Shown piece after piece: positions 1-64,000 of a DNA stretch of 64,000 nucleotides. This DNA comes from Bacteroidota bacterium (GTDB lineage Bacteria; Bacteroidota; Bacteroidia; Chitinophagales; Saprospiraceae): NCBI GenBank assembly GCA_020160935.1, contig JAIUPL010000010.1:62001-126000 (forward strand), in the 5' to 3' direction. The notes beneath the pieces are model-generated. The model was not told the origin of the DNA, searched no databases, and was given only the letters and a program-made list of their open reading frames with translations. A program made the translations under genes and the position numbers. Each line of letters opens with the position of its first letter. The stretch's first letter is position 1.

Positions 1-1
1 C

Positions 2-2905
2 TATTTCTATGGCGGTGGTGTTCAGCCCTCGTTTCAGGTACGGCTGACCGAACCTGCGAGCGGTGCGCTGATGAGTGATGTTTCCACTTCTTTTCAGGGC
101 ACATACACACAAGCCCAACAAGCGGCAGTCGTGGTGTACGAGAACAGGCCTTTTTTGCAATACTACCTCCAACAGGCTGCTACGGGCGAACCCTGGCGCG
201 TGTATCTTCTCTCAAAAGCCTTCCTGCACGCCGGTGCTGCCGAAGAAGCCGAGGCCTGGTTCGCCGCATACAGGGAAGCGCACCCGGGTTCGTCTTTTGC
301 ACGCTACCTGCTAGCCAAATGTTTCGACGCCAATGGCAAGGGCGAACGCGCCGAAGCATTGCTGAGTGAAATGGACACGGTGGCTACCCCGACGTTTGCG
401 GAGTACTATAACCGCTTTCAGAAAATCAACAAGGAACAGGAAGAGGTCAAATTTGTGAGCGCCCTGGAGCAACTACTGGGCATTTCGCCTGCCAACTGGG
501 AAATCGTGAATACCTACCTCGACTTTTTAAAAGAAAAAGGCAGAAAAGAACAGGTGAAAACCTGGGTGAATGATTTTTTAAAATATAATAATACGGAAAA
601 GTGGAAAAAAAGACTGGAAATATACTTAAAAGAAGAAAGTTACCGCCCCGAAACCTTCAAACCCGTTTCCGATAAACAGCGGGAGAAAAAATTCAAGGCA
701 GCGCGGAAAGAATTGAAAGAACATTTTTCGCTGATTTCATACGAGCAAATACTCGAATACTACAAATACCGCGAGCAGGAGAAAGACGTATTGGCCACCT
801 ACGATCAGATCATCGCCATGATGCCCTGGAATGGCGCTTATGCACTGTCGAAGGCGCGCTATTTGTTTGAAAAGGAACGACCTGCCGAAGCGCTCCAACT
901 CCTGAACACCCTTGTTCGTGAGTACCCCTATTCGCCGGCAATTTTTGAACTCATGGGCGATATTGCCATCGAGCAAAAAAACGAAGCGGAAGCCTTGCAA
1001 TGGTATCGGCAGGCCGAAAAAACGAGCGGAGAAAGTGCGCGTTATTCTGGTTTGCGCGAAAAAGTAGAAAAACTGGACAACAGCAAAAAATACTCAGGCT
1101 ATTTCCGCCCCGTGTCGCTGGCGCAGATCGCCAAAAAAACAGAAGGGCTGGAGAAATACGTGGATGAAGACGCCGTGGTGCAGTTCTATTCGGTACAGAA
1201 CACCTACCTGCGCGATGAACGCAAGGTCGAGTCGGCCCGGAAAGCCGTGATTCGCATCCTGAGCGATGCAGGCGCAAAAAACTGGACGGAAGCCGATCTG
1301 CGCCAAATTGGCCAGATTACCTCCGCCAAAGTGCTGAAAACAGACGGCAGCACCACCTCGCCGGAAATAGGCTACGGCATGGCCGTTTTCAAAAACCTGC
1401 AAGCAGGCGATGTGATCCTGGTAGAAGGCTCTACAGAAATCGGGGTATCGGATGAAATTGCCGGCGATTTCTGGGATCTACAGGTGCCCTCCTGGCAGGC
1501 TCCTGTGATGCGCTCGACAGCCGAACTGCTCGTGCCGGCAGGCCTCCCGCTGTATTTTGCGGCTAATCGGATTTCTTCAGAACCTGCTTCCTTACGCGAC
1601 ACCGGCGCTTTCTGCCTATACACCTGGGAATGGAAATCTATACCCAAAGTGGAAGTGGAAGAAGCATCGCCGGAAACGTATGACAATTTCGCATGGCTGA
1701 TGACCGGCAGCATGCAAGACTGGAGTCCGGTGGTGCAGTGGTACGAACGCCAGACTTACCGGCGCACGGAACCCAACTACGAAGTGATGGAAAAAGCGCG
1801 CAAAATGATTCACCCGGGCATGTCGGAAACGGACATTGTGGAAGCCCTGCACACTTTCGTGGTGCAGGAAATCAATTATTCCTATGTGCCGTTTCTTAAC
1901 AACAACTATGTACCCAAACGCCCCGGGGAAACCATTTCGGGCAAAGTGGGCGACTGCAAGGACGTAGCCACGTTGATGATCGCACTACTGCGTGCCTACA
2001 ATATTCCTGCCTGGTACACCCTGGTGAGCACACATACTTTTAGCAACCGCGACATTCGCCCGATCATTTATGCTTTCAACCACGCCATTGTGGCCTACCA
2101 ACTGAAAGACGGGCAATTGCGTTTTGCCGATCTCACGACAGACTATTTCCCGACGGGCATATTGCCTGCCGATGATTCGGATGCCTGGGCGCTGGTCATC
2201 CGGCCCGGTGAAAAGGAACTGCGCCGGTTGCCCAATGACGCCATCGACCCCCATACCACCGGAATAAATATCCGGGCTGAAGCCCTCATCGATGCAGAAA
2301 ACAACCTGCAGATCGACATGAAGGCTACGCATCGGGGCACTTCGGCGGGCCACTGGCGCGAGATGCTCAAACGCGCCAATGCTGCCGACAGGCGCCAACT
2401 TTTGTCGGAATACTTCAGCGGCGGCGTGCTGACCTATCTCAACCTCGATCATTTTGAATTCGACAACCTCGACAGCATCAATGCTCCCCTGAACAGCCGA
2501 GTACATATGACTGTGTACAACCCGATCGACCGGGTGAGGGGCCTGTACATCCTGCCTTTGCCGCTCCCATTGAGTACGCCTACCCAGAAGGTTTTGTTCA
2601 GCGACAAACGTTATAATGACCTCGATCTGGATGCGTTGTTCGAACTGGCGCCCGTACAGGAAACCATCGATCTTACCCTGCCACGCACCTATAAATTAGT
2701 AGAACTGCCTGCACCCAAACACATCACATCGCCATTTGGTCAATACACGCTCAGGGTAGAGTCCACCGCTACGGGAATTCGCATTCATCGGTCGGTACAA
2801 TTCACGCGCAGGTTTATTACCTACAGTGATTTTCAGGAAATGAAAAAGTTTTATCTGGGCATGCTGGATGCAGATGATACCTTGCTGGCACTGGAAGAAA
2901 ACTGA
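2..2905 (+). CDS. TPR / DUF3857 / transglutaminase-like protein, 5'-truncated by window edge
   Basis: The reading frame is open to the left edge, so the true start lies outside; the first internal ATG is at 71. About 967 residues are visible. The N-terminal third is helical and TPR-like (peptide pairs such as GAAEEAEAWFAAYREAHPG). A DUF3857-like beta region follows, then a transglutaminase-like core with the cysteine of GDCKD (codon at 1955), the histidine of FNHAIVAY and the aspartate of RFADLTTDY, which together form a plausible Cys-His-Asp triad. The C-terminus resembles the beta domain that follows transglutaminase cores in this family. Bacteroidota proteins of this type are usually exported; the signal peptide would be upstream. 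The substrate is unknown. A hairpin directly after the stop suggests that transcription ends there. Confidence 0.8.
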   Translation, partial: YFYGGGVQPSFQVRLTEPASGALMSDVSTSFQGTYTQAQQAAVVVYENRPFLQYYLQQAATGEPWRVYLLSKAFLHAGAAEEAEAWFAAYREAHPGSSFARYLLAKCFDANGKGERAEALLSEMDTVATPTFAEYYNRFQKINKEQEEVKFVSALEQLLGISPANWEIVNTYLDFLKEKGRKEQVKTWVNDFLKYNNTEKWKKRLEIYLKEESYRPETFKPVSDKQREKKFKAARKELKEHFSLISYEQILEYYKYREQEKDVLATYDQIIAMMPWNGAYALSKARYLFEKERPAEALQLLNTLVREYPYSPAIFELMGDIAIEQKNEAEALQWYRQAEKTSGESARYSGLREKVEKLDNSKKYSGYFRPVSLAQIAKKTEGLEKYVDEDAVVQFYSVQNTYLRDERKVESARKAVIRILSDAGAKNWTEADLRQIGQITSAKVLKTDGSTTSPEIGYGMAVFKNLQAGDVILVEGSTEIGVSDEIAGDFWDLQVPSWQAPVMRSTAELLVPAGLPLYFAANRISSEPASLRDTGAFCLYTWEWKSIPKVEVEEASPETYDNFAWLMTGSMQDWSPVVQWYERQTYRRTEPNYEVMEKARKMIHPGMSETDIVEALHTFVVQEINYSYVPFLNNNYVPKRPGETISGKVGDCKDVATLMIALLRAYNIPAWYTLVSTHTFSNRDIRPIIYAFNHAIVAYQLKDGQLRFADLTTDYFPTGILPADDSDAWALVIRPGEKELRRLPNDAIDPHTTGINIRAEALIDAENNLQIDMKATHRGTSAGHWREMLKRANAADRRQLLSEYFSGGVLTYLNLDHFEFDNLDSINAPLNSRVHMTVYNPIDRVRGLYILPLPLPLSTPTQKVLFSDKRYNDLDLDALFELAPVQETIDLTLPRTYKLVELPAPKHITSPFGQYTLRVESTATGIRIHRSVQFTRRFITYSDFQEMKKFYLGMLDADDTLLALEEN

Positions 2906-2916
2906 TCAGTTTTGAC

Positions 2917-2941
2917 AAAACCGGTGAAAAAATCCGGTTTT
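2917..2941 (+). terminator. Hairpin after the transglutaminase-like gene
   Basis: Inverted repeat AAAACCGG / CCGGTTTT with a 9-base loop, 12 bases after the stop at 2905. The right arm ends in four T. No longer T-run follows, so it is only a moderate terminator candidate. Confidence 0.5.
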
Positions 2942-3072
2942 ACACCCTGGTATCGGGAATGTTCGTATTTTTCATTTGGAATCAAATTTTCTTTCTTCTT
3001 TTGCAAAACAAACAAGGTTTTACAGAAACCCTGTTTTGAAAATTTTTTTCTGAAAAACAAGACCTAACCCGC

Positions 3073-5883
3073 ATGAAAAAAATGTACAAATTTTTGAAAT
3101 TCAATATCTTGTGCGTACTGTGTTTGGGAACTGCCGTATTGAGCGCCCAGGCTACACTTCGTGGAAAGGTAATGGATGCCGAAAGCGGAGAAGAACTCAT
3201 CGGTGCAGCAATTGTAATCGTGGGCAGCACTGGAGGAGCCGTTACCGACTACGAAGGCGCGTTCTCCTTAAAAGTGGATAAACTGCCTGTCACCCTCAAA
3301 ATTTCCTATACAGGCTATTCTGCCCAGGAAATTACGGTGACAGACCCTGCCCAGAAACTCGACGTCAGGCTGAGCACCAGTTCCATCGTCATAACCGAAG
3401 CCGTTGTACGGGGGCAGCGCATCGACGACAAGCAAAAAGCGGCGCCACTTACGGTGGAAAACCTCGATGCCATCGCCATCAAACAAACCGCTGCCGTGAG
3501 TTTCTACAACGGCCTTGGCAACTTGAAAGGCGTAGACCTCACCACGGCCAGCCTTGGTTTTACGGTGATCAACATGCGCGGTTTCAACTCCACGAGTCCT
3601 GTGCGCTCTCTGCAAATCATCGACGGTGTAGACAACCAGGCGCCCGGACTCAACTTCTCGCTCGGTAACTTTCTGGGCTGTAGCGAACTGGATGTCAACA
3701 AGGTCGACCTGATTGTGGGCGCCAGTTCGGCATTTTACGGCCCCAACGCTTTCAACGGCGTTATTTCCATGGAGTCGAAAAATCCGTTTATCAACCGTGG
3801 CCTTGCCGTATCGCTCAAAACCGGCGAACGCAACCTGCTGGAAGGCGCATTTCGTTATGCCGACGCTATAAAAAACAAGGCCGGACACCCATTTATGGCC
3901 TATAAACTCAATTTCTTCGGCCTGCGCGCCAACGACTGGGTGGCCGACAATTACAATCCGATTACGGAAGCCGAAGGCAACCAGATATTTACTGCCTCGC
4001 AAAATCCGGGTGGTTGGAATGCGGTAAATATTTATGGCGACGAATATTCAGGTCGTTTTGTATCCACCTACGATGCACGGGCGGGCCTGAACAGTTTTCA
4101 TCGTCAGGGTTATAAGGAAGAAGATATTGTTGATTATAACACTAAAAACGCGAAAGCCGGTGTGGCGCTGCATTTCCGCCTCAACCCGGCCAAGGAATTT
4201 GAATCGCCCGAACTGATCCTGGCTTCCAACTATGGCACTGGCACCACTGTGTATCAGGGTGATAACCGTTTCAGCCTGCGTGGCATCCAGTTCTACCAAA
4301 ACCGCCTGGAACTGCGCCAGAAAGACAAGTTTTTCCTGCGCTTTTATGCCACCAATGAAGATGCAGGCAAATCATATGACCCGTATTTTACGGCGCTGAA
4401 ACTTCAGGAAGCATCAAAAACGAACGATAAATGGCAGCAAGCCTATGAGTTCTGGTGGGTGCGCAACGACCTGGGCGCTGTTTTCAAAAAAATGAAAGAT
4501 GCCGGCTACGGACCGCCCGACAACTACGAGGCCCTGTTGCAGTGGCAACGCGACAATGCCGCTACACTGGCCGACTACCACCGCCAGGCGCAGGCATATG
4601 CCAATGAGGCCGATCACCCGAACGATTCGGGCGCCTTTTTTGAGCCTGGCACGGCTCGTTTTGACTCGCTGTTCAATGCCATTGTGAGCCGTAAAAACAA
4701 CAGCCGCGAAAATGGAACTTTGTTCTACGACAAATCGGCCCTGTACCACGCCCACGGTGAATACCACTTCAAGCCGCGTTTCCTGAACGACTGGGTGGTA
4801 GGCGCCAGCATGCGCATGTATCGCCCCAATTCGGACGGCACCATTTTCAGCGATTCGCTGGGCGCCCGTATCAAAAACTCGGAATGGGGCGCATATACCG
4901 GCGCAGAAAAGCAGGTCGGCGACTTCAAGTTTTCGGCTACCGTACGAGTGGATAAAAACCAGAATTTCGATTACCTGGCCACCCCGGCGGCCTCCATCGT
5001 GTGGACGCCCAAGGAAAACAACTACCTGCGTGTATCCTTTTCCTCGGCCATCCGCAATCCGACGCTCACCGACCAGTACCTCAACCTGAATGTTGGCCCT
5101 GCTACGCTGATCGGTAACCTGAATGGCTTCGACAGCCTCATTACGCTCGAATCCTTCCAGGCATACCGCGACGACAACAGCAAACCGCTGGTGTACCAAA
5201 ACGTAGCGCCTATACAGCCGGAAAAAGTAAAAACCTTCGAACTCGGGTATCGTACGACCCTGTTCAAGCGCATTTATGTGGATGCCGGATACTACTACAA
5301 CATCTACGACGACTTTATCGGATACAACATCGGACTCACGCTGCCCTTCGAACGGGTGGAAGTGTTTCCGGGTCAATACACCTATTTCCCTGATTTTGAC
5401 CGCTTGAAGGTGTACCGTGTAGCTGCCAATGCCTCGCAACGCGTTACTTCACAAGGGTTTGCGATCGGTTTGAACTACTATTTCCTCGACTATTTCATGC
5501 TGCAGGGCAACTACAGTTGGAACAAACTCATTACGGATGCTTCCGACCCGATCGTACCCGCTTTTAACACGCCGGAGCATAAGTTTAATATCGGATTTTC
5601 AGGACGCGATATCACTGCCTGGGGTAAAAACACATTCGGATTTACAGTGAACTACAAGTGGATCGACAATTTTACATTCGAGGGCTCGCCACAATTTACG
5701 GGCCTCATCCCATCGTATGATTTGCTCGATGCACAGGTGAATCTGACCATTCCGAAGATTCATAGCACGGTCAAACTCGGCGCCTCCAATGTGCTCAACA
5801 ACAAACAATTTCAAACGTACGGTGGGCCGCGTATTGGCCGAATGGCTTACCTTTCGCTCCTCTATGATTTTCGCGAAAAATAA
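3073..5883 (+). CDS. TonB-dependent outer-membrane receptor with CarboxypepD_reg-like domain
   Basis: This is a 936-residue protein with a signal peptide (basic MKKMYKFLKF, hydrophobic core, cleavage near LSAQA). Residues about 28-105 form the beta-sandwich CarboxypepD_reg-like domain (LRGKVMDAESGEELIGA). A plug domain (about 115-230) contains NMRGFNSTSPVRSLQIIDG and NKVDLIVGASSAFYGPNAF. The rest is a beta-barrel rich in aromatic and alternating residues, ending in a typical strand (MAYLSLLYDFREK). It would import an unknown ligand using TonB energy. No SusD-like partner is adjacent, so it is not a classic SusCD pair. The next gene, 87 bases downstream on the same strand, encodes a secreted esterase-like protein, but a functional link is only a guess. 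Confidence 0.9.
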   Translation: MKKMYKFLKFNILCVLCLGTAVLSAQATLRGKVMDAESGEELIGAAIVIVGSTGGAVTDYEGAFSLKVDKLPVTLKISYTGYSAQEITVTDPAQKLDVRLSTSSIVITEAVVRGQRIDDKQKAAPLTVENLDAIAIKQTAAVSFYNGLGNLKGVDLTTASLGFTVINMRGFNSTSPVRSLQIIDGVDNQAPGLNFSLGNFLGCSELDVNKVDLIVGASSAFYGPNAFNGVISMESKNPFINRGLAVSLKTGERNLLEGAFRYADAIKNKAGHPFMAYKLNFFGLRANDWVADNYNPITEAEGNQIFTASQNPGGWNAVNIYGDEYSGRFVSTYDARAGLNSFHRQGYKEEDIVDYNTKNAKAGVALHFRLNPAKEFESPELILASNYGTGTTVYQGDNRFSLRGIQFYQNRLELRQKDKFFLRFYATNEDAGKSYDPYFTALKLQEASKTNDKWQQAYEFWWVRNDLGAVFKKMKDAGYGPPDNYEALLQWQRDNAATLADYHRQAQAYANEADHPNDSGAFFEPGTARFDSLFNAIVSRKNNSRENGTLFYDKSALYHAHGEYHFKPRFLNDWVVGASMRMYRPNSDGTIFSDSLGARIKNSEWGAYTGAEKQVGDFKFSATVRVDKNQNFDYLATPAASIVWTPKENNYLRVSFSSAIRNPTLTDQYLNLNVGPATLIGNLNGFDSLITLESFQAYRDDNSKPLVYQNVAPIQPEKVKTFELGYRTTLFKRIYVDAGYYYNIYDDFIGYNIGLTLPFERVEVFPGQYTYFPDFDRLKVYRVAANASQRVTSQGFAIGLNYYFLDYFMLQGNYSWNKLITDASDPIVPAFNTPEHKFNIGFSGRDITAWGKNTFGFTVNYKWIDNFTFEGSPQFTGLIPSYDLLDAQVNLTIPKIHSTVKLGASNVLNNKQFQTYGGPRIGRMAYLSLLYDFREK

Positions 5884-5970
5884 CCCCCGATATTACGATA
5901 GAAATGAAACCATTTCGCGAATATTCCATTCCCGTTCTATTTCATCATTAACCTGCTAAACTTTTTAACC

Positions 5971-7524
5971 ATGCAATTATCAAAATTACCCATCCTTCTC
6001 CTCCTGTTGATAGCCATCGGAGCAAGGGTATCGGCCCAGAACCGCTACCTGGAGCCCGTGTTCTCGCAGGCGAGCAAAACGACAGCCCTCTACGGCGCCA
6101 ACTGGACGGTTCTGCCCCTCGCAGTACCAGGCGCACATACGCTCAAACAACCGCTGCAAATGCAGGTGTATCAACCAGTCGGCGATACCGAAACAGCACG
6201 TCCGCTCATCATCTACCTGCACACGGGTAACTTTTTCCCGTATCCGCAAAACGGCTCCTGCGGCGGTACCTTGTACGACTCCTCCAATGTAACCTTTGCA
6301 ACCCGCCTCGCGCAAATGGGTTATGTAGTGGCGGTAGCCGACTACCGCCTCGGCTGGAACCCATTCGCTTCACAGGAATTGGTTCGCCGTTTTACGCTGA
6401 TCAACGCTGCCTACCGTGGTGTGCAGGACGTTCGTACCTGCATTCGCTACTTCCGCAAAACGGTCGCATTGGATGGCAATCCTTGGGGTATCGACCCAAG
6501 CAAAATCGTTGTTTGGGGACAGGGTACCGGCGGCTACCTGTCGCTGGCTACTGCCTATCTGGATACATTCGGAGAAATCTACACCACGGCTGACCCGAAT
6601 AAATTCAAACTTCCAGTGGCTCCGGGCGTATTCCTTCCGATGGTACAGGAAGCGTACAATGGCGACATTGAAGGCGTACAAGCTGCTCCTGGCGTAGTGG
6701 ACGCTACCTACAACGCTATCACAGGTATTCCGCTCGGCGACACGCTGTACACACAAAACCACCCGGGATACAGTTCCGAATTCTCTTTGGCTGTAAATAT
6801 GGGTGGCGCGCTGGGCGATAGTTCCTGGATGGATGCAGGCGACGTTCCGCTCATCTCCTACCACGTTCCTTCTGACTTTTTTGCACCATGCGGAACTGAC
6901 ATCCTGAATGTGCCTACTACTACCGGCCCTCAGCCAGTTGTGGAAGTATCCGGTTCTTGCGACATGCAGGAAATTGCTGACGACCTGGGCTTGAACACCA
7001 TTTTTAGCACTATTCCGGCAGGTTTCGACCCTTATGGTGCAGTTTCGGGCAGTTCGCATAGCGGCTTCTATCCTTTTGTGGGAACACCGAATAACACCTC
7101 TGCTCCATGGGAATGGACGCCAACGGACTTCTCTCCCGCGCCGGCTCCAACAGCAGGCTGTAATACGGATGCTGCTGTAGCACATGCCTATATCGACACC
7201 ATTATCGGTTTCTTTGCTCCACGCGCTTGCGTTGTACTCGGTCTGGGTTGCAACTTCGTGGCTACACACGAACTCAACGAACAAGACCTGGGTCTGCAGG
7301 TAGCACCGGTGCCAAGTTCCGATGCTGTAACCTTCACTACGAAAGAAGCGCCGATCCGCCACATCTATGTGTACGACCTGAACGGCCGTCTGGTGAAAGC
7401 ACATACCAGCATCGACAGCAATGTGTTCCAGATGCAGCGCAACAGCCTGACCAACGGTATGTATATCGCAGAACTTCGTTTTGACAACGGTTTTGTGAAA
7501 CGCAAAATCGTGTTCAGTAACTAA
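5971..7524 (+). CDS. Secreted carboxylesterase-like alpha/beta-hydrolase with T9SS sorting domain; nucleophile serine missing
   Basis: This is a 517-residue protein. Signal peptide MQLSKLPILLLLLIAIGARVSAQ. The alpha/beta-hydrolase region has the oxyanion-type segment LIIYLHTGNFFPYPQNGSC and an elbow reading VVWGQGTGGYLSLATAY. Carboxylesterases normally read G-x-S-x-G here; this protein has Gly in place of the serine and Thr one position on. Unless another residue serves, the enzyme is probably inactive or altered. The last ~75 residues (LQVAPVPSSDAVTFTT..., ending in ELRFDNGFVKRKIVFSN) form a T9SS type A sorting domain, so export and surface attachment or release by the type IX system are expected. 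A good terminator hairpin follows at 7548. Confidence 0.8.
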   Translation: MQLSKLPILLLLLIAIGARVSAQNRYLEPVFSQASKTTALYGANWTVLPLAVPGAHTLKQPLQMQVYQPVGDTETARPLIIYLHTGNFFPYPQNGSCGGTLYDSSNVTFATRLAQMGYVVAVADYRLGWNPFASQELVRRFTLINAAYRGVQDVRTCIRYFRKTVALDGNPWGIDPSKIVVWGQGTGGYLSLATAYLDTFGEIYTTADPNKFKLPVAPGVFLPMVQEAYNGDIEGVQAAPGVVDATYNAITGIPLGDTLYTQNHPGYSSEFSLAVNMGGALGDSSWMDAGDVPLISYHVPSDFFAPCGTDILNVPTTTGPQPVVEVSGSCDMQEIADDLGLNTIFSTIPAGFDPYGAVSGSSHSGFYPFVGTPNNTSAPWEWTPTDFSPAPAPTAGCNTDAAVAHAYIDTIIGFFAPRACVVLGLGCNFVATHELNEQDLGLQVAPVPSSDAVTFTTKEAPIRHIYVYDLNGRLVKAHTSIDSNVFQMQRNSLTNGMYIAELRFDNGFVKRKIVFSN

Positions 7525-7547
7525 TTCGCAATCAGCGTTTTATAGAG

Positions 7548-7587
7548 ATGGGCCATTGCCGGATTGACGGTAGTGGCCCATTCTTTT
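7548..7587 (+). terminator. Intrinsic terminator after the esterase-like gene
   Basis: Arms ATGGGCCA / TGGCCCAT, extended by TGCCG / CGGTA, then TCTTTT on the plus strand, 24 bases after the stop at 7524. Confidence 0.75.
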
Positions 7588-7668
7588 ATGCATGGTGGAG
7601 GGATGGAAAAACGGATAATTACGGTTGAAAGCGGATTGTTGACGAGAAAACCTCTTTTAGTAGAAACC

Positions 7669-7781
7669 GGTGTACTCTACGCTTTGTGTCCTTGGTGAAA
7701 CCGTGGTGTTCTTTGTGGTTAAAAATTTTTACCACAAAGTGCACAAAGGTTTCACAAAGGACACAAAGCGTAGAGTACACC
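7669..7781. repeat. Intergenic palindrome with TAGAGTACACC ends
   Basis: The outer arms are GGTGTACTCTACGC at the left and GCGTAGAGTACACC at the right. Inside them are imperfect inverted arms built from CACAAAGG/GTTTCACAAAGGACAC-type words, closing on an A/T loop. The element belongs to the same family as 50791-50897. It fills much of the 339-base spacer between the esterase-like gene and the lipoprotein gene; the rest of that spacer is the terminator at 7548 and plain sequence. Confidence 0.85.
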
Positions 7782-7863
7782 TTTAGTTTTATCAAAAAAA
7801 AACGTTTATATCCGCCCCAATCCATTTCACCTCTGTTTAGTCAGAAAAGCCAAATGATTGATT

Positions 7864-8907
7864 ATGAATAAACTGTACATTTTTTTACTGGCCATCACCT
7901 GCTTGCTCACTGCATGTCGACCTGCCGAGCGCCACATCACCCCGGGGTTTTATTACTGGCAAACCCGACTCGACGTCGATCGGGAGGAACTTGCATACCT
8001 GGACTCGGTGGCTTGTAAAAAAGTGTATATCAAGGTGCTAGACATCGGCATCAATCCTGCTTCCGGTGTAGTAGAGCCCTATGCGCGACTCGACATGGCC
8101 GATACCGCTGAGTTGCGAAATGTGGAAGTAATACCGGTTGTTTTTATTACCAATGCTGTTTTTGCTGCCATTGGCGAAGGGAAAGCCGAGTGGCTGGCGC
8201 AAAAAACCACCGCTGCCCTCGAATCCTTTTCATTTCACAAAACTGCCCGCGAAATCCAGTTCGACTGCGACTGGACGGCTTCTACCCGGGATGCTTTCTT
8301 TTCGTTTCTTCGAAAAATGAAACAGGCGATGCCGGGTAAATCCCTGAGCGCCACGATCCGCCTGCACCAGTATAAATTTCCGAAACAAACCGGCGTGCCG
8401 CCCGTATCGCGCGGTATGCTGATGTTTTACAACACCGGCGATATTGAATCCGAAAGCACTGAAAACTCCATTTTTCAGGTAGCGGATGCCGAAAAATACG
8501 TGCAAGGCGCGCCGCCGAAATATCCCATTCCCCTCGACCTGGCCCTGCCGCTGTTTTCCTGGACTCTCGTGTATCGGGAAGGCGAATTCTGGAAAATTAT
8601 CAACGGTACGCCTGCTGACCTGAGAGATACATCGCGTTTTGAAAAGTTCCAGGCCGATACATTTCGCTATGCTGTGAAACAGGCGACTTTCCTCGCCGGC
8701 CATTATCTTCGCCCCGGCGATCATTTGCGCGTGGAAGGTTTGTCGGAAACACAATTGATGAAGGCGGCGCAACTGGCAGCCCGAACCGACCTGGCCGACG
8801 ATGCTACGCTGGCGTTTTTTTACCTGGATACTGCTGTCATTCGGAATTATCCTCCCAAACTGATACGTGCCTTATGTCAAAAAACTGGTTTCAAGGGCGA
8901 CCGATAA
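7864..8907 (+). CDS. Conserved lipoprotein, function unknown
   Basis: The start is set at ATG 7864; an in-frame TTG two codons earlier is less likely. The 347-residue product opens with a lipoprotein signal (MNKLYIFLLAITCLLTAC), so the cysteine at residue 18 should be acylated. The mature part starts ITPGFYYWQTRLDVDREE and has alternating strand/helix segments (KKVYIKVLDIG, EVIPVVFITNAVF, REIQFDCDWTASTRDAFFSFL, LSATIRLHQYKFP) that suggest a TIM-barrel, glycosidase-like fold. I cannot assign an enzyme. The gene overlaps the next one by 34 bases in another frame, implying translational coupling and a shared role. Confidence 0.75.
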   Translation: MNKLYIFLLAITCLLTACRPAERHITPGFYYWQTRLDVDREELAYLDSVACKKVYIKVLDIGINPASGVVEPYARLDMADTAELRNVEVIPVVFITNAVFAAIGEGKAEWLAQKTTAALESFSFHKTAREIQFDCDWTASTRDAFFSFLRKMKQAMPGKSLSATIRLHQYKFPKQTGVPPVSRGMLMFYNTGDIESESTENSIFQVADAEKYVQGAPPKYPIPLDLALPLFSWTLVYREGEFWKIINGTPADLRDTSRFEKFQADTFRYAVKQATFLAGHYLRPGDHLRVEGLSETQLMKAAQLAARTDLADDATLAFFYLDTAVIRNYPPKLIRALCQKTGFKGDR

Positions 8908-11243
8908 GTCGATGGATACGCACACTGCTGTGCTGCTTGTTTGCATGCGCGTCCGTGGCCTTCGATGCGCCCAGGCCGGATACGCCGCCGCCCGGAACCT
9001 GTTCGCCCGATGCAGGCCCGTTTCGGGGCTACACTTTTCTCAACCCCGACCTTTTGAGCAAAAGAGAGGTGTTCGCCCCGTATTTTTTGAAATGGGATGA
9101 TTACTACGATCGCTATTATTTCAACCTCGATTTGCAAAAAGAGGAAAACGTGCAGGAATGGCGCGAGCGTTTTTGCGACAAAGCCAGCGCCGCCGACGTG
9201 GAAGCCCTGGTGTATCAGTCGGACATCAACGACCTGTCCGGCTTGTACAACGCTACCGCCGACCTGAAAAAAAGGACGCCGCTGCCGTACAGCCTGGCCA
9301 ATAATTCCTTTGCGGAGGTGATTGCGTACAACAGTTGCACGGAAGCGGTGGCCTATCTGATGTTTGCCAAAAAATGTGAGCCTTACGTCGTGTCCCGCAG
9401 CGACGGCTGGACGGAGGCCTACCGCGATACCAGCGCCATGTACATGCTCATCCGGGAAGGCATCGGCCGTTTTCGCGACACAGAATCGCATTTTATCAAG
9501 ATGCGCTATGCCTACCAGATCGTGCGGCTGGCGCATTATGCGCAAGACTGGAATTACACCGTAGAACTGTACAACTACCTGATGCCCAAGGTAGATCGCA
9601 AACGCTATAGCATCATCTACTACTGGACGCTCGGGCACCTGGCCGGCGCCTTGCAGCAACTCGGCAAATACCCGGAGGCCGCCTATCGCTACTCGCTGAT
9701 TTTCAAAAACTGCCTGTCCAAACGCACACAGGCTTACCGCAGTTTTGTCATCCGTACCGACAAGGACTGGGAGGCCACGCTCAAACTGTGCACCTCGGAT
9801 GCGGAAAAAAGCACGCTGTACCTGATGCGTGCCGGCGGTTCGCATGCATTTGCAGTGTCGGATATGGAAACTATTCAGCAACTCGATGAGGGCAACTCCC
9901 AACTCGATTTGCTGCTCGTAAGCGACGTACAGGAACTGGAAAAAATATTCCTCCGTACCTGGGTCACCGATCGTCGGCAAGGCGCGGCCAAAGGCGCCAT
10001 CAAACGAGAGGCCGCTTCGAAACACCTGCTGGAATTACAAAAATTTGTGCGCACGACCATTCGAGAGAAAAAAGCCGCCAACCTGCATCTCTGGCGCGCC
10101 ATGGAAGGCTACCTCGAACTGCTGGCCGGCGATCGCTATGCTGCCCGCACGACCTGGGACCGGCTCGAAGATGACCTCGACGACGACGACGAAAGCGACG
10201 AAAAAATCGGGGAACAACTGGAAATCTGGTACGTGCTGCTGGAAATCCTCAACCTCGATGTCAATTCTTCCAGCGCCGATAACCTGGCTTTCCGCATTCG
10301 GAGTTATGCGGCATTTAAAAAGAATCCGTATTTCGAGCCGCTGCTACAAGACTGGTTGTCAGCGGGTTATGCGGCCGGAAATCGTCCCGGCAAAGCCATT
10401 CTGGCGGCCTACCCGCCTTCCGCACTGGGCTATAACCCCAACCTGGAAATACTGGACGACCTGTTGAAACTGCTGGACGAAGACGATCCCATTCTGCTCG
10501 AACGTACGATGCAGATGGATACCAATCCCGAATACATCCGCGCCCAGTTGCTCGAACGCAAAGGCGCCTACCTGCTCAGCATCGGGCAGCCGGAAGCCGC
10601 GCTGGCGGTGATGGATAAAATTCTGCCCTCGGAAGCGGCGAAAATGATGCGTTTCAGCCCGTTCCGGGAAAAATTCGGGGAAAAAATCCATCGTCAGGTA
10701 GCCGATTCCATTCAGTTGAGTCGGCGCGGCATCGCCAAACGCATCGTCGACCTCGAATTCAAGGCCAAAGCCGCCCTCGCCACCAACGACCCCAATGCTG
10801 CGCGCTACTGGTACCAGATCGCTATTGCGTATTACAACATGTCGTATTTTGGTTACGAATGGGAGGTAACGGACTATTACAGAAGCGGTTACAACCAGAT
10901 GCGGCTGGCACAGGGGCCCGTGTTTTCGATGTATGGCACACCCGATGGCAACCGCGAAAACATCGACTTGAGCCTTGCGCTGAACTACTTTGAAAAGGCC
11001 CTCCTGGCCGCAACCGACGATGAATTTGCCGCCCGCGCCGCCTTTATGGCTGCCCGCTGCCAGCAAAAAATGTATTTCTGCGATAAGGACACGCCGTATC
11101 GGCCGGGCAGCAAACTGATCCCGACACTGCCCGCGCAGTATTTCGAGTATTACAACCTGCTGATGACCAAATATGCCAACACTACATTTTACAACAACAT
11201 CGTCAAGGAATGTATGTGGCTGAATGCGTATGCGCGTCACTGA
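8874..11243 (+). CDS. Exported TPR-like helical repeat protein, function unknown
   Basis: This is a 789-residue protein. The N-terminus has basic residues followed by a hydrophobic stretch (TLLCCLFACASVAF), a probable signal peptide. The rest is almost all helical with TPR-like spacing (LGHLAGALQQLGKYPEAAYR, KGAYLLSIGQPEAALAVMDK, ANDPNAARYWYQIAIAYYN). An acidic stretch DDLDDDDESDEK lies mid-protein. It starts inside the preceding lipoprotein gene (34-base overlap), so the two are probably co-translated and may form a periplasmic or outer-membrane pair. No catalytic motif is evident. Confidence 0.75.
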   Translation: MSKNWFQGRPISRWIRTLLCCLFACASVAFDAPRPDTPPPGTCSPDAGPFRGYTFLNPDLLSKREVFAPYFLKWDDYYDRYYFNLDLQKEENVQEWRERFCDKASAADVEALVYQSDINDLSGLYNATADLKKRTPLPYSLANNSFAEVIAYNSCTEAVAYLMFAKKCEPYVVSRSDGWTEAYRDTSAMYMLIREGIGRFRDTESHFIKMRYAYQIVRLAHYAQDWNYTVELYNYLMPKVDRKRYSIIYYWTLGHLAGALQQLGKYPEAAYRYSLIFKNCLSKRTQAYRSFVIRTDKDWEATLKLCTSDAEKSTLYLMRAGGSHAFAVSDMETIQQLDEGNSQLDLLLVSDVQELEKIFLRTWVTDRRQGAAKGAIKREAASKHLLELQKFVRTTIREKKAANLHLWRAMEGYLELLAGDRYAARTTWDRLEDDLDDDDESDEKIGEQLEIWYVLLEILNLDVNSSSADNLAFRIRSYAAFKKNPYFEPLLQDWLSAGYAAGNRPGKAILAAYPPSALGYNPNLEILDDLLKLLDEDDPILLERTMQMDTNPEYIRAQLLERKGAYLLSIGQPEAALAVMDKILPSEAAKMMRFSPFREKFGEKIHRQVADSIQLSRRGIAKRIVDLEFKAKAALATNDPNAARYWYQIAIAYYNMSYFGYEWEVTDYYRSGYNQMRLAQGPVFSMYGTPDGNRENIDLSLALNYFEKALLAATDDEFAARAAFMAARCQQKMYFCDKDTPYRPGSKLIPTLPAQYFEYYNLLMTKYANTTFYNNIVKECMWLNAYARH

Positions 11244-11298
11244 TTTTTGGAGGCTTCTTTCGTTTTTTCAGAGGTTTTTTCCACCTTTGCGCTTCTTA

Positions 11299-11459
11299 AG
11301 AGAGTGAGAGATGTGAGAGGGTGAGAGCGTGAGAGATGTGAGAGAGTGAGAGGCGTAGAGTACACCGTGTACTCTACGCCTCTCACTCTCTCACATCTCT
11401 CACGCTCTCACCCTCTCACATCTCTCACGCTCTCACTCTCTCTCACCTCTCACTCTCTA
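11299..11459. repeat. Palindrome with GTGAGAG-type tandem arms and TAGAGTACACC centre
   Basis: The left arm is tandem GTGAGAG/ATGTGAG words. The centre is GCGTAGAGTACACC directly facing GTGTACTCTACGC. The right arm is the complementary CTCTCAC/ATCTCTC words. It ends 3 bases before the ATG of glyS at 11463, so it occupies the whole glyS leader. The 45262-45495 element uses the same words. Confidence 0.9.
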
Positions 11460-11462
11460 TTC

Positions 11463-13001
11463 ATGTCTGAAGATTTATTTAAACGGCTTGTTTCGCATTG
11501 CAAGGAATATGGATTTATTTACCCCTCCTCGGAAGTGTATGAAGGACTGAACGGTGTGTACGACTACGGTCCGATGGGGGTAGAATTGAAAAACAACATC
11601 AAGGACTACTGGTGGAAAGCGATGGTGCAGATGCATGACAACATTGTCGGGCTGGATTCGGCTATTTTCATGCACCCCAAAATCTGGAAAGCCTCGGGCC
11701 ACGTCGATGCGTTCAACGACCCGCTGGTGGACAACAAAGATTCGAAAAAACGTTTCCGCGCCGACGTACTGATCGAAACGGAAATTGATAAAATGATCGC
11801 CAAAGCCGACAAGGAAGTAGAAAAAGCGGCCAAACGCTTCGGCGACACCTTCGACGAAAAAATGTTCCGGGAAACCAATCCCCGGGTGCTGGAATACACG
11901 CAAAAGGCGCTCGATACGGAAAAACGCTTGGCTGCTGCGCTCAAAACGGGCGACATGGCCGACCTGAAGACCATGATTGACGAACTGGAAATTGCCGAGC
12001 CAGATACAGGTTCGCGCAACTGGACGGAAGTGCGGCAGTTCAACCTCATGTTCTCCACGCAGATGTCGAACATCGGCGGCGACGACGGCAAACTGTACCT
12101 GCGCCCCGAAACGGCCCAGGGCATTTTTGTCAACTTCCTGAACGTGCAGAAAACCACGCGCCAGAAAATTCCGTTTGGCATCGCCCAAATAGGCAAAGCC
12201 TTCCGCAACGAGATTGTGGCGCGCCAGTTCATTTTCCGTATGCGCGAATTCGAGCAAATGGAAATGCAATATTTCGTGCGCCCTGGCACCGAAATGGAGT
12301 GGTACAACTACTGGAAAGAAAAACGCATGGCCTGGCACCGCGCCGTGACGCCGGCGGAAAAACTGCGCTTCAAAGACCACGACAACCTGGCGCACTACGC
12401 CAATGCGGCCGTGGACGTGCAGTTTGAATTTCCCTTCGGTTTCAAGGAACTCGAAGGCATCCACTCGCGCACCGATTTCGACCTCGGCAGCCACTCCGAA
12501 CTGTCGGGCAAAAAAATGCAGTACTTCGATCCCGAACTCAACGAGCACTACACGCCATACGTGGTAGAAACCTCGGTCGGCTGCGACCGGATGTTCCTCA
12601 CCGTACTGAGCAATGCCCTCGTAGATGAAACGGTGCCCGACGCCAAAGGGGAAGACAGCACCCGTACGGTACTGCGCCTCGCACCGGCCCTCGCGCCGGT
12701 GAAATGCGCCGTGCTGCCGCTGCTGCGCAACAACGAAGAACTCGTGGGCAAAGCCCGTGAAATTTACGACCAGTTGAAATTCCTCTTCCTGTGTCAGTAC
12801 GACGAGAAAGACGCCGTCGGCCGCCGCTACCGCCGCCAGGATGCCATCGGCACGCCGTACTGCGTCACCGTCGACCACGAAACGCTCGAAAACGGTACCG
12901 TGACGATCCGCGAACGCGATTCCATGCAACAGGAGCGTGTGGCGATCAGCGAGGTGGCCAGGATCGTGAGCGAGCGGGTGGATATGCGGAAGATATTGTA
13001 A
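11463..13001 (+). CDS. glyS: Glycine--tRNA ligase (single-chain class II)
   Basis: It charges tRNA-Gly with glycine in the cytoplasm. The start is ATG 11463 (MSEDLFKRLVSHCKEYGF); the frame also runs upstream through the palindromic repeat, but those residues only translate the repeat words. The 512-residue length fits the alpha2 single-chain enzyme of Bacteroidota. Visible landmarks are YGPMGVELKNNIK (N-terminal family signature), LRPETAQGIFVNF (motif 2 region), GKAFRNEIVARQFIFRMREFEQMEMQYF, and the C-terminal anticodon-binding domain starting near LAPVKCAVLPLL. The leader consists entirely of the tandem-arm palindrome, which could form a strong hairpin in the mRNA. Confidence 0.95.
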   Translation: MSEDLFKRLVSHCKEYGFIYPSSEVYEGLNGVYDYGPMGVELKNNIKDYWWKAMVQMHDNIVGLDSAIFMHPKIWKASGHVDAFNDPLVDNKDSKKRFRADVLIETEIDKMIAKADKEVEKAAKRFGDTFDEKMFRETNPRVLEYTQKALDTEKRLAAALKTGDMADLKTMIDELEIAEPDTGSRNWTEVRQFNLMFSTQMSNIGGDDGKLYLRPETAQGIFVNFLNVQKTTRQKIPFGIAQIGKAFRNEIVARQFIFRMREFEQMEMQYFVRPGTEMEWYNYWKEKRMAWHRAVTPAEKLRFKDHDNLAHYANAAVDVQFEFPFGFKELEGIHSRTDFDLGSHSELSGKKMQYFDPELNEHYTPYVVETSVGCDRMFLTVLSNALVDETVPDAKGEDSTRTVLRLAPALAPVKCAVLPLLRNNEELVGKAREIYDQLKFLFLCQYDEKDAVGRRYRRQDAIGTPYCVTVDHETLENGTVTIRERDSMQQERVAISEVARIVSERVDMRKIL

Positions 13002-13083
13002 GGGGAGGTGCTTTTGTAAGCAGTTCGTTTTTGGTTCCTTCATGCCGCCAGCATGAGTCATTTCGAATTTTTCGCACCTTCAT

Positions 13084-13202
13084 GACGCCATGCCACCCTT
13101 TGTCGTCCTGACGGGACCCGTCCACTCTACGAAGGAAAATGCGTTGTTATGCGCCGTAGAGTGGACGGGTCCCGTCAGGACGACAAGGGGCGGCATGGCG
13201 TC
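13084..13202. repeat. Palindromic element copy A (3' side of ROCO gene)
   Basis: Near-perfect 48-base arms start with GACGCCATGCC at the left and end with GGCATGGCGTC at the right. They enclose a ~23-base loop (GAAGGAAAATGCGTTGTTAT). The inner ends are CCACTCTACG / CGTAGAGTGG. A related copy at 16395-16551 has the same loop in reverse complement. The 245-base spacer between glyS and the ROCO gene is otherwise unremarkable. Confidence 0.9.
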
Positions 13203-13246
13203 GCTAAGAGGCGAGGTTTGGTGTGTGTAGTTTTAAGGACTGCAAT

Positions 13247-16186
13247 TTACCCCAGACCCAGCAGCCCTTTCAGCGCATCATAATACACCGATGCGGATAC
13301 ATTCACCGCAATGCCTTCCGCATTTTTATCGATCCATTTCAGAATGGACCTGCCCAGCCCTGTTTTTTCCTCGGGACTATCCGGTTCGGGTAGTGCATCT
13401 ACAAAAGCAGTCAGAGCGGCTTTTGTGTCAGCCGACATTTGTTCCAGCATTTCTTTCAAGGCATCTACATCGGATGTCTTGACCGTGTTGGCGATCTGGA
13501 TGCTGGGCTTGTTTTCAATATTGACCTGAAAAACAGGGTTGAAATCCATGCCGCCAAAACCCGGTTCGTGCCTTCTTCCGCCGGCCAGTGCGGGTTGCAG
13601 CGCCATGATTTCGCCGCTTTGGTACACACCTTCCAGCAGTTGCACCACCGGCACGTTGTCTTCCAGGCGATTACAAAATGCCTTGCCTTTGGTAAGTTTT
13701 ACCAGTTCGGACAGTTTGTAGGAAAAAGGATCCTCGCTGTTTTTGCATACCTCACAATTGCAAGGCACCCATTCCTCAAACTTGATGTTTTTGAACCACT
13801 TCTGGTGGATGGATTGCACTTCCCGGCGCACCAATTCCAGCGCGTATTTACGGTTGCGGAAGGGCTCGTTTTCCTCCAGCACTTCAATCACAATCTGTTT
13901 TAAACCACTTTTGGATTCGCCGTCGTCTTCGTACATGAGCAGGCGGCAGAGGGTGCCTTCGCGTGTGATATTTAACACAGCGCCCTTTTTCCAGACGATT
14001 TCCACGCCCTCTACTTTTTCCAGGTGTGCGCTCAGGCGTACAATCAGGCGCGACATCAGGCCTTTGGGCATGATCGGGTATTCGTAGCGGAATTGCAGGG
14101 CGCCCACGTGTTTGTACCAGGCATATTGCTCGGGGCGGTTGTCGGGCAGCAGTTGGGCCGCCACGTAATGTCCTTTTTCGTCCGTTTCGTAACAGATATC
14201 GAAGTTGTTTTTCGACATCAGTTTGAGGATTTTCTGGGCGTCGGTGCTGGAATACCCTTTCCCGCGCAGGATATGGAAAATATCCTCGGTGGTGAATTTT
14301 CCTCTCTGAGTTTCCTTGATCAGGTCGCTTTTGAGCGTGGTGTACACGCCTTCCACGGCCCATTCCGGCCGTAGAATGACCACATCGACAAGATCCGGGT
14401 CATTTTGAAAATGCAACAATGCGCCGAGTTGGTGCAGGTAGCCGGTCATGGTAAACTGGTCTATTTCTTCCGTCACCTCATATTCGCTGCAAATTTCATG
14501 CAGGCGTAGCGTCGTGATGTAGTTATGTTCCTGTCCTTCTTCGCGCAGGGCATCGCGGATAGGGCCCCATTGTTTGGGCAGGATGTTTTTTACAATTGGC
14601 AATTCGGCCAGTCGACGTGTTACCGCTTCGTGCAGGCATTCCCAGCGTTTGTCGTTGTCGGCCAGGTCGACTTCCAGAAACTGGTAATCGAAATCGGATT
14701 CGTAGAGTTTCAGCAAATCCTGGTACTGTGGCATGCCTGTGCCGCCTTTCTTTTTGTTGAGAACCAGCAGGAGCGATACTTTGTCTTCTTCCCGTTCCCG
14801 GCCCAGCAGGCTGATGATTTTGAACCAGTAGGCGAGATTGGGTGCTTCGGCCCGGGCTTCCATCATCAGCACGTACAGGGCTTTGGGTGAGAGGAAAAAC
14901 TGGTGGGTCATGTACTGTAATTCCTGTCCGCCGAAGTCCCAGAGGTTGGCGCGGAAGTCGTAGCCGATTTTTAACCCTTCGTGGATATTGATACCGTGCG
15001 TTTCGTCGGTGGGCTCATTCAGCGGATCGAACGCCGGATCGATCAGTTTTTTGAAAAGGGTGGTTTTGCCGGTTTTGCCTTCTCCGACGATAAGAAGTTT
15101 GGCTTCGTTGAGGGTGGCTGCGCCTTGTTTTTCAAGTTGTTCCCAGTAGGCCAGGATGGCTTCGTTGCCTTGTTTGGCTACTTCAACCGGCGGGTTGGTG
15201 AGGGGGCAGTTTTTTAAACTATTAATTTTAACAAGTATACCTGTTGTGCCTAATTCTTCATAAATTTCTTCGCCTTCCCATCTAATATAAATATCCATCT
15301 TAATTTGCTGACGAAGTGGGGTAAGGTTGTTGATCTGTGTATTGAAGCATTCGAGTTTTTGTAAGTTTATGAGGTTTTGCAGGGGCGTCAGATCGTTAAT
15401 CTGCGTGGAGCTGCAGTCGAGTATTTGTAAGTTTATGAGGTTTTGGAGGGGCGTCAGATCGTTGATCTGCGTGGAGTAGCAGTTAAGAACTTGTAAGTTA
15501 AGGAGGTTTTGGAGCGGCGCGAGGTCGTTGATCTGAGTGGAGGAGCAGAAGAGTTGTTGTAAGTTAAGGAGGTTTTGGAGCGGCGCGAGGTCGTTGATCT
15601 GCGTGGAGGAGCAGTAGAGTATTTGTAAGTTGAGGAGGTTTTGGAGCGGGGCGAGGTCGTTGATCTGCGTGGAGTTACAGTAGAGTATTTGTAAGTTTAT
15701 GAGGTTTTGCAGGGGCGTCAGGTCGTTGATCTGCGTGGAAGAGCAGTAGAGTATTTGTAAGTTTATGAGGTTTTGCAGGGGCGTCAGATTTTTGATCTGC
15801 GTGGAAGAGCAGTAGAGTATTTGTAAGTTTATAAGGTTCTGCAGAGGCGTCAGGTCTTGCAATTTTTCAATTTTTTTTTCTCTTTCTCTATAACGTTGTG
15901 AAATTACCAAGTGCCGCAACGCTGCACATTTTTCAATCCCTTTCAGGGAAACCAATCTGTTGGGTTCACCTTTGTTTTGGCTGTACTGCAAGGCGCCTTT
16001 TTTTTCTTTTGAGTCGTACTCCCACCAGTCATCACTCAATATCAACGTCTCCACCCACACCAATTCCTTGATCTCCACCGGCAATTTCGTCAATCCGCAC
16101 CTGCCCAAATCCAGGTACGTAGCGTCTTCGCCGCGTTCGTGTTTTGCTTTGTTTTCGGCTATGAGTTGCAGGGCCAGTTCCGACAT
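13247..16186 (-). CDS. ROCO-family protein: LRR + Roc GTPase + COR
   Basis: This is a 979-residue protein. Residues about 1-110 are an LRR-like cap and 112-287 are eight 22-residue leucine-rich repeats (LTPLQNLINLQILYC...). The Roc Ras-like GTPase follows, with P-loop GEGKTGKTTL (368-377), switch DFGGQE and a G4-like NKKK in place of NKxD. A COR domain follows (AVEGVYTTLKSDLI..., GYSSTDAQKILKLM). The C-terminal ~100 residues contain DVDALKEMLEQMSADTKAAL and end in a small-residue tail (ALKGLLGLG). Bacterial ROCO proteins dimerise through COR in a nucleotide-dependent way; some are linked to conflict or signalling, and the role here is unknown. The gene stands alone between two inverted palindromes. 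The N-terminal LRRs suggest ligand sensing. Confidence 0.9.
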   Translation of the reverse strand: MSELALQLIAENKAKHERGEDATYLDLGRCGLTKLPVEIKELVWVETLILSDDWWEYDSKEKKGALQYSQNKGEPNRLVSLKGIEKCAALRHLVISQRYREREKKIEKLQDLTPLQNLINLQILYCSSTQIKNLTPLQNLINLQILYCSSTQINDLTPLQNLINLQILYCNSTQINDLAPLQNLLNLQILYCSSTQINDLAPLQNLLNLQQLFCSSTQINDLAPLQNLLNLQVLNCYSTQINDLTPLQNLINLQILDCSSTQINDLTPLQNLINLQKLECFNTQINNLTPLRQQIKMDIYIRWEGEEIYEELGTTGILVKINSLKNCPLTNPPVEVAKQGNEAILAYWEQLEKQGAATLNEAKLLIVGEGKTGKTTLFKKLIDPAFDPLNEPTDETHGINIHEGLKIGYDFRANLWDFGGQELQYMTHQFFLSPKALYVLMMEARAEAPNLAYWFKIISLLGREREEDKVSLLLVLNKKKGGTGMPQYQDLLKLYESDFDYQFLEVDLADNDKRWECLHEAVTRRLAELPIVKNILPKQWGPIRDALREEGQEHNYITTLRLHEICSEYEVTEEIDQFTMTGYLHQLGALLHFQNDPDLVDVVILRPEWAVEGVYTTLKSDLIKETQRGKFTTEDIFHILRGKGYSSTDAQKILKLMSKNNFDICYETDEKGHYVAAQLLPDNRPEQYAWYKHVGALQFRYEYPIMPKGLMSRLIVRLSAHLEKVEGVEIVWKKGAVLNITREGTLCRLLMYEDDGESKSGLKQIVIEVLEENEPFRNRKYALELVRREVQSIHQKWFKNIKFEEWVPCNCEVCKNSEDPFSYKLSELVKLTKGKAFCNRLEDNVPVVQLLEGVYQSGEIMALQPALAGGRRHEPGFGGMDFNPVFQVNIENKPSIQIANTVKTSDVDALKEMLEQMSADTKAALTAFVDALPEPDSPEEKTGLGRSILKWIDKNAEGIAVNVSASVYYDALKGLLGLG
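15326..15853 (-). repeat. Eight near-identical 66-base LRR-coding units
   Basis: Eight tandem 66-base units encode 22-residue LRRs of the ROCO protein. Adjacent units differ at only a few codons (LINLQ/LLNLQ, LTPL/LAPL, YCSSTQ/FCSSTQ/DCSSTQ), implying recent expansion or homogenisation. Confidence 0.9.
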
Positions 16187-16394
16187 GTTTTGTAGCAGGG
16201 TTTAGGTGAGCGGATAGGGTAGGTGGGAATGGTATATTTTTTATGGATATGGGTAGTAGAATATGGGCGAATGTATGAAAAAAATGGGAGAGGGGAAGTG
16301 TGATAGGTGGAATCCAGGCCTTGGGTCATGCCCGGACACGAAGCAGGAGTACTTCAAAGGCCTGTATCCCTTATGCAGCCGCTAAATTTCCAGG

Positions 16395-16551
16395 TTTTTC
16401 TCGCCCCCTAACGACGCCAAACGCCCCCTTTGTCTTCCTGACGGGATCCGTTCACGCTACGGCGCGTAACAACGCATTTACCCTCGTAGAGTGGACGGAT
16501 CCCGTCAGGAAGACAAAGGGGGCGTTTGGCGTCGTTAGGGGGCGAGAAAAA
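16395..16551. repeat. Palindromic element copy B (5' side of ROCO gene)
   Basis: The long arms run from TTTTTCTCGCCCCC at the left to GGGGGCGAGAAAAA at the right and include GACGCCAAACGCCCCC and CCTGACGGGATCCG. The loop contains GCGCGTAACAACGCATTTAC, which is the reverse complement of the copy A loop with two or three changes. The 478-base spacer upstream of the ROCO gene holds this element, the lepB terminator and a short run of ATCCGC words (16625-16660). Confidence 0.9.
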
Positions 16552-16565
16552 GTGCAAAAAGGGGC

Positions 16566-16606
16566 AAAAAAAAACGCCCTGCGGAGCATCTCTCCACAGG
16601 GCGTTT
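16566..16606 (-). terminator. Intrinsic terminator of lepB
   Basis: On the minus strand AAACGCCCTG and CAGGGCGTTT pair around GGAG/CTCC and a short loop, followed by nine T. It lies 59 bases past the lepB stop. Confidence 0.9.
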
Positions 16607-16664
16607 CCCTTACCTCCCCATCCCATCCGCGCCATCCGCAAAAAATCCGCGTAATCCGCGTTTC

Positions 16665-18272
16665 CTACATCGTGCTGGCCGACTTGAAAATCCGGTTCCA
16701 GCGAATACCTTCCCGGAAATTCCCGTTTTTGGTGGAGAACCAGATAAACAGCGGTTTGCCCACGATATGGTCTTCGGGCACATAGCCCCAGATGCGTGAG
16801 TCTTCCGAGTTGTGGCGGTTATCGCCCATCATCCAGTAGTAGTTCTGTTTGAAGGTGTAGGAAGTGGCTTCCTGCCCGTTGATGAAAATTTTGCCGTCGC
16901 GGGTTTCCAGTTCATTGCCTTCGTACACCTTGATGATGCGCCAGTAGAACGGCAGGCTTCTCGAATCAAGGGCCACGGTGGCGCCCGCTTTCGGGATGTA
17001 AATCGGGCCGTAGTTGTCTACCGTCCAGGTGCCGTATTGTTTGGCGTCGTTGGGGTACACATAGCCGGGCTGGGCGCGGTCTTGCGGCACGCGTTCCACC
17101 TGCACATTGGAAGCGAGGCCCTTGATTTTCTGCACCTGTTCGTCGTCGAGCATGAAGTAGCCCTGCTGCGCAGCATTCGGGCCGGCATCGCGGAGACTGA
17201 CGCCCCATTCGTCGAGTTTTTTCAGGTTGACCGCCGGGGTCACATGGTACAGAAACTGGCGGTGTGTCGGGTTTTGCGCAGCCTGACCATTGACGTACAG
17301 TTGTCCGTCGCGGATCATGATGCTGTCGCCGGAAATAGCCACACAGCGCTTGATATAGTGGTCTTTTTTATCGATCGGGCGGGTAATCACTTCCACGCCG
17401 GGCGGTATCACGCCGCCGGTCTGGCGTTTGAGTTGCCCGATGTCGAAACTGCGCTCGGGCAGCAGCACGATGCTGTCGCCCACAGGCCAGTTGAATACTA
17501 CGGGCTCGTTGCGATCCACTTTTTCCAGTCCTGGCAGGCGGTAATATGGCAGCGAAGGCTCTTCGAGGTACGATTCGTGGTTCAGCAGTGACAGCAGGCC
17601 GCTGTTGCTTTGCGAAAAACGATTGTGGATCAGCGGAAACTGCACCACCGTCATGGGCGTGCGGATGCCGTAGTGCGCCTTGCTCACAAACAGGAAGTCG
17701 CCCACTTTCAAGGTGCCTTCCATCGAAGACGTCGGAATCACGTAGGCTTCCACCAGGAACATGCGGATGAATGCCGCAGCAAACACTGCAAAAATGATGG
17801 CTTCCGTCCACTCGCGCGTCTGCGATTTACGCATGAAAGCATACTCCGTTTCCAGTTTTTTAAGCCCCACTTTGTCGCGCTTTTCCACGGCTTCGTGGTG
17901 CAGGCGGTGGTAGGCACGCTCTTTTTCCAGGATAGGGCCCTGGTAGGTATCGTCCTTGTTGGCGCCAATCATGAAAAACGGGATCGGGGCATACACCACG
18001 GCTAATACGGCTTGCAGGAAACTGTGTTTCCCAAAGGAGCGCACCATATCGATCACCATGCCCGCATAGATGAAAAAGTTGACGACCGGAAACAACAGCC
18101 ACAGCGCATACTGTGGTTTGCGACCGATCATTTTGCACCATTCGATGGCAGCAAGGCCCGGAACCAGCGCTTTCCAGCCCGGAATGCCCGCTTTTTCAAA
18201 CAGTTTCATCATGCTCACGCCGAGCAGAATATACAGGACTACAATAAATATCAGAACCGACATGAAGTTCAA
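16665..18272 (-). CDS. lepB: Signal peptidase I (Bacteroidota long form)
   Basis: It cleaves signal peptides from exported proteins at the outer face of the inner membrane. The 535-residue protein starts with two or three membrane segments (FIVVLYILLGVSMMKLF, ALWLLFPVVNFFIYAGM, AVLAVVYAPIPFFMIG), then a cytoplasmic linker and a further segment (EAIIFAVFAAAFIRMFLV) before the catalytic domain. The nucleophile serine is in IPTSSMEGTLKVGD and the general-base lysine in HYIKRCVAISGDS. The final box is YYWMMGDNRHNSEDSRIWG. The insert between the catalytic boxes is long, as usual in this phylum. A TACCTTTG box precedes the start and a strong terminator follows the stop. Confidence 0.95.
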   Translation of the reverse strand: MNFMSVLIFIVVLYILLGVSMMKLFEKAGIPGWKALVPGLAAIEWCKMIGRKPQYALWLLFPVVNFFIYAGMVIDMVRSFGKHSFLQAVLAVVYAPIPFFMIGANKDDTYQGPILEKERAYHRLHHEAVEKRDKVGLKKLETEYAFMRKSQTREWTEAIIFAVFAAAFIRMFLVEAYVIPTSSMEGTLKVGDFLFVSKAHYGIRTPMTVVQFPLIHNRFSQSNSGLLSLLNHESYLEEPSLPYYRLPGLEKVDRNEPVVFNWPVGDSIVLLPERSFDIGQLKRQTGGVIPPGVEVITRPIDKKDHYIKRCVAISGDSIMIRDGQLYVNGQAAQNPTHRQFLYHVTPAVNLKKLDEWGVSLRDAGPNAAQQGYFMLDDEQVQKIKGLASNVQVERVPQDRAQPGYVYPNDAKQYGTWTVDNYGPIYIPKAGATVALDSRSLPFYWRIIKVYEGNELETRDGKIFINGQEATSYTFKQNYYWMMGDNRHNSEDSRIWGYVPEDHIVGKPLFIWFSTKNGNFREGIRWNRIFKSASTM

Positions 18273-18302
18273 GGTTGAAAAATGAACACTTTAAAAGCCG
18301 GA

Positions 18303-18310
18303 CAAAGGTA
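18303..18310 (-). promoter_or_regulatory. Bacteroidota-type -7 box (TACCTTTG) for lepB
   Basis: It is a perfect match to the TAnnTTTG -7 consensus on the minus strand, ending 30 bases before the lepB ATG. A matching TTTG -33 element at normal spacing is not clear. Confidence 0.6.
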
Positions 18311-18386
18311 TTTTTATGAAAAACACCGGCGCCCACTCTTCGACAATCGCTGCCACAAGGCCGAACAACGTTGCAAATGCATCGTT

Positions 18387-19778
18387 TTACGCTTCGGAGG
18401 CTTTGCGGCGTTTGCGGCGTGTTTTGAATAATTCCACCACTTCCTTGTCTTTCAAAAAGCCCATGTCTACAAACTGCGTCGACACAAAGCGTTTCACATC
18501 CTGGTAGTCTTTGGCACGTTTGTCTGTGAAACGTTTCAGCAGTTTGCTGACGTAGTTCATCGACAGGCGTTCGATCGACTGGTTGAACTGCTGGTTGCCG
18601 AAAATTTTCATGTACACATTGAAAATCTTGGTCAGTTCGAAGTAATCGGCGTATTCGCGTTCGGTCAGGCCTTCCATTAGTCGTGCAAAATAGCGCAGGA
18701 TGAGTTGGCGGAGGCATTCGGTTTCTACGGACAGACCTTCGTGCGTATTGTAAAAATCCTGCACGGCCTCGATGGCATCGGGGTGTACGTAGCCCAGGCT
18801 GTGCACCTTGTCGGCAATGCGGTAGTAGTCGGAAATTTTATCTTTCCAGTTTTTGTCGATAGCGGCGCTCATGCGCTCGTCGTTTTCGACGCTGACGCCC
18901 GGCGAACTGTACAGACCAATCAGGAAGCGCAGGTAGCGGAGGTCGAATTCCGGGAACGAGCGGCGTTCGCGTTCGAAGTGCGTGGCAAATGCCAGGCGCT
19001 CGGCCGGGTCGAGGTCGACGTAATTGCCGCACATAGCCAGCATTTCGAGGTATTCTTCCGTAGCGTAGAAGTCCTTGTTGTTCAGGAATTCCTGGATACG
19101 GGTTTTCAGGCTGGCGTTTTCGCCACCGGCTTCGAAACGTTTGAGCAGGAATTGGCGCAGCGCCGAGAAGTTGGGCTTCATTTCACCCAGTGAAGTGGGG
19201 AAATCGGCGGAGTGGTATTGTTCGTTGCGGAACTGATTGGAGTAACGCGTGTAGAGTTCGGCGCGGTCTTTCAGGTCGCGGAAACGGTCGTGTTTTTGCT
19301 GTTGCAGGAAAAAACGGATGCGTTTGTTTTCCACGAGCGACATCAGGTTGGTAATCCATATATCACTGCTGAGGGCAAAACCAACGGAAATGGACTGACC
19401 GATACGTTTTTTCAACTGGTCGAAGTGGGGGCTGCGGCAGATCGCCAGCAGAATGTCTTTGAAGTGGTCGTTGGGGCGTACGTAGCGATATTGGTCGCTG
19501 ATCTCACCACGCAGTACGGCAAAACCCAGTACGCGGGGCAGGTACAGGCCTTCGAAGGGTGGTTCGAGCAGGTATTTTTCAAACGTCACCAGTTGCAATG
19601 GCGCTTCGGAGGCTACCAGGTGGTGTAGTGCGGAGAGTTGTGGTTCGAACTCCTGGCGCAGGTTATTGTAAAATTCATCCTCTTCTTCTTCGAGGTATTG
19701 AGCCAGATCGGGCGACTCCTGGATGGATGCCGCCAGTTCGTTCAGGCGGTCGTAGTACTTTTCGTCTAAGGGCTGCAT
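18387..19778 (-). CDS. Conserved protein of unknown function, 463 aa
   Basis: I do not recognise a family. The product starts MQPLDEKYYDRLNELAASIQ, has no signal peptide or membrane segment, and is predominantly helical with many charged residues. An acidic EEEEDEFYNN patch lies near the N-terminus, and the C-terminus is basic (FKTRRKRRKASEA), which may contact nucleic acid or ribosomes. It sits between lepB and rpsP on the same strand, after the rpsP terminator, with 114 bases and a promoter-like box separating it from lepB. A cytoplasmic structural or regulatory role is possible, but nothing in the sequence decides it. Confidence 0.65.
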   Translation of the reverse strand: MQPLDEKYYDRLNELAASIQESPDLAQYLEEEEDEFYNNLRQEFEPQLSALHHLVASEAPLQLVTFEKYLLEPPFEGLYLPRVLGFAVLRGEISDQYRYVRPNDHFKDILLAICRSPHFDQLKKRIGQSISVGFALSSDIWITNLMSLVENKRIRFFLQQQKHDRFRDLKDRAELYTRYSNQFRNEQYHSADFPTSLGEMKPNFSALRQFLLKRFEAGGENASLKTRIQEFLNNKDFYATEEYLEMLAMCGNYVDLDPAERLAFATHFERERRSFPEFDLRYLRFLIGLYSSPGVSVENDERMSAAIDKNWKDKISDYYRIADKVHSLGYVHPDAIEAVQDFYNTHEGLSVETECLRQLILRYFARLMEGLTEREYADYFELTKIFNVYMKIFGNQQFNQSIERLSMNYVSKLLKRFTDKRAKDYQDVKRFVSTQFVDMGFLKDKEVVELFKTRRKRRKASEA

Positions 19779-19887
19779 TCGGTTAAGATGATGCTATGAG
19801 TGGATGAAATATTTTTGCGTATTTGCTTGAAAATCAAACTTTTGTAATGAAAGTGGTTTCATGGATAAAGTTCGAAGGACAAGATAT

Positions 19888-19933
19888 TTGAAAAAAGACC
19901 TGGTAAAACCAACAAGGGCTTTACCAGGTCTTT
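19888..19933 (-). terminator. Intrinsic terminator of rpsP
   Basis: There is a perfect 14-base stem AAAGACCTGGTAAA / TTTACCAGGTCTTT with a 12-base loop, followed on the minus strand by more T. It lies 47 bases past the rpsP stop. Confidence 0.9.
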
Positions 19934-19979
19934 AATATCAATCTGTGGCAAAAGTAAAAACTTCGCGGAAGTTTTTCGC

Positions 19980-20600
19980 TTATGCTTCTTCTGTTTTTTC
20001 AGGTTCTGCAGCAGCCTCTTCAGCAGCGGGTGCTGCTTCTTCAACTACAGGTGCTGCTTCTTCAGCAACGGCTACAGGTGCTTCGGCTTCTACTTCAGCC
20101 GCTGGTGTTTCTACTACTGCTTCTTCTACCGGAGCGGCTTCTTCTTCAACAGCAGGAGCGGCTTCTTCTACAACCGGTTTGGCTTTTACTTTAGCAACAC
20201 CATCAACAGCAGCGACGAATTTTTTCTTCGCATCTGTGGTTGCTTCGCGGCGTTTTTGGATACCCGATTCTTTGGCTTCGATCCATTTTGCGAGTTGTTC
20301 ATCAGCCTGCTCGGGCGTCAGAGCGCCTTTTTTCACACCGCGGTCGAGGTGTTTGCGCAGCAGTACGCCTTTGAAACGCAGGATAGCGCGAACGGTATCA
20401 GTAGGTTGTGCACCGTTTTTCAGCCATTCGTAGGCGCGGTCGCGGTTGAGTTCGATGGTAGCAGGAACAGTCAGCGGATTGTAGGTGCCGATTTTTTCGA
20501 TGAAACGGCCGTCACGAGGTGAGCGGGAGTCGGCTACTACGATGTGGTAAAATGGCGCTTTCGAGCGGCCTTTGCGTTGCAAACGGAGTTTGACAGACAT
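19980..20600 (-). CDS. rpsP: 30S ribosomal protein S16 with long acidic/alanine tail
   Basis: It is a structural protein of the small ribosomal subunit. The start is ATG at 20600 ([20 protein letters not shown]); upstream codons in the frame belong to the leader. Residues 1 to about 80 are the S16 core ([20 protein letters not shown]). About 120 more residues follow, a charged linker and then a low-complexity Ala/Glu/Val tail ([20 protein letters not shown]). Extended S16 tails are usual in Bacteroidota. The gene has its own promoter, a leader hairpin and a strong terminator; rimM and trmD, its frequent partners elsewhere, are absent. Confidence 0.95.
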
Positions 20601-20631
20601 TGGAAATAGAAAATTTAAATGAGTAATACTC

Positions 20632-20662
20632 GCCCGGCTACCTATTTGAAATAGCACCGGGC
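20632..20662 (-). promoter_or_regulatory. Leader hairpin in rpsP mRNA
   Basis: On the minus strand GCCCGG...CTATTT pairs with AAATAG...CCGGGC, leaving only small internal mismatches. It lies between the promoter and the S16 start. There is no T-run, so it is not a terminator; it could be a regulatory or autoregulatory leader structure (inference). Confidence 0.5.
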
Positions 20663-20674
20663 TTTTCGAGGGCG

Positions 20675-20707
20675 CAAATGTACGCACCTTCGACTCAATT
20701 TACCAAA
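20675..20707 (-). promoter_or_regulatory. Bacteroidota promoter of rpsP (TTTG-N21-TACATTTG)
   Basis: On the minus strand a TTTG -33 box (20704-20707) and a TACATTTG -7 box (20675-20682) are separated by 21 bases, matching the primary-sigma consensus of the phylum. This is the clearest complete promoter in the window. Confidence 0.8.
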
Positions 20708-20721
20708 TATCTGTCAAAAAA

Positions 20722-21279
20722 TCATGAAAGGAGTACTTGCCGCACGGTATAGACATTTTGAAGGCTTCTCCCGTTATCAGTCAGGCGGAACAGGCTGAGG
20801 ATTTTGCTGTCTGCCTGTATACGGGTATTATCGGAGCCGCCAGCAGTCAGTTGAACAGTCACCAGAGCGTCGACAACCTGCCAGGGATGTTTCACTTTGA
20901 ATTTTATCAGCCCCTTATCCCGGTCTTCATACACCACTTTCCATCGGCTCGACAATTTGTTTTTGAGGCGTTCAAAAACGGTTGTTAGAGGCTGTTGGAG
21001 GCTTACCTCAATCTTTTGATGGGTATCGTAATCGATTTGGTCGGGAGTAAGTCCGATGTATTTGGCTCTATACCGAACATACAATACATGCACCAATACG
21101 GCCAGGATGCTAAAAATCAGGCCTGCACGAAATCCGGAGACCAGTGTTTGTTCCAGCGAAGGGTACACTTCACCGTCGATGTAGACAGGGAAAAAAAAGT
21201 GAAAAAACAGTCTGGGCAGCGTAAAAAGAGCAACACCGAATGCCAGCGTTCTCAAAAAAACAATGAGCAGGTTTTTCAT
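20722..21279 (-). CDS. Small membrane protein, function unknown
   Basis: This is a 185-residue protein. There are two hydrophobic segments in the first 70 residues (LLIVFLRTLAFGVALFTLPR and LIFSILAVLVHVLYVRY), then a soluble domain of about 115 residues (KYIGLTPDQIDYDTHQKIEV ... VKHPWQVVDALVTVQLTAGG). No family is recognised. It starts 12 bases after the stop of the preceding small secreted gene, so the two are probably co-transcribed. It is unrelated in appearance to rpsP, which starts 121 bases further along behind its own promoter. Confidence 0.65.
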   Translation of the reverse strand: MKNLLIVFLRTLAFGVALFTLPRLFFHFFFPVYIDGEVYPSLEQTLVSGFRAGLIFSILAVLVHVLYVRYRAKYIGLTPDQIDYDTHQKIEVSLQQPLTTVFERLKNKLSSRWKVVYEDRDKGLIKFKVKHPWQVVDALVTVQLTAGGSDNTRIQADSKILSLFRLTDNGRSLQNVYTVRQVLLS

Positions 21280-21291
21280 CGTGTCAGAGGT

Positions 21292-21588
21292 TTATTTTTT
21301 ACCATTGGGGTAATGTTGACGCATGCAAATGTAAAACTTGCGATTCAGAAATGCAAACTGCCTGATGTAATTGACAACGCCAGACTCGATGCTCCGGGCG
21401 TTCGCGCTTGCTGACAGGGCGGTTTTGATCACCTCTTTTTGAAATACCGGGTAACACGGGAGTCGTGGTAATAGAGAGTCTTTGGGTGCAGCGTCACTAA
21501 AAAGAACCCCTGCAGAAAGGGTGTGTGCCATCAGAAAAAATAGTGCTGCCATCAAGATAGGCCGGACATTTTTGATAAAAGTATTCAT
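21292..21588 (-). CDS. Small secreted protein, function unknown
   Basis: The start is placed at ATG 21588, giving 98 residues with a signal peptide (MNTFIKNVRPILMAALFFLM, cleavage near LSAG). ATG 21609 is an alternative that only lengthens the n-region. The mature part has two cysteines (LPCYPVF, FYICMRQHY) and a helix-like stretch EVIKTALSASANARSIESG. No family is recognised. It belongs to a run of small exported proteins on the minus strand. Confidence 0.55.
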   Translation of the reverse strand: MNTFIKNVRPILMAALFFLMAHTLSAGVLFSDAAPKDSLLPRLPCYPVFQKEVIKTALSASANARSIESGVVNYIRQFAFLNRKFYICMRQHYPNGKK

Positions 21589-21638
21589 AGAGAAAGCGAC
21601 GTGTTTCATGTTAGGGATAGACGGTGATGTGAAAAAGT

Positions 21639-21678
21639 AAAAATGGTAGCGCCGCATGGCTTTCCAGTTGGCGCTACC
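21639..21678 (-). terminator. Terminator-like hairpin between small secreted genes
   Basis: Arms GGTAGCGCC / GGCGCTACC with a 16-base loop, followed on the minus strand by ATTTTTACTTTTTC. It lies 27 bases past the stop at 21705. Confidence 0.75.
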
Positions 21679-21704
21679 GGGGTCATCCTACGGTGTATTG
21701 TCGG

Positions 21705-21977
21705 TTAATTGCAGCATTCGGTGAGGCCTGTAGCACAGCAGCATGCGCTAAATTCGTTGTACAGGTTATTTATAGTGCTACTGTAACTCCTACGTACCTC
21801 TTCCTTACACGGGCCCTCCAGCAATGCCTGTTTACAACCCAGCAAACCTTCACTGAGGGCTCTTTGGGCAAGTGCATAGTTCAGCGCGAAACTGGTCGTA
21901 CAGGGCGAGGTGGCCTGGGCGATATATTGCATGCTCATAAAAAAGCAGAGCGCAGCGATAGAAACGTATTTTTTCAT
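21705..21977 (-). CDS. Small cysteine-rich secreted protein
   Basis: This is a 90-residue product with signal peptide MKKYVSIAALCFFMSMQYIAQA. The mature ~68 residues carry eight cysteines, clustered at the end as ACCCATGLTECCN, so disulfides or metal binding are likely. No family is recognised. It starts 8 bases after the stop of the upstream lipoprotein gene, which suggests a two-gene unit closed by the hairpin at 21639-21678. A peptide toxin, adhesin or metal-binding role is possible but not supported directly. Confidence 0.6.
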   Translation of the reverse strand: MKKYVSIAALCFFMSMQYIAQATSPCTTSFALNYALAQRALSEGLLGCKQALLEGPCKEEVRRSYSSTINNLYNEFSACCCATGLTECCN

Positions 21978-21985
21978 GGCGGTGA

Positions 21986-22453
21986 TTATTTGTTTTTGTT
22001 GGATTTGAAATCAGATAGTACTTTTTCGGCTTCTTCCACATTCACCGGAATAAGAATTTCCGACTGCTTTTTTATGTCCAGTTGGGCGAAATCGGTGAAC
22101 TTTTTCTCCACGGCTTCGTATTGTGCCTTATACTGAAGTTCCAGTTTAAGGTACTCGATGTAATTGTCGGCATACGGAAGCCCTGTGAGGCAGGTTTGCA
22201 TTTGTTGTATGGCATGACCGTCATCCATAATTCCGCAATCATGCTTTTTGGCGAAGATTTTGTCGAGTTCGGCAGGCGGTATGGCCGCTAACATGCGCGA
22301 CATAGAATTAAGTACCGTACGCAAACGGGCTACTTCCGGATCGGCATCCATATTTTTTTGAAGCGCATTCAGGTCGACGGATTTAGGTTGATCCTGCTTG
22401 CAGGCAAAGAAGCCAGCAGCAGCAAAAAGCAGTAGAAACAGTACTTTTTTCAT
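21986..22453 (-). CDS. Lipoprotein, function unknown
   Basis: This is a 155-residue product with a lipobox (LLFAAAGFFAC), so the cysteine at residue 18 should be lipidated. The mature protein is helical and charged (LNALQKNMDADPEVARLRTV ... EAVEKKFTDFAQLDIKKQSE) and ends in a basic tail KSNKNK. Two further cysteines (HDCG, TCLTG) may pair. It is adjacent to, and probably co-transcribed with, the cysteine-rich 90-residue protein. No family is recognised. Confidence 0.6.
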   Translation of the reverse strand: MKKVLFLLLFAAAGFFACKQDQPKSVDLNALQKNMDADPEVARLRTVLNSMSRMLAAIPPAELDKIFAKKHDCGIMDDGHAIQQMQTCLTGLPYADNYIEYLKLELQYKAQYEAVEKKFTDFAQLDIKKQSEILIPVNVEEAEKVLSDFKSNKNK

Positions 22454-22594
22454 GTGAAGTGGTTTTGATGAAAAAATGTAGGTAAAAAATGTTAATACGC
22501 AATTCGGGTTTGTAGCCCCGCCCCGCTATCGATAAGCAGTTGGCTTAGCCTGAAACCTGTTTTGTCCGCAGTGTTAGTGTTTGTTATTGTTTTG

Positions 22595-23260
22595 TCACTT
22601 TCCGTAGTTTTCGTCGAGACAGTTGTGAAAATCAATATACGCCGCTATCACGCCTACCGCTCCGGCTATTACAGCGCCCCAGGGACCAGCCGATGCCCCG
22701 ATGGCAATTTCTGCTGCTACAAGTGCTAAGTGGTCGATTAATTGATCATAACAAGGTGTTGGAAAACCCGGGACTGTGGATCCGGCCGCCCCTCCACTCA
22801 ACATATTTTGAAGATCGAGTTCGGAAGCATGCAAACTCAGCAGTTCAGACAGATATTCTTTGGTCATGGCGCCCGTATTCAGGGCCTGTGTAATGGGCGC
22901 TCCTACCGCCGACAATTGGGCAGAGAACTCGGCCATGCTGTTGAACCCCAGCGATTTCAGTTTTTCATTCACCTTCAGAGACGAATACTTTCCCGATTTG
23001 AGGTCTTCATACACAACAGGGTCTTTGGCCAGTGGAAGTAGGTTCGTGACCATCCATTGTGCGTAGGCGACAGCCTGAGTTTCCATATCGGAGGTTCGCT
23101 GGCTGGTCTGGAATACCGCTTTCGTAGATGGGAATGATTCAGCCATGGGCAGGTCGGCGTCTTTGCTGCAAGAACCGAGCGTAAACACGACCGCTAACAG
23201 CAACACGAGTACCTGCCGAAATAAGGGTGGGCGAAGAAAAGAAAAACCAAGATTTTTCAT
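22595..23260 (-). CDS. Lipoprotein with C-terminal Gly/Ala-rich hydrophobic helix
   Basis: This is a 221-residue product. The N-terminus has a basic region, a hydrophobic core and lipobox LGSC. A helical middle region follows (SGKYSSLKVNEKLKSLGFNS). Near the C-terminus is a glycine/alanine-rich hydrophobic segment (IAIGASAGPWGAVIAGAVGV) of the kind seen in some bacteriocin-like or pore-forming peptides, ending in a polar NCLDENYGK. I cannot assign a family; a role in membrane interaction is a guess. It stands 141 bases upstream of the next lipoprotein gene on the same strand. Confidence 0.6.
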   Translation of the reverse strand: MKNLGFSFLRPPLFRQVLVLLLAVVFTLGSCSKDADLPMAESFPSTKAVFQTSQRTSDMETQAVAYAQWMVTNLLPLAKDPVVYEDLKSGKYSSLKVNEKLKSLGFNSMAEFSAQLSAVGAPITQALNTGAMTKEYLSELLSLHASELDLQNMLSGGAAGSTVPGFPTPCYDQLIDHLALVAAEIAIGASAGPWGAVIAGAVGVIAAYIDFHNCLDENYGK

Positions 23261-23793
23261 AATTTTGTACAGTTAAAAGTGACCCTTACTCTGATTGTTT
23301 TACCCGGCCATTTCAGGGATGAAAACCGGGGGCTTGAGGGGTAGGGGAACAAGGGGTAACAGTTGCCGCTGTTACCCTCTTTCTTTTTCGGTCGTATTGC
23401 AAAAGGTCATAGTAATTCCGGTCAACGATCGGGAAAACCCCAACGCTGAAGCAATACAAGGGAGAGGCACGAGTAGTGCGCAAGAAGAAAAACCAGGAAA
23501 AAGAAGTGATTAAAGCGTGCCGCACATTCCTGAATAAGATGGGAAGGCGCTGTGTTTGGCTGGAAATGCGGATTAAAAGTACCTGAGATTATCTATCGGT
23601 TTTTCAAAGTGTTTTACAAACGTAACAAGTTTTTGGAATGGATGCAAAATTCTGACATAAAAAATTTTAAATAATTTAAACTTGTACTAATCTTGTTTTG
23701 TAATCCGTTGAAATGCAGTTGGTTGCAAAGAGGTTGTGCCTTCCAAACAACATGATATTTTCCTTCTCATCCATTTTAATTTTTGATTTTTTG
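23261..23793. other. 533-base divergent spacer with one hairpin
   Basis: It separates the minus-strand lipoprotein from the plus-strand PKD protein. It holds a hairpin GGGTAACAG / CTGTTACCC at 23354-23377 followed by TCTTTCTTTTT on the plus strand, which looks like a terminator with no obvious plus-strand gene before it; a small RNA is possible but unsupported. The rest is A/T-rich toward 23660-23790, where promoters are expected. I see no convincing coding sequence. Confidence 0.45.
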
Positions 23794-26367
23794 ATGACCC
23801 GCACCTTTATTTTCCTGTTATGCTGTCTTGGATGTGCGCCTTTGTCGGCCCAGTCTGTTTCCGGAATAATCAATCATTATGCAGCTGTAACAGCCATCGA
23901 TTCCTGCACAGGCAGCCTGCAGGTTACGGACACCAGTGGTTTTCACAAGAATGATTTAATACTGATCATTCAGATGCAGGGCGCGGGCATTTCGGCTTCC
24001 AATAATTCGGGCTACGGTACGATTCAGGCCATGAATGCTGCCGGCTGGTTTGAAAAAGCAACGATCGATTCCGTGGGCGCGGATGTGCTGTTTGTCCGGC
24101 ACCGACTCATCCATCGTTATCAAACAACAGGCCATGTACAAGTGGTACGCATTGCTCGTTTTGCCACTGCGGTAGTGTCGGATACCTTGCGTGCACAGCC
24201 CTGGGACGGCCAGACCGGGGGCATCGTAGCGCTGGAAGTTACGGACTCGCTGGTACTGAATGCACCCATCATTGCCGATGGCGCCGGATTCCGGGGCGGA
24301 GCAGCCACGGTCGCTCCCGTCAATAACTGTAATTTTCTGATTCCCGAAACGGCCTATTTTTACAGTGCTGGCAACTGGCGCGGCAGCCTGAAAGGCGAAG
24401 GTATTGCAGCCTCCGAGGCGGGTAAAGAACTGGGGCGTGGCCCGCAGGCCAATGGCGGCGGCGGCGGCAACGACCACAATGCGGGCGGTGGCGGCGGCGC
24501 GCACATCGGTCGCGGTGGACTGGGGGGCAACAACGATGAGCCTTCTTCGCTGGGTTGCGACGGTTATTACCCCGGAATCGGCGGAAATAAGGTGGCCGAT
24601 GAGGCCTTGCGCCTCTTCATCGGCGGCGGCGGCGGCGCCGGGCATGCCAACAACGGATTCGATGGCTCGGGTGGCTCGGGTGGAGGAATCATCCTGATAC
24701 AGGCAGCCTCCATTTCAGGTTCGCAACCTATCCTCGCTGCCAGAGGTGCGTCGGCCAGCATTGCTAATGGCGATGGCGGCGGCGGCGGTGGCGCTGGCGG
24801 TACAATCTGGCTGGAAACGCAACAGGCGCCCACCGACCTTCAATTGCTGGCCCACGGCGGTAATGGCGGCAATACCTCAAACAACAATGCCAACCGCTGC
24901 TTCGGCCCAGGCGGCGGCGGCGGCGGCGGCAGGATTGTGACCAACCTGAGCGGATTTTCTGTTCCCTCGGGCGGCGCAGCAGGTATTGTGACGTCCTCCA
25001 CCGGGGCTTGTCAGGGGAGTTCCAATGGCGCGGCAACGGGACAGAACGGGCGCGTCGATCCGGTGCCTGCGTTTCCCCAAGGAAACCAGCCACTGATTCC
25101 GAAATGGGTGGCTCAGCCGCTATCCGATACGGTTTGTGAAGGCACTCCGGCTTATTTTCTGGTAAAAACGAACCCTGGCGACTGGCATTTTCAATGGCAA
25201 TACAACACGGGCAGCGGATGGCAGGATATCGAAACCGGCACAGGCTGGTATGGAGTCAACCAGGATTCTCTGGCTTTTCCCAATGTGTCGGCATCGATGG
25301 ACGGATGGATGTTGCGCGCACAGGCAAGTCGCCCCGGCTGTTACACCATCGTTTCCGAGGCCGCCGAACTTCGGGTCGGCAAAGCGCCCGTGGCAGGCTT
25401 CTCCGCAGCCGTGGATGGCCAAACGGTTTCGTTTTTTAACCAGTCGCAAGGTGGCGACGGCTACTTGTGGGATTTTGGCGACGGGCAATTCAGCAGCGAC
25501 CTGGAACCGCAACACACCTATGAAAATGAAGGTGTTTTCCCGGTATCACTCAGGGTTTACAATACCTGCGATACGGTGGAGGTGATGAATGACATTCAGA
25601 TTTTGTTGCTGCCAAATGCGGCTTTTGTAGCACCTGATTCGGTGGAATCCTGTGGGCCAACACTTGTTTCATTCCAAAATACATCTTCGGAAAACAGCCA
25701 GGTTTTTCAATGGTATTTCCCGGGTGGCAGCCCAGAAGCATCAGGCGCTTCCAGTCCCGACATTACTTACAGCACTACTGGAACATACGAAGTCGTGCTG
25801 ATTGTCTCCAACAATGCAGGTTCTGATACCTTCCAACAAACCATTCATATTCAAATACTTGCATTTCCCAGTGCGCAGTTTGATTATGTATTGTTGCCCG
25901 AGGGGGTGGTGCAGTTTACAGGAAATGACGGCTCCAATGCCGAGTTGACCTGGGATTTTGGCGACGGCAGCCCGGTGCTTACTTCTGCTGACACGGTGAC
26001 GCACCAGTACGCAAACGGCACATACACGGTGTCGCTCGTCGCGTCCAATTCCTGCGGTGCATCGGTGCTTCAGCAAATGATAGAAGTGACGAGTGGAAGT
26101 GTCGGAATCCGCCAGGAGGATGCCGGGCAGAGCATTCGGATTTACCCTAATCCGGCAAACCGTTTCCTGATTGTGGATGCTACCGAGGCTAACATCATGC
26201 TGGAACGCATTCGGCTACTCGACTTGTCGGGGCGTATGATGCTGGAGATCGGCGAGATTCAGGAACCGAAAACAACGATGTATCTGAGCCACTTGCCTGC
26301 GGGCGCCTACTGGCTGGAAATAACGACTGAAACGGGACAACAAAGGCGAATATGGATCAAACAATAA
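23794..26367 (+). CDS. Secreted PKD-domain protein with glycine-rich region and T9SS sorting domain
   Basis: The start is taken at ATG 23794 (MTRTFIFLLCCLGCAPLSAQ, a good signal peptide) instead of the in-frame ATG at 23713. It gives 857 residues. After a beta-rich N-terminal region comes a stretch of Gly-rich loops (ANGGGGGNDHNAGGGGGAHI and similar). Three PKD-like domains follow, marked by LWDFGDGQF, FQWYFPGGSP and LTWDFGDGSPV. The C-terminus (IRIYPNPANRFLIVDA ... YWLEITTETGQQRRIWIKQ) is a T9SS type A sorting domain. It is probably a large surface or secreted adhesive or structural protein. It converges with the short minus-strand gene at 26376. Confidence 0.85.
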   Translation: MTRTFIFLLCCLGCAPLSAQSVSGIINHYAAVTAIDSCTGSLQVTDTSGFHKNDLILIIQMQGAGISASNNSGYGTIQAMNAAGWFEKATIDSVGADVLFVRHRLIHRYQTTGHVQVVRIARFATAVVSDTLRAQPWDGQTGGIVALEVTDSLVLNAPIIADGAGFRGGAATVAPVNNCNFLIPETAYFYSAGNWRGSLKGEGIAASEAGKELGRGPQANGGGGGNDHNAGGGGGAHIGRGGLGGNNDEPSSLGCDGYYPGIGGNKVADEALRLFIGGGGGAGHANNGFDGSGGSGGGIILIQAASISGSQPILAARGASASIANGDGGGGGGAGGTIWLETQQAPTDLQLLAHGGNGGNTSNNNANRCFGPGGGGGGGRIVTNLSGFSVPSGGAAGIVTSSTGACQGSSNGAATGQNGRVDPVPAFPQGNQPLIPKWVAQPLSDTVCEGTPAYFLVKTNPGDWHFQWQYNTGSGWQDIETGTGWYGVNQDSLAFPNVSASMDGWMLRAQASRPGCYTIVSEAAELRVGKAPVAGFSAAVDGQTVSFFNQSQGGDGYLWDFGDGQFSSDLEPQHTYENEGVFPVSLRVYNTCDTVEVMNDIQILLLPNAAFVAPDSVESCGPTLVSFQNTSSENSQVFQWYFPGGSPEASGASSPDITYSTTGTYEVVLIVSNNAGSDTFQQTIHIQILAFPSAQFDYVLLPEGVVQFTGNDGSNAELTWDFGDGSPVLTSADTVTHQYANGTYTVSLVASNSCGASVLQQMIEVTSGSVGIRQEDAGQSIRIYPNPANRFLIVDATEANIMLERIRLLDLSGRMMLEIGEIQEPKTTMYLSHLPAGAYWLEITTETGQQRRIWIKQ

Positions 26368-26375
26368 AAAAATGC

Positions 26376-26735
26376 TCAGTAATTGCCATGTCCCTTGCCC
26401 TCCAGCCAGTCGACGTAATCCACCGACCCGAGCCTGAATTTGAATTGCACAGGTAATTTTTTGCCCATCTGATGTTCGATTTTGCAGAAAAAAGGCAGGT
26501 TATCGGGTTTCCATTGGGCCAAACCCGGGCTGAAAAACAGCGGTATCCCGGCAGGTTTTGAACAGACTGGCGCAATGGGAACAAACAGCAGCGTCGGTTT
26601 GCGGGCGGAAGATGGCGCATGGCTGTTCAACATTTGTTTTAACTCGGGAATGGATTTTCCATAAGCCTGAAAATCAATATTTTGTGCGTGCAATACATTG
26701 CCGAAAAAGCAAAGGATACACCAGCATTTCACCAT
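26376..26735 (-). CDS. Small secreted protein, function unknown
   Basis: The start is set at ATG 26735, giving 119 residues with signal sequence MVKCWCILCFFGNVLHAQ; longer versions of the frame would overlap the methyltransferase gene. The mature part begins NIDFQAYGKSIPELKQML and ends in a segment rich in aromatic and Gly residues (VDYVDWLEGKGHGNY). No family is recognised. It lies 19 bases downstream of the methyltransferase gene on the same strand, probably as its operon tail. Confidence 0.55.
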   Translation of the reverse strand: MVKCWCILCFFGNVLHAQNIDFQAYGKSIPELKQMLNSHAPSSARKPTLLFVPIAPVCSKPAGIPLFFSPGLAQWKPDNLPFFCKIEHQMGKKLPVQFKFRLGSVDYVDWLEGKGHGNY

Positions 26736-26754
26736 AAAAACAACCTTGTGCCGA

Positions 26755-27918
26755 TTATTCTTCCACGAGTTTGCCATCATATTTTTTGCCTTCATAGAGT
26801 TCAAATTTCTGAAAACTGCATTCCAGCGCACCATTGAACAGCGTAATACGCCGGGAAGGGCGAAGCCCCACGTGTTTCAATGCTTCCCGATTCGAGGAAA
26901 TCAGCCAGGCATTCCAGCCTGACCAGTGGTTTTTGAGGCGGTCGCCGATGCCTTTGTAAAAATCGGCAATGTCGGCCATTTTAAGGCGCTCGTCGTAGGG
27001 CGGATTGGTCATAAGCGTTCCGGGAACCCCTTCGGGCGGAATCGCTTTTTCAAAAGGTGTTTTTTCTACACGCACAATTTTGTCCAATTGTGCCGAAAAC
27101 AAGTTGATGGTCGTGGCATTGCGGGCGCGACTTTCCTTGTCGGAGGCGACAATTGGAAATTCGAACGATGACAAAATGCGGGCATCTGCCTCTCCTTTGA
27201 CTTCCTCCCACAGTTTTTTGTCAAAATCAGGCCATTTAAAAAAGCCAAACCCTTCGCGTTTGTGCTGCGGCGGCATACGAGTAGCCAGCATGGCGGCCTC
27301 GATCGGGAGGGTGCCCGATCCGCACATGGGGTCGACGAACGGCGATGCCGCATTCCAGCCCGACAGCAGGATCATACCCGCTGCCAGCACTTCGCTCAAA
27401 GGGGCATCTACGGTGTCGCGGCGATAGTTGCGCCGGTGCAGGGAACCACCGCTGGCATCGATCGACATTTCCACGCGGGTGCCTTGTACATGAATGTGCA
27501 CGCGCAGGGTGGGGGCAGTGGTGTTCACATCGGGTCGGCGGCCAGTGCGTTCCCGGAACTGATCGACAATGGCGTCTTTGGTAAGCAGGCCCACATAATG
27601 CGAATGTTTGAACACTTCGCCGTGGGTGATGCTTTCAATGGCCAGGGTGTCGCGTACCGACATGTACTGCGACCAGTCAATTTCGCGTACCCCTTCGTAT
27701 AAATTGCGCTCGTTGTAAGCAGAAAAAGCATGTACGGGAATCAGCACCCGAAGCGCGGTGCGCAGTTCGTAGTTGGCGCGATACATCATGCGACGATCAC
27801 CATCGAATGCCACGGCGCGTTTCAATTCACGCACGCCGTTGGCGCCCATTTCTTTCAATTCTGAAGCCAGAACGGGCTCCAGCCCGGCCGCTGTTTTTAC
27901 AATATAAGTCTGTACCAT
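26755..27918 (-). CDS. THUMP-domain RNA guanine-N2 methyltransferase (RlmL-like)
   Basis: This is a 387-residue protein that probably methylates a guanine in 23S rRNA using S-adenosylmethionine. The N-terminal THUMP/ferredoxin-like part runs from MVQTYIVKTAAGLEPVLASE to about residue 150. The Rossmann methyltransferase has the SAM-binding region FVDPMCGSGTLPIEAAML and catalytic motif TNPPYDERL. The length fits the stand-alone RlmL/YcbY-N type; the RlmK half of the E. coli fusion is absent. A TATCTTTG box sits 12 bases before the start, which would leave a very short mRNA leader. Confidence 0.85.
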   Translation of the reverse strand: MVQTYIVKTAAGLEPVLASELKEMGANGVRELKRAVAFDGDRRMMYRANYELRTALRVLIPVHAFSAYNERNLYEGVREIDWSQYMSVRDTLAIESITHGEVFKHSHYVGLLTKDAIVDQFRERTGRRPDVNTTAPTLRVHIHVQGTRVEMSIDASGGSLHRRNYRRDTVDAPLSEVLAAGMILLSGWNAASPFVDPMCGSGTLPIEAAMLATRMPPQHKREGFGFFKWPDFDKKLWEEVKGEADARILSSFEFPIVASDKESRARNATTINLFSAQLDKIVRVEKTPFEKAIPPEGVPGTLMTNPPYDERLKMADIADFYKGIGDRLKNHWSGWNAWLISSNREALKHVGLRPSRRITLFNGALECSFQKFELYEGKKYDGKLVEE

Positions 27919-27929
27919 ATGTCGAGGCG

Positions 27930-27937
27930 CAAAGATA
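27930..27937 (-). promoter_or_regulatory. TAnnTTTG -7 box for the methyltransferase gene
   Basis: TATCTTTG on the minus strand, ending 12 bases before the ATG at 27918. A candidate -33 TTTG lies only 13 bases further upstream, closer than usual. Confidence 0.4.
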
Positions 27938-27960
27938 GAAGTCCGGCTCGCAAAAAAGAA

Positions 27961-28893
27961 TCAACGCGCCGGCAGGTCGATGGTGTCCACACTAACGGAA
28001 TATCCCGAAAAATTGCCGTAGCCTCCCTGTACATTGTTGAACACTGCATCTGGGTCGCTCAGGGGCAGGTTGTTGCCTTGCCGGGCCACCGACAAGTGGT
28101 ATTTGTAAAATTCTTCCGAGAGGGTACGCCATTCAATGTACAGCCTGCGGGGGCGTTCATTCAGGCCCGGGCGGTAAAATACCAGCGCATTCAGGTTGAG
28201 TGTTCGCACACCTTGTGCCCAGAATTTTTCATTGATGAGTACGACGGGTTCTGCCACATTGTGTAAGAGGGAAAGCGTACGGCCGTCAGATGAATATCCT
28301 GCCGGTTCATTTTCATAGGTAAAATCTACCACCGCTACGCTGTCGATGAATTCAAGCACGTCGATATCCGTCGTGAGGTTGAAGGCAAAATATGGCTGCC
28401 GGGAAGGAATATGCTGCAATTCCAGCGACAAGGGTATGCGCAATGCTTTGTAGCCTTCGTCCAGATCAACCACAGAAATATCTTCCGGCCGAACTGAAAC
28501 GGGCGTGAAACGCACGTGTTTCGGCACATCGCTGCTGGCTTCTGCCTGAGGCAGGCCATCAATGCGCACAGCCATGGAATAACCCTCGTTGGGTTCTACG
28601 GTGTCGCGGCTTTCCCAATAAATATTTTTGCCGGTGCCTTTCCGAAAAAGTTTATCGAGGAAAATACCGTTTTTGGAAACGCTCACATCCACGTCCGTAG
28701 GTGGGGCAGGCACACTCCCGTCGTTTACCTGCTGGCTGTAATTTACCCGGATGCGGAATGGCTGTCCGGGTGTAAAATGACAGATTGCAACTATTTTGGT
28801 AGCCTCTTCCGGCAAATCGATAATGACCTCGCGGGCGCATTGTACCGCCAGCAAACCAGCCAAGAACAAAATCGAAATAGAAGAAACACGCAT
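27961..28893 (-). CDS. DUF4249 lipoprotein partner of the STN-type receptor
   Basis: The start is set at ATG 28893, giving 310 residues with a lipoprotein signal (MRVSSISILFLAGLLAVQCA). The mature protein is beta-rich (IIDLPEEATKIVAICHFTPG, FRIRVNYSQQVND, LYIEWRTLSEEFYKYHLS), matching DUF4249 proteins. These are typically encoded directly after a TonB-dependent receptor and are thought to act as its surface-exposed accessory lipoprotein. The receptor gene ends 10 bases upstream, so the two form a transcription unit. The ligand is unknown. Confidence 0.8.
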   Translation of the reverse strand: MRVSSISILFLAGLLAVQCAREVIIDLPEEATKIVAICHFTPGQPFRIRVNYSQQVNDGSVPAPPTDVDVSVSKNGIFLDKLFRKGTGKNIYWESRDTVEPNEGYSMAVRIDGLPQAEASSDVPKHVRFTPVSVRPEDISVVDLDEGYKALRIPLSLELQHIPSRQPYFAFNLTTDIDVLEFIDSVAVVDFTYENEPAGYSSDGRTLSLLHNVAEPVVLINEKFWAQGVRTLNLNALVFYRPGLNERPRRLYIEWRTLSEEFYKYHLSVARQGNNLPLSDPDAVFNNVQGGYGNFSGYSVSVDTIDLPAR

Positions 28894-28903
28894 GGCAGCA
28901 AAA

Positions 28904-31558
28904 TTACAACTTAATCTCATACCGGAATACGGGCAGCAACGGCAGTAAAGTGTACTGTATGGCTTTGCCCCGAATTTCGCTGGAGGAATCAATCGACAGG
29001 TAAAACGGATTAGAGCGGTTGTAAGCGTTGTACACTCCCAACTGAATACTGTGCTGGCTTTTTCTTTTGTTAAAATGTGCGTTCAGCGCCAGGTCCAGCC
29101 GGTGATAATCGGGTAAGCGGTAACCATTCACTTCCGTGTACACATACACTTCGCGTTCTACTTCCCCTTCTACCGACTGGTGGCTGTATTTTACGCCGGT
29201 CAGGGTAATGGGGTTGCCGGTGGCATACGTCCAGATCGCGCTGGCATCAAGCCAGTTGTTCAGGCGTTGCTGCAGGATGATTTTAATATCATGTGGCCGG
29301 TCGAAACGGAACAAAAACTCGCGCCCGGAGTTGAGTTCCGGAAATGTGCGCGTCGTTTTGGAAAAGGTGTACGCAATAGAGCCAGTAAAAGTACCCGTGT
29401 TTTTTTCCAGAACCAGTTCGATGCCTTTACTGCGCCCGGTGCCCGAGGCGATGCGATCCTCCCAGCCGCTGGCATCTTCCGCACCACCGCTGAAAAGGGC
29501 GTCGTTGGAAGACAAAAAAGTAAATACCCGATCGAGGTTTTTGTCATAGGCCTCTGCCTGCCACGACCATCCGCGTTTTTGCCAACTGATGCCCGCGGAA
29601 AATTGCCGCACCTGTTCAGGCTGCACTTTTTGGGTAGATGGCACCCATAATTCGAACGGCAAACTCACATTGAACGATCCGATCTGGTGCAGGTACTGGC
29701 TCATTTGGTGGTATCCGCCCCAGATATTCCAGCCTGAGTTGCGTCCCCAGCGGAGCCGGAGCCGGGGCTGTAGCGAGCGGTAATTGACGTTTTTTCCCTG
29801 AAACACCGAGCCGTTCAAACCGGCCTCCACATGGAGGTTTTTGAGTGGCTCAAATTCGGAGTCGAAATAGGCCTCCGTTTCATTGGTAGTGATGCGCTCG
29901 TTGTTTTGCAGAATATTGGCCAATGAGTCGATGGCGGTAGGCGACTGGCCGGGCAATTGAAAGTTGACCGACAAGGCGCCGGGCTGAAAATTATGCTGCG
30001 TCAGGGCAAATCCCCAGCGCAGGGTAAGCCGGTCGGAGATATAAAAACTGAAATCCGTTTTGCCTGAAATATCGCGGATCAGGGTCTGGTACAACTGTGC
30101 ATAATCGTACAGAATCTGGTACTTGCCAGAAGGAAACAACGCCTCCGAGTTGAAAGTCAACTGGCTGTTGTAAATAAAACGACTGTACCGCAGCGTGGTG
30201 TTGGTAAACAGGTTTTTATTCAGCAAATGATTCCAGCGCAGGGCCGCAATGGCATTTCCCCACTCGGAAGTAATGTTGTATTTGTCGGTCACTACGGCAT
30301 CCGTGCCATTGTACACTTGTATGTAATTGTTGCGGAAACGGTCGCCACCGGCATAATAACTAAAATACACCCGATCGCGGTCAGACAACGCATAATTCAG
30401 TTTCAGGTTGGCATCATAAAAACGGTAATTCACCTTGTCGCCCGAAAAAGTGAGCAAATTCCCTTTTTTACTAAAAAAATCGACCCATGGGCCCAGATAA
30501 GTGGTGCGCACACCCAGCAGAAACGAACTTTTGTCGCGCTCTAAAGGCCCTTCAATGGAAGCGGAAGAAGCAAATAAGCCTGCCGAAACATTGGCATGGT
30601 AATCCCTCATATTCCCGTCGCGCGTACGCACATCGAGCACAGAGGCCACTCTGCCGCCATATCGGGCAGGAAAATCGCCTTTCCACAGCCGCACATGACT
30701 TACCGTGCTGGGGTTGTAAATGGAAAACAGACCGAGCGCATGGCTGGGGCTGTAAACGGGCACATCGTCGAGTAAAAACAGGTTATGGTCGGCATTGCCG
30801 CCCCGCACATGGAGCCCGCCCAGGCCGTCTACACCCGTTTGAATGCCGGGCTGCAAGGCCGTTTGCCGCAGCAAGTCGGCTTCTCCGCCGGGCATAGGCA
30901 GGGTTTGCAGGTCGGAACCCGAGAGGTATTTCGGGCTGCCGCCTTTTTGCTGGCGCGTTTCGGCGTTTTCCTGTTCGCTGATGACCACCTCTGGAAGGCT
31001 GTTGTCGGGATGCAACTGGAATCGAATCAGCCGGTCGCGCCGGATTTCAATAGATTGCCGTTCTTGCCGGTACCCGATATACGAAACGCTGATTTCATAC
31101 GCGCCTTCATCGAGTCGGAGGCTAAAAAAGCCATATTCATTGCTGACGGTTCCGGTGTTTTTTTCCGAAACAGCCCGCACACTGGCCCCGATCAGCCTTT
31201 CACCGGTTTCCGTGTCCAGCACATATCCGCTGAGGGTGTATTTCTGGTTTTTCCGGAAAAAAACAACCTGTGTGCCATCGAAATTGAAGGAAACATTGGC
31301 GCAATTGCTGATTTGTTCGAGCACCTGGCGCAGGGGTGTTTGCCTGCTATCGATACTGACTGGCGCGCAGCGGGCAAATAAACGATCGTTGAAAGCGATA
31401 TTGACACCTGTTTGCCGGCTCAACTGCACGAGCGCATCGGCAGGCGCACAATCGCGGCAGGAAAAATCTACCAGTTCGGCAAGCCTGTTTTGCCCCATCG
31501 CCGAACGGATGGCACAAAAGCAGATCAGAAATAAAACGAGCCAAGTAGATTTGTTCAT
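28904..31558 (-). CDS. TonB-dependent receptor with N-terminal STN and CarboxypepD_reg domains
   Basis: This is an 884-residue outer-membrane receptor. Signal peptide MNKSTWLVLFLICFCAIRSA. An STN (secretin/TonB N-terminal) domain follows (DALVQLSRQTGVNIAFNDRL ... LRQVLEQISNCANVSFNFD), then a CarboxypepD_reg-like domain (YTLSGYVLDTETGERLIGAS), a plug (MPGGEADLLRQTALQPGIQT, GGLHVRGGNADHNLFLLDDV) and a long beta-barrel. STN domains often signal to FecR-type anti-sigma factors, but no fecI/fecR pair is nearby. It is coupled to the DUF4249 lipoprotein gene 10 bases downstream. Confidence 0.9.
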   Translation of the reverse strand: MNKSTWLVLFLICFCAIRSAMGQNRLAELVDFSCRDCAPADALVQLSRQTGVNIAFNDRLFARCAPVSIDSRQTPLRQVLEQISNCANVSFNFDGTQVVFFRKNQKYTLSGYVLDTETGERLIGASVRAVSEKNTGTVSNEYGFFSLRLDEGAYEISVSYIGYRQERQSIEIRRDRLIRFQLHPDNSLPEVVISEQENAETRQQKGGSPKYLSGSDLQTLPMPGGEADLLRQTALQPGIQTGVDGLGGLHVRGGNADHNLFLLDDVPVYSPSHALGLFSIYNPSTVSHVRLWKGDFPARYGGRVASVLDVRTRDGNMRDYHANVSAGLFASSASIEGPLERDKSSFLLGVRTTYLGPWVDFFSKKGNLLTFSGDKVNYRFYDANLKLNYALSDRDRVYFSYYAGGDRFRNNYIQVYNGTDAVVTDKYNITSEWGNAIAALRWNHLLNKNLFTNTTLRYSRFIYNSQLTFNSEALFPSGKYQILYDYAQLYQTLIRDISGKTDFSFYISDRLTLRWGFALTQHNFQPGALSVNFQLPGQSPTAIDSLANILQNNERITTNETEAYFDSEFEPLKNLHVEAGLNGSVFQGKNVNYRSLQPRLRLRWGRNSGWNIWGGYHQMSQYLHQIGSFNVSLPFELWVPSTQKVQPEQVRQFSAGISWQKRGWSWQAEAYDKNLDRVFTFLSSNDALFSGGAEDASGWEDRIASGTGRSKGIELVLEKNTGTFTGSIAYTFSKTTRTFPELNSGREFLFRFDRPHDIKIILQQRLNNWLDASAIWTYATGNPITLTGVKYSHQSVEGEVEREVYVYTEVNGYRLPDYHRLDLALNAHFNKRKSQHSIQLGVYNAYNRSNPFYLSIDSSSEIRGKAIQYTLLPLLPVFRYEIKL

Positions 31559-31723
31559 GTTCGGGCATCAAACAGGTCGCAAGTTAAGACGCTCTGCAGG
31601 CATAGCGACCGCTTTAACGAAATTTTCATTCCCGAAAACTCGACCCATGGCCTGAAAACCGCATTTTGTCGAAGCATTTTTGAGAATCTTCGAGAGTTCT
31701 TACCTCCGCGACTGCATTTCACC

Positions 31724-31731
31724 TACTTTTG
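31724..31731 (+). promoter_or_regulatory. -7 box (TACTTTTG) for yidC
   Basis: A perfect TAnnTTTG match, 25 bases before the yidC ATG. The -33 element is not clear. Confidence 0.6.
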
Positions 31732-31756
31732 CGGCTCTTTTGAAATGTGTTAAAAA

Positions 31757-33643
31757 ATGGAAGAAAGACAGAGTAATATAAGTACGTTCATAGGTATCGG
31801 ACTGATTTTTCTATTGCTGTTTCTCTGGATGCGTACCTCGCAACCACCACAGCAACCCGAGCAGACGGCTACCGAACAGAGCGCCCAGCAGCAAACACAA
31901 ACTACTCCTGCCGCCAACGTGCCGGCCCAACAAGCGCCTGCACCAGTCCTCGGCGATTCGGCCAGTCAGGCCATGACCAATGCCAAATTCGGCGCATTTG
32001 CAGCAGCAAGCACAGGTAAGGAACAATCTACAACGCTTGAAAATGAACTGGTAAAAGTGACCTTTTCCAATAAAGGTGGCCGTATTCAGGAGGTTTTGCT
32101 CAAAAAATTTGAAAAAATCAGCGTCGATACCTCCGGAAAGGAAATCAAAAACCCGGTTCGATTGCTGGAAGACAACAAAAACCGCTTCGAGTATGAATTG
32201 CCGGTAAACAACACCGCATCGGGTAAGGTACTCACCAGCGATCTGTATTTCACGCCGATTGTGAATGGTAATACCATCTCTTTCCGCGCCGATGCAGGCC
32301 AGGGCCGCTACTTCGAACAACGCTACACCTTGCGCCCAAATGACTATACCATCGATTATCAGGTGACAGGCAACGGGTTGCAAAGCGTTTTGTCGCAACA
32401 GCAACTGCGATTCAACTGGATCAACCACCTCGATAAACTGGAAAAAAACCAGACCTACGAACGCACCATGTCGTCGGTGTACTACAAGAAGACCGATGCT
32501 TCATCCGATTATTGCGATTGTCGCAAAAATGATACGGATAACCTGGGTCAGGAGCCTGTACAGTGGTTTGCACACTCCAACCAGTTTTTTAATACGGCTG
32601 TAGTAGCAAGTGGTTTTAGTTTCCGCGATTTTATCGGCGAAACGATGATGCTCACGGATGCCGATCCGGACCTGAAAATCCTGCACGCCGCCGCTACCGT
32701 TCCATTTGAAAGTGGAATGGCGAGCATGACCATCTACTCGGGCCCGAATGAATTCGAGCGCCTGCGCGCTTTCGGGGTACAACTGGAAGATATTATTCCT
32801 TTTGGCGCCAGTGTATTTGGTGCTATCAACCGCTGGGTGATTCACCCTATTTTCGATATTCTCCAAAGCATCATCGGTATTCCAGGTATTGTTATCCTGA
32901 TCCTGACGCTGCTGGTAAAACTGCTCCTGTACCCGCTGACCTATCGCATGGTACTGAGCCAATCGAAAATGGCCGCCCTGAAACCTCAACTGGAAGGACT
33001 TAAAAAGAAACATGGCGACGACCAGCAGGCCATGAGCGTAGAAACGATGAAACTGTACAGTACCTACGGGGTGAATCCTCTGGGGGGCTGTCTGCCTGTA
33101 TTCCTGCAAATGCCGATCTGGTTTGCGCTGTATCGCTTTTTCCCGGCTGCCATTGAGTTCCGTCAGCAAAGTTTCCTCTGGGCGACCGACCTGTCGAGTT
33201 ATGACAGCATCATGCAATTGCCATTCCAGTTGCCTTTTGGCGCGGGCAATCACCTGAGCCTGTTTACCATTATCTGGGTTGTAACTACGCTGTGGTACAC
33301 CTGGTACTCCATGAAACAAATGGATGCCAGCAATATGCAGAACGAGCAAATGAAAGTGATGCAATACATGCAATACGCCATGCCGGTGATGTTCATGTTT
33401 TTCTTCAACTCCTTTGCTTCCGGTCTTACGCTTTATCTCTGTTTCAGCAATATTCTGAACATTGGACAGACGGTATTTACCAAGAAATTCCTGATCGACA
33501 ATGACAAAATATTAGCCGAACTGGAAGCCAAAAAGAACCAGCCCAAGAAAACGGGCGGATTCCGCGAACGCCTGGAAAATGCGATGAAAGAACAGCAGCG
33601 CATTCAGGAAGAACGCGCAAAACAGCAAGGGAAGAAGAAGTAA
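31757..33643 (+). CDS. yidC: Membrane protein insertase YidC
   Basis: It inserts and folds inner-membrane proteins, alone or with SecYEG. The 628-residue protein has an N-terminal anchor (FIGIGLIFLLLFLWM), a Gln/Thr/Pro-rich linker, a periplasmic beta-supersandwich domain (LENELVKVTFSNKGGRIQEV onward) and the conserved C-terminal insertase core from about residue 370 (LLVKLLLYPLTYRMVLSQSK, GVNPLGGCLPVFLQMPIWFA). It ends in a basic tail (KEQQRIQEERAKQQGKKK). The stop codon TAA is the first three bases of the following tandem-word repeat. It has its own -7 box. Confidence 0.95.
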   Translation: MEERQSNISTFIGIGLIFLLLFLWMRTSQPPQQPEQTATEQSAQQQTQTTPAANVPAQQAPAPVLGDSASQAMTNAKFGAFAAASTGKEQSTTLENELVKVTFSNKGGRIQEVLLKKFEKISVDTSGKEIKNPVRLLEDNKNRFEYELPVNNTASGKVLTSDLYFTPIVNGNTISFRADAGQGRYFEQRYTLRPNDYTIDYQVTGNGLQSVLSQQQLRFNWINHLDKLEKNQTYERTMSSVYYKKTDASSDYCDCRKNDTDNLGQEPVQWFAHSNQFFNTAVVASGFSFRDFIGETMMLTDADPDLKILHAAATVPFESGMASMTIYSGPNEFERLRAFGVQLEDIIPFGASVFGAINRWVIHPIFDILQSIIGIPGIVILILTLLVKLLLYPLTYRMVLSQSKMAALKPQLEGLKKKHGDDQQAMSVETMKLYSTYGVNPLGGCLPVFLQMPIWFALYRFFPAAIEFRQQSFLWATDLSSYDSIMQLPFQLPFGAGNHLSLFTIIWVVTTLWYTWYSMKQMDASNMQNEQMKVMQYMQYAMPVMFMFFFNSFASGLTLYLCFSNILNIGQTVFTKKFLIDNDKILAELEAKKNQPKKTGGFRERLENAMKEQQRIQEERAKQQGKKK

Positions 33644-33929
33644 GAGGCAAGGGGCAAAGGGCAAAGGGCAAGAGGCAAGGGGCAAAGGGCAAGAGGCAAA
33701 AAGCAAGAGGCAAAGGGTACGCTCCCTTTGCCTCTTGCTTTTTGCCCCTTGCCTCTTGCTCCTTGCCCTTTGCCTCTTGCCCTTTGCCCCTTGCCCTTTG
33801 CCCCTTGCCTCTTGCCTCTTGCCCTTTGCCTCTTGCCCCTTGCCCCTTGCCTCTTGCCTCTTGCCCTTTGCCTCTTGCCCCTTGCCCCTTGCCCTTTGCC
33901 TCTTGCTTTTTGCCCCTTGCCCCTTGTTT
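33643..33929. repeat. Palindrome with TTGCCYY heptad arms filling the yidC-SDR spacer
   Basis: The left arm (33643-33718) is AGGCAAGGGGCAA-type words. The right arm (33722-33929) is the complementary TTGCCCC/TTGCCTC/TTGCCCT words, about 29 heptads. It fills the whole spacer between two convergent genes, touching the yidC stop on one side and the SDR stop on the other. The arms are unequal in length (76 against ~208 bases). All frames through it encode only Leu/Pro/Cys/Ala low complexity. Confidence 0.95.
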
Positions 33930-34646
33930 TTACATCTGCTCCAATAACCAGCGAGGTAATCGTTTATATACTGCCGCAATAAGCGCCCATCGTTTGGTAA
34001 TATAGGCCACTTTCCTTTCCTGTTGTATGGCTTTGAAAATCTGCCGGGCAGCCTTTTCCACCGGTGCGGCCCAAAATATTCCGGGGCCTTTTGCCATGTC
34101 GGTATCTACATAACCGGGCCGAATATCGGTGATGATAACAGGCTTTTTTTGTTTGCGGGCTTTTTGCCTCAGGCCTTCCAGGTAATTGATCTGGTATGCC
34201 TTGCTGGCGTTGTAGGCCGGCGCTGCGCCATTGCCTCGCAGCCCTGCAATGGAGGTAATCGCTACGAGGTGCCCAAAGCCCTGTTTCTCAAAATAACGAA
34301 AAGCCCAGTCGGCCACGCAGGTGAAGCCGGACACATTGGTCTCGAAGGTTTGCTGTTCCGGCTCGAAATCGAGCCGGAGATTGAGAAGCCCAGTTCCCGA
34401 ACTGATTACCAGCAAATCGACGCCGCCCAGTTCCTGCGCCAGCGCATCCAGGTGTTGTGTTATGTGATTGAGGTCGGTGACGTCGAATGTGCGCACCTGG
34501 AATGCTGCGGGTTTTTGGGCTTTTAATTCTTGTAGTAATGCAGTCCTTCGGCCTGTGATACCAACCACATAGCCTTGTTGGACAAGTATTTCTGCGAGGC
34601 TCTTTCCGATGCCGGAAGTGGCGCCGACGACGATGGCTTTTTTCAT
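33930..34646 (-). CDS. Short-chain dehydrogenase/reductase (SDR)
   Basis: The start is set at ATG 34646 (MKKAIVVGATSGIGKSLAE), giving 238 residues, a normal classical-SDR length. The NAD(P)-binding motif is GATSGIG. The catalytic residues are seen as the Ser of AITSIAGL and Tyr/Lys of YNASK. The C-terminal helix continues in KKPVIITDIRPGYVDTDM. The substrate is unknown. The gene follows the GWxTD protein by 21 bases and is likely co-transcribed with it. Its stop lies at the edge of the heptad repeat. Confidence 0.9.
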   Translation of the reverse strand: MKKAIVVGATSGIGKSLAEILVQQGYVVGITGRRTALLQELKAQKPAAFQVRTFDVTDLNHITQHLDALAQELGGVDLLVISSGTGLLNLRLDFEPEQQTFETNVSGFTCVADWAFRYFEKQGFGHLVAITSIAGLRGNGAAPAYNASKAYQINYLEGLRQKARKQKKPVIITDIRPGYVDTDMAKGPGIFWAAPVEKAARQIFKAIQQERKVAYITKRWALIAAVYKRLPRWLLEQM

Positions 34647-34667
34647 GTTTGTCGGGCAAATCAACCC

Positions 34668-36128
34668 TTAAAAATCTTCAAAATAAGTACGTGCATTTCT
34701 GGCTACGTTGGGTTTCATGCGTGTCGCATCTCCGTAGTTGTCGCCATCGTATTCTTCGCCGGCATTTCGGGCGTACAGTACGCGCTCCCAGCGCGGGTTG
34801 TTGATTTCTCCACGGGCATTGGAGTGCAGGAGGATGAAATCTTCACCAGCCAGCGAGGGGTTGTAAAACAGGAATTTCACATTGCGCTGTTTGGTTTTGG
34901 GGAAATTGTAGTACACCCAAATTTCATAAGGCGGCGCTGCAGGGTCGTCTTCCACATGAATCAGATCGTCGGGGCGGCCAAAGCGCATATAGGTACGGCC
35001 GCGATCGGTTTCGAAGCCGAAGCGGAAGCCACTTTTGAATTTGGCATCTGCAGCCCGGGCAATTTCCATGTGTTGCAGGTAGGCTTGTTCGGGGTTGTTG
35101 GGGTCTTGCCGTACAAAGTAACGGAACACGAAATAGCGTTTTTGTTTGAGATCGTCCGAAACCAGCACGTTTTGCAGGGTAGCCGATTCTTCGTTGGTGA
35201 GCAGCGGCCCGATGGCGCGCAGGGCAAAACGCAGATCTTCGGCTTGCAGCGATTGCACGAATTGATTCGCCAGCATTTCTTCCGTGATGGCATTTTCGTC
35301 GATTTGCAGGAACGGATTGCTGCGCTGAAAGGTAAGGGAGCGGGTTTGCAGTACCTGGTTGGCGGCGTCGCGAATTTCAACGGTCAGCGAATAATTGCCG
35401 CTTTCCAGTTTGCTGATGTCCATCTGCACCAGCACAGCGTCCATCTGAGCCGGTTTTCTGCGTTTGCTACCTGCCGAAATCAGGGTTTTAATGCCATTGC
35501 CTTTTTCCTGCTCAATGAGGTAGCGAACGGTGTAGGCTTCCTGACCGGCCAGGGTAATATCGCTGTGATAAATTTCTGTGTAAAATGCCAGGAGGGTAGC
35601 AAAGCGGTCGTAAAAATTGAAAGGCAGGGGCTCCAGGTAGTATCCATTTTTATTGAAAGGCCCATCCGAATTGTCGGCGCGGAAAGTGCGTAGCAACTGT
35701 GGCTCCGACAGGTGCAGGGCCAACTCGACACGAACGGTTAAATGGGTGGAATAATGATCGGTGCTGGAAGCATCGTTCAAATCCTGGCAACTTATTTCCA
35801 GTTCGTATTCCCCATTTGGAATGGCAAAGCGCTTTACATCCAGCAAGGCGCGTGGATATTCCAGTGCAGGGCTGTTGAGTGTGTATTTTTCATAATTCAC
35901 CACCTGATCGCCTTTTTTTATCAGCATCAAAACTTCGACAGCAGCCTGAACGTGGGAAGAATCCACATTCACAAAATGAAGAGAGCCGGCGGCGATCTCA
36001 ATATTGATTTCAACATAAGGCTTGTCGGGCGTTGCATACACGGCATAGGAAACGCCCATGTCGAGTGCGGCCATGGTGTGCGGCACGATCAGTGCGGCGA
36101 GCAGCAGGGAAAAGAGATTTCGTTTCAT
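34668..36128 (-). CDS. GWxTD domain-containing exported protein
   Basis: The start is taken at ATG 36128 (MKRNLFSLLLAALIVPHTMA, signal peptide); ATG 36137 adds only three residues. The product is 486 residues. The N-terminal two thirds are beta-rich, with strands such as PYVEINIEIAAGSLHFVNV and LESGNYSLTVEIRDAANQVL. The C-terminal third has the GWxTD-family pattern (TDRGRTYMRFGRPDDLIHVE ... PYEIWVYYNF). The function of this family is not established. It probably forms a two-gene unit with the SDR gene. Confidence 0.75.
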   Translation of the reverse strand: MKRNLFSLLLAALIVPHTMAALDMGVSYAVYATPDKPYVEINIEIAAGSLHFVNVDSSHVQAAVEVLMLIKKGDQVVNYEKYTLNSPALEYPRALLDVKRFAIPNGEYELEISCQDLNDASSTDHYSTHLTVRVELALHLSEPQLLRTFRADNSDGPFNKNGYYLEPLPFNFYDRFATLLAFYTEIYHSDITLAGQEAYTVRYLIEQEKGNGIKTLISAGSKRRKPAQMDAVLVQMDISKLESGNYSLTVEIRDAANQVLQTRSLTFQRSNPFLQIDENAITEEMLANQFVQSLQAEDLRFALRAIGPLLTNEESATLQNVLVSDDLKQKRYFVFRYFVRQDPNNPEQAYLQHMEIARAADAKFKSGFRFGFETDRGRTYMRFGRPDDLIHVEDDPAAPPYEIWVYYNFPKTKQRNVKFLFYNPSLAGEDFILLHSNARGEINNPRWERVLYARNAGEEYDGDNYGDATRMKPNVARNARTYFEDF

Positions 36129-36344
36129 AACTTGCATGGAGTGTTAGTACCGACAACAATGTTTGGTTTTTTGGCTATACAAAGTTGAACGAATTTTTGG
36201 AAAAGTCAGGTTTCTGACGGGGTTGCATGAGCCTGATTTCACTCAAAATTACTGCCCTGCATGGCAGGATGCCAAATAAAATAAAATGACTATCTGCATA
36301 TTGTACCCTTGTGTTTTTATGGAGTGGAACCCTACATCATAACA

Positions 36345-36492
36345 GCCAAGCGTTGTTTAGGCGGTGGTATGGGCTTTAGCCCGTCGGGACAGTGCCATTT
36401 ATGGCGCTCACAAAAAAATAATAATTATAGCGCCATAAATGGCACTGTCCCGACGGGCTAAAGCCCATACCACCGTCTGAATAACGCTTGGC
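36345..36492. repeat. Long palindrome with nested GGGCTTTAGCCC
   Basis: Arms of about 64 bases run from GCCAAGCGTT at the left to AACGCTTGGC at the right. They include GCGGTGGTATGGGCTTTAGC and GACAGTGCCATTTATGGCGC, with a short A/T loop. It sits 72 bases past the TIR-protein stop and would terminate leftward transcription. The rest of the 436-base spacer (36129-36564) is plain, A/T-rich and without coding signal. Confidence 0.9.
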
Positions 36493-36564
36493 ATATCTTT
36501 CAACTTTGGGCGCCTTTAAGAACAAAAATGGGCGGGGAAAAATATGCAGTTAGTCATTAAAATA

Positions 36565-39500
36565 TTATATCTCCCCTGTTTCCCGCAGCATCTCCTGCAT
36601 CAATGTCAATTGATTATTCAGAAGCCGCTTTACTTCGAACAGTTCATAGCGGTAATTGAAGCGAAGGTCGTGGTTCTCATAGTGGTTTTCGCGAATAGGA
36701 AAAATACCCAGGAAATTGGCATGCCAGCGTATGCGGCCTTTCCCGCTGAGTTCCATCAGGGGAATTTCCAGGAAAATGTCTTTCGGGAAAAACAGGTAAA
36801 TCCCTCTCATGTTCCGGATAATATCGACGGCAATGGCGCGCTCCGGACGGCGATTTTCGTACCGATACTCACTGATGTCGTGAAAGTAGCGCTCCCGCTC
36901 GTCGAGATAACGCCGCATGGCGATGCGCTCGCGGGCATTGGAAAGTCGAAATACCTGTGGGCGGGTGGCGTACAATTGTTCCAGTATGCCAATCGGATTA
37001 AATGCTTCCGCTGCGGGCAAAGCCAGCCATTTCCCTTCCTGACTGATGTAAATCCAGGGTAGTTTTACTTCGTTGGTAATTTCCGTAAACACCAGATCCA
37101 GGTATTGCAGGTCTGGGTGCAACTGGTAGCCGGCGAGCGTTTCGCGCAACAGGCGGATTACTTCAGGACGCTGTTTTTCGTCGCGGTTTTTTATACTGTT
37201 GTAAACCGGCAGGATTCGTTTCTGGAACAGGTTGAGCGCAATGGTTTCGCGGAGCGTATCTTCCGGAAAATGCGGAAAAAGGGCAATAATCTGGCGCAAT
37301 TCTGCCTGCGCGTCGTAACCCAGTCCCAGGCTTTCTGCATGCGTCACCAGTGGTGTATTGGGGTTGTGGTGCATCCAGATCATCAGACCGCTGCCGCTGA
37401 GTTCGCGGATACAATTTTCAGGGAAAACCTTGCCCTGCTCCGGGAATGCCCGATAGGCCACCATCCAGCGGCGCAAACATTCAATCAGTAACCTTCTGGC
37501 GTCGAGGTCGGGCATGCGCCGGAAATCGGTGAAGGACAGGCCTTTTTCCACCGAGGCATACAGACGATCAGTGTCGGCAACATAAGCCAGGTAAACACTT
37601 TTTTTGATATTGGGTGCTACCTGAAGCCACCCTGCACGGCCGGAATAGTCGCGGATGATTTTCTGGACAATGCCGTACACATCGAACTGATATTTACTGC
37701 ATTCCGGGTCGGAGATGAGTTCCCCGCTTTCGTTGAGCGTGAACCACGGCACCGGCGCCTGTGCATCTGCGCCCAGAATGAGTTCCGGGAGCAGGTATTC
37801 CAGAGCCAGGCGCAAAAACGATTGTCCGGCGTGTTCTTCTGCATCCTCCCCGAAAATATGAGCGCCCAGCAGGCAGGAGTAGGTAAAACGAATAACCGAA
37901 GCGCGAATATCGGTAAACGGCCGGCGTCGCTTGGTATCTTCCACTATCTGGGCAGCCAGCGTCTGGCGTTTCGCCAGCAGGCTGAAGTAGAGGTCTTCAC
38001 GCAGCAGCGATCTGTTTTTGACAATTTTTCCAGGATCGTCGGCTTCCATGCCCTGCAACATATCGAGGAGTTCCTGTATTTCACCCAGGAGGTCGAAGTT
38101 GCCGTCGGGCATAAACTGAAAATGCTCGCCCACCACGTCTACGCGCCGCACCCAGGCGCACTTGCCGCCTCCGCAGCATTCGATGACGGCGGCTTCCAGC
38201 AGTTCTTCCGATGGATACACCAGCCGGCAAACCTTGAGCGTATCGTCCAGAATAACCCGCAGGGGCACACGGTTGTCGGGCACATCTTCCTCGTGCTTAC
38301 CGGTGTGTAGCAGCGGGTCGTTGGGGAAGCGGTGATACACGCGCAGGGCAGCATCCGACAAGGCTTCGGACGCAATGGCGAGGTTATGAAACGTGGTACT
38401 CGAAACACATTTCCCGTCGCGCTGGTACTCGCGCAAACGGCTGGCAAACATCAGGACGAACTGCAAAGGGCGGTCGTTGCCGTTCATCGCCTCCTGCATC
38501 ACGCGCATGGGCGTTTCTTTCTGCAAAAATGTAATCAGCAGGTATTCAAACAGTTGCGCCGATTGCGGGTCGATTTTGGTGCGCACATGCTCGCAATGTG
38601 CGAATGCTTGCGTGTAGTTTTTTACCGCCATTGCGTCTTTGGCCAGCAACAGGCTGCGGCGGAAATCGCTTTTTTGCTCGAACGACAACAGGCCTATTTG
38701 TTCCAGCGACTCCTGCTCCCGCGGGCCGACGGGCAGGTTGAGGGTTTCGGGAATGTCAATTTCATCGACAGGAACAAAAAAAGGCGGAACCGTACTTTCT
38801 TCCCGGCTATCGGAAACAAAGTGGAAATAGTCGCGGATGAATACCGAGCGCCAGTTGCGCACCAGGTCTTCCTCACGCAGGTACTGAATAGCGTGTTGCA
38901 GGTCAATTTGAATCGGCCGCGATTGTTCGGCCAGTTCGCTGATGCTGATCTGCGACAGCCGCGTTTTTTCCCGCAGGTGCCGGAACGCATCTTCCACATC
39001 GAGGATAACCCGTTTCACTTTCACATTTTCAATCATGCGTTTTAGCAAGGCCAGCAGTGGCGCATGGTTGATGCGGTCGGTCTGGGCCAACAGGCGCGCC
39101 CGCACGCCTTCCATATCCAGCGGAAGGTCAACTGCGGCCTGTGGTATTTTGTTGCTCGCAGGTGCTGCCGAAAGTATAGACAGCATTTGTTGCGCTGCAC
39201 GATGCAATTGCCGGTCGCGCGGAATGCCATGATTTTCAATGGTTTCCCCAATGGGCAGTGCTGAGGGGTAGGGGAGCAGCACCGCAGGTACTGCCGACTC
39301 GCGCGCCTGCACACGTACGATTTGCAGTCCGGGCCGATCCTTTTGAATGGCTATGGCCTGTGTACTTTCCCAGAACACATCGGGTTTGTCGGTGTAATTC
39401 ATCGACAGGACAGCCACAAACAAATCGGCTTTTTCCAGAAATGCAGTAGCCTGTGTGCGAAGAGCCTCGGGCGCAATTTTCGTGGGATTCCAGAATACCG

Positions 39501-39603
39501 TTTCCCTTGGTTGTGCCTGTAACGCCAGTTGGCGCTGCACATCGAGCGCTGTGCTACCATCAGCAGCATCGGAGGAAATGAATATTCGAATCTGGTTGGC
39601 CAT
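36565..39603 (-). CDS. Large protein with N-terminal TIR-like domain
   Basis: This is a 1012-residue protein. Residues 1 to about 145 look like a TIR domain: strand 1 IRIFIS, FLEKADLFVAVLSMNYTDK, then FWESTQAIAI with Glu79 where TIR NADases place the catalytic glutamate. In bacteria such domains are often defence effectors that degrade NAD. The remaining ~860 residues are helical, charged and unrecognised (EDAFRHLREKTRLSQISISE, RNMRGIYLFFPKDIFLEIPL), with no P-loop or membrane segment found by eye. The gene follows a DUF4199 membrane-protein gene by 21 bases. A defence or signalling role is inference; the C-terminal part could be the sensor. Confidence 0.65.
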   Translation of the reverse strand: MANQIRIFISSDAADGSTALDVQRQLALQAQPRETVFWNPTKIAPEALRTQATAFLEKADLFVAVLSMNYTDKPDVFWESTQAIAIQKDRPGLQIVRVQARESAVPAVLLPYPSALPIGETIENHGIPRDRQLHRAAQQMLSILSAAPASNKIPQAAVDLPLDMEGVRARLLAQTDRINHAPLLALLKRMIENVKVKRVILDVEDAFRHLREKTRLSQISISELAEQSRPIQIDLQHAIQYLREEDLVRNWRSVFIRDYFHFVSDSREESTVPPFFVPVDEIDIPETLNLPVGPREQESLEQIGLLSFEQKSDFRRSLLLAKDAMAVKNYTQAFAHCEHVRTKIDPQSAQLFEYLLITFLQKETPMRVMQEAMNGNDRPLQFVLMFASRLREYQRDGKCVSSTTFHNLAIASEALSDAALRVYHRFPNDPLLHTGKHEEDVPDNRVPLRVILDDTLKVCRLVYPSEELLEAAVIECCGGGKCAWVRRVDVVGEHFQFMPDGNFDLLGEIQELLDMLQGMEADDPGKIVKNRSLLREDLYFSLLAKRQTLAAQIVEDTKRRRPFTDIRASVIRFTYSCLLGAHIFGEDAEEHAGQSFLRLALEYLLPELILGADAQAPVPWFTLNESGELISDPECSKYQFDVYGIVQKIIRDYSGRAGWLQVAPNIKKSVYLAYVADTDRLYASVEKGLSFTDFRRMPDLDARRLLIECLRRWMVAYRAFPEQGKVFPENCIRELSGSGLMIWMHHNPNTPLVTHAESLGLGYDAQAELRQIIALFPHFPEDTLRETIALNLFQKRILPVYNSIKNRDEKQRPEVIRLLRETLAGYQLHPDLQYLDLVFTEITNEVKLPWIYISQEGKWLALPAAEAFNPIGILEQLYATRPQVFRLSNARERIAMRRYLDERERYFHDISEYRYENRRPERAIAVDIIRNMRGIYLFFPKDIFLEIPLMELSGKGRIRWHANFLGIFPIRENHYENHDLRFNYRYELFEVKRLLNNQLTLMQEMLRETGEI

Positions 39604-39624
39604 TGTTTCGATGAATGGAGGCTC

Positions 39625-40146
39625 TTAATTCTTTCTCAGCAGGGCGGCGATGCCTGCTGCCAGGGCAAAACCGCCGAGTGCTCCGATAAACATACGGGTA
39701 ATAACCGGTCCCAGGGGTTGAATGCCCGGATTTTGCATGGTGTTTTCAAGTTCCTGAATACGTTCGCGGAAGCGATTGGCTTGTTCGGGATCGCCCAGGC
39801 CTGCTGCCACCTGCGCTTTCAGGCCTGCCAGTTCGATCGCCATTTCCGTTTGAATCAGCCCTGGATCAGCCAGATGCAAACCGTAGTAAAACAGCCAGTA
39901 ACCGAGGTTGATCAACAGAAATACGATAAAAGGGGTGCGGAGTATTTCCCTGAAATCGCGGTGGGCGCCTTTTGCTGCGCAATCTTCCACGGCTGCCCGG
40001 TGCATAAAAAACAGGTAGATCGCCATACTTGCCCATTGAAGCAAGGGGCTCAAAAAGTACTCTTGTTTGGCAGAATATAAGAGGGAAAAGTAAAAAATGA
40101 CAACGACGGCTCCCAGAAAGCCGTATTTCAGTGCGGGATTTTTCAT
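39625..40146 (-). CDS. DUF4199 membrane protein
   Basis: The start is set at ATG 40146 (MKNPALKYGFLGAVVVIFYF), giving 173 residues. Four hydrophobic segments flank a charged loop (DPEQANRFRERIQELENTMQ), and the C-terminus is IGALGGFALAAGIAALLRKN, the DUF4199 pattern. The function of the family is unknown. It is the middle gene of DUF4199-DUF4199-TIR protein on the minus strand, 21 bases from the TIR gene, and has its own hairpin leader upstream. Confidence 0.8.
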   Translation of the reverse strand: MKNPALKYGFLGAVVVIFYFSLLYSAKQEYFLSPLLQWASMAIYLFFMHRAAVEDCAAKGAHRDFREILRTPFIVFLLINLGYWLFYYGLHLADPGLIQTEMAIELAGLKAQVAAGLGDPEQANRFRERIQELENTMQNPGIQPLGPVITRMFIGALGGFALAAGIAALLRKN

Positions 40147-40180
40147 GCTGTTGAATTTCACAAAGCAGGCTGAGATATGA

Positions 40181-40234
40181 AACATGGGCCACCTCCGTAT
40201 GCGGGGGTGACCCATGTTGGATGCGGCAAATGTA
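40181..40234 (-). promoter_or_regulatory. -7 box plus leader hairpin between the two DUF4199 genes
   Basis: On the minus strand TACATTTG (40227-40234) matches the -7 consensus. It is followed within 10 bases by a hairpin AACATGGG / CCCATGTT with inner CACC/GGTG and CCG/CGG pairs (40181-40218). The structure would lie at the 5' end of the message for the second DUF4199 and TIR genes, or act as a partial terminator of the first. The -33 box is not found at normal spacing. Confidence 0.45.
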
Positions 40235-40254
40235 AGCATGCTGCAAAGATTTTC

Positions 40255-40827
40255 CTATCGAGCGCCCATGGCATCGCGTTTCATGAACAAACCGGCGATC
40301 AGTCCAATAATAAGACCGGCGATCACGCCGCCTGCCAACTGGGAAATAGCCATAAAGGTCGGGCTCATAAAGGCGCCGGCCATGCTGGTAGCCATTTCAA
40401 TTTGTTCTTCACTCATGCCCTGCGCTTCGTATTGTGCGGCAATGGCTTCTTTCATTTGATCCATGAAACCGGTGTTGATAACACCCAGATAAAGGAACAG
40501 CCATACAGCACTGATAGCGCCTGCTACCAGGCCGGTGAGCGAGCCGATGCCTACACAGCGGCCGAGGCTGATAAACCCGCCCAGTTGCTGGTCGCGGTCG
40601 ATGCGGATAACAGTTACGACTGCCCATATGGCTACTGCAAATCCGACCAGGGAGTACACCCATTTGATAGCGCCTGTGGTGGGCATCGCCGGGTCGGTGT
40701 TGGTCAGGTAAGCCACTAAAGAGGTGAGTACGCCTACTCCGCCCCAGATAGCGCCATAGCGGATGGCCAGTTGTTTGTAAGAGACAGTGGAAGGATCGGG
40801 TACGGATGGTCTGTCGAGTACGTCCAT
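40255..40827 (-). CDS. DUF4199 membrane protein
   Basis: This is a 190-residue protein. After a short cytoplasmic N-terminus (MDVLDRPSVPDPSTVSYKQL) come four membrane segments (YGAIWGGVGVLTSLVAYL, YSLVGFAVAIWAVVTVI, IGSLTGLVAGAISAVWLFLY, ISQLAGGVIAGLIIGLIAGL). An amphipathic loop IAAQYEAQGMSEEQIEMATS lies between the third and fourth, as in DUF4199 proteins. It is paralogous in layout to the next gene. The family function is unknown. It is divergent from the ABC exporter at 41056. Confidence 0.8.
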   Translation of the reverse strand: MDVLDRPSVPDPSTVSYKQLAIRYGAIWGGVGVLTSLVAYLTNTDPAMPTTGAIKWVYSLVGFAVAIWAVVTVIRIDRDQQLGGFISLGRCVGIGSLTGLVAGAISAVWLFLYLGVINTGFMDQMKEAIAAQYEAQGMSEEQIEMATSMAGAFMSPTFMAISQLAGGVIAGLIIGLIAGLFMKRDAMGAR

Positions 40828-41055
40828 TTCGTTTTAGTTTTAATGAAAGATTTGATTTTGGCTCGAATGTAACAGGAATGTCATTTCCGGGCATTTTTTT
40901 AGGCGACTATTTTCATTCTGCCAGACGAAAGCACGCTTTTTACCGACGACATTTCTATTAAATGAGAGAATGCCGAACTTTGCTGCCAAAAATTGGTTTG
41001 AAGAGGCTGTCGGCTTCTTCTGCATTACTTACAGCCGTTTTCCTTTTGCTGATAT

Positions 41056-42834
41056 ATGTCTGATTCTACTCCTGCTCCTCAAAAATTCAATTTCTCTCTT
41101 TTCCGTCGCGTTATGTCGATGGTAAAGCCGTATAAAACTACCTTTTATTTTGTAACATTTTTGAGCCTGGTCATGGCGCCTATGGCGGTGTGGCGACCAA
41201 AATTGCTGCAAAAAATGGTGGATGAGTACATTTTTGCCGGAAATATGAGCGGTATGACCCTGCTGGCATCGCTGGTGCTGGGCCTGCTGGTGGTGGAAGT
41301 GGTGCTGCGCTACTGCTTCCTGTACTACGCCAACTGGCTGGGACAGGCTACCATCCGCGACCTGCGTGTGCGGATTTTCAACCATGTGACCAACCTGAAC
41401 CTGCGTTATTTTGACAAAACGCCGATCGGACAAAGCACCACACGGACCATCAACGACATCGAGGCCATCAATACCATTTTCAGCGAAGGCAGCGTGACGA
41501 TTCTGGCCGATGTCACCACGATTATCTTCGTGTTGATTGTCATGTTCACCACTTCCTGGAAACTGACGCTGGTGGTGCTGTCGGTGTTCCCGCTGCTTAT
41601 TTGGGGCAGTATCAAGTTCAAGGAAAGCGTGCGCAAGAGTTATGAAAAAGTGCGTAACCATATCGCCACGATGAATGCGTTCCTGCAGGAACGTATCGGA
41701 GGCATGCGCATCGTCCAGATATTCAATGCCGAGCAGCGCGAAGCCGACAAGTTCCGGCAGATCAATCGCGACTATACTTCTGCCAACCTCAAATCCATCA
41801 TGGCGTATGCCATTTTCTTTCCGGTAGTGGATATTATTTCAGCCCTGTCGCTTGGCCTCATGGTATGGTATGGCGCCCGCGGCGTGTTGTCGGAAGAAGT
41901 GACGATTGGTACGATGGTGGCTTTCCCGCTCTACATTACCATGTTGTACCGACCTATTCGGATGCTGGCCGACAAATTCAATACCCTGCAAATGGGCCTG
42001 ATTGCCGCTGAAAGGGTATTCAAATTGCTGGAAAATACAGACAGGGTGAACAATACCGGCACCCTGGCACCAGCGCGACTGAAAGGCAAGGTAGAATTTG
42101 ATCAGGTGTGGTTTTCCTACAGCGAAGACCTGGAGAATGATCCGGTGCTCAAAGGCGTTTCCTTCGATATCCCGCCTGGCAAAACGCTCGCAATCGTAGG
42201 GAGCACAGGAAGTGGAAAAACCACCATCATCAGCCTGTTGGGGCGTTTTTATGAAATTCAAAAAGGACATATCCGCATCGACGGACATGACCTGAACGAA
42301 TACGATGTATTTGCCTTGCGCCGCAGGATTGCCGTGGTGCTGCAGGATGTGTTCCTGTTTGCCGGAAGTGTTATGGAAAATATCACCATGCGCGACCCGA
42401 ATATTACGGAGGAACAGGTGGTGGCCGCGGCCAAAATGATCGGCGCTCACACGTTCATTGAACGACTGCCGGGTGGGTATCAGTACCAGGTGATGGAGCG
42501 GGGCGCTACCTTGTCGATGGGCCAACGCCAGTTGATTTCTTTTGTTCGGGCGCTGGTATTCAACCCGGATATTCTGATTCTCGACGAGGCTACTTCATCC
42601 ATCGACCCGGAAACGGAATCCGTTATTCAGTTTGCCATCGAAAAATTGATTTCCAAACGCACCAGTATTATCATTGCCCACCGTCTGAGCACCATTCGCC
42701 ACGCCAACAATATTCTGGTGCTCGATAAAGGAGAAGTCAGGGAATTTGGAAGCCACCATACTTTGATGGAGATAGAGGGAGGGAAGTATCGGGATTTGTA
42801 TCAACAGTCCTTAGTCCTGAGTCCTGAGTCCTAA
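41056..42834 (+). CDS. ABC exporter, fused membrane and ATPase domains (MsbA/MDR type)
   Basis: This is a 592-residue half-transporter that should dimerise. The transmembrane domain covers about residues 20-320 (FYFVTFLSLVMAPMAVWRPK, SLVLGLLVVEVVLRYCFLYY). The nucleotide-binding domain has Walker A VGSTGSGKTTI (about 380), signature LSMGQRQ (about 486) and Walker B ILILDEATSSIDPE (about 506), followed by the His-switch IIAHRLSTI. The exported substrate (lipid, drug or peptide) cannot be told. The last codons (SLVLSPES) translate the left arm of the AGTCCTG heptad repeat, so the repeat has supplied the C-terminus and stop codon. Confidence 0.9.
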   Translation: MSDSTPAPQKFNFSLFRRVMSMVKPYKTTFYFVTFLSLVMAPMAVWRPKLLQKMVDEYIFAGNMSGMTLLASLVLGLLVVEVVLRYCFLYYANWLGQATIRDLRVRIFNHVTNLNLRYFDKTPIGQSTTRTINDIEAINTIFSEGSVTILADVTTIIFVLIVMFTTSWKLTLVVLSVFPLLIWGSIKFKESVRKSYEKVRNHIATMNAFLQERIGGMRIVQIFNAEQREADKFRQINRDYTSANLKSIMAYAIFFPVVDIISALSLGLMVWYGARGVLSEEVTIGTMVAFPLYITMLYRPIRMLADKFNTLQMGLIAAERVFKLLENTDRVNNTGTLAPARLKGKVEFDQVWFSYSEDLENDPVLKGVSFDIPPGKTLAIVGSTGSGKTTIISLLGRFYEIQKGHIRIDGHDLNEYDVFALRRRIAVVLQDVFLFAGSVMENITMRDPNITEEQVVAAAKMIGAHTFIERLPGGYQYQVMERGATLSMGQRQLISFVRALVFNPDILILDEATSSIDPETESVIQFAIEKLISKRTSIIIAHRLSTIRHANNILVLDKGEVREFGSHHTLMEIEGGKYRDLYQQSLVLSPES

Positions 42835-42947
42835 GTCCTGAGTCGGTAGAGTACACCTTGTTACTTCCGGCGTTTCTAATTGTAAATGCCAATAGTATCC
42901 AGGTGTACTCTACAGACTCAGGACTTAGGACTCAGGACTAACGACTA
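42805..42947. repeat. Palindrome with AGTCCTG heptad arms and TAGAGTACACC core
   Basis: The left arm is AGTCCTTAGTCCTGAGTCCT-type heptads leading into GTAGAGTACACCT. The right arm is AGGTGTACTCTAC followed by GACTCAG/GACTTAG heptads. The left arm encodes the end of the ABC exporter, and the right arm holds the stop codon of the convergent DUF2911 gene. Confidence 0.95.
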
Positions 42948-43799
42948 TTTCTTCATTTTCCACTCCTCAATGCTCTTCGCATTCATGCGCTGATAGTCCA
43001 TATTGCCTTCTGTTTTGGCTAATGCAGAACTTTTTTCAGCCGTAGCGATGGCATCCTTGTACATGCCCAGTTCGGCCTGGATATTGGCTTTCAGGCGCAG
43101 TATCCAGAATTTGTCGCCGCCTTTTGCAAGGCACTGATCTACCCAGGCAAGAGCCTGTTTCATGTCTTTTTTCTCTTCGTAGTAGTAGCGTGCAGCCGAG
43201 TAATAGGTGTTGGCGCTGGGGCCTTCCATTTGCGTTTTGATGTCGGCCATCACTTTCGAGTCGGTATCCTGGGTAAACGGAACCGATACCTTGGTGTTTT
43301 CCCACATCAGGTCGATGGTGGCGCCGTCATTTTTCAGGTTGCTGATTTCAATAGTGAAAGTTTCCACGGCATCGCGCAGAGAAGAGGAGGCTACCGTTAC
43401 TTTAGCAGCAACGTCTTCCATTTTGTAGTCGGCCGGTGCGGGAGCGCCCCACAGAGAAGTGTTTTTGTAAAACACGATGTCCCACTGGCGTTCTCCTGGA
43501 ACAGTGTAAAGGGCATAGGTGCCTTTGGGGAGGGCAGTTCCGCCCACTTTTACATCATCGCCGAAGGTTACTTTGGTGCTGGCGTTGGCGCCGGTGCGCC
43601 ACAGGTCGCCGAAAGGAACCAGATCGCCAAATATTTTACGTCCTTTGGCGCTTGGGCGTGAATACTCTACTTCTACCTTGGTCAGGCCGACTTCCTGGCT
43701 GATTTTTCCTGTTGGGCTGGGTTGCGGAGTTTTGATCTGTGCGGACAAAAGCGTGACCAGCAGGGTGCAGCACGCAGTGAGTAGGAGTGTTTTTTTCAT
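42945..43799 (-). CDS. DUF2911 domain-containing secreted protein
   Basis: This is a 284-residue protein. Signal peptide MKKTLLLTACCTLLVTLLSAQ. The DUF2911 domain (residues about 28-190) shows VEVEYSRPSAKGRKIFGDLV, WRTGANASTKVTFGDDVKV and LPKGTYALYTVPGERQWDIV. The C-terminal ~80 residues are TPR-like (ARYYYEEKKDMKQALAWVDQ). The function of DUF2911 is unknown; it is common in Bacteroidota. The TAG stop lies in the last heptad of the adjoining repeat. Confidence 0.9.
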   Translation of the reverse strand: MKKTLLLTACCTLLVTLLSAQIKTPQPSPTGKISQEVGLTKVEVEYSRPSAKGRKIFGDLVPFGDLWRTGANASTKVTFGDDVKVGGTALPKGTYALYTVPGERQWDIVFYKNTSLWGAPAPADYKMEDVAAKVTVASSSLRDAVETFTIEISNLKNDGATIDLMWENTKVSVPFTQDTDSKVMADIKTQMEGPSANTYYSAARYYYEEKKDMKQALAWVDQCLAKGGDKFWILRLKANIQAELGMYKDAIATAEKSSALAKTEGNMDYQRMNAKSIEEWKMKK

Positions 43800-43901
43800 G
43801 TTGTGATTTGAAAATTAGGTTTTAAAAATGCGTCAATAGAACACCATTCGGGTAAAATGGTTGATAAAGGAACCATCCTGATTTCGGAATGGCCCAAAAG
43901 A

Positions 43902-43936
43902 CAACTTCCGGAGCGCCAGGTGGCGTCCGGAAGTTG
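43902..43936 (-). terminator. Terminator-like hairpin after the YHS gene
   Basis: Arms CAACTTCCGGA / TCCGGAAGTTG, with GCGCC/GGCG pairing inside and a four-base loop. On the minus strand it is followed by TCTTTT. It lies 72 bases past the YHS gene stop. Confidence 0.7.
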
Positions 43937-44007
43937 CAGCAGGTATCAAATGAAATGTGAATGTGGAAGATGCGTCAAAAACTGTAGAAAACAGCCGTAA
44001 TTCGATC

Positions 44008-44301
44008 TTATTTTATCGAAGAAAGGTACTTTTCGGGTTCTTCCATAAACTCTTTTTTGCAGTGTTCGCTGCAAAAACCATATACTTTGCCCTGGTAGTG
44101 CACGGTATCTTCTACACTGCCATCGACCGACATTTCACAGATCGGATCGATGGTGTTGGCCAATACGACAGCAGGGGCTTTTTCGCCCGCGGGCTGATCG
44201 GTGGCCGTCTGGGTAGTAGTTGTGCCGGAGGGTGGCTGATGCTTGCAGGCAACCAGCAAAACCACTCCAACAACAAGCAGCATGATTGAAAAATTCTTCA
44301 T
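44008..44301 (-). CDS. YHS/TRASH-domain lipoprotein (metal-binding)
   Basis: This is a 97-residue product with a lipobox (VVGVVLLVAC), a Thr/Gln/Pro-rich linker, and a YHS domain marked by TIDPICEMSVDG and YGFCSEHCKKEFMEEPEKYL. The three cysteines and nearby histidine are typical of copper- or other soft-metal-binding YHS modules. It is probably tethered to the periplasmic side of a membrane and may take part in metal handling or heme-copper protein assembly (family knowledge). The gene follows a small exported helical protein by 11 bases. Confidence 0.85.
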   Translation of the reverse strand: MKNFSIMLLVVGVVLLVACKHQPPSGTTTTQTATDQPAGEKAPAVVLANTIDPICEMSVDGSVEDTVHYQGKVYGFCSEHCKKEFMEEPEKYLSSIK

Positions 44302-44312
44302 GGCAGACGTGA

Positions 44313-44690
44313 TCAGTGGTTACATTTTTCCATGACTTCGTGGAAGCGGTCGTGCAGGGCCGACAGTGCCTTGGTGAGGTCGGCATCCGATGCTTTGCCT
44401 TTGCGCACCATTTTATCCACGGCTTTCGATTCCTTGGCCAGCAGTTTCAGGGTTTCCTTCACGCCGGGTTTTTGATAAGCGGCCGGAACCATCGATTTTT
44501 GCAGGGCTTTTGCTTTGGTAGCCAGTTCGCCCGAACGCGCTTTGATGGGTTTCAGGTCGCCTTCTTCAGAAGGGTGAAAAGTTTGCGCCATCACGGTGTG
44601 GTAATCGCTAAGTTCCTTCCATTCCACTTTCTGGGCTTGCAGGTTGGCGCCGGCAAGTACCAGGAATAATGCAATAAAAATTTGCTTCAT
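44313..44690 (-). CDS. Small exported helical protein, partner of YHS lipoprotein
   Basis: The start is set at ATG 44690 (MKQIFIALFLVLAGANLQAQ), giving 125 residues with a signal peptide. The mature protein appears to be a four-helix bundle (SDYHTVMAQTFHPSEEGDLK, SGELATKAKALQKSMVPAAY, VKETLKLLAKESKAVDKMV, LTKALSALHDRFHEVMEKC) ending in CNH. The layout recalls cytochrome c'/b562-like bundles, but there is no CxxCH heme motif. The histidines and terminal cysteine, and the neighbouring YHS protein, suggest metal binding (inference). Confidence 0.65.
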   Translation of the reverse strand: MKQIFIALFLVLAGANLQAQKVEWKELSDYHTVMAQTFHPSEEGDLKPIKARSGELATKAKALQKSMVPAAYQKPGVKETLKLLAKESKAVDKMVRKGKASDADLTKALSALHDRFHEVMEKCNH

Positions 44691-44820
44691 GATATTGATT
44701 TTAAATGTAAAGTGCTGATTGTGAATGATATGGCAAAGGCGGGTAAAAAAATAGGAACCCGATGCAAGGAGGGAAAGTGTATTTTGCCGGCTCAAATGTA
44801 CTACGCTTACGCTTTTGCCA

Positions 44821-45270
44821 ATGCTTAATTTCTCCTGTTTACCGTTCGATCAACTTAGCCCCAAAGAGTTATATAACATTCTGGCGCTCCGCCAGGAAGT
44901 TTTTGTAGTGGAGCAAAACTGTCCCTACCTCGACTGTGATGGCAAGGATTTTCATTGCTGGCACCTGATGGGCCGCAATGATGCCGGTCAACTGGTGTGC
45001 TATACCCGATTGTTGCCGGAAGGTGTTTCCTATGAAGGATATACTTCTATTGGCCGGGTGGTGAGTTCGCCGCTGGCGCGCGGTACCGGCGCTGGAAAAA
45101 TTCTGATGCAGCGCAGCATTGAGATGTGCCTGCACCTTTTTGGCCCCACGCCGATCAAAATCGGCGCACAATCTTACCTGCTAAAATTTTATGAAGGTTT
45201 TGGCTTCCTGTCTACGGGTGAGGAGTATTTGGAAGACGGGATACCACACACCAAGATGATTAGAGGGTGA
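44821..45270 (+). CDS. GNAT N-acetyltransferase, ElaA type
   Basis: The start is set at ATG 44821 (MLNFSCLPFDQLSPKELYNI); an in-frame TTG at 44815 is less likely. The 149-residue length is normal for ElaA. Landmarks are LALRQEVFVVEQNCPYLDCD, TRLLPEGVSYEGYTSIGRVV, the acetyl-CoA loop SPLARGTGAGKILM and the final FYEGFGFLSTGEEYLEDGIP. It transfers an acetyl group to an unknown small molecule or protein. The stop TGA is formed by the first GGTGAGAG word of the following repeat. Confidence 0.9.
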   Translation: MLNFSCLPFDQLSPKELYNILALRQEVFVVEQNCPYLDCDGKDFHCWHLMGRNDAGQLVCYTRLLPEGVSYEGYTSIGRVVSSPLARGTGAGKILMQRSIEMCLHLFGPTPIKIGAQSYLLKFYEGFGFLSTGEEYLEDGIPHTKMIRG

Positions 45271-45495
45271 GAGATGTGAGAGGGTGAGAGAGTGAGAGAT
45301 GTGAGAGGGTGAGAGAGTGAGAGGAGTAGAGTTGACCGCTCCACTGAAAGAATTGTGGCGTCCTGAAATAACTTTTACTCTACTCCAATCACTCTCTCAC
45401 ATCTCTCACTCTCTCACATCTCTCACCCTCTCACCTTCTCACTCTCTCACCCTCTCACATCTCTCACCCTCTCACATCTCTCACCCTCTCACTCT
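45262..45495. repeat. Palindrome with GTGAGAG-type tandem arms
   Basis: The left arm (to about 45325) is GTGAGAG/ATGTGAG words, then GAGTAGAGTTGACC. A ~60-base centre follows. The right arm begins ACTCTACTCC and continues in CTCTCAC/ATCTCTC words to 45495. It contains the stop codons of both convergent neighbours (GNAT and the T9SS hydrolase). It uses the same words as 11299-11459. Confidence 0.95.
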
Positions 45496-46925
45496 TTGAT
45501 CACCTTTTCCATCCTCACCACTCCTCCTGCGCTATACATTGCCATATAAACACCTTTAGGCAATTGCGACACCTGAATGGTGGATGTGCCGGCTGCGACG
45601 CGGGATTTTAGAAGGATTTTTCCTTGATAATCAACAATTTGGAAAGTGCCTTCTTTGGGCAGGTTTCGAATGGTGAGTACATCGCTAACCGGGTTGGGTG
45701 AAATTTCGAGCCGTGTCAGTTCGTCTGGGTCATTGGTACTAACGGTGCCGATTTGCTGAAACCCCAGGAAAAACAAAATGGTACTGGTCATGGCAGGATC
45801 AAAACAATCGCCGTGGTCGGCAGCCGGATTGACGTCATTGGCTATAAAATCAACTGCGCCGGTTGCCATGAGCGTATCGCGGGCCACCACGCTGTTCATA
45901 AACGGCACCTGATCGTCGGCCATGCAATAAAACAGCCGCATAGGCGCCTGTGGCGTCCAGTTGTTGTAGGTGTCGTTGGCGCGCAGGGCTACGTTGATGG
46001 GATGGTTGGGGTTGTTCATGATATTTTGAACGAGGCTGTCCTGCAACATTCTGAACGGCCTGCACGAGCCCTCATTGGCAGTGAGCGCCGAAATCAACTG
46101 GCTGTTGAGGGTGGTGAGTGTTTTGGTGCCCTGATAAAACGGCAGGATCAGGTTGGCATATGGCTGCTTGAAAACGTCTTCCAACTGGTTGAAAATGTTT
46201 CCATAAACCGTTTGGTACGACAAGGCTGTATTGGGAATATAAGCAGGGTAGTAATAGACCGTATCGGTCAGAATCAGGTGGCGCATAACGCCCGAGAGGC
46301 TGTATGGGCCCGACAAGGGGGCCGCAGCCGTTACCGTAAATTCGTCGGCATGCTCCAGTTCGATGGCGCGGTGCAGCGCCATAGCCGCGTGGCCTCCCTG
46401 CGAGTAGCCGGTGATGAACAACTGGTCATTGGTATGCACGGGGTTTTGCGCCTCGAACTCCACTTCTGCGCGCAACATATCGATGGCTACAGATGCCTCG
46501 CTGGCTGCATGCACGTATGGGTGAAATCCGTCAGAATCACCCAGCCCGAGGTAATCGGGCAGCAAGGCTACATAACCGAGTCCGCCGAACAGCAGCCCCA
46601 CCTGGCCCTCCCCTCCGGCGGAAGTGTACGAAGGTACATCTGTTTTGGAGCCTGAAGTACCGTGTTGGTACACGACGCGCGGGAAAATCTTGTTGGAATT
46701 GTTGGGTACCACCAGCAGGCCAGATACCGTATCGAGGGCATTTTGAAGATTGGTGGTGGTGTATTTGATTCGGTAGTATTTTACCCCGTACTGGATAAAT
46801 GGGACGCCGAAGGTCGATTGCAGTTGGGCCGACGATTTGGTGCCGAGCAGGGTAGTGGATACCAGATTTTGTGCGGACAGGTTGGTACTGAGGACGATAG
46901 CCAGGAAAAGGATTGCTTGTTTCAT
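45489..46925 (-). CDS. Secreted lipase-like alpha/beta-hydrolase with T9SS sorting domain
   Basis: This is a 478-residue protein. Signal peptide MKQAILFLAIVLSTNLSAQ. The hydrolase core shows FPRVVYQHGTSGSKTDVPS (oxyanion region), a nucleophile elbow FITGYSQGGHAAMALHRA with the serine intact, and a late NPAADHGDCFDPA carrying the probable catalytic histidine. It resembles secretory lipase/esterase families. The C-terminal ~75 residues (RLEISPNPVSDVLTIRNLP ... GVYMAMYSAGGVVRMEKVIK) are a T9SS type A sorting domain. It starts 16 bases after the thioredoxin-like gene and seems to be the last gene of the proB unit. Confidence 0.85.
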   Translation of the reverse strand: MKQAILFLAIVLSTNLSAQNLVSTTLLGTKSSAQLQSTFGVPFIQYGVKYYRIKYTTTNLQNALDTVSGLLVVPNNSNKIFPRVVYQHGTSGSKTDVPSYTSAGGEGQVGLLFGGLGYVALLPDYLGLGDSDGFHPYVHAASEASVAIDMLRAEVEFEAQNPVHTNDQLFITGYSQGGHAAMALHRAIELEHADEFTVTAAAPLSGPYSLSGVMRHLILTDTVYYYPAYIPNTALSYQTVYGNIFNQLEDVFKQPYANLILPFYQGTKTLTTLNSQLISALTANEGSCRPFRMLQDSLVQNIMNNPNHPINVALRANDTYNNWTPQAPMRLFYCMADDQVPFMNSVVARDTLMATGAVDFIANDVNPAADHGDCFDPAMTSTILFFLGFQQIGTVSTNDPDELTRLEISPNPVSDVLTIRNLPKEGTFQIVDYQGKILLKSRVAAGTSTIQVSQLPKGVYMAMYSAGGVVRMEKVIKE

Positions 46926-46941
46926 GCCTGAAGGGTTGTGC

Positions 46942-48357
46942 TCATTTTAAATTGTTGAGGTAAATTTTTAGTACATCGCGCAGTTCCTCGGGTTTGATGC
47001 GTTTCCGCAAAATATGTTTGTCTTTATCCAACAGATAAATGACGGGCAGGTTATTGGTGAGGTATTGTTTTTCAAATTCATTTTTGGCGCTCGGGTCGGC
47101 CAGGTTGTGCCATTCCCAGTGTTGTTGCCTGGTAAACTGCTGCCAGTTTCGGTATTGCTCATCCACGGAAACCGCCACACCTTTCACGCCGAACACCCGC
47201 GCATCGAGCCATGTTTGGTAAATATCGGGCATCACTTCCATACAATGGTGGCACAGGGGGCTGTAAAATATCAACAACGTAAGTTTAGCCGACACGGTAT
47301 CCAGGTCAAATGCCCGCCCTTCCTCGTCGGAAAGCCCCAACGGCGGCGCTTTTTTGCCCGTCAGAACCGGCCTGAACAGGTCGGCTTTGTATTCCAGCCG
47401 GGTAAGCGTAGCAATATCCAGCCAGGGCGTCTCCTTGATTTTCAAGTACTTATCCACCATGTGTACAAATATCACGTCGGCGCCCGGTGCATCGCTCATT
47501 TCAAAACTTTGCACAAAACGCCGCACCGCAAACTGGTAAAATGCGCCATTGGGCGGCATCTGTTTGATCACTTCATCTACGGCCACCACAATGGAATCAG
47601 GAATGGCCGGAATGTACCGATCAAAATATTTGTCAAAAAACGCCGACCAGAATTGATTGTTCAGCAGGCTTTCATCTTTGAAATCGGTGTGGTCCCAGTA
47701 GTGCCGCAACACCCAGCGACGGTACACCGGGTTGGATTTCCCTTTCAAAGCAGGCACCAGGCTCTTGGGCGGCTCGGGCGGGCGCACCGATTTCAACATT
47801 TTGGCATACAAGTGTGTAGGATACTGAACAATAAAAACCCGCGCCAAAGAATCAATCTGGCGGAAATACCCATCGATTTCTTTTTTGATGGGTTCCAACG
47901 CTTTGGCATCCTGTTTAGTGGCTTCCGACACTAGGTCGTACATCGACTGGCGCGCCACGATTTTGGCTTCTATTCCCTGCCGCTGTTGTTCGAATCGGAA
48001 AAATGCTTCGTTTTCAGGCGAATTGCTCGAAGAAAGGCCTGCCCAGTCCGATGCATTTCCGGAAATGGTGATCGTATCGACCGCTTTGGGAAGCATAAAA
48101 TTGAACAAACGGCTTTTATCGGCGGCCACGAAAAAAACGCCTGGTTCCAGTCCGTTTTTCCGCAAGGAAAAATGCCCCGATTCGTCTACGGCCACCGAAT
48201 CGACCAGATAGGTTTCGCCCGCCTTGTAGCAGCCGATCAGAGCGGATTTGGCTGGAAAACCTGTCAGATGGAAATGGAACTGCACCATCCCCTGCGCACT
48301 GGCGAAAGTGCATACACTCCACAAAATCAAGGTTTTCCAACAGCGAATACTGGACAT
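46942..48357 (-). CDS. Exported thioredoxin-like (TlpA/DUF5106-type) protein
   Basis: The start is set at ATG 48357 (MSSIRCWKTLILWSVCTFASAQG, signal peptide), giving 471 residues; the longer frame would run into proA. The N-terminal DUF4369-like beta domain (FHFHLTGFPAKSALIGCYKA) is followed by a helical middle region. A C-terminal thioredoxin fold has active site FYSPLCHHCMEVMP and cis-Pro segment NNLPVIYLLDKD. It is probably a periplasmic thiol reductase or disulfide enzyme. It lies 29 bases after proA and 16 bases before the T9SS hydrolase. Confidence 0.85.
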   Translation of the reverse strand: MSSIRCWKTLILWSVCTFASAQGMVQFHFHLTGFPAKSALIGCYKAGETYLVDSVAVDESGHFSLRKNGLEPGVFFVAADKSRLFNFMLPKAVDTITISGNASDWAGLSSSNSPENEAFFRFEQQRQGIEAKIVARQSMYDLVSEATKQDAKALEPIKKEIDGYFRQIDSLARVFIVQYPTHLYAKMLKSVRPPEPPKSLVPALKGKSNPVYRRWVLRHYWDHTDFKDESLLNNQFWSAFFDKYFDRYIPAIPDSIVVAVDEVIKQMPPNGAFYQFAVRRFVQSFEMSDAPGADVIFVHMVDKYLKIKETPWLDIATLTRLEYKADLFRPVLTGKKAPPLGLSDEEGRAFDLDTVSAKLTLLIFYSPLCHHCMEVMPDIYQTWLDARVFGVKGVAVSVDEQYRNWQQFTRQQHWEWHNLADPSAKNEFEKQYLTNNLPVIYLLDKDKHILRKRIKPEELRDVLKIYLNNLK

Positions 48358-48386
48358 GTGCAATAGGATTGAAGTAGTTCGAATGA

Positions 48387-49634
48387 TTATCGCGTTTGGC
48401 CCGATCCGTAAGCCATCCATTTTTCTGTCACTAATTTTTCGAGTGCAAACGGTCCGCGGGCATGCAGTTTCTGGGTGGAAATACCGATTTCGGCGCCCAG
48501 TCCAAACTCCCCGCCATCGGTAAACCGCGTAGAAGCGTTGGCGTACACGGCGGCGGCATCCACCGTTTCCATAAAATACTGACAAACGACCTCGTTTTCC
48601 GACACAATGGCTTCCGAGTGTCGCGACGAAAACTGTCGGATGTGTTCCAGCGCGGTTTCTACGTCCGGTACTACCCGTACTGAACATTTATAATCGAGGA
48701 ATTCGCGACCAAAATCAGATGTCTCGGCGTGTTGCAGGTGTGGGTATGCGGCTTTTTCCAGCACTGACCAGGCTTGTTCGTCCGCAAAAATTTCCACCTT
48801 CCATTTGGCCAATTCGGGCGCCAGGGCTGATAAAAACGGCTCCGCCACCTGTTCATCCAACAGTATGGTATCCAGCGCATTACACACGGAAGGGCGCGAC
48901 ACTTTGGCATTCACCACAATGGCGCGGGCTTTCTCCAGATCGGCCTCGGCGTGTACGTAGGTATGGCAAACTCCGGCGCCGGTTTCGATGGTGGGTACCA
49001 GGGAATTTTGGCGTACAAACTGAATCAGGGACTCCGAGCCGCGTGGAATAATAATGTCGACATACCGCGTGGCCGTCAGCAATTCCTGCACCAGTGCCCG
49101 GTCGGTGGGCAGCAGGGAAACAGCCGCTTCGGGCACGCCAAATTCGCGCAAAGCCTGGTGAATAACCTGCACCAGCGCTTCGTTGCTGTGCCAGGCATCG
49201 GTGCTGCCGCGCAGGGCTGCCGCATTGCCCGAGCGCAGGCAAAGGGCGCTCACATCCAGTGTCACATTCGGGCGCGATTCGTAGATGATGCCCACCACAC
49301 CCAACGGAACGGCCACCTTGCGCAGCAAAATGCCATTGGGCAAGGTGCGTTCGGCCAGCACCTGCCCTGCCGGCGATGGCAAATTAGCCACATCGCGGAT
49401 GCTGTCGGCAATGGCTTTCAAGCGCGCCGGATTCAGCATAAGTCGGTCTTTTTTCGGATCGGCGTCGTCTTTTTTGTCCAGGTCGATCTGATTGGCTGCG
49501 AGGATAGCCGCCTGATTTTCCTCGACCAGATCGGCCAGGCGGTTCAGCAGGGCTTTTTTATCGGCGTCACTCAGGCGGCGCACGGAAGATGCTGCCAGGT
49601 GGGTTTGTTCCAGAAGCGGGAGAATAGAAGTCAT
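48387..49634 (-). CDS. proA: Glutamate-5-semialdehyde dehydrogenase (gamma-glutamyl phosphate reductase)
   Basis: It reduces gamma-glutamyl phosphate to glutamate-5-semialdehyde with NADPH, the second step of proline synthesis. The 415-residue length is typical. Landmarks are GVVGIIYESRPNVTLDVSAL, the catalytic cysteine in TGAGVCHTYVHAEADLEKA, and the C-terminal FTDGGEFGLGAEIGISTQKL. Its ATG overlaps the proB stop by 4 bases (ATGA), so translation is coupled. Confidence 0.95.
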   Translation of the reverse strand: MTSILPLLEQTHLAASSVRRLSDADKKALLNRLADLVEENQAAILAANQIDLDKKDDADPKKDRLMLNPARLKAIADSIRDVANLPSPAGQVLAERTLPNGILLRKVAVPLGVVGIIYESRPNVTLDVSALCLRSGNAAALRGSTDAWHSNEALVQVIHQALREFGVPEAAVSLLPTDRALVQELLTATRYVDIIIPRGSESLIQFVRQNSLVPTIETGAGVCHTYVHAEADLEKARAIVVNAKVSRPSVCNALDTILLDEQVAEPFLSALAPELAKWKVEIFADEQAWSVLEKAAYPHLQHAETSDFGREFLDYKCSVRVVPDVETALEHIRQFSSRHSEAIVSENEVVCQYFMETVDAAAVYANASTRFTDGGEFGLGAEIGISTQKLHARGPFALEKLVTEKWMAYGSGQTR

Positions 49635-50671
49635 ATCAGAACGATGTCGTCGGCGTGTGCGATTTCGAAATTTTGCGTTTGAAGGTTTTGCTGTATGGCT
49701 TCGGAATGGTGTTTTACGCGGGCAATGGCAATTGTATTAGATTGATAATCAGATAATTCAATGACATCCCCTTTTTCAAATACTCCTTTTACCTTGCGCA
49801 CGCCGACAGCCAGCAGGCTTTTTCTCTGTTGAATGGCTTGCAGCGCGCCGGGGTCGAGGGTGAGTCGACCGGCAATAATACTGCCGCTGCCCAGCCACTT
49901 GCGCCGTGCGTTCAGGCTGCCCTGCCGATGTGCGTGAAACAGCGTGCCTGTTTCCGATTGCATGGCTTTTATAATACCATCTGGCGTGCGTACATCGAAG
50001 AACACCGTGCGGATGCCCATACGGGTAGCCAGGCGGGTGTAGGTGAGTTTGGAGAGCATACCACCCAGTCCAAGCGCCGATTTTTCATTGCTCACCAACC
50101 CGAATATGGAACTGTCTACATCCGCCACTTCCGGAATGATGTGGCCATTTCGGTCGAGCAGCCCGCCCACCGAGGTGCTGATAAGCAGGTCGGTAGCGCC
50201 GAAACCTGCGGCCATGAGGGTAGCCAGTTCGTCGTTGTCGGAAAATTTGAGTTCGAGGTTGCTCACTACGTCGTTCTCGTTGGCAATCGGAATGATCCCG
50301 TTTTCCCAGAGCGTTTCGTAGGTTTCTTTCAGTTGCAAAAACTGGCGGCGTTGTGCAAAATGCTGGCGTTCGCAAAGGCTTTGTGCAATGGTGATGCCAA
50401 ACGGCTCGAAATGCCGGGCGTACATCTGCAGGAGCAAGGGATTGCCCACGGCTGCTGCGGCTTTCCGCTCGGTCAGGGTGCCCCGGTATTGCTGAAGACG
50501 GCGTTTGCCGGCGCCCACTGCGCCCGACGATACGAGAATGATGCGGTATTGGGCGCGGAGCAGGGATACCTGCCGGGCAATTTCGCGAATCACGGCTTCT
50601 TCCGGCTCTCCATCGGGTCGGGTAATGGAGCCGGTTCCAAATTTAATGACAATAACGGGCAGGGTAGACAT
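49631..50671 (-). CDS. proB: Glutamate 5-kinase
   Basis: It phosphorylates glutamate in the first step of proline synthesis and is normally feedback-inhibited by proline. The start is ATG 50671 (MSTLPVIVIKFGTGSITRPD), giving 346 residues. The amino-acid-kinase domain shows VIKFGTGS, ILVSSGAVGAGKRRLQ, IPIANENDVVSN and ALGLGGMLSKLTYTRLATRM. A C-terminal PUA-like domain begins near LLAVGVRKVKGVFEKGDVIE. It is the first gene of a tight unit with proA. Confidence 0.95.
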   Translation of the reverse strand: MSTLPVIVIKFGTGSITRPDGEPEEAVIREIARQVSLLRAQYRIILVSSGAVGAGKRRLQQYRGTLTERKAAAAVGNPLLLQMYARHFEPFGITIAQSLCERQHFAQRRQFLQLKETYETLWENGIIPIANENDVVSNLELKFSDNDELATLMAAGFGATDLLISTSVGGLLDRNGHIIPEVADVDSSIFGLVSNEKSALGLGGMLSKLTYTRLATRMGIRTVFFDVRTPDGIIKAMQSETGTLFHAHRQGSLNARRKWLGSGSIIAGRLTLDPGALQAIQQRKSLLAVGVRKVKGVFEKGDVIELSDYQSNTIAIARVKHHSEAIQQNLQTQNFEIAHADDIVLI

Positions 50672-50790
50672 GGTTCTATTATTCCGCGGGCAAAGATGGG
50701 GAATTTCCCTGTACTGGGGGAGAATGCATGGAGGCTGGAACCGACTTATTATTTTGAAAACCTTCTTTACAATGTTTTCTAAAAACAGGC

Positions 50791-50897
50791 ACACTCTACG
50801 CATAGTGTCCTTTGTGAAACCTTTGTGTTCGTTGTGGTAAAATTTTTAAACACGAAGAACACAAAGGTTTCACAAAGGACACTATGCGTAGAGTGTA
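50791..50897. repeat. Palindrome with ACACTCTACGC ends and CACAAAGG words
   Basis: Arms ACACTCTACGCATAGTGTCC... and the complementary ...GGACACTATGCGTAGAGTGT enclose CACAAAGGTTTCACAAAGG-type words and an A/T loop. It lies between proB and the MocR gene stop. Same family as 7669-7781. Confidence 0.9.
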
Positions 50898-50921
50898 CGA
50901 ATAATATGGTAATATTTCTTG

Positions 50922-52337
50922 TTATTTTATCAAACTTCCGAGCCGCTTTAGCCCCATTTCCACACCGGGAGAATACGGCGTTCCGAAACCGATGCGAATA
51001 GAATGTGTAAACTGCCCCGACAAACTGAACAGCGGTCCCGGGGCGATACCGATTTGTTGTCGGCGCGCCCGGTGGTACACATCGATGGCGTTTACCTCGT
51101 TGGGCAGTTCAATCCACAGCACATATCCGCCTTGTGGCCTGGAAATGCGCGCACCTTCCGGAAAAAACTGGGCAATGGCCTGCGAATACCTCAAACACTG
51201 CGTGTGCAGTGCTTTGCGCAGGTGGCGCAGGTGGAGGTCGAAGCGGCCTGTTTCACAAAAGAGCGACAAGGCATCCTGCGTGGGTGTTGCCGTCGACAGG
51301 CTGTGCGTCAGTTTCAGGTGGCGTACACGGCTTAAAAAACGCCCCGGAAGGCACCATCCCACCCTGTAACCGGGCGCCAGGGTTTTGGAAAACGAACTGC
51401 AATACAACACCAGTCCATCGGAGTCGTAACTTTTGCAACTGCGCGGTCTGGTTTTTCCAAAATACATTTCCCCGTAAATATCATCTTCGATCAGGGGAAT
51501 TTTGGCTGCGGAGAGCAGGGCGACGAGTTCTTTTTTGGTTTCGTCGGGTACCAGACTGCCAACGGGGTTATTGAAATTGGGCGTAAAAAGACACGCCGAA
51601 ATGCGTTGTTGTGAAATGGCAGTTTTTAGAAAACCCAGATCGATTCCCGTATCAGCATCCACCGGAATTTCCAAAGCGTGCAGGTGCAGCGATTTGAGCA
51701 GATTAAAAATGCCGAAATACGTAGGCGACTCGATGGCTACCGTATCGCCGGGCATGGTCACGGCACGCAGGCACAGTGACAGGGATTCCATGCAGCCATT
51801 GGTGATAACCACTTCATCGGGGTCAGGGCGGCCGCCCCAGTTGAAGGAAAGGCGGGCAATTTGGCGTCGCAGGTGCTCGCTTCCACTGGCGTCGGCATAG
51901 TTTAAGCAACTCGACGGATTGCGGCGAATGGCTTCCAGCAGGCATTTGTTCAATTTGGCGGCGGGCAGCAAACTGATGTCGGGCGCGGCCAGAGAAAATT
52001 GCATGACCCCTGTTTCCGACATTTTTTCATACACATCGGCGATCATTTCTTCCAGCGTCCAGGTTTGTTTGGGTGGCACGCTTGGTGCAAAACGTGGTGC
52101 AGCGGGGCGTTGCTGAAACCGAACGTAGTAACCTGATTTGGAGCGCGCTTCTATCAGGCCCTTGCTTTCCAGCGCGGCATACGCCTTGAAAGCAGTGCTG
52201 AGACTCACCCCTTGCTCGCGACACAACATCCTGACAGACATGAGTTTATCGCCCGATTTCAGCACGCCGTTTTCGATCATTGTTTCCACTCGTTCTGCTA
52301 CTTGCAGGTATAGAAAATCATCGTTGGAACTTCCCAT
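50922..52337 (-). CDS. MocR-type transcription regulator (GntR HTH fused to PLP aminotransferase fold)
   Basis: This is a 471-residue protein. The N-terminal GntR winged helix covers residues about 8-75 (LMSVRMLCREQGVSLSTAFK, GLIEARSKSGYYVRF). The C-terminal fold-type I aminotransferase domain has the PLP lysine in LYCSSFSKTLAPGYRVGW. Such proteins usually act as regulators sensing PLP or amino-compound ligands and often control divergent genes. Here the cupin-GNAT, GNAT and PhzF genes run the other way across a repeat-filled 317-base spacer. They are the most likely targets (inference). Confidence 0.9.
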   Translation of the reverse strand: MGSSNDDFLYLQVAERVETMIENGVLKSGDKLMSVRMLCREQGVSLSTAFKAYAALESKGLIEARSKSGYYVRFQQRPAAPRFAPSVPPKQTWTLEEMIADVYEKMSETGVMQFSLAAPDISLLPAAKLNKCLLEAIRRNPSSCLNYADASGSEHLRRQIARLSFNWGGRPDPDEVVITNGCMESLSLCLRAVTMPGDTVAIESPTYFGIFNLLKSLHLHALEIPVDADTGIDLGFLKTAISQQRISACLFTPNFNNPVGSLVPDETKKELVALLSAAKIPLIEDDIYGEMYFGKTRPRSCKSYDSDGLVLYCSSFSKTLAPGYRVGWCLPGRFLSRVRHLKLTHSLSTATPTQDALSLFCETGRFDLHLRHLRKALHTQCLRYSQAIAQFFPEGARISRPQGGYVLWIELPNEVNAIDVYHRARRQQIGIAPGPLFSLSGQFTHSIRIGFGTPYSPGVEMGLKRLGSLIK

Positions 52338-52409
52338 CTGTTATGCTTAAAAATTAAAAAACTGCATCTGTTTTCGCTGGGGCGAAGGTAGGACATTTGT
52401 GGGGGAAAA

Positions 52410-52647
52410 GTTGATGGGAGGGGATGAGGTTGAGGGGATGAGGTTGAGGGGTTGAGAAGTTGAGGGGTTGAGAAGTTGAGATATTTACCCCTTGGTATTT
52501 GTATTTGAGCCGAGCAAAAGAATATCAACCCTCAACCCCTCAACCCTCAACCCTCAACCCCTCAACCCCTCAACCTCTCAACCCCTCAACCCCTCAACCC
52601 CTCAACCCCTCAACCCCTCAACTCTCAACCCATCAACCCTCCTCAAC
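52410..52647. repeat. Palindrome with CTCAACCC octamer arms
   Basis: The left arm (52410-52480) is GGGGATGAGGTTGAGGGGTTG-like words. The right arm (52530-52647) is CTCAACCC/CCTCAACC words. A central A/T stretch contains TATTTACCCCTTGGTATTTG. It fills nearly all of the divergent spacer and stops just before the ATG at 52655, where a promoter would be expected. Confidence 0.9.
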
Positions 52648-52654
52648 ATAAATT

Positions 52655-53434
52655 ATGAAAATCGCCTATCAACCATCTCTCGCAGCCCTCGAAAAATCGG
52701 GTAACAAATTTGTCGAACTCTTCAGACACGGCAGCCTATCGGTAGAACTGTATCGACCGATCGTACTGGATTTGCAAACGCCGCATGACCGCGATGAAAT
52801 TTACGTAGTCGCATCTGGCAGCGGCCATTACGAATGCAATGGAAAAATTACCGAATTCAACGCCGGGGATGTGCTCTTTGCGCCCGCATTTGCAAAACAT
52901 CGCTTTGTCGGCTTTTCGGACGATTTTGCTACCTGGGTGTTCTTTTATGGCCCAAAAGGAGGCGAAACCAACGGAGAAGTACAGATCAAAACCTGGGATC
53001 CGGCTTTTCGCGAAGCCTTTTTCAGGCTGAACAAGGCATGGATTGAAGTCGACTATGACCTGGAGCCCTTGGACATTGCAGTTTTGAGCAACCCCGAGGA
53101 GCACATCATTGATAAAGGTGGTAGTATCCTTTCCGCGCTGATCGATGACGAAGTGGTAGGGGTGGTTGGGCTGCGTCCGTTCGGCGACAACTGCCTCGAA
53201 CTCACGAAAATGGCCGTCGACGAGCGCTGGCGGGGTCGCGGTATTGGCGAAAAACTTATGTATGCCGTGCTGGATGCTGCTCGGGAAAGCGGTGTGGATA
53301 AAGTTGTACTTTTTTCCAACACCAACACTTCCGCAACTGCTGTCCGCATTTACCACAAAGTAGGATTCAAGGAAATACCCCTTCAACCCGGCATTTACCA
53401 ACGCGCTAATATTAAAATGGAATACCTCCTCTAA
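52655..53434 (+). CDS. Cupin-GNAT fusion protein
   Basis: This is a 259-residue protein joining two domains. Residues about 20-110 form a cupin (YVVASGSGHYECNGKITEFN, GDVLFAPAFAKHRFVGFSDD) with candidate metal-ligand histidines. Residues about 115-259 form a GNAT acetyltransferase with acetyl-CoA loop DERWRGRGIGEKLM and terminal ATAVRIYHKVGFKEIPL. The cupin may bind the acceptor, or a ligand that gates acetylation (inference). It is divergent from the MocR regulator and followed by another GNAT gene. Confidence 0.85.
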   Translation: MKIAYQPSLAALEKSGNKFVELFRHGSLSVELYRPIVLDLQTPHDRDEIYVVASGSGHYECNGKITEFNAGDVLFAPAFAKHRFVGFSDDFATWVFFYGPKGGETNGEVQIKTWDPAFREAFFRLNKAWIEVDYDLEPLDIAVLSNPEEHIIDKGGSILSALIDDEVVGVVGLRPFGDNCLELTKMAVDERWRGRGIGEKLMYAVLDAARESGVDKVVLFSNTNTSATAVRIYHKVGFKEIPLQPGIYQRANIKMEYLL

Positions 53435-53435
53435 C

Positions 53436-53492
53436 CCTCACCACTCACCACTCACCACTCACTACTCACCACTCACTACTCACCACTCACCA
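53436..53492. repeat. Direct tandem CACTCAC/CACTACT heptads (no palindrome)
   Basis: About eight heptads of CCACTCA/CTACTCA fill the whole spacer between the cupin-GNAT stop and the next ATG. Unlike the other elements there is only one arm, so no hairpin and no termination are expected between these two co-directional genes. Confidence 0.9.
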
Positions 53493-53915
53493 ATGCTTAT
53501 TCACAAGGCCCAAACCCCCGAAGACATCGCCAAGTGCATACGGGTCATTCTCGAACTTCGCCCACATCTTGACCCCGACAAAGTCGTCCCAATGGTGCAG
53601 GATATGCTAAAAGAAGGTTACCAACTCGCATTTATCGAAGAAAATGGTGAAGCCATGGCGGCCATCGGATACCGGTACCTGCAATTTCTGTTCTGTGGCA
53701 AACACTTTTATATCGATGACCTGGTGACCCTGCCGGAAGCGCGCGGAAAAGGATACGGCGGCGCCTTGCTCGACTATGTCGCCGAGCAAGCAAAAGAGGC
53801 TGGTTATGGCGTTATCACGCTCGATTCCGGCCACCACCGGCACACGGCCCATCGCTTGTATCTGAACAAGGGATTCACCATTTCCAGCCACCATTTTACG
53901 AAGAAAATTAATTAG
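53493..53915 (+). CDS. GNAT N-acetyltransferase
   Basis: This is a 140-residue product (MLIHKAQTPEDIAKCIRVIL). The fold is complete for a small GNAT: YRYLQFLFCGKHFYIDDLVT, acetyl-CoA loop LPEARGKGYGGALLDYVAEQ, then DSGHHRHTAHRLYLNKGFTI. The substrate is unknown. It belongs to the plus-strand series after MocR. The TAG stop is formed inside the first TTAGTTATCGG word of the next repeat. Confidence 0.9.
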   Translation: MLIHKAQTPEDIAKCIRVILELRPHLDPDKVVPMVQDMLKEGYQLAFIEENGEAMAAIGYRYLQFLFCGKHFYIDDLVTLPEARGKGYGGALLDYVAEQAKEAGYGVITLDSGHHRHTAHRLYLNKGFTISSHHFTKKIN

Positions 53916-54096
53916 TTATCGGTTAACAGTTATCGGTTATCAGGGTGGTAGGGGGAGGTCTGTTGATACGTTTAAAGTTTGTTATTTAATTTTGTATCAC
54001 ATCTCGAGCTGCAAAGAGGACCTACAGATTGTCCCTTACCACCCCGATAACCGATAACCGATAACCAATAACCGATAACAAATAACGGATAACTAA
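53913..54096. repeat. Palindrome with CCGATAA heptad arms
   Basis: The left arm is AGTTATCGGTTA-type words, then GGGTGGTAGGGGG. The centre is ~90 bases. The right arm is CCTTACCACCCC, then CCGATAA/CCAATAA heptads to 54096. It fills the spacer between the GNAT stop and the PhzF ATG at 54098. Confidence 0.95.
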
Positions 54097-54097
54097 A

Positions 54098-54892
54098 ATG
54101 CAATATTCACTCTATCAGGTCGATGCTTTCACCGACCACTTATTTGGAGGAAACTCCGCTGCCGTAGTGCCCTTGCATGAATGGCTGCCTGATGAAACCA
54201 TGCAGTTGATTGCCCGGGAAAATAACCTGGCAGAAACGGCTTTTTTTATCCCCCTGACCGAGCACGACCAGTTTCACATTCGCTGGTTTACGCCAACAGT
54301 GGAGGTGAAATTGTGCGGACACGCTACCTTGGCCGCTGCATATGTGGTGTTCAATTGTCTGCGTTCCAACTACGCCCACCGCATTTCCTTTCAGAGCAAG
54401 AGCGGCTGGCTGCATGTCATGCAGGAGGGTGATATGCTGACGCTTGATTTTCCAACAGATTCCCTCAAAACAGCGCCTTTACCCGAAATCGCCCGCCAGA
54501 GCCTTCATATTTTGCCGGAAGAAGTGTGGGTTGGCCGTGAGGATTACCTGCTGGTGTACCCTTCCGAAGCCGATGTGCTGGCGCTGAAACCCGATTTCAG
54601 AACTTTGTCCAAAGAACCGGTTCGTGGATTCATCGCCACCGCGCCCGGCCAGAAATCGGATTTCGTATCCCGCTGCTTTTTCCCGGCTGCCGGTATCGAC
54701 GAGGATCCGGTAACCGGATCAGCACACACCACACTCACGCCCTATTGGGCCCACCGACTGGCTAAAAACGAACTTGCTGCCATCCAGGTGTCGGAACGTC
54801 GCGGCTACCTCCGGTGCCGACTGGACGGCGAACGGGTGATGATTTCGGGGAAAGGGAAGTTGTATTTGGAGGGGAGGATATGGGCCGTTTAG
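54098..54892 (+). CDS. PhzF-family isomerase
   Basis: This is a 264-residue protein, normal for the family. It has the two-lobed diaminopimelate-epimerase-like fold, with FGGNSAAVVPL, catalytic Glu46 in NNLAETAFF, the CGHATLAAAYV motif and DEDPVTGSAHTTLTPYW in the second lobe. True PhzF isomerises a phenazine precursor, but no phenazine genes are nearby, so the substrate is unknown. It is the third gene of the series opposite MocR. Confidence 0.9.
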   Translation: MQYSLYQVDAFTDHLFGGNSAAVVPLHEWLPDETMQLIARENNLAETAFFIPLTEHDQFHIRWFTPTVEVKLCGHATLAAAYVVFNCLRSNYAHRISFQSKSGWLHVMQEGDMLTLDFPTDSLKTAPLPEIARQSLHILPEEVWVGREDYLLVYPSEADVLALKPDFRTLSKEPVRGFIATAPGQKSDFVSRCFFPAAGIDEDPVTGSAHTTLTPYWAHRLAKNELAAIQVSERRGYLRCRLDGERVMISGKGKLYLEGRIWAV

Positions 54893-55042
54893 TTATTGGT
54901 TATTGAGTTATTAAGTTATTAGGGGTTGGTAAGGGTTGGTTTGCACGAATGATTGGCATCATCGGCAAGGTGCCGTTGAATTCGTGCAAACCAACCCTTA
55001 CCAACCCCTAATAACTTAATAACTCAATAACTCAATAACCAA
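54891..55042. repeat. Palindrome with CAATAACT/TTAATAAC tandem arms
   Basis: Arms of AGTTATTGGTTATTGAG words, then AGGGGTTGGTAAGGGTTGG and TTTGCACGAAT, are mirrored by ATTCGTGCAAA, CCAACCCTTACC and CTCAATAA words. The centre has a small extra hairpin (GGCA...TGCC). It begins in the PhzF stop codon. Confidence 0.95.
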
Positions 55043-55105
55043 ATGGCGTTGTTTGTCCCCCTGAATCCGAATCTCACCCCTCCCGGAGGGCCCATCTATC
55101 TACAT

Positions 55106-55139
55106 TTTGCATTTGCAGGCGTTATACCGTTTATCTTCG
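55106..55139 (+). promoter_or_regulatory. Possible promoter of the M1 peptidase gene
   Basis: TTTG (55106-55109), 22 bases, then TATCTTCG (55132-55139), one mismatch from TAnnTTTG. It ends 34 bases before the ATG. Confidence 0.4.
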
Positions 55140-55173
55140 CTGCCATTTCTGATAAACGACCAAATCATTCTGC

Positions 55174-56832
55174 ATGCTGAGTAGCCATTTCAACCGAATT
55201 CTGCTTCTGATGGTGCTGTGCGCCGGAACCATTGTTGCACAGGCCCAAACACCTGAATTTACCCACGACGACACCTTGCGTGGCAGCATCACGCCTCAGC
55301 GGGCATGGTGGGACCTGACTTATTACGACTTGCGGCTTCGGGTCGACCCTGCTGAAAAGAGCATCTCCGGCAGCAATACTATTTTTTACAAGGTGTTGAA
55401 TTCCAGTAATTTACTTCAGGTGGATTTGCAGCCACCGCTTCAAATTGATAAAGCAGAACAGGACGGCCAGGCATTGTCGGTACAGAAAGTTGGTGAAAAT
55501 GCCTGGTTTGTTGCATTGCAAAAAGTGCAGCCTGTGGGGTCTGTGCAGTCTGTCAAGATATGGTATTCCGGCAAGCCGCGTGAGGCAGTTCATGCGCCCT
55601 GGGATGGCGGATTTAGTTGGTCCAAAGATGCGAAAGGACAGCCATTTGTGGCGACTTCCTGTCAGGGACTGGGCGCCAGCGTTTGGTGGCCCTGCAAGGA
55701 TCATATGTACGATGAGCCTGATTCGCAAGCCATTTCAGTAACGGTTCCAAACGGGCTCATGGACGTGTCGAACGGCCGCCTGCGCCGTACTCAGGAAAAC
55801 AGCGATGGCACTACTACGTACGAATGGTTTGTGTCGAACCCTATCAACAACTACGGTGTCAATGTTAATATCGCCAATTACACCCATTGGAGCGAAGTGT
55901 ACAATGGCGAAAAAGGCCCGCTGACGATGGACTACTACGTGCTGCCGCAAAACCTGAACAAAGCCAAAGAACAGTTCAAACAGGCGCCGATGATGATGAA
56001 AGCGCTCGAATACTGGTTCGGTCCGTATCCTTTTTATGAAGATGGCTACAAACTGGTGGAAGTGCCGTACCTGGGCATGGAGCACCAAAGTTCGGTGACG
56101 TACGGCAATCAGTACCGCAACGGCTACTTGGGCATGGATCAATCGGGCACAGGCTGGGGCCGGAAATTTGACTTTATCATCATCCACGAATCGGCGCACG
56201 AGTGGTTTGCCAACAACATTACCTACCGCGATATTGCTGACATGTGGATACATGAGTCGTTTGCCAATTACAGCGAGGGCCTCTACACGGAATACTACCA
56301 CGGCAAGGAAGCAGGTGCAGCCTACACACGTGGCGTGCGCTCCAATATTCAGAACAAGGCGCCGATTATCGGGTATTACGATGTCAATCGGGAGGGTTCG
56401 ATCGACATGTATTACAAGGGCGGCAATATGCTCCACACCATTCGCCAAATTGTAGGTAACGACGAAAAATGGCGCAGCATTCTGCGTGGTCTGGGCAAGG
56501 ATTTTTACCACCAGGTAGTCACTACCCAACAAATTGAGCAGTATTTCAGCAGCCATGTGGGTTGCAACCTGCAAAAAGTGTTCGATCAATACCTGCGTCA
56601 CGTGGAAATTCCCATCCTGGAATACCGTTACAAAAAAGGCAAGGTAGAATACCGCTGGACCAATTGTGTGGATGGCTTTGATATGCCGGTAAAAGTTACG
56701 TTGTCAAAAGGCGTTTACACGATGGTGTATCCCACGACCGAGTGGAAGAGCAGCCCCTGCAAACTGGGCAAAAAAGGAAAGTTGGTGGTAGACGAGAATT
56801 TTTATGTGTTCTCGTCGGAGGTGAGTGAGTAG
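55174..56832 (+). CDS. M1-family zinc aminopeptidase
   Basis: This is a 552-residue exported peptidase. Signal peptide RILLLMVLCAGTIVAQAQ. The N-terminal beta domain (YYDLRLRVDPAEKSISGSNT) is followed by the substrate-recognition loop YLGMEHQSSVTYG, a variant of GAMEN. The zinc site is HESAHEW (His338, His342) with the second glutamate in WIHESFANY. It lacks the long C-terminal domain of PepN, as in short secreted Bacteroidota M1 enzymes. It would trim N-terminal residues from peptides in the periplasm or outside the cell. Confidence 0.9.
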   Translation: MLSSHFNRILLLMVLCAGTIVAQAQTPEFTHDDTLRGSITPQRAWWDLTYYDLRLRVDPAEKSISGSNTIFYKVLNSSNLLQVDLQPPLQIDKAEQDGQALSVQKVGENAWFVALQKVQPVGSVQSVKIWYSGKPREAVHAPWDGGFSWSKDAKGQPFVATSCQGLGASVWWPCKDHMYDEPDSQAISVTVPNGLMDVSNGRLRRTQENSDGTTTYEWFVSNPINNYGVNVNIANYTHWSEVYNGEKGPLTMDYYVLPQNLNKAKEQFKQAPMMMKALEYWFGPYPFYEDGYKLVEVPYLGMEHQSSVTYGNQYRNGYLGMDQSGTGWGRKFDFIIIHESAHEWFANNITYRDIADMWIHESFANYSEGLYTEYYHGKEAGAAYTRGVRSNIQNKAPIIGYYDVNREGSIDMYYKGGNMLHTIRQIVGNDEKWRSILRGLGKDFYHQVVTTQQIEQYFSSHVGCNLQKVFDQYLRHVEIPILEYRYKKGKVEYRWTNCVDGFDMPVKVTLSKGVYTMVYPTTEWKSSPCKLGKKGKLVVDENFYVFSSEVSE

Positions 56833-56834
56833 GG

Positions 56835-57040
56835 GAGGAGATTTTAAGATCGGCTTCGCCGATGGGGGGACTGGGATTGGGCGGATTGAGCGGATTAAAT
56901 GGATTTTTGTGGCCTGTCGGCCACTTATTTTGAGTTTATCCTATATAAAAATAAGAGTGGCCGACAGGCCACAAAAATCCATTTCATCCGCTCAATCCGT
57001 AAAATCACTTTTCCCTCCTTCCGTGAGGCGAAGCCGAACG
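56835..57040. repeat. Palindrome with GCGGATT words and CGGCTTCGCC/GGCGAAGCCG ends
   Basis: Outer complementary blocks CGGCTTCGCC (about 56861) and GGCGAAGCCG (about 57028) enclose arms CGGATTGAGCGGATTAAATGG... and CCATTTCATCCGCTCAATCCG, with an inner GTGGCCTGTCGGCCAC stretch. It lies between the convergent M1 peptidase and ung genes. Confidence 0.85.
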
Positions 57041-57061
57041 GTCTGATTTCTATATCCACCT

Positions 57062-57754
57062 TCACTCCAGCCGCCAGTCGATCGGCGCTTTCCCCTGTTT
57101 TTCCAGTATTTCATTGGCTGCCGCAAAATGCCCGCAACCCTGAAAAGCATTGCCGGCCAGCGGAGAAGGATGGGCGGCTTCGAGCACGTAGTGTTTACTT
57201 TGGTCGATGAGCGCTTTTTTCTGTTTGGCAAAATTCCCCCACAGCATAAACACCACGCCCTCTTTTTCCGCTGAAAGGTGGCGAATAACGGCATCCGTAA
57301 AGTTTTGCCAGCCGATTTTCTGGTGTGAGGCCGGGGTGCGGGCCTGCACCGTGAGCATGGCATTGAGCAGCAGTACGCCCTGTTGCGCCCAGGCGGTGAG
57401 GTCGCCGTGCGCAGGCGCTGCAATGCCCAGGCTGCTCTGTATTTCCTTGTAAATATTCTGCAACGAAGGTGGAACGCGCACACCTTTGGGCACCGAAAAA
57501 CTCAGTCCCATCGCCTCGCCGGGGTTGTGGTAAGGATCCTGCCCCAGGATCACTACTTTGACCTGATCGAAAGGCGTCTGATTGAAAGCATTGAAAATCA
57601 AGGGTCCCGGCGGATAAATCGTTTTTCCGGCCTGCTTTTCCTGCAATAAAAAAGCCTTGATGGATGCGAAATACGGCTGGCTGAATTCGTCGGCCAGTAC
57701 TCGTTTCCAACTTTCTTCGATCTGCACATTGGCAGCAGGCGGTGTTGTTTCCAT
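57062..57754 (-). CDS. ung: Uracil-DNA glycosylase (family 1)
   Basis: It removes uracil from DNA as the first step of base-excision repair. The 230-residue length is typical. Motif A VVILGQDPYHNPGEAMGLSF carries catalytic Asp73. Motif B AAHPSPLAGNAFQGC carries the histidine that stabilises the leaving base. A GVLLLNAMLTVQ segment lies between them. It is divergent from the tRNA-Arg gene and convergent with the M1 peptidase gene across a palindrome. Confidence 0.95.
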   Translation of the reverse strand: METTPPAANVQIEESWKRVLADEFSQPYFASIKAFLLQEKQAGKTIYPPGPLIFNAFNQTPFDQVKVVILGQDPYHNPGEAMGLSFSVPKGVRVPPSLQNIYKEIQSSLGIAAPAHGDLTAWAQQGVLLLNAMLTVQARTPASHQKIGWQNFTDAVIRHLSAEKEGVVFMLWGNFAKQKKALIDQSKHYVLEAAHPSPLAGNAFQGCGHFAAANEILEKQGKAPIDWRLE

Positions 57755-57832
57755 GTTTCAGAAATTTGCCTGCAAGGTAATCACTCGGGGAACTTTTTAC
57801 AGGGCCCGGGCATTGGAGTGTCCGAAAGTTGT

Positions 57833-57840
57833 TACTTTTG
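57833..57840 (+). promoter_or_regulatory. -7 box (TACTTTTG) upstream of tRNA-Arg
   Basis: A perfect TAnnTTTG match, 84 bases before the tRNA, with a partial -33 (TTGG) about 17 bases upstream of it. Confidence 0.55.
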
Positions 57841-57924
57841 CGGCGATGGCACTGTAGCAATACAATGCCACCCAACCTGCGGAGCACATTGCCTTTTGCT
57901 TTTTGCATGTTGCCTTTTTTGCTG

Positions 57925-57997
57925 GGTCCCATAGCTCAATGGATAGAGCACCTGCCTTCTAAGCAGGCGGTTACTGGTTCGACCCCAGTTGGGATCA
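57925..57997 (+). tRNA. tRNA-Arg (anticodon UCU)
   Basis: 73 bases fold as a cloverleaf. The acceptor stem is GGTCCCA / TGGGATC with one G-T pair. The D stem is GCTC/GAGC and the anticodon stem is CCTGC/GCAGG with loop CTTCTAA (anticodon TCT at 57958-57960). The T arm is CTGGTTCGACCCCAG. CCA is not encoded. It reads AGA (and AGG by wobble) codons. Confidence 0.95.
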
Positions 57998-58059
57998 CTG
58001 GATTGTACGAGGAGTTATGCTGTGTGGCATGGCTCCTTTTTTTGTTTTCTGAAAATAAC

Positions 58060-58067
58060 TACTTTCG
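58060..58067 (+). promoter_or_regulatory. -7-like box (TACTTTCG) of first caspase-like gene
   Basis: One mismatch from TAnnTTTG, 23 bases before the ATG. The second caspase-like gene has the identical box at the identical distance. Confidence 0.5.
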
Positions 58068-58090
58068 CTTCCCGATAAACTTTCAGAACA

Positions 58091-59581
58091 ATGCCCCGTT
58101 CCATTTCCTTGCTTTTGTTGCTTTTTCTGCCATTGTTGAGCGTAAGTAAATACCACTCTGCACGCCCTGGAGGGAAAGACTACGCCTTGTTTTTTGCAGT
58201 AGAAACCTATGAAAATAAAAGTGCCTGGAAGGATTTACCCGGCCTCATCGATGAATGTGAAGCCATTCGCAAAGACCTGATAGAACGATACGGCTTCTCA
58301 TCGGAATCCAAAGTAGTGCACAATCCTACCCTGAACGACATCGCTGCCGAACTGGCTCGCTGGCGCAGCCGCGAGTATGGCCCCGATGATCAATTACTGA
58401 TCTTTTTTAGCGGACATGGCCAGTTTTTAGACGACGTACAGGAAGGCTTTTTTATTCCCAGCAATGGCAAATCAAAAGATGCCGACTTTATTAGCCGCAA
58501 CTGGTATTCCCTGCTCACCCTGCCACGCCACGTGACCACGATCAAATGCCGACACATCCTGCTGGCCATCGACGCGTGTTACAGTGGTACCATCGACAGC
58601 CAGGTAGCGCTGAAAGATGAAAACGAGGAATGGGCACAGCCGGAAAACAACGGCGATGCACAGTTTCATCAATACGTACACGATCTGCTGGCAAACAAAA
58701 GCCGCCTCCTTATGACCTCCGGCGGGAAAACCCGCACCAAACACCCTTCGGATTTTGTACGTTGGTTTCGCGAAGCACTGGCTACGCTGGGCGGGAAAGA
58801 CAGGCTTCTTCGGCCTGCCGATATCGAAGAGCGATGGCCGGCAAGTACCATTAGCAGGCCACTCTCGGGAACGTTTGAAGGACATGAAGCAGGAGGTAAT
58901 TTTTTGTTTGTATACCAGCCGAAAGCCGCCCCTGTGAAGGCTTCTTCTGCACCCGACTACGACGAAGACGGCACGCCTGACGCCACGGATAAATGCCCCA
59001 CAGAAGCTGGCCCTGCCGCCACTAAAGGCTGCCCGGACCAGGATGGCGACGGGGTGGCGGACAAGTTTGATCGTTGTAAAACGGAAAAAGGGCCGGTTTC
59101 GAATGACGGGTGTCCGGTTTCCACTGAACCTAAGCCTGTAGCCCCAACTACCACTAGAGGCGAAAAAACATTTCGTATCTTACTATTGGAGTGGCCATCA
59201 CATTTAGATATAAACGTTGGGAAGTTTGCACTCCTAAGTGATGTCAAAGAAGAGGTGATTGATGGAAAATATTATTACTTCACTGGTCAGTATTCTAATT
59301 TAAGGGATGCAGATGCTATGCTTTTAGAAATAAAAAACATGGGATTTAAAACGGCAAAAGTTGTTGATTCTAAAATATTTCAAATACTTTTATTGTCATG
59401 GCCAAGTCGTTTAGATATGAAGTCGGGGCAATTAAGTTTGTTATCCAATGTTAGAGAGGATTTGGTTGACGGAAAATATAATTATTATATCGGACCATAT
59501 TTAGATAAAAATGAGGCAGATGCGGTGCTTCCTCATTTATTAAACTTAGGCTTTAAAAACGCTAAAGTTGTTCATGAATAG
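58091..59581 (+). CDS. Secreted caspase-like (C14) protein with TSP3 linker and two SPOR-like repeats
   Basis: This is a 496-residue protein. Signal peptide MPRSISLLLLLFLPLLSVS. The caspase-like domain (about 28-270) has catalytic His109 in FFSGHGQF and Cys163 in AIDACYSGT, so it should be an active orthocaspase-type protease. Residues about 288-340 are thrombospondin-type-3 calcium-binding repeats (DYDEDGTPDATDKCPTEAGP, DQDGDGVADKFDRC). Two ~68-residue SPOR-like repeats end the protein (ILLLEWPSHLDINVGKFALL and ILLLSWPSRLDMKSGQLSLL); SPOR domains usually bind denuded peptidoglycan. From about 59160 the coding sequence becomes clearly richer in A/T than the first two thirds, suggesting the tail was acquired separately. 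It is paralogous to the next gene. Confidence 0.85.
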   Translation: MPRSISLLLLLFLPLLSVSKYHSARPGGKDYALFFAVETYENKSAWKDLPGLIDECEAIRKDLIERYGFSSESKVVHNPTLNDIAAELARWRSREYGPDDQLLIFFSGHGQFLDDVQEGFFIPSNGKSKDADFISRNWYSLLTLPRHVTTIKCRHILLAIDACYSGTIDSQVALKDENEEWAQPENNGDAQFHQYVHDLLANKSRLLMTSGGKTRTKHPSDFVRWFREALATLGGKDRLLRPADIEERWPASTISRPLSGTFEGHEAGGNFLFVYQPKAAPVKASSAPDYDEDGTPDATDKCPTEAGPAATKGCPDQDGDGVADKFDRCKTEKGPVSNDGCPVSTEPKPVAPTTTRGEKTFRILLLEWPSHLDINVGKFALLSDVKEEVIDGKYYYFTGQYSNLRDADAMLLEIKNMGFKTAKVVDSKIFQILLLSWPSRLDMKSGQLSLLSNVREDLVDGKYNYYIGPYLDKNEADAVLPHLLNLGFKNAKVVHE

Positions 59582-59773
59582 TGATAATATTGATATTGTT
59601 ACAAATGCAAGTTTTATTCCTCTTGATCTTCACTAAATATGTACACAGACATGGAAGTCATTTGAAAACTATAAGCCCATATCATCGCCTCAACGACGCA
59701 TGTCTACTGTCATATTGGTGCCCAGTCCAACAGTGAGGTGCATTATGCGGATAGTCATTAAATGGAAAATTCC

Positions 59774-59781
59774 TACTTTCG
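59774..59781 (+). promoter_or_regulatory. -7-like box (TACTTTCG) of second caspase-like gene
   Basis: Same octamer and the same 23-base distance to the ATG as in the first caspase-like gene, which also supports ATG 59805 as the true start. Confidence 0.5.
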
Positions 59782-59804
59782 CCTACGCATCAACTTCCCA
59801 ACCC

Positions 59805-61688
59805 ATGCCCCGTTCTCTTCCCCTCCTCGTTCTTCTCTTCCTCCCACTCCTGAGCGCGCAGCACCCGGCTCTGTCCACCCGCCCCGGCGGCAAAGACTAC
59901 GCTCTGTTTTTCGCCGTAGAAACCTACGACCATAGCAGTTCCTGGAAAAGCCTGCCCGGCCTGACCAAAGAAGTGGAATCCATCGCCGCCGACCTGCGCG
60001 ACCTGTACGGTTTTGAAACGAAAGTGATCAAAAACCCCACGCTGGCCGAGATAGACGCCGAACTGGCTGCCTGGCGGGCACGCAAATTCGGCCCAGACGA
60101 CCAGGTAATGGTATATTTCAGCGGTCACGGGCAATTCATCGACGACCGGCGTCAGGGCTATTTCATTCCGAGCGACGGCAAGGGCTCTTCGGGCTCCGTG
60201 TATGAGCGACAGTGGCTGCCGTACCTCGACCTGCGTCGGCTGGTGACGGGTATCGGTTGCCGCCACATCCTGCTGGCACTCGACGCCTGCTTTAGTGGCA
60301 CGGCCGATGATGAGGTAGTATTCAAGGACGAAACAGAAGAATGGGCCGAACCCACCGGCGCTGCCGACCAGCAATGGAAGCAGCAGATACACGACCAGTT
60401 GCGCTGCCAAAGCCGCATTTTGCTCACTTCCGGCGGAAAAACCAAGACAGAAAATCCTTCCAAATTTGCGGCTTCTTTTCGAAAGGCATTTTCCAAACAA
60501 GGCGGGGCCGACAAAATTGTACGCCCTTCGGATATTATGGAAGAGTGGTACGGTCTGGCTATTCCGCCACACTCAACGACGTTTGAAGGGCATGAGAGTT
60601 GTGGAAATTTTTTGTTCGTGTACCAGCCGAAATCTACGCCTGTACCGCCTCCCGCTTTTCCCGACTACGACGAAGACGGTACCCCTGACGCCACCGATAA
60701 ATGCCCCACAGAAGCAGGCCCTGCCGCCACCAAAGGCTGCCCGGACCAGGATGGCGACGGGGTGGCGGACAAGTTTGACCGGTGTGTGACGGAAAAAGGA
60801 CCGGCTTCGAATGATGGGTGCCCGGTGACAATACCGGCGCCTGCCCCTAAAAATGTGCCGGCTGCAGCATACGACCCCATGGCCAGTGACATGGTGGATA
60901 TAACAGGCGGAGAATTTGCCATGGGGAGCACAGAAGGCAGCGAGGATGAGAAACCAGTACATACTGTTGAAATATCATCGTTTCGGATGTCGAGGTATGA
61001 AATAACCAATGCGCAATTCTGCAATTTTTTGAATGAAAAAGGCAACCAAACGGAGGGTGGGGTGGAATGGATCAACCTGGACGGGAAATGGGATGATGAA
61101 CGCTGCCGGATCAGCAAAAGCGGGACAAAGTTTGTGGTAGCAAGCGGTTATGAAAACTACCCGGTGCTCTATGTGTCGTGGTATGGCGCTGTGGCCTACT
61201 GTGTGTGGCTGGCCGAAAGAACGGGCAAAAACTATCGATTACCAACGGAGGCGGAGTGGGAATATGCCGCTGCAAACGGGTACAGGCACACCAAATACAG
61301 TTGGGGCGATGGTAATCCCTCTGGTAGAAAAGGCGGTAACGTTGCAGATGAAACAGCAAAAAAAAGGTACAGCAACTGGACTATATTTGAGGATTATACC
61401 GATGGATACGTCTATACGTCTCCAGTCGGCTCTTTTGACCCCAATGTGCTCGGACTTTATGACATGAGTGGCAATGTATGGGAATGGTGTGCCGACTGGT
61501 ACAATGACAAATATTATGAAACGAGCCCCCGTAAAGACCCTCCAGGCCCTACGACGGGCTCTTCCCGGGTTTGTCGCGGCGGGTCGTGGGTCAACTACGA
61601 TAACCTTTGTCGCTCTGCGATCCGTGTCAACTTCAGTCCTACGGATCGTAACGTAGATGTTGGTTTTCGGGTAGCGCAGGGCAAATAA
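59805..61688 (+). CDS. Secreted caspase-like protein with TSP3 linker and FGE/C-type-lectin-fold domain (candidate DGR variable protein)
   Basis: The start is ATG 59805 (MPRSLPLLVLLFLPLLSAQ), giving 627 residues. The caspase-like domain has catalytic His108 (YFSGHGQF) and Cys162 (ALDACFSGT). TSP3 repeats follow and are very similar in DNA to those of the preceding gene. From about residue 360 comes a formylglycine-generating-enzyme/sulfatase-modifying domain (MVDITGGEFAMGSTEGSED, YRLPTEAEWEYAAANGYRH, GLYDMSGNVWEWCADWYND). It ends RVCRGGSW...CRSAIR...VGFRVAQGK, the C-type-lectin-type end used by DGR variable proteins. Residues 596-606 differ from the downstream adenine-rich copy only through adenine positions, apart from the final codon. 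It is probably a surface or periplasmic protease with a ligand-binding head. A terminator follows. Confidence 0.85.
   Translation: MPRSLPLLVLLFLPLLSAQHPALSTRPGGKDYALFFAVETYDHSSSWKSLPGLTKEVESIAADLRDLYGFETKVIKNPTLAEIDAELAAWRARKFGPDDQVMVYFSGHGQFIDDRRQGYFIPSDGKGSSGSVYERQWLPYLDLRRLVTGIGCRHILLALDACFSGTADDEVVFKDETEEWAEPTGAADQQWKQQIHDQLRCQSRILLTSGGKTKTENPSKFAASFRKAFSKQGGADKIVRPSDIMEEWYGLAIPPHSTTFEGHESCGNFLFVYQPKSTPVPPPAFPDYDEDGTPDATDKCPTEAGPAATKGCPDQDGDGVADKFDRCVTEKGPASNDGCPVTIPAPAPKNVPAAAYDPMASDMVDITGGEFAMGSTEGSEDEKPVHTVEISSFRMSRYEITNAQFCNFLNEKGNQTEGGVEWINLDGKWDDERCRISKSGTKFVVASGYENYPVLYVSWYGAVAYCVWLAERTGKNYRLPTEAEWEYAAANGYRHTKYSWGDGNPSGRKGGNVADETAKKRYSNWTIFEDYTDGYVYTSPVGSFDPNVLGLYDMSGNVWEWCADWYNDKYYETSPRKDPPGPTTGSSRVCRGGSWVNYDNLCRSAIRVNFSPTDRNVDVGFRVAQGK
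61560..61680 (+). repeat. DGR variable repeat (VR) candidate
   Basis: This is the last ~120 bases of the FGE-domain coding sequence. Positions 61560-61621 align without gaps to 61811-61872. There are 7 mismatches, at 61590, 61591, 61596, 61599, 61605, 61606 and 61621, each opposite an A in the downstream copy. They change Asn codons of the template to Val, Tyr, Asp and Leu codons. The 3' half (to VGFRVAQ) has no counterpart in the downstream copy. Confidence 0.8.
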
Positions 61689-61727
61689 CCCTTTTTACTT
61701 TTACCCTTTGTCTTTTACTTTTTGACA

Positions 61728-61757
61728 TTCGGCGCGAAGCGCCGGAAATTTTTTTGA
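61728..61757 (+). terminator. Intrinsic terminator of the second caspase-like gene
   Basis: ATTCGGCGC / GCGCCGGAAAT with a three-base loop, followed by a run of T. It is preceded by a single arm of CTTTTAC-type words (61690-61725). Confidence 0.75.
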
Positions 61758-61810
61758 AAAAACAGGTTTTTAAGAAATTCTGCGAGTATGCAGGATAGGG
61801 CCATACGAAG

Positions 61811-61886
61811 TCTTCCCGGGTTTGTCGCGGCGGGTCGTGGAACAACAACAATAACAATTGTCGCTCTGCGAAGCGCCACAATACAG
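61811..61886 (+). repeat. DGR template repeat (TR) candidate, 3'-incomplete
   Basis: 30 bases identical to the VR (TCTTCCCGGG...GGGTCGTGG) are followed by AACAACAACAATAACAAT, then TGTCGCTCTGCGA identical again. Read in the VR frame it gives GGSW, six Asn, CRSA, which is the standard look of a template. After 61872 the match is lost and a TGA appears, so the 3' end carrying the usual initiation-of-homing sequence is missing. It is noncoding and lies past the terminator. Confidence 0.75.
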
Positions 61887-61933
61887 TTTGATTTGAAATG
61901 AAGTATCGTATTTTTACCACAAAGACCTCCAAC

Positions 61934-62923
61934 ATGAAACAATATTTCCAGTTCCTTTTTCTGCTTCTTTTACTTCCCCTTTCCCTCTCCGCCCAGCAAA
62001 ACCTCACCGCCTCTCAACCCTTCTTCAACGAAGCCGCCCACTCCTACCAGAAATGGCTCGACGGCTGTGGCCTGGGCCCGGCGCTGCAAGTGCGCTCTGC
62101 GGAGGTAAAAAACGACACCCTATTGGTGGTATTCCTCGGCTTTCAGGCTGCCGACCCCGATTCTGCCCGGGCGGTGTGGAATCAATTGCGCGCCGATTTT
62201 GCCCGAAAAACGGGTGGTGATACCCTCGAAAATCGCCTGTTCGAAAAAGTAACCTGGTATTTCGAAGTGCCGCCCCGGCAGGCGCGGCTGTACCTGCGCG
62301 ACAGTTACACCGGCCCGAAAGCCCTGTGCTGGGAAGCGCGCGTGGTACCCGGCAATAAAAACAGCCGCCCCGTTTTTCAGCAAAAAGACCTCGACTGCGG
62401 CTTCAAAAGCCAGGAGTTCAACGTACACATCGGTTCGCAGGATTTGCCGGGATTGCGCCCACCTTCTGCAGCCGATTTTCAGAAAAAAATGGATAAAAAA
62501 ACGGTGTTTTCCCGGCTGAAACCCTGGCTGAGTACCCGTTACCAGAAACCCCAGCCCGACGGAGGCTGGTCGCATATCCGCTTCACCGACGAATGGCAAA
62601 CCCTGAAATTCGAAGTCGACGACCTGCGCCGCGAAGTGATTTCAGACGCTTCCAGTTCCTGGTTGTGCGAGGTGTTGTGCCAATGCGCCACCTGTTTGCC
62701 TTACGAAAAATTAGAGGTGGTTATCAAATACGAAGTGCCTGATGCGGTATCCGGCGGCTTCTCACTTTCTGCTACTATTTCCGCCAAATACGGCTCGGGT
62801 ATCTGGAAACCGCGCGGTGGCGGCTGGCACGATCTCGACGACGAACCTGCCAAAAAAGCCTTGCTCAAAACCTACGGCGAATTGCTCATGGTTGATCTCA
62901 AACGTTTTCTGCTGCAACCCTGA
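61934..62923 (+). CDS. Secreted protein of unknown function
   Basis: The start is set at ATG 61934 (MKQYFQFLFLLLLLPLSLSAQ, signal peptide), giving 329 residues. The mature protein is rich in Trp, Arg and Cys pairs (SYQKWLDGCGLGP, PKALCWEARVV, WLCEVLCQCATCLPYEKLEV) with mixed alpha/beta character. No family is recognised. It ends one base before the ATG of the EAD11-like membrane protein, so the two are coupled. It follows the DGR-like template and may belong to the same functional island. Confidence 0.65.
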   Translation: MKQYFQFLFLLLLLPLSLSAQQNLTASQPFFNEAAHSYQKWLDGCGLGPALQVRSAEVKNDTLLVVFLGFQAADPDSARAVWNQLRADFARKTGGDTLENRLFEKVTWYFEVPPRQARLYLRDSYTGPKALCWEARVVPGNKNSRPVFQQKDLDCGFKSQEFNVHIGSQDLPGLRPPSAADFQKKMDKKTVFSRLKPWLSTRYQKPQPDGGWSHIRFTDEWQTLKFEVDDLRREVISDASSSWLCEVLCQCATCLPYEKLEVVIKYEVPDAVSGGFSLSATISAKYGSGIWKPRGGGWHDLDDEPAKKALLKTYGELLMVDLKRFLLQP

Positions 62924-62924
62924 T

Positions 62925-63644
62925 ATGACATCTGCCACAAAAGAAACGCTTCGCGAACTGATTGGCCGCGACGAACTGGAAGAAACTACAGCCCAACTGC
63001 TGGCCGTTGCCGATCGCACGGGGCTGCCCGATCTTCGCAGTGAGGTCATCATCATTTCCGGGCGACTGGAAGAATGGAAAAAAGGCCGCCTTCGCGGCGA
63101 CCAGTCAGACGAACGATTGACAGAACTTCGCAACGGTATACGATCCGCCTTGCTGACCCTGGCGGAGTCGCTGCCGGAAACAATGTCTGCCGATACCAAA
63201 GCCCTCCGCCTGGCAGGTATGCCGGAAACGCGCTTCAAGGCCATCATTTTCTGGATGATGCTGGCAGGCAACGCTGCCGCATTCGTATGCCTTTTTGTGC
63301 TCGGTTCGGGTTCGGGTGCTTTCACGCCTTCCGAGACGGCTACTACCTGCGCGTTGTTGCTGTCGCCTTTAGCCGCCTATTTTTCTGTGATGTTCAGCGA
63401 GGTGATCGAGCGGCGCAGCGGCGAACTGCTATCGAGCGCCGTGGCCAATAAACGCGTCAATCGTCGCTTCCAGATTGTTTCCTTATTGGTGTTGAGCGCC
63501 TATTTTTTTCTGGTTTGTTTTCTCATGCTTTACCGTTCACAAGTCGACTTCAGCGAGTTCACCAAGTGGCTGGCCGTGCTGGAAGGCGGACTGGGAATTT
63601 TTGTAGCACAGGTGGTGCACGCGTTGTTTAAAACGGGAAAGTAG
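62925..63644 (+). CDS. EAD11-like adaptor domain protein with C-terminal membrane segments
   Basis: The start is set at ATG 62925 (MTSATKETLRELIGRDELEE), giving 239 residues; there is one base between it and the preceding stop. Residues 5-85 match the pattern of effector-associated domain 11: LRELI...LEETTAQLLAVA, RSEVIIISGRLEEW, then LTELRNGIRSALLTLAESLP. In bacterial conflict systems EADs are death-fold-like adaptors that link sensors to effectors such as caspase-like proteases. The rest has three hydrophobic segments (FWMMLAGNAAAFVCLFVLG, CALLLSPLAAYFSVMF, LLVLSAYFFLVCFLMLY). It is probably an inner-membrane component working with a partner carrying the same EAD, not seen in this window. 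Confidence 0.7.
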   Translation: MTSATKETLRELIGRDELEETTAQLLAVADRTGLPDLRSEVIIISGRLEEWKKGRLRGDQSDERLTELRNGIRSALLTLAESLPETMSADTKALRLAGMPETRFKAIIFWMMLAGNAAAFVCLFVLGSGSGAFTPSETATTCALLLSPLAAYFSVMFSEVIERRSGELLSSAVANKRVNRRFQIVSLLVLSAYFFLVCFLMLYRSQVDFSEFTKWLAVLEGGLGIFVAQVVHALFKTGK

Positions 63645-63736
63645 TCATCTGTTACTCGGACAGGTAAAAAAGGGCACCTTACAATTTATTAACCCCCATT
63701 TAACGCACACTTTCCAGGCCTACGCAGGCTCGCTCC

Positions 63737-63744
63737 TACCTTTG
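63737..63744 (+). promoter_or_regulatory. -7 box (TACCTTTG) for the last gene
   Basis: A perfect TAnnTTTG match, 52 bases before the ATG at 63797. TTTC about 22 bases upstream is a weak -33 candidate. Confidence 0.6.
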
Positions 63745-63796
63745 CCTCCGAAAGGAACGAACTACGGTTTGTCTCCTGCTTACCAAACAGACTTTC

Positions 63797-64000
63797 ATGC
63801 GGAAACTTTACTTGCTTCTGCTGCTCCTGAGCAGCACGGCTACGCTTTTTGCCCAAAACAAACTTCCCCAATCGCCGAATTATACGCTCCATGCCCGATT
63901 TTCTTCCATGATTTCCGACATCCGGAAATGCATGTGCCAGCACTACGACCACCTATTCGACAGCAAGACCCTGGCAAGCGACAGCATATTTGAAAAATGG
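63797..64000 (+). CDS. Secreted protein, 3'-truncated by window edge
   Basis: An open frame from ATG 63797 runs 68 codons to the right edge without a stop. It begins with a clear signal peptide (MRKLYLLLLLLSSTATLFAQ) and continues NKLPQSPNYTLHARFSSMIS, then DIRKCMCQHYDHLFDSKTLA. Only the first ~48 mature residues are visible, too few to name a family. It has its own -7 box and may be the next unit after the EAD11-like gene. Confidence 0.7.
   Translation, partial: MRKLYLLLLLLSSTATLFAQNKLPQSPNYTLHARFSSMISDIRKCMCQHYDHLFDSKTLASDSIFEKW

What the first reader, a model, noticed from the sequence alone, without database searches (positions are those of the whole stretch)
61560..61886. Adenine-specific variation between the end of a caspase-FGE gene and a downstream copy: a DGR VR/TR pair
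Seen directly: 61560-61621 and 61811-61872 align over 62 positions. All 7 mismatches lie opposite the 14 adenines of the downstream copy and none opposite its 48 other bases. By hand the chance of that placement is about 7 in a million. The downstream copy reads six Asn codons (AAY) where the gene has V N Y D N L, inside the GGSW...CRSA context of a C-type-lectin/FGE end. Adenine-directed mutagenic retrohoming with AAY-rich templates is the known mark of diversity-generating retroelements. The template lacks its 3' part and no reverse transcriptase or Avd gene is in the window.
Basis: partly seen in the sequence, partly recalled or inferred. Interest (0 to 1): 0.92.

Follow-up and report, generated by a model that had tools for sequence, protein, structure and literature searches.

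The report
Broken hypermutation cassette beside caspase gene
The end of a bacterial caspase-sensor gene was rewritten by a known kind of adenine-targeting mutation machine whose template survives only as a fragment next to it and whose enzyme genes are missing here, so this looks like a recently disabled copy of a known system.

Summary
The DGR reading holds. In a congener (G009) three related gene ends vary pairwise at 9, 7 and 5 of the 12 columns where the window copy has A, but at 2, 1 and 1 of 42 others. Two intact congener cassettes have the same order: target gene, stem-loop, template, Avd, RT. The genome carries three other DGRs (C17, C29, C51); none has this template, and their templates differ from this VR at 26-28 non-A positions. 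Here the clean template stops after 61 nt; sequence resembling the next gene's leader starts 20 nt later. No RT or Avd was found on this contig. Best explanation: a recently disabled DGR whose recipient side (VR, stem-loop, open caspase-FGE gene) survives and whose donor side was lost. Incomplete DGR loci and caspase/C-type-lectin DGR targets are both in print, so this is a new member of a known kind. Present activity cannot be settled without reads.

The parts
59805..61688 (+). Target gene: signal-peptide-like start (by eye), caspase domain, thrombospondin-3-type linker, C-terminal FGE/C-type-lectin-fold domain; reading frame open
   Evidence: ORF 59700-61688; the start at 59805 is my choice; Pfam PF00656 2.8e-12, PF02412 1.1e-5, PF03781 1e-65; SGHG and DACFSG motifs (that these are the caspase dyad motifs is recalled)
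61560..61685 (+). Variable repeat (VR) at the 3' end of the target gene; only 61560-61620 has a clean TR counterpart in the genome
   Evidence: whole-VR variability inferred from the G009 relatives
61656..61685 (+). Presumed IMH region (conserved GFRVA... end of VR)
   Evidence: inference by position; no variation among the three G009 gene ends in the columns that match about 61660-61685
61730..61744 (+). Stem-loop after the stop codon (6-bp stem, GAA loop), possibly the DGR target-recognition hairpin
   Evidence: a stem of 6-8 bp with GAA loop follows 8 of 10 VR-gene ends examined (the 2 without are C51 targets); hairpin role in BPP-1 from PMC3240598, passages read, one of them from the abstract
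61811..61871 (+). Template repeat (TR) remnant: 5' part only, six AAY codons
   Evidence: 85% and 84% matches over 55 nt to RT-linked TRs in G014:C7 and G007:C146
61872..61891 (+). Junction: 20 nt, the first 9-10 perhaps altered template, the rest unassigned
   Evidence: matches to other templates run on to 61880-61881, but the tail test was not significant; leader-like sequence starts at 61892
61934..62923 (+). Next gene, unknown function, not part of the DGR; its leader now abuts the TR remnant
   Evidence: no Pfam family; homologues in G030 (80%) and G009 (69%)

Best explanation
A diversity-generating retroelement of the FGE-target type once sat here as target gene - stem-loop - TR - Avd/RT. 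RT copied the TR RNA with errors at adenines and the cDNA replaced the VR, changing residues of the FGE (C-type-lectin fold) domain of an apparently exported caspase protein. A deletion then removed the 3' half of the TR, the spacer, Avd and RT up to the next gene's leader. The VR still agrees with the 61-nt remnant at all 48 non-adenine positions, so the loss is recent relative to point mutation there. The target is now presumably frozen in sequence. Shown: A-limited TR/VR relation, A-limited variation among relatives, conserved order in two intact cassettes, absence of RT, Avd and a second TR copy for this pair in the assembly. Inferred: the order of events, loss by deletion, absence of present activity, sensor function.
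For: pair; G009 gene ends vary at the window TR's A columns; with four RT-linked TRs as yardstick 24-25 of 32 polymorphic columns at A, p 1e-10 or below each; window TR resembles RT-linked TRs; 17 of 22 TR-pattern hits in 42 genomes lie near an RT; order, and VR-stop-to-TR distance 140 here, 133 G011, 106 G007:C118, 148 C29; no RT, second TR copy or Avd for this pair; leader-like sequence from 61892; 3 of 1000 shuffles score as high; spacer model scores at C17 and C29, not at this locus.
Against: The genome is 97.9% complete in 51 contigs, so a remote intact TR/RT could be missing. The spacer model covers one sub-clade: it also missed RT-linked loci C51, G014:C7, G007:C146, G025 and G028. Matches to other templates run about 10 nt past the clean end; if those bases are template too, they carry non-A differences from the VR, so the remnant may be decaying and not only cut. 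The two intact cassettes share the FGE part of the target only, no caspase part was found there. The order is not universal: C17's template lies on the other strand. A join error in assembly at the TR cannot be excluded without reads. The A-limited pair alone rests on 6-7 differences.
Confidence: 0.82

Rival explanations
1. The VR is still diversified: an intact cognate TR and RT exist in unassembled sequence, on an unbinned replicon, or in other cells of the population, and the window shows a structural variant.
For: Dore et al. 2024 (PMC10907252, passages read) report loci with disrupted and intact variants side by side and trans-diversified targets. G009 carries three VRs of this family and no cognate full TR turned up there (its other DGR, at C526, has a different template). 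Recipient-side parts (VR, stem-loop) are intact.
Against: No second TR copy in the assembled genome. A 30-nt TR pattern with up to 3 mismatches hits 12 places in 10 of 398 family genomes; only the window's own copy has fewer than 2 mismatches (hits in G133, G194, G243 and G355 were not opened). Viral contigs: 0, exact pattern, near records may be left out. The three RT-linked templates here are not cognate.
Confidence: 0.13
2. The VR is a remote target of one of the genome's three other DGRs (C17, C29, C51).
For: All target FGE gene ends of the same style; the C51 TR is the best other match to the window copy (74%).
Against: C51, C17 and C29 TRs differ from the window VR at 45, 44 and 47 positions, of which 28, 26 and 26 are not at A; the trans targets described in PMC10907252 match at all non-A sites (passage).
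Confidence: 0.02
3. Ordinary local duplication of a gene end with neutral divergence.
For: Only 6-7 differences; such repeats occur.
Against: All differences in the 61-62 nt at A, no such excess in the D1/D2 controls; the same columns vary in another species; the AAY run matches RT-linked TRs.
Confidence: 0.01
4. Assembly artefact: the TR is intact in the organism and a false join cut it.
For: TR/VR repeats and mixed VR alleles are hard to assemble (recalled); VRs at C17 and C29 carry frame-shifting gaps relative to their TRs.
Against: The break is followed within 20 nt by sequence like the leader of the same gene in G009; each of the three DGR RTs of the genome has a template of its own nearby.
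Confidence: 0.04

Closest known systems
Avd-type DGR with FGE/C-type-lectin target, e.g. the intact cassettes at G011:C19 and G007:C118 in the same genus, and this genome's C29
   Same: Target gene with 3' VR, GAA-loop stem-loop, AAY-rich TR at similar distance; A-limited mismatches
   Different: Window locus lacks a full TR, spacer, Avd and RT; targets of G011 and G007:C118 share the FGE part only, no caspase part found
Incomplete DGR loci of Thiohalocapsa PB-PSB1 (Dore et al. 2024, PMC10907252; passages read)
   Same: DGR loci that lost RT or TR while targets remain; targets are putative conflict-system sensors
   Different: There, MITE-like arrays or transposons did the damage and intact variants were seen; here no mobile element was recognised by eye in the junction (not searched for) and no reads are available
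Orthocaspase-type C-type-lectin DGR proteins of cyanobacteria (PMC7517822; passages read)
   Same: Orthocaspase-like N-terminus with a DGR-diversified C-type-lectin C-terminus
   Different: Here the protein starts with a signal-peptide-like stretch (by eye) and has a thrombospondin-3 linker; other phylum (Bacteroidota-like by gene content, inferred)
Treponema denticola variable protein 1 (PDB 2y3c)
   Same: DGR variable protein (recalled); sequence match E 6e-22 to the window's FGE domain
   Different: Enzyme-type FGEs match better by sequence (6muj, 1.2e-43); no binding shown for the window protein

Membership tests
Diversity-generating retroelement (complete cassette) | TR/VR pair whose mismatches fall at TR adenines | tested here: met
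   (met over the 61-62 nt remnant; beyond it not)
Diversity-generating retroelement (complete cassette) | VR at the 3' end of a C-type-lectin-fold gene | tested here: met
   FGE to residue 659 of 662; 2y3c by sequence; fold itself not predicted
Diversity-generating retroelement (complete cassette) | DGR-type reverse transcriptase linked to the pair | tested here: not met
   4 RTs in the genome, none on this contig
Diversity-generating retroelement (complete cassette) | Accessory protein Avd linked to the pair | tested here: not met
   over cut-off only at C17 and C29; 3 weaker matches, none on this contig
Diversity-generating retroelement (complete cassette) | Full-length TR with IMH* end and downstream spacer RNA | tested here: not met
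   spacer model negative here (model reaches one sub-clade only)
Diversity-generating retroelement (complete cassette) | Stem-loop downstream of VR | tested here: met
   61730-61744; 41 nt after the stop codon, function not tested
Diversity-generating retroelement (complete cassette) | Ongoing adenine-directed variation in the population | not testable with these tools
   one genome per species, no reads

The most novel reading that the evidence does not exclude
Donor halves of DGRs are repeatedly lost in this genus while the target halves (VR, stem-loop, open sensor gene) are kept, which either fixes a useful caspase sensor after a phase of diversification or leaves a recipient site that a newly acquired cognate TR-RT could use again. 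Cases in hand: the window, G016:C113 (RT body apparently gone, TR and VR kept, 12 of 12 VR/TR differences at A) and possibly G009.
Probability: 0.15. Interest if true: 0.6.

Novelty: new member of a known kind. Interest (0 to 1): 0.33.

Why it matters
It documents, in a genus with many DGR RTs, a diversified and apparently exported caspase-FGE protein whose mutation machinery is missing, with related intact cassettes and variable relatives for comparison. If losses like this prove selected and not neutral, they would say when hypermutating immune-like sensors are worth freezing. As it stands it extends known observations of incomplete DGR loci.

Tried and rejected
Trans service by the genome's own DGRs: rejected by 26-28 non-A mismatches. 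A remote VR of the C51 DGR at C34: 28 mismatches, 13 at A, so at most an old paralogue. Homology of the junction to TR tails: lowest shuffle fraction 0.092 among six tails tried, inconclusive. Synteny with G030 to see the undisturbed site: its contig ends at the neighbouring gene. Naming the organism through genome contigs: the tool's note says near records may be left out and no congener was recognised in the list; its 80 loci were not examined. Viral contigs pattern: 0. G165 (same family, other genus): related caspase-FGE genes; no TR or RT recognised by eye near the matching one in the list of ORFs of 150 aa or more and 1.7 kb of sequence. TR-pattern hits G031:C709 (2) and G014:C16 are gene ends, not separate TRs. 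Paper searches: relic/truncated TR terms, 0 papers; orphan + variable repeat, 1, not opened; Saprospiraceae + DGR, 0 (the family name was my guess); DGR + degenerate/pseudogene terms, 8, none on this by title. No structure prediction was run. One search used a caspase query in a wrong frame; that part is void and was redone.

Full report
Observation. The repeat is real and its mismatches are all opposite adenines of the downstream copy: 7 of 62 positions, 14 A, p 7.0e-6; or 6 of 61 if the end mismatch is not counted, p 3.1e-5. Past that end the copies part: forced on to 71 positions there are 11 mismatches, 8 of them at 17 A, p 2.5e-4. Two other diverged repeats in the same window show no such preference (D1: 43 mismatches in 261, 12 at 63 A or 9 at 60 A by direction; D2: 40 in 134, 15 at 41 A or 4 at 30 A).

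Independent test. A congener, G009, carries three gene ends of the same style (RVCRGGSW...CRSA...GFRVAQ.K) at C63, C457 and C589. Over the 54 columns 61817-61870 they differ in pairs at 9, 7 and 5 of the 12 columns where the window copy has A and at 2, 1 and 1 of the 42 others. One search had 57 columns, the last two beyond the clean remnant: 11, 9 and 7 of 14 against 2, 1 and 1 of 43. Counted as columns: 9 of 11 polymorphic columns within 54 fall on the 12 A columns, p 2.0e-6. With templates that sit beside RTs (G011, G006, C17, C51) as yardstick over 117 columns, 24, 24, 25 and 24 of 32 polymorphic columns fall on A (28-34 A columns), p 1e-10 or below each. So the template read from one species predicts which positions vary in another. 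Between window and G009 both classes differ (6-9 of 14 at A, 6-7 of 43 elsewhere), as expected for different species. A caspase part was found beside the C63 gene end only; none in the stretches held for C457 and C589.

Genome context. The window is G000:C27:62001-126000. The genome has four RVT_1 proteins. Three (C17, C29, C51) have an AAY-rich template nearby and FGE target genes. C17 and C29 also have Avd above NCBIfam's cut-off, C51 an HRDC protein next to its RT. The fourth (C20) lies beside Cas1 and what looks like a CRISPR array (repeats read), and its best PADLOC models are retron- and CRISPR-type RTs as I read their names. None lies on C27. The window template has no second copy; the next best match besides its own VR is the C51 template at 74%. 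The three templates differ from the window VR at 44-47 positions, 26-28 of them not at A, so they are not cognate.

Relatives. A genus search (42 genomes incl. own) with an alignment of eight DGR RTs, three of them from this genome, finds RTs at E 1e-20 or better in 20; G009 is not among them, but its C526 contig has an RT piece at its end and a template of another style. A template-like pattern gives 22 hits in 17 genomes. By position 17 lie near an RT on the same contig. Five do not: the window; G016:C113; G014:C16 and two at G031:C709, which are gene ends. In G016, which has no RT, an HRDC-like frame runs straight into an RT-tail-like stretch, and TR and VR remain with 12 of 12 differences at A. 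G011:C19 has the closest RT-linked cassette by target gene (65% identity over the linker and FGE part): target gene, stem-loop, template, Avd on the other strand, RT. G007:C118 has the same order. No caspase part was found at either.

Layout of the window locus. After the stop codon comes a 6-bp stem with a GAA loop at 61730-61744. Such stems (6-8 bp) follow 8 of 10 VR-gene ends examined; the 2 without are C51 targets. A hairpin 3' of VR is needed for efficient retrohoming in phage BPP-1 (PMC3240598, passages); that this stem does the same is inference. The template pattern starts 140 nt after the stop (133, 106 and 148 in G011, G007:C118 and C29; at C17 the template is on the other strand). 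The clean copy ends at 61871; matches to other templates run on to 61880-61881 with more differences. From 61892 the sequence aligns with the leader of the same neighbouring gene in G009 (3 of 1000 shuffles score as high). The stretch between matches no template tail significantly. In G009:C63 the target gene is followed by a stem-loop and a 21-nt piece that matches the window template at 20 positions, better than 1000 of 1000 shuffles; its sister loci C457 and C589 have none.

Missing parts. In BPP-1 the spacer 3' of TR recruits RT-Avd and primes cDNA within the TR's 3' end (PMC12875486, passages read). A model of the spacer core from seven relatives, run on 22 sources, finds 8 matches: its seven training loci and G001. 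In the whole own genome only C17 and C29 score well; three further matches have E 6.5-7.5, one of them elsewhere on C27, outside the window. The model misses other sub-clades, so this negative is weak alone; but the next start codon is 62 nt from the remnant's end, against 127 positions in the model. Avd above cut-off occurs only at C17 and C29.

Mechanism and status. The VR was written by adenine-mutagenic retrohoming from this template when it was whole; the donor side was then lost, most simply by deletion. All 48 non-A positions of the 61-nt remnant still agree, so the break is young relative to point mutation. Present inactivity is inferred from missing parts and was not measured. The target gene is open and keeps SGHG and DACFSG motifs (their catalytic role is recalled). 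The start looks like a signal peptide by eye. A role as a hypermutated sensor in a cell-death or defence response is a hypothesis carried over from related systems.

Known and new. Incomplete DGR loci are described for Thiohalocapsa (PMC10907252, passages). Orthocaspase-type DGR targets are described for cyanobacteria (PMC7517822, passages), and DGR-diversified FGE-type domains in conflict systems (PMC7159879, passages). Searches returned no paper on this family, the last judged by title; the library holds open-licence papers only. I file the locus as a truncated member of a known kind and not as a complete DGR.

Noticed in passing
L009 (G000:C17) and L010 (G000:C29): The cis VRs of the two Avd-type DGRs carry gaps relative to their templates (1 nt and 8 nt), which shift the reading frame at the gene end: retrohoming errors or assembly of mixed alleles.
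   Followed up: partly
L132 (G001:C556), about 4720-4850: The FGE gene runs straight into a template-like copy with spacer and RT downstream, as if VR and TR had recombined and dropped the sequence between.
   Followed up: partly
L127 (G016:C113), minus strand: A DGR with VR, HRDC-like frame, TR and a 3' region like that of RT-linked relatives, but the RT body missing: a second apparent RT loss in the genus.
   Followed up: partly
window 58091-59581 and 59805-61688: Two neighbouring caspase genes share the caspase and linker (84% over 261 nt) but end differently: SPOR-type end in the first, FGE with VR in the second, like a module swap at the linker.
   Followed up: no
window 62925-63644: A gene with effector-associated domain EAD11 (Pfam PF19964) two genes downstream of the VR gene, in line with a conflict-system setting.
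   Followed up: no
L011 (G000:C20) 1500-6234: CRISPR-like repeat array (by eye) followed by Cas2-like (by eye), Cas1 and an RT of CRISPR/retron type.
   Followed up: partly
window 15324-15856: Eight 66-nt tandem copies, 86% matches.
   Followed up: no
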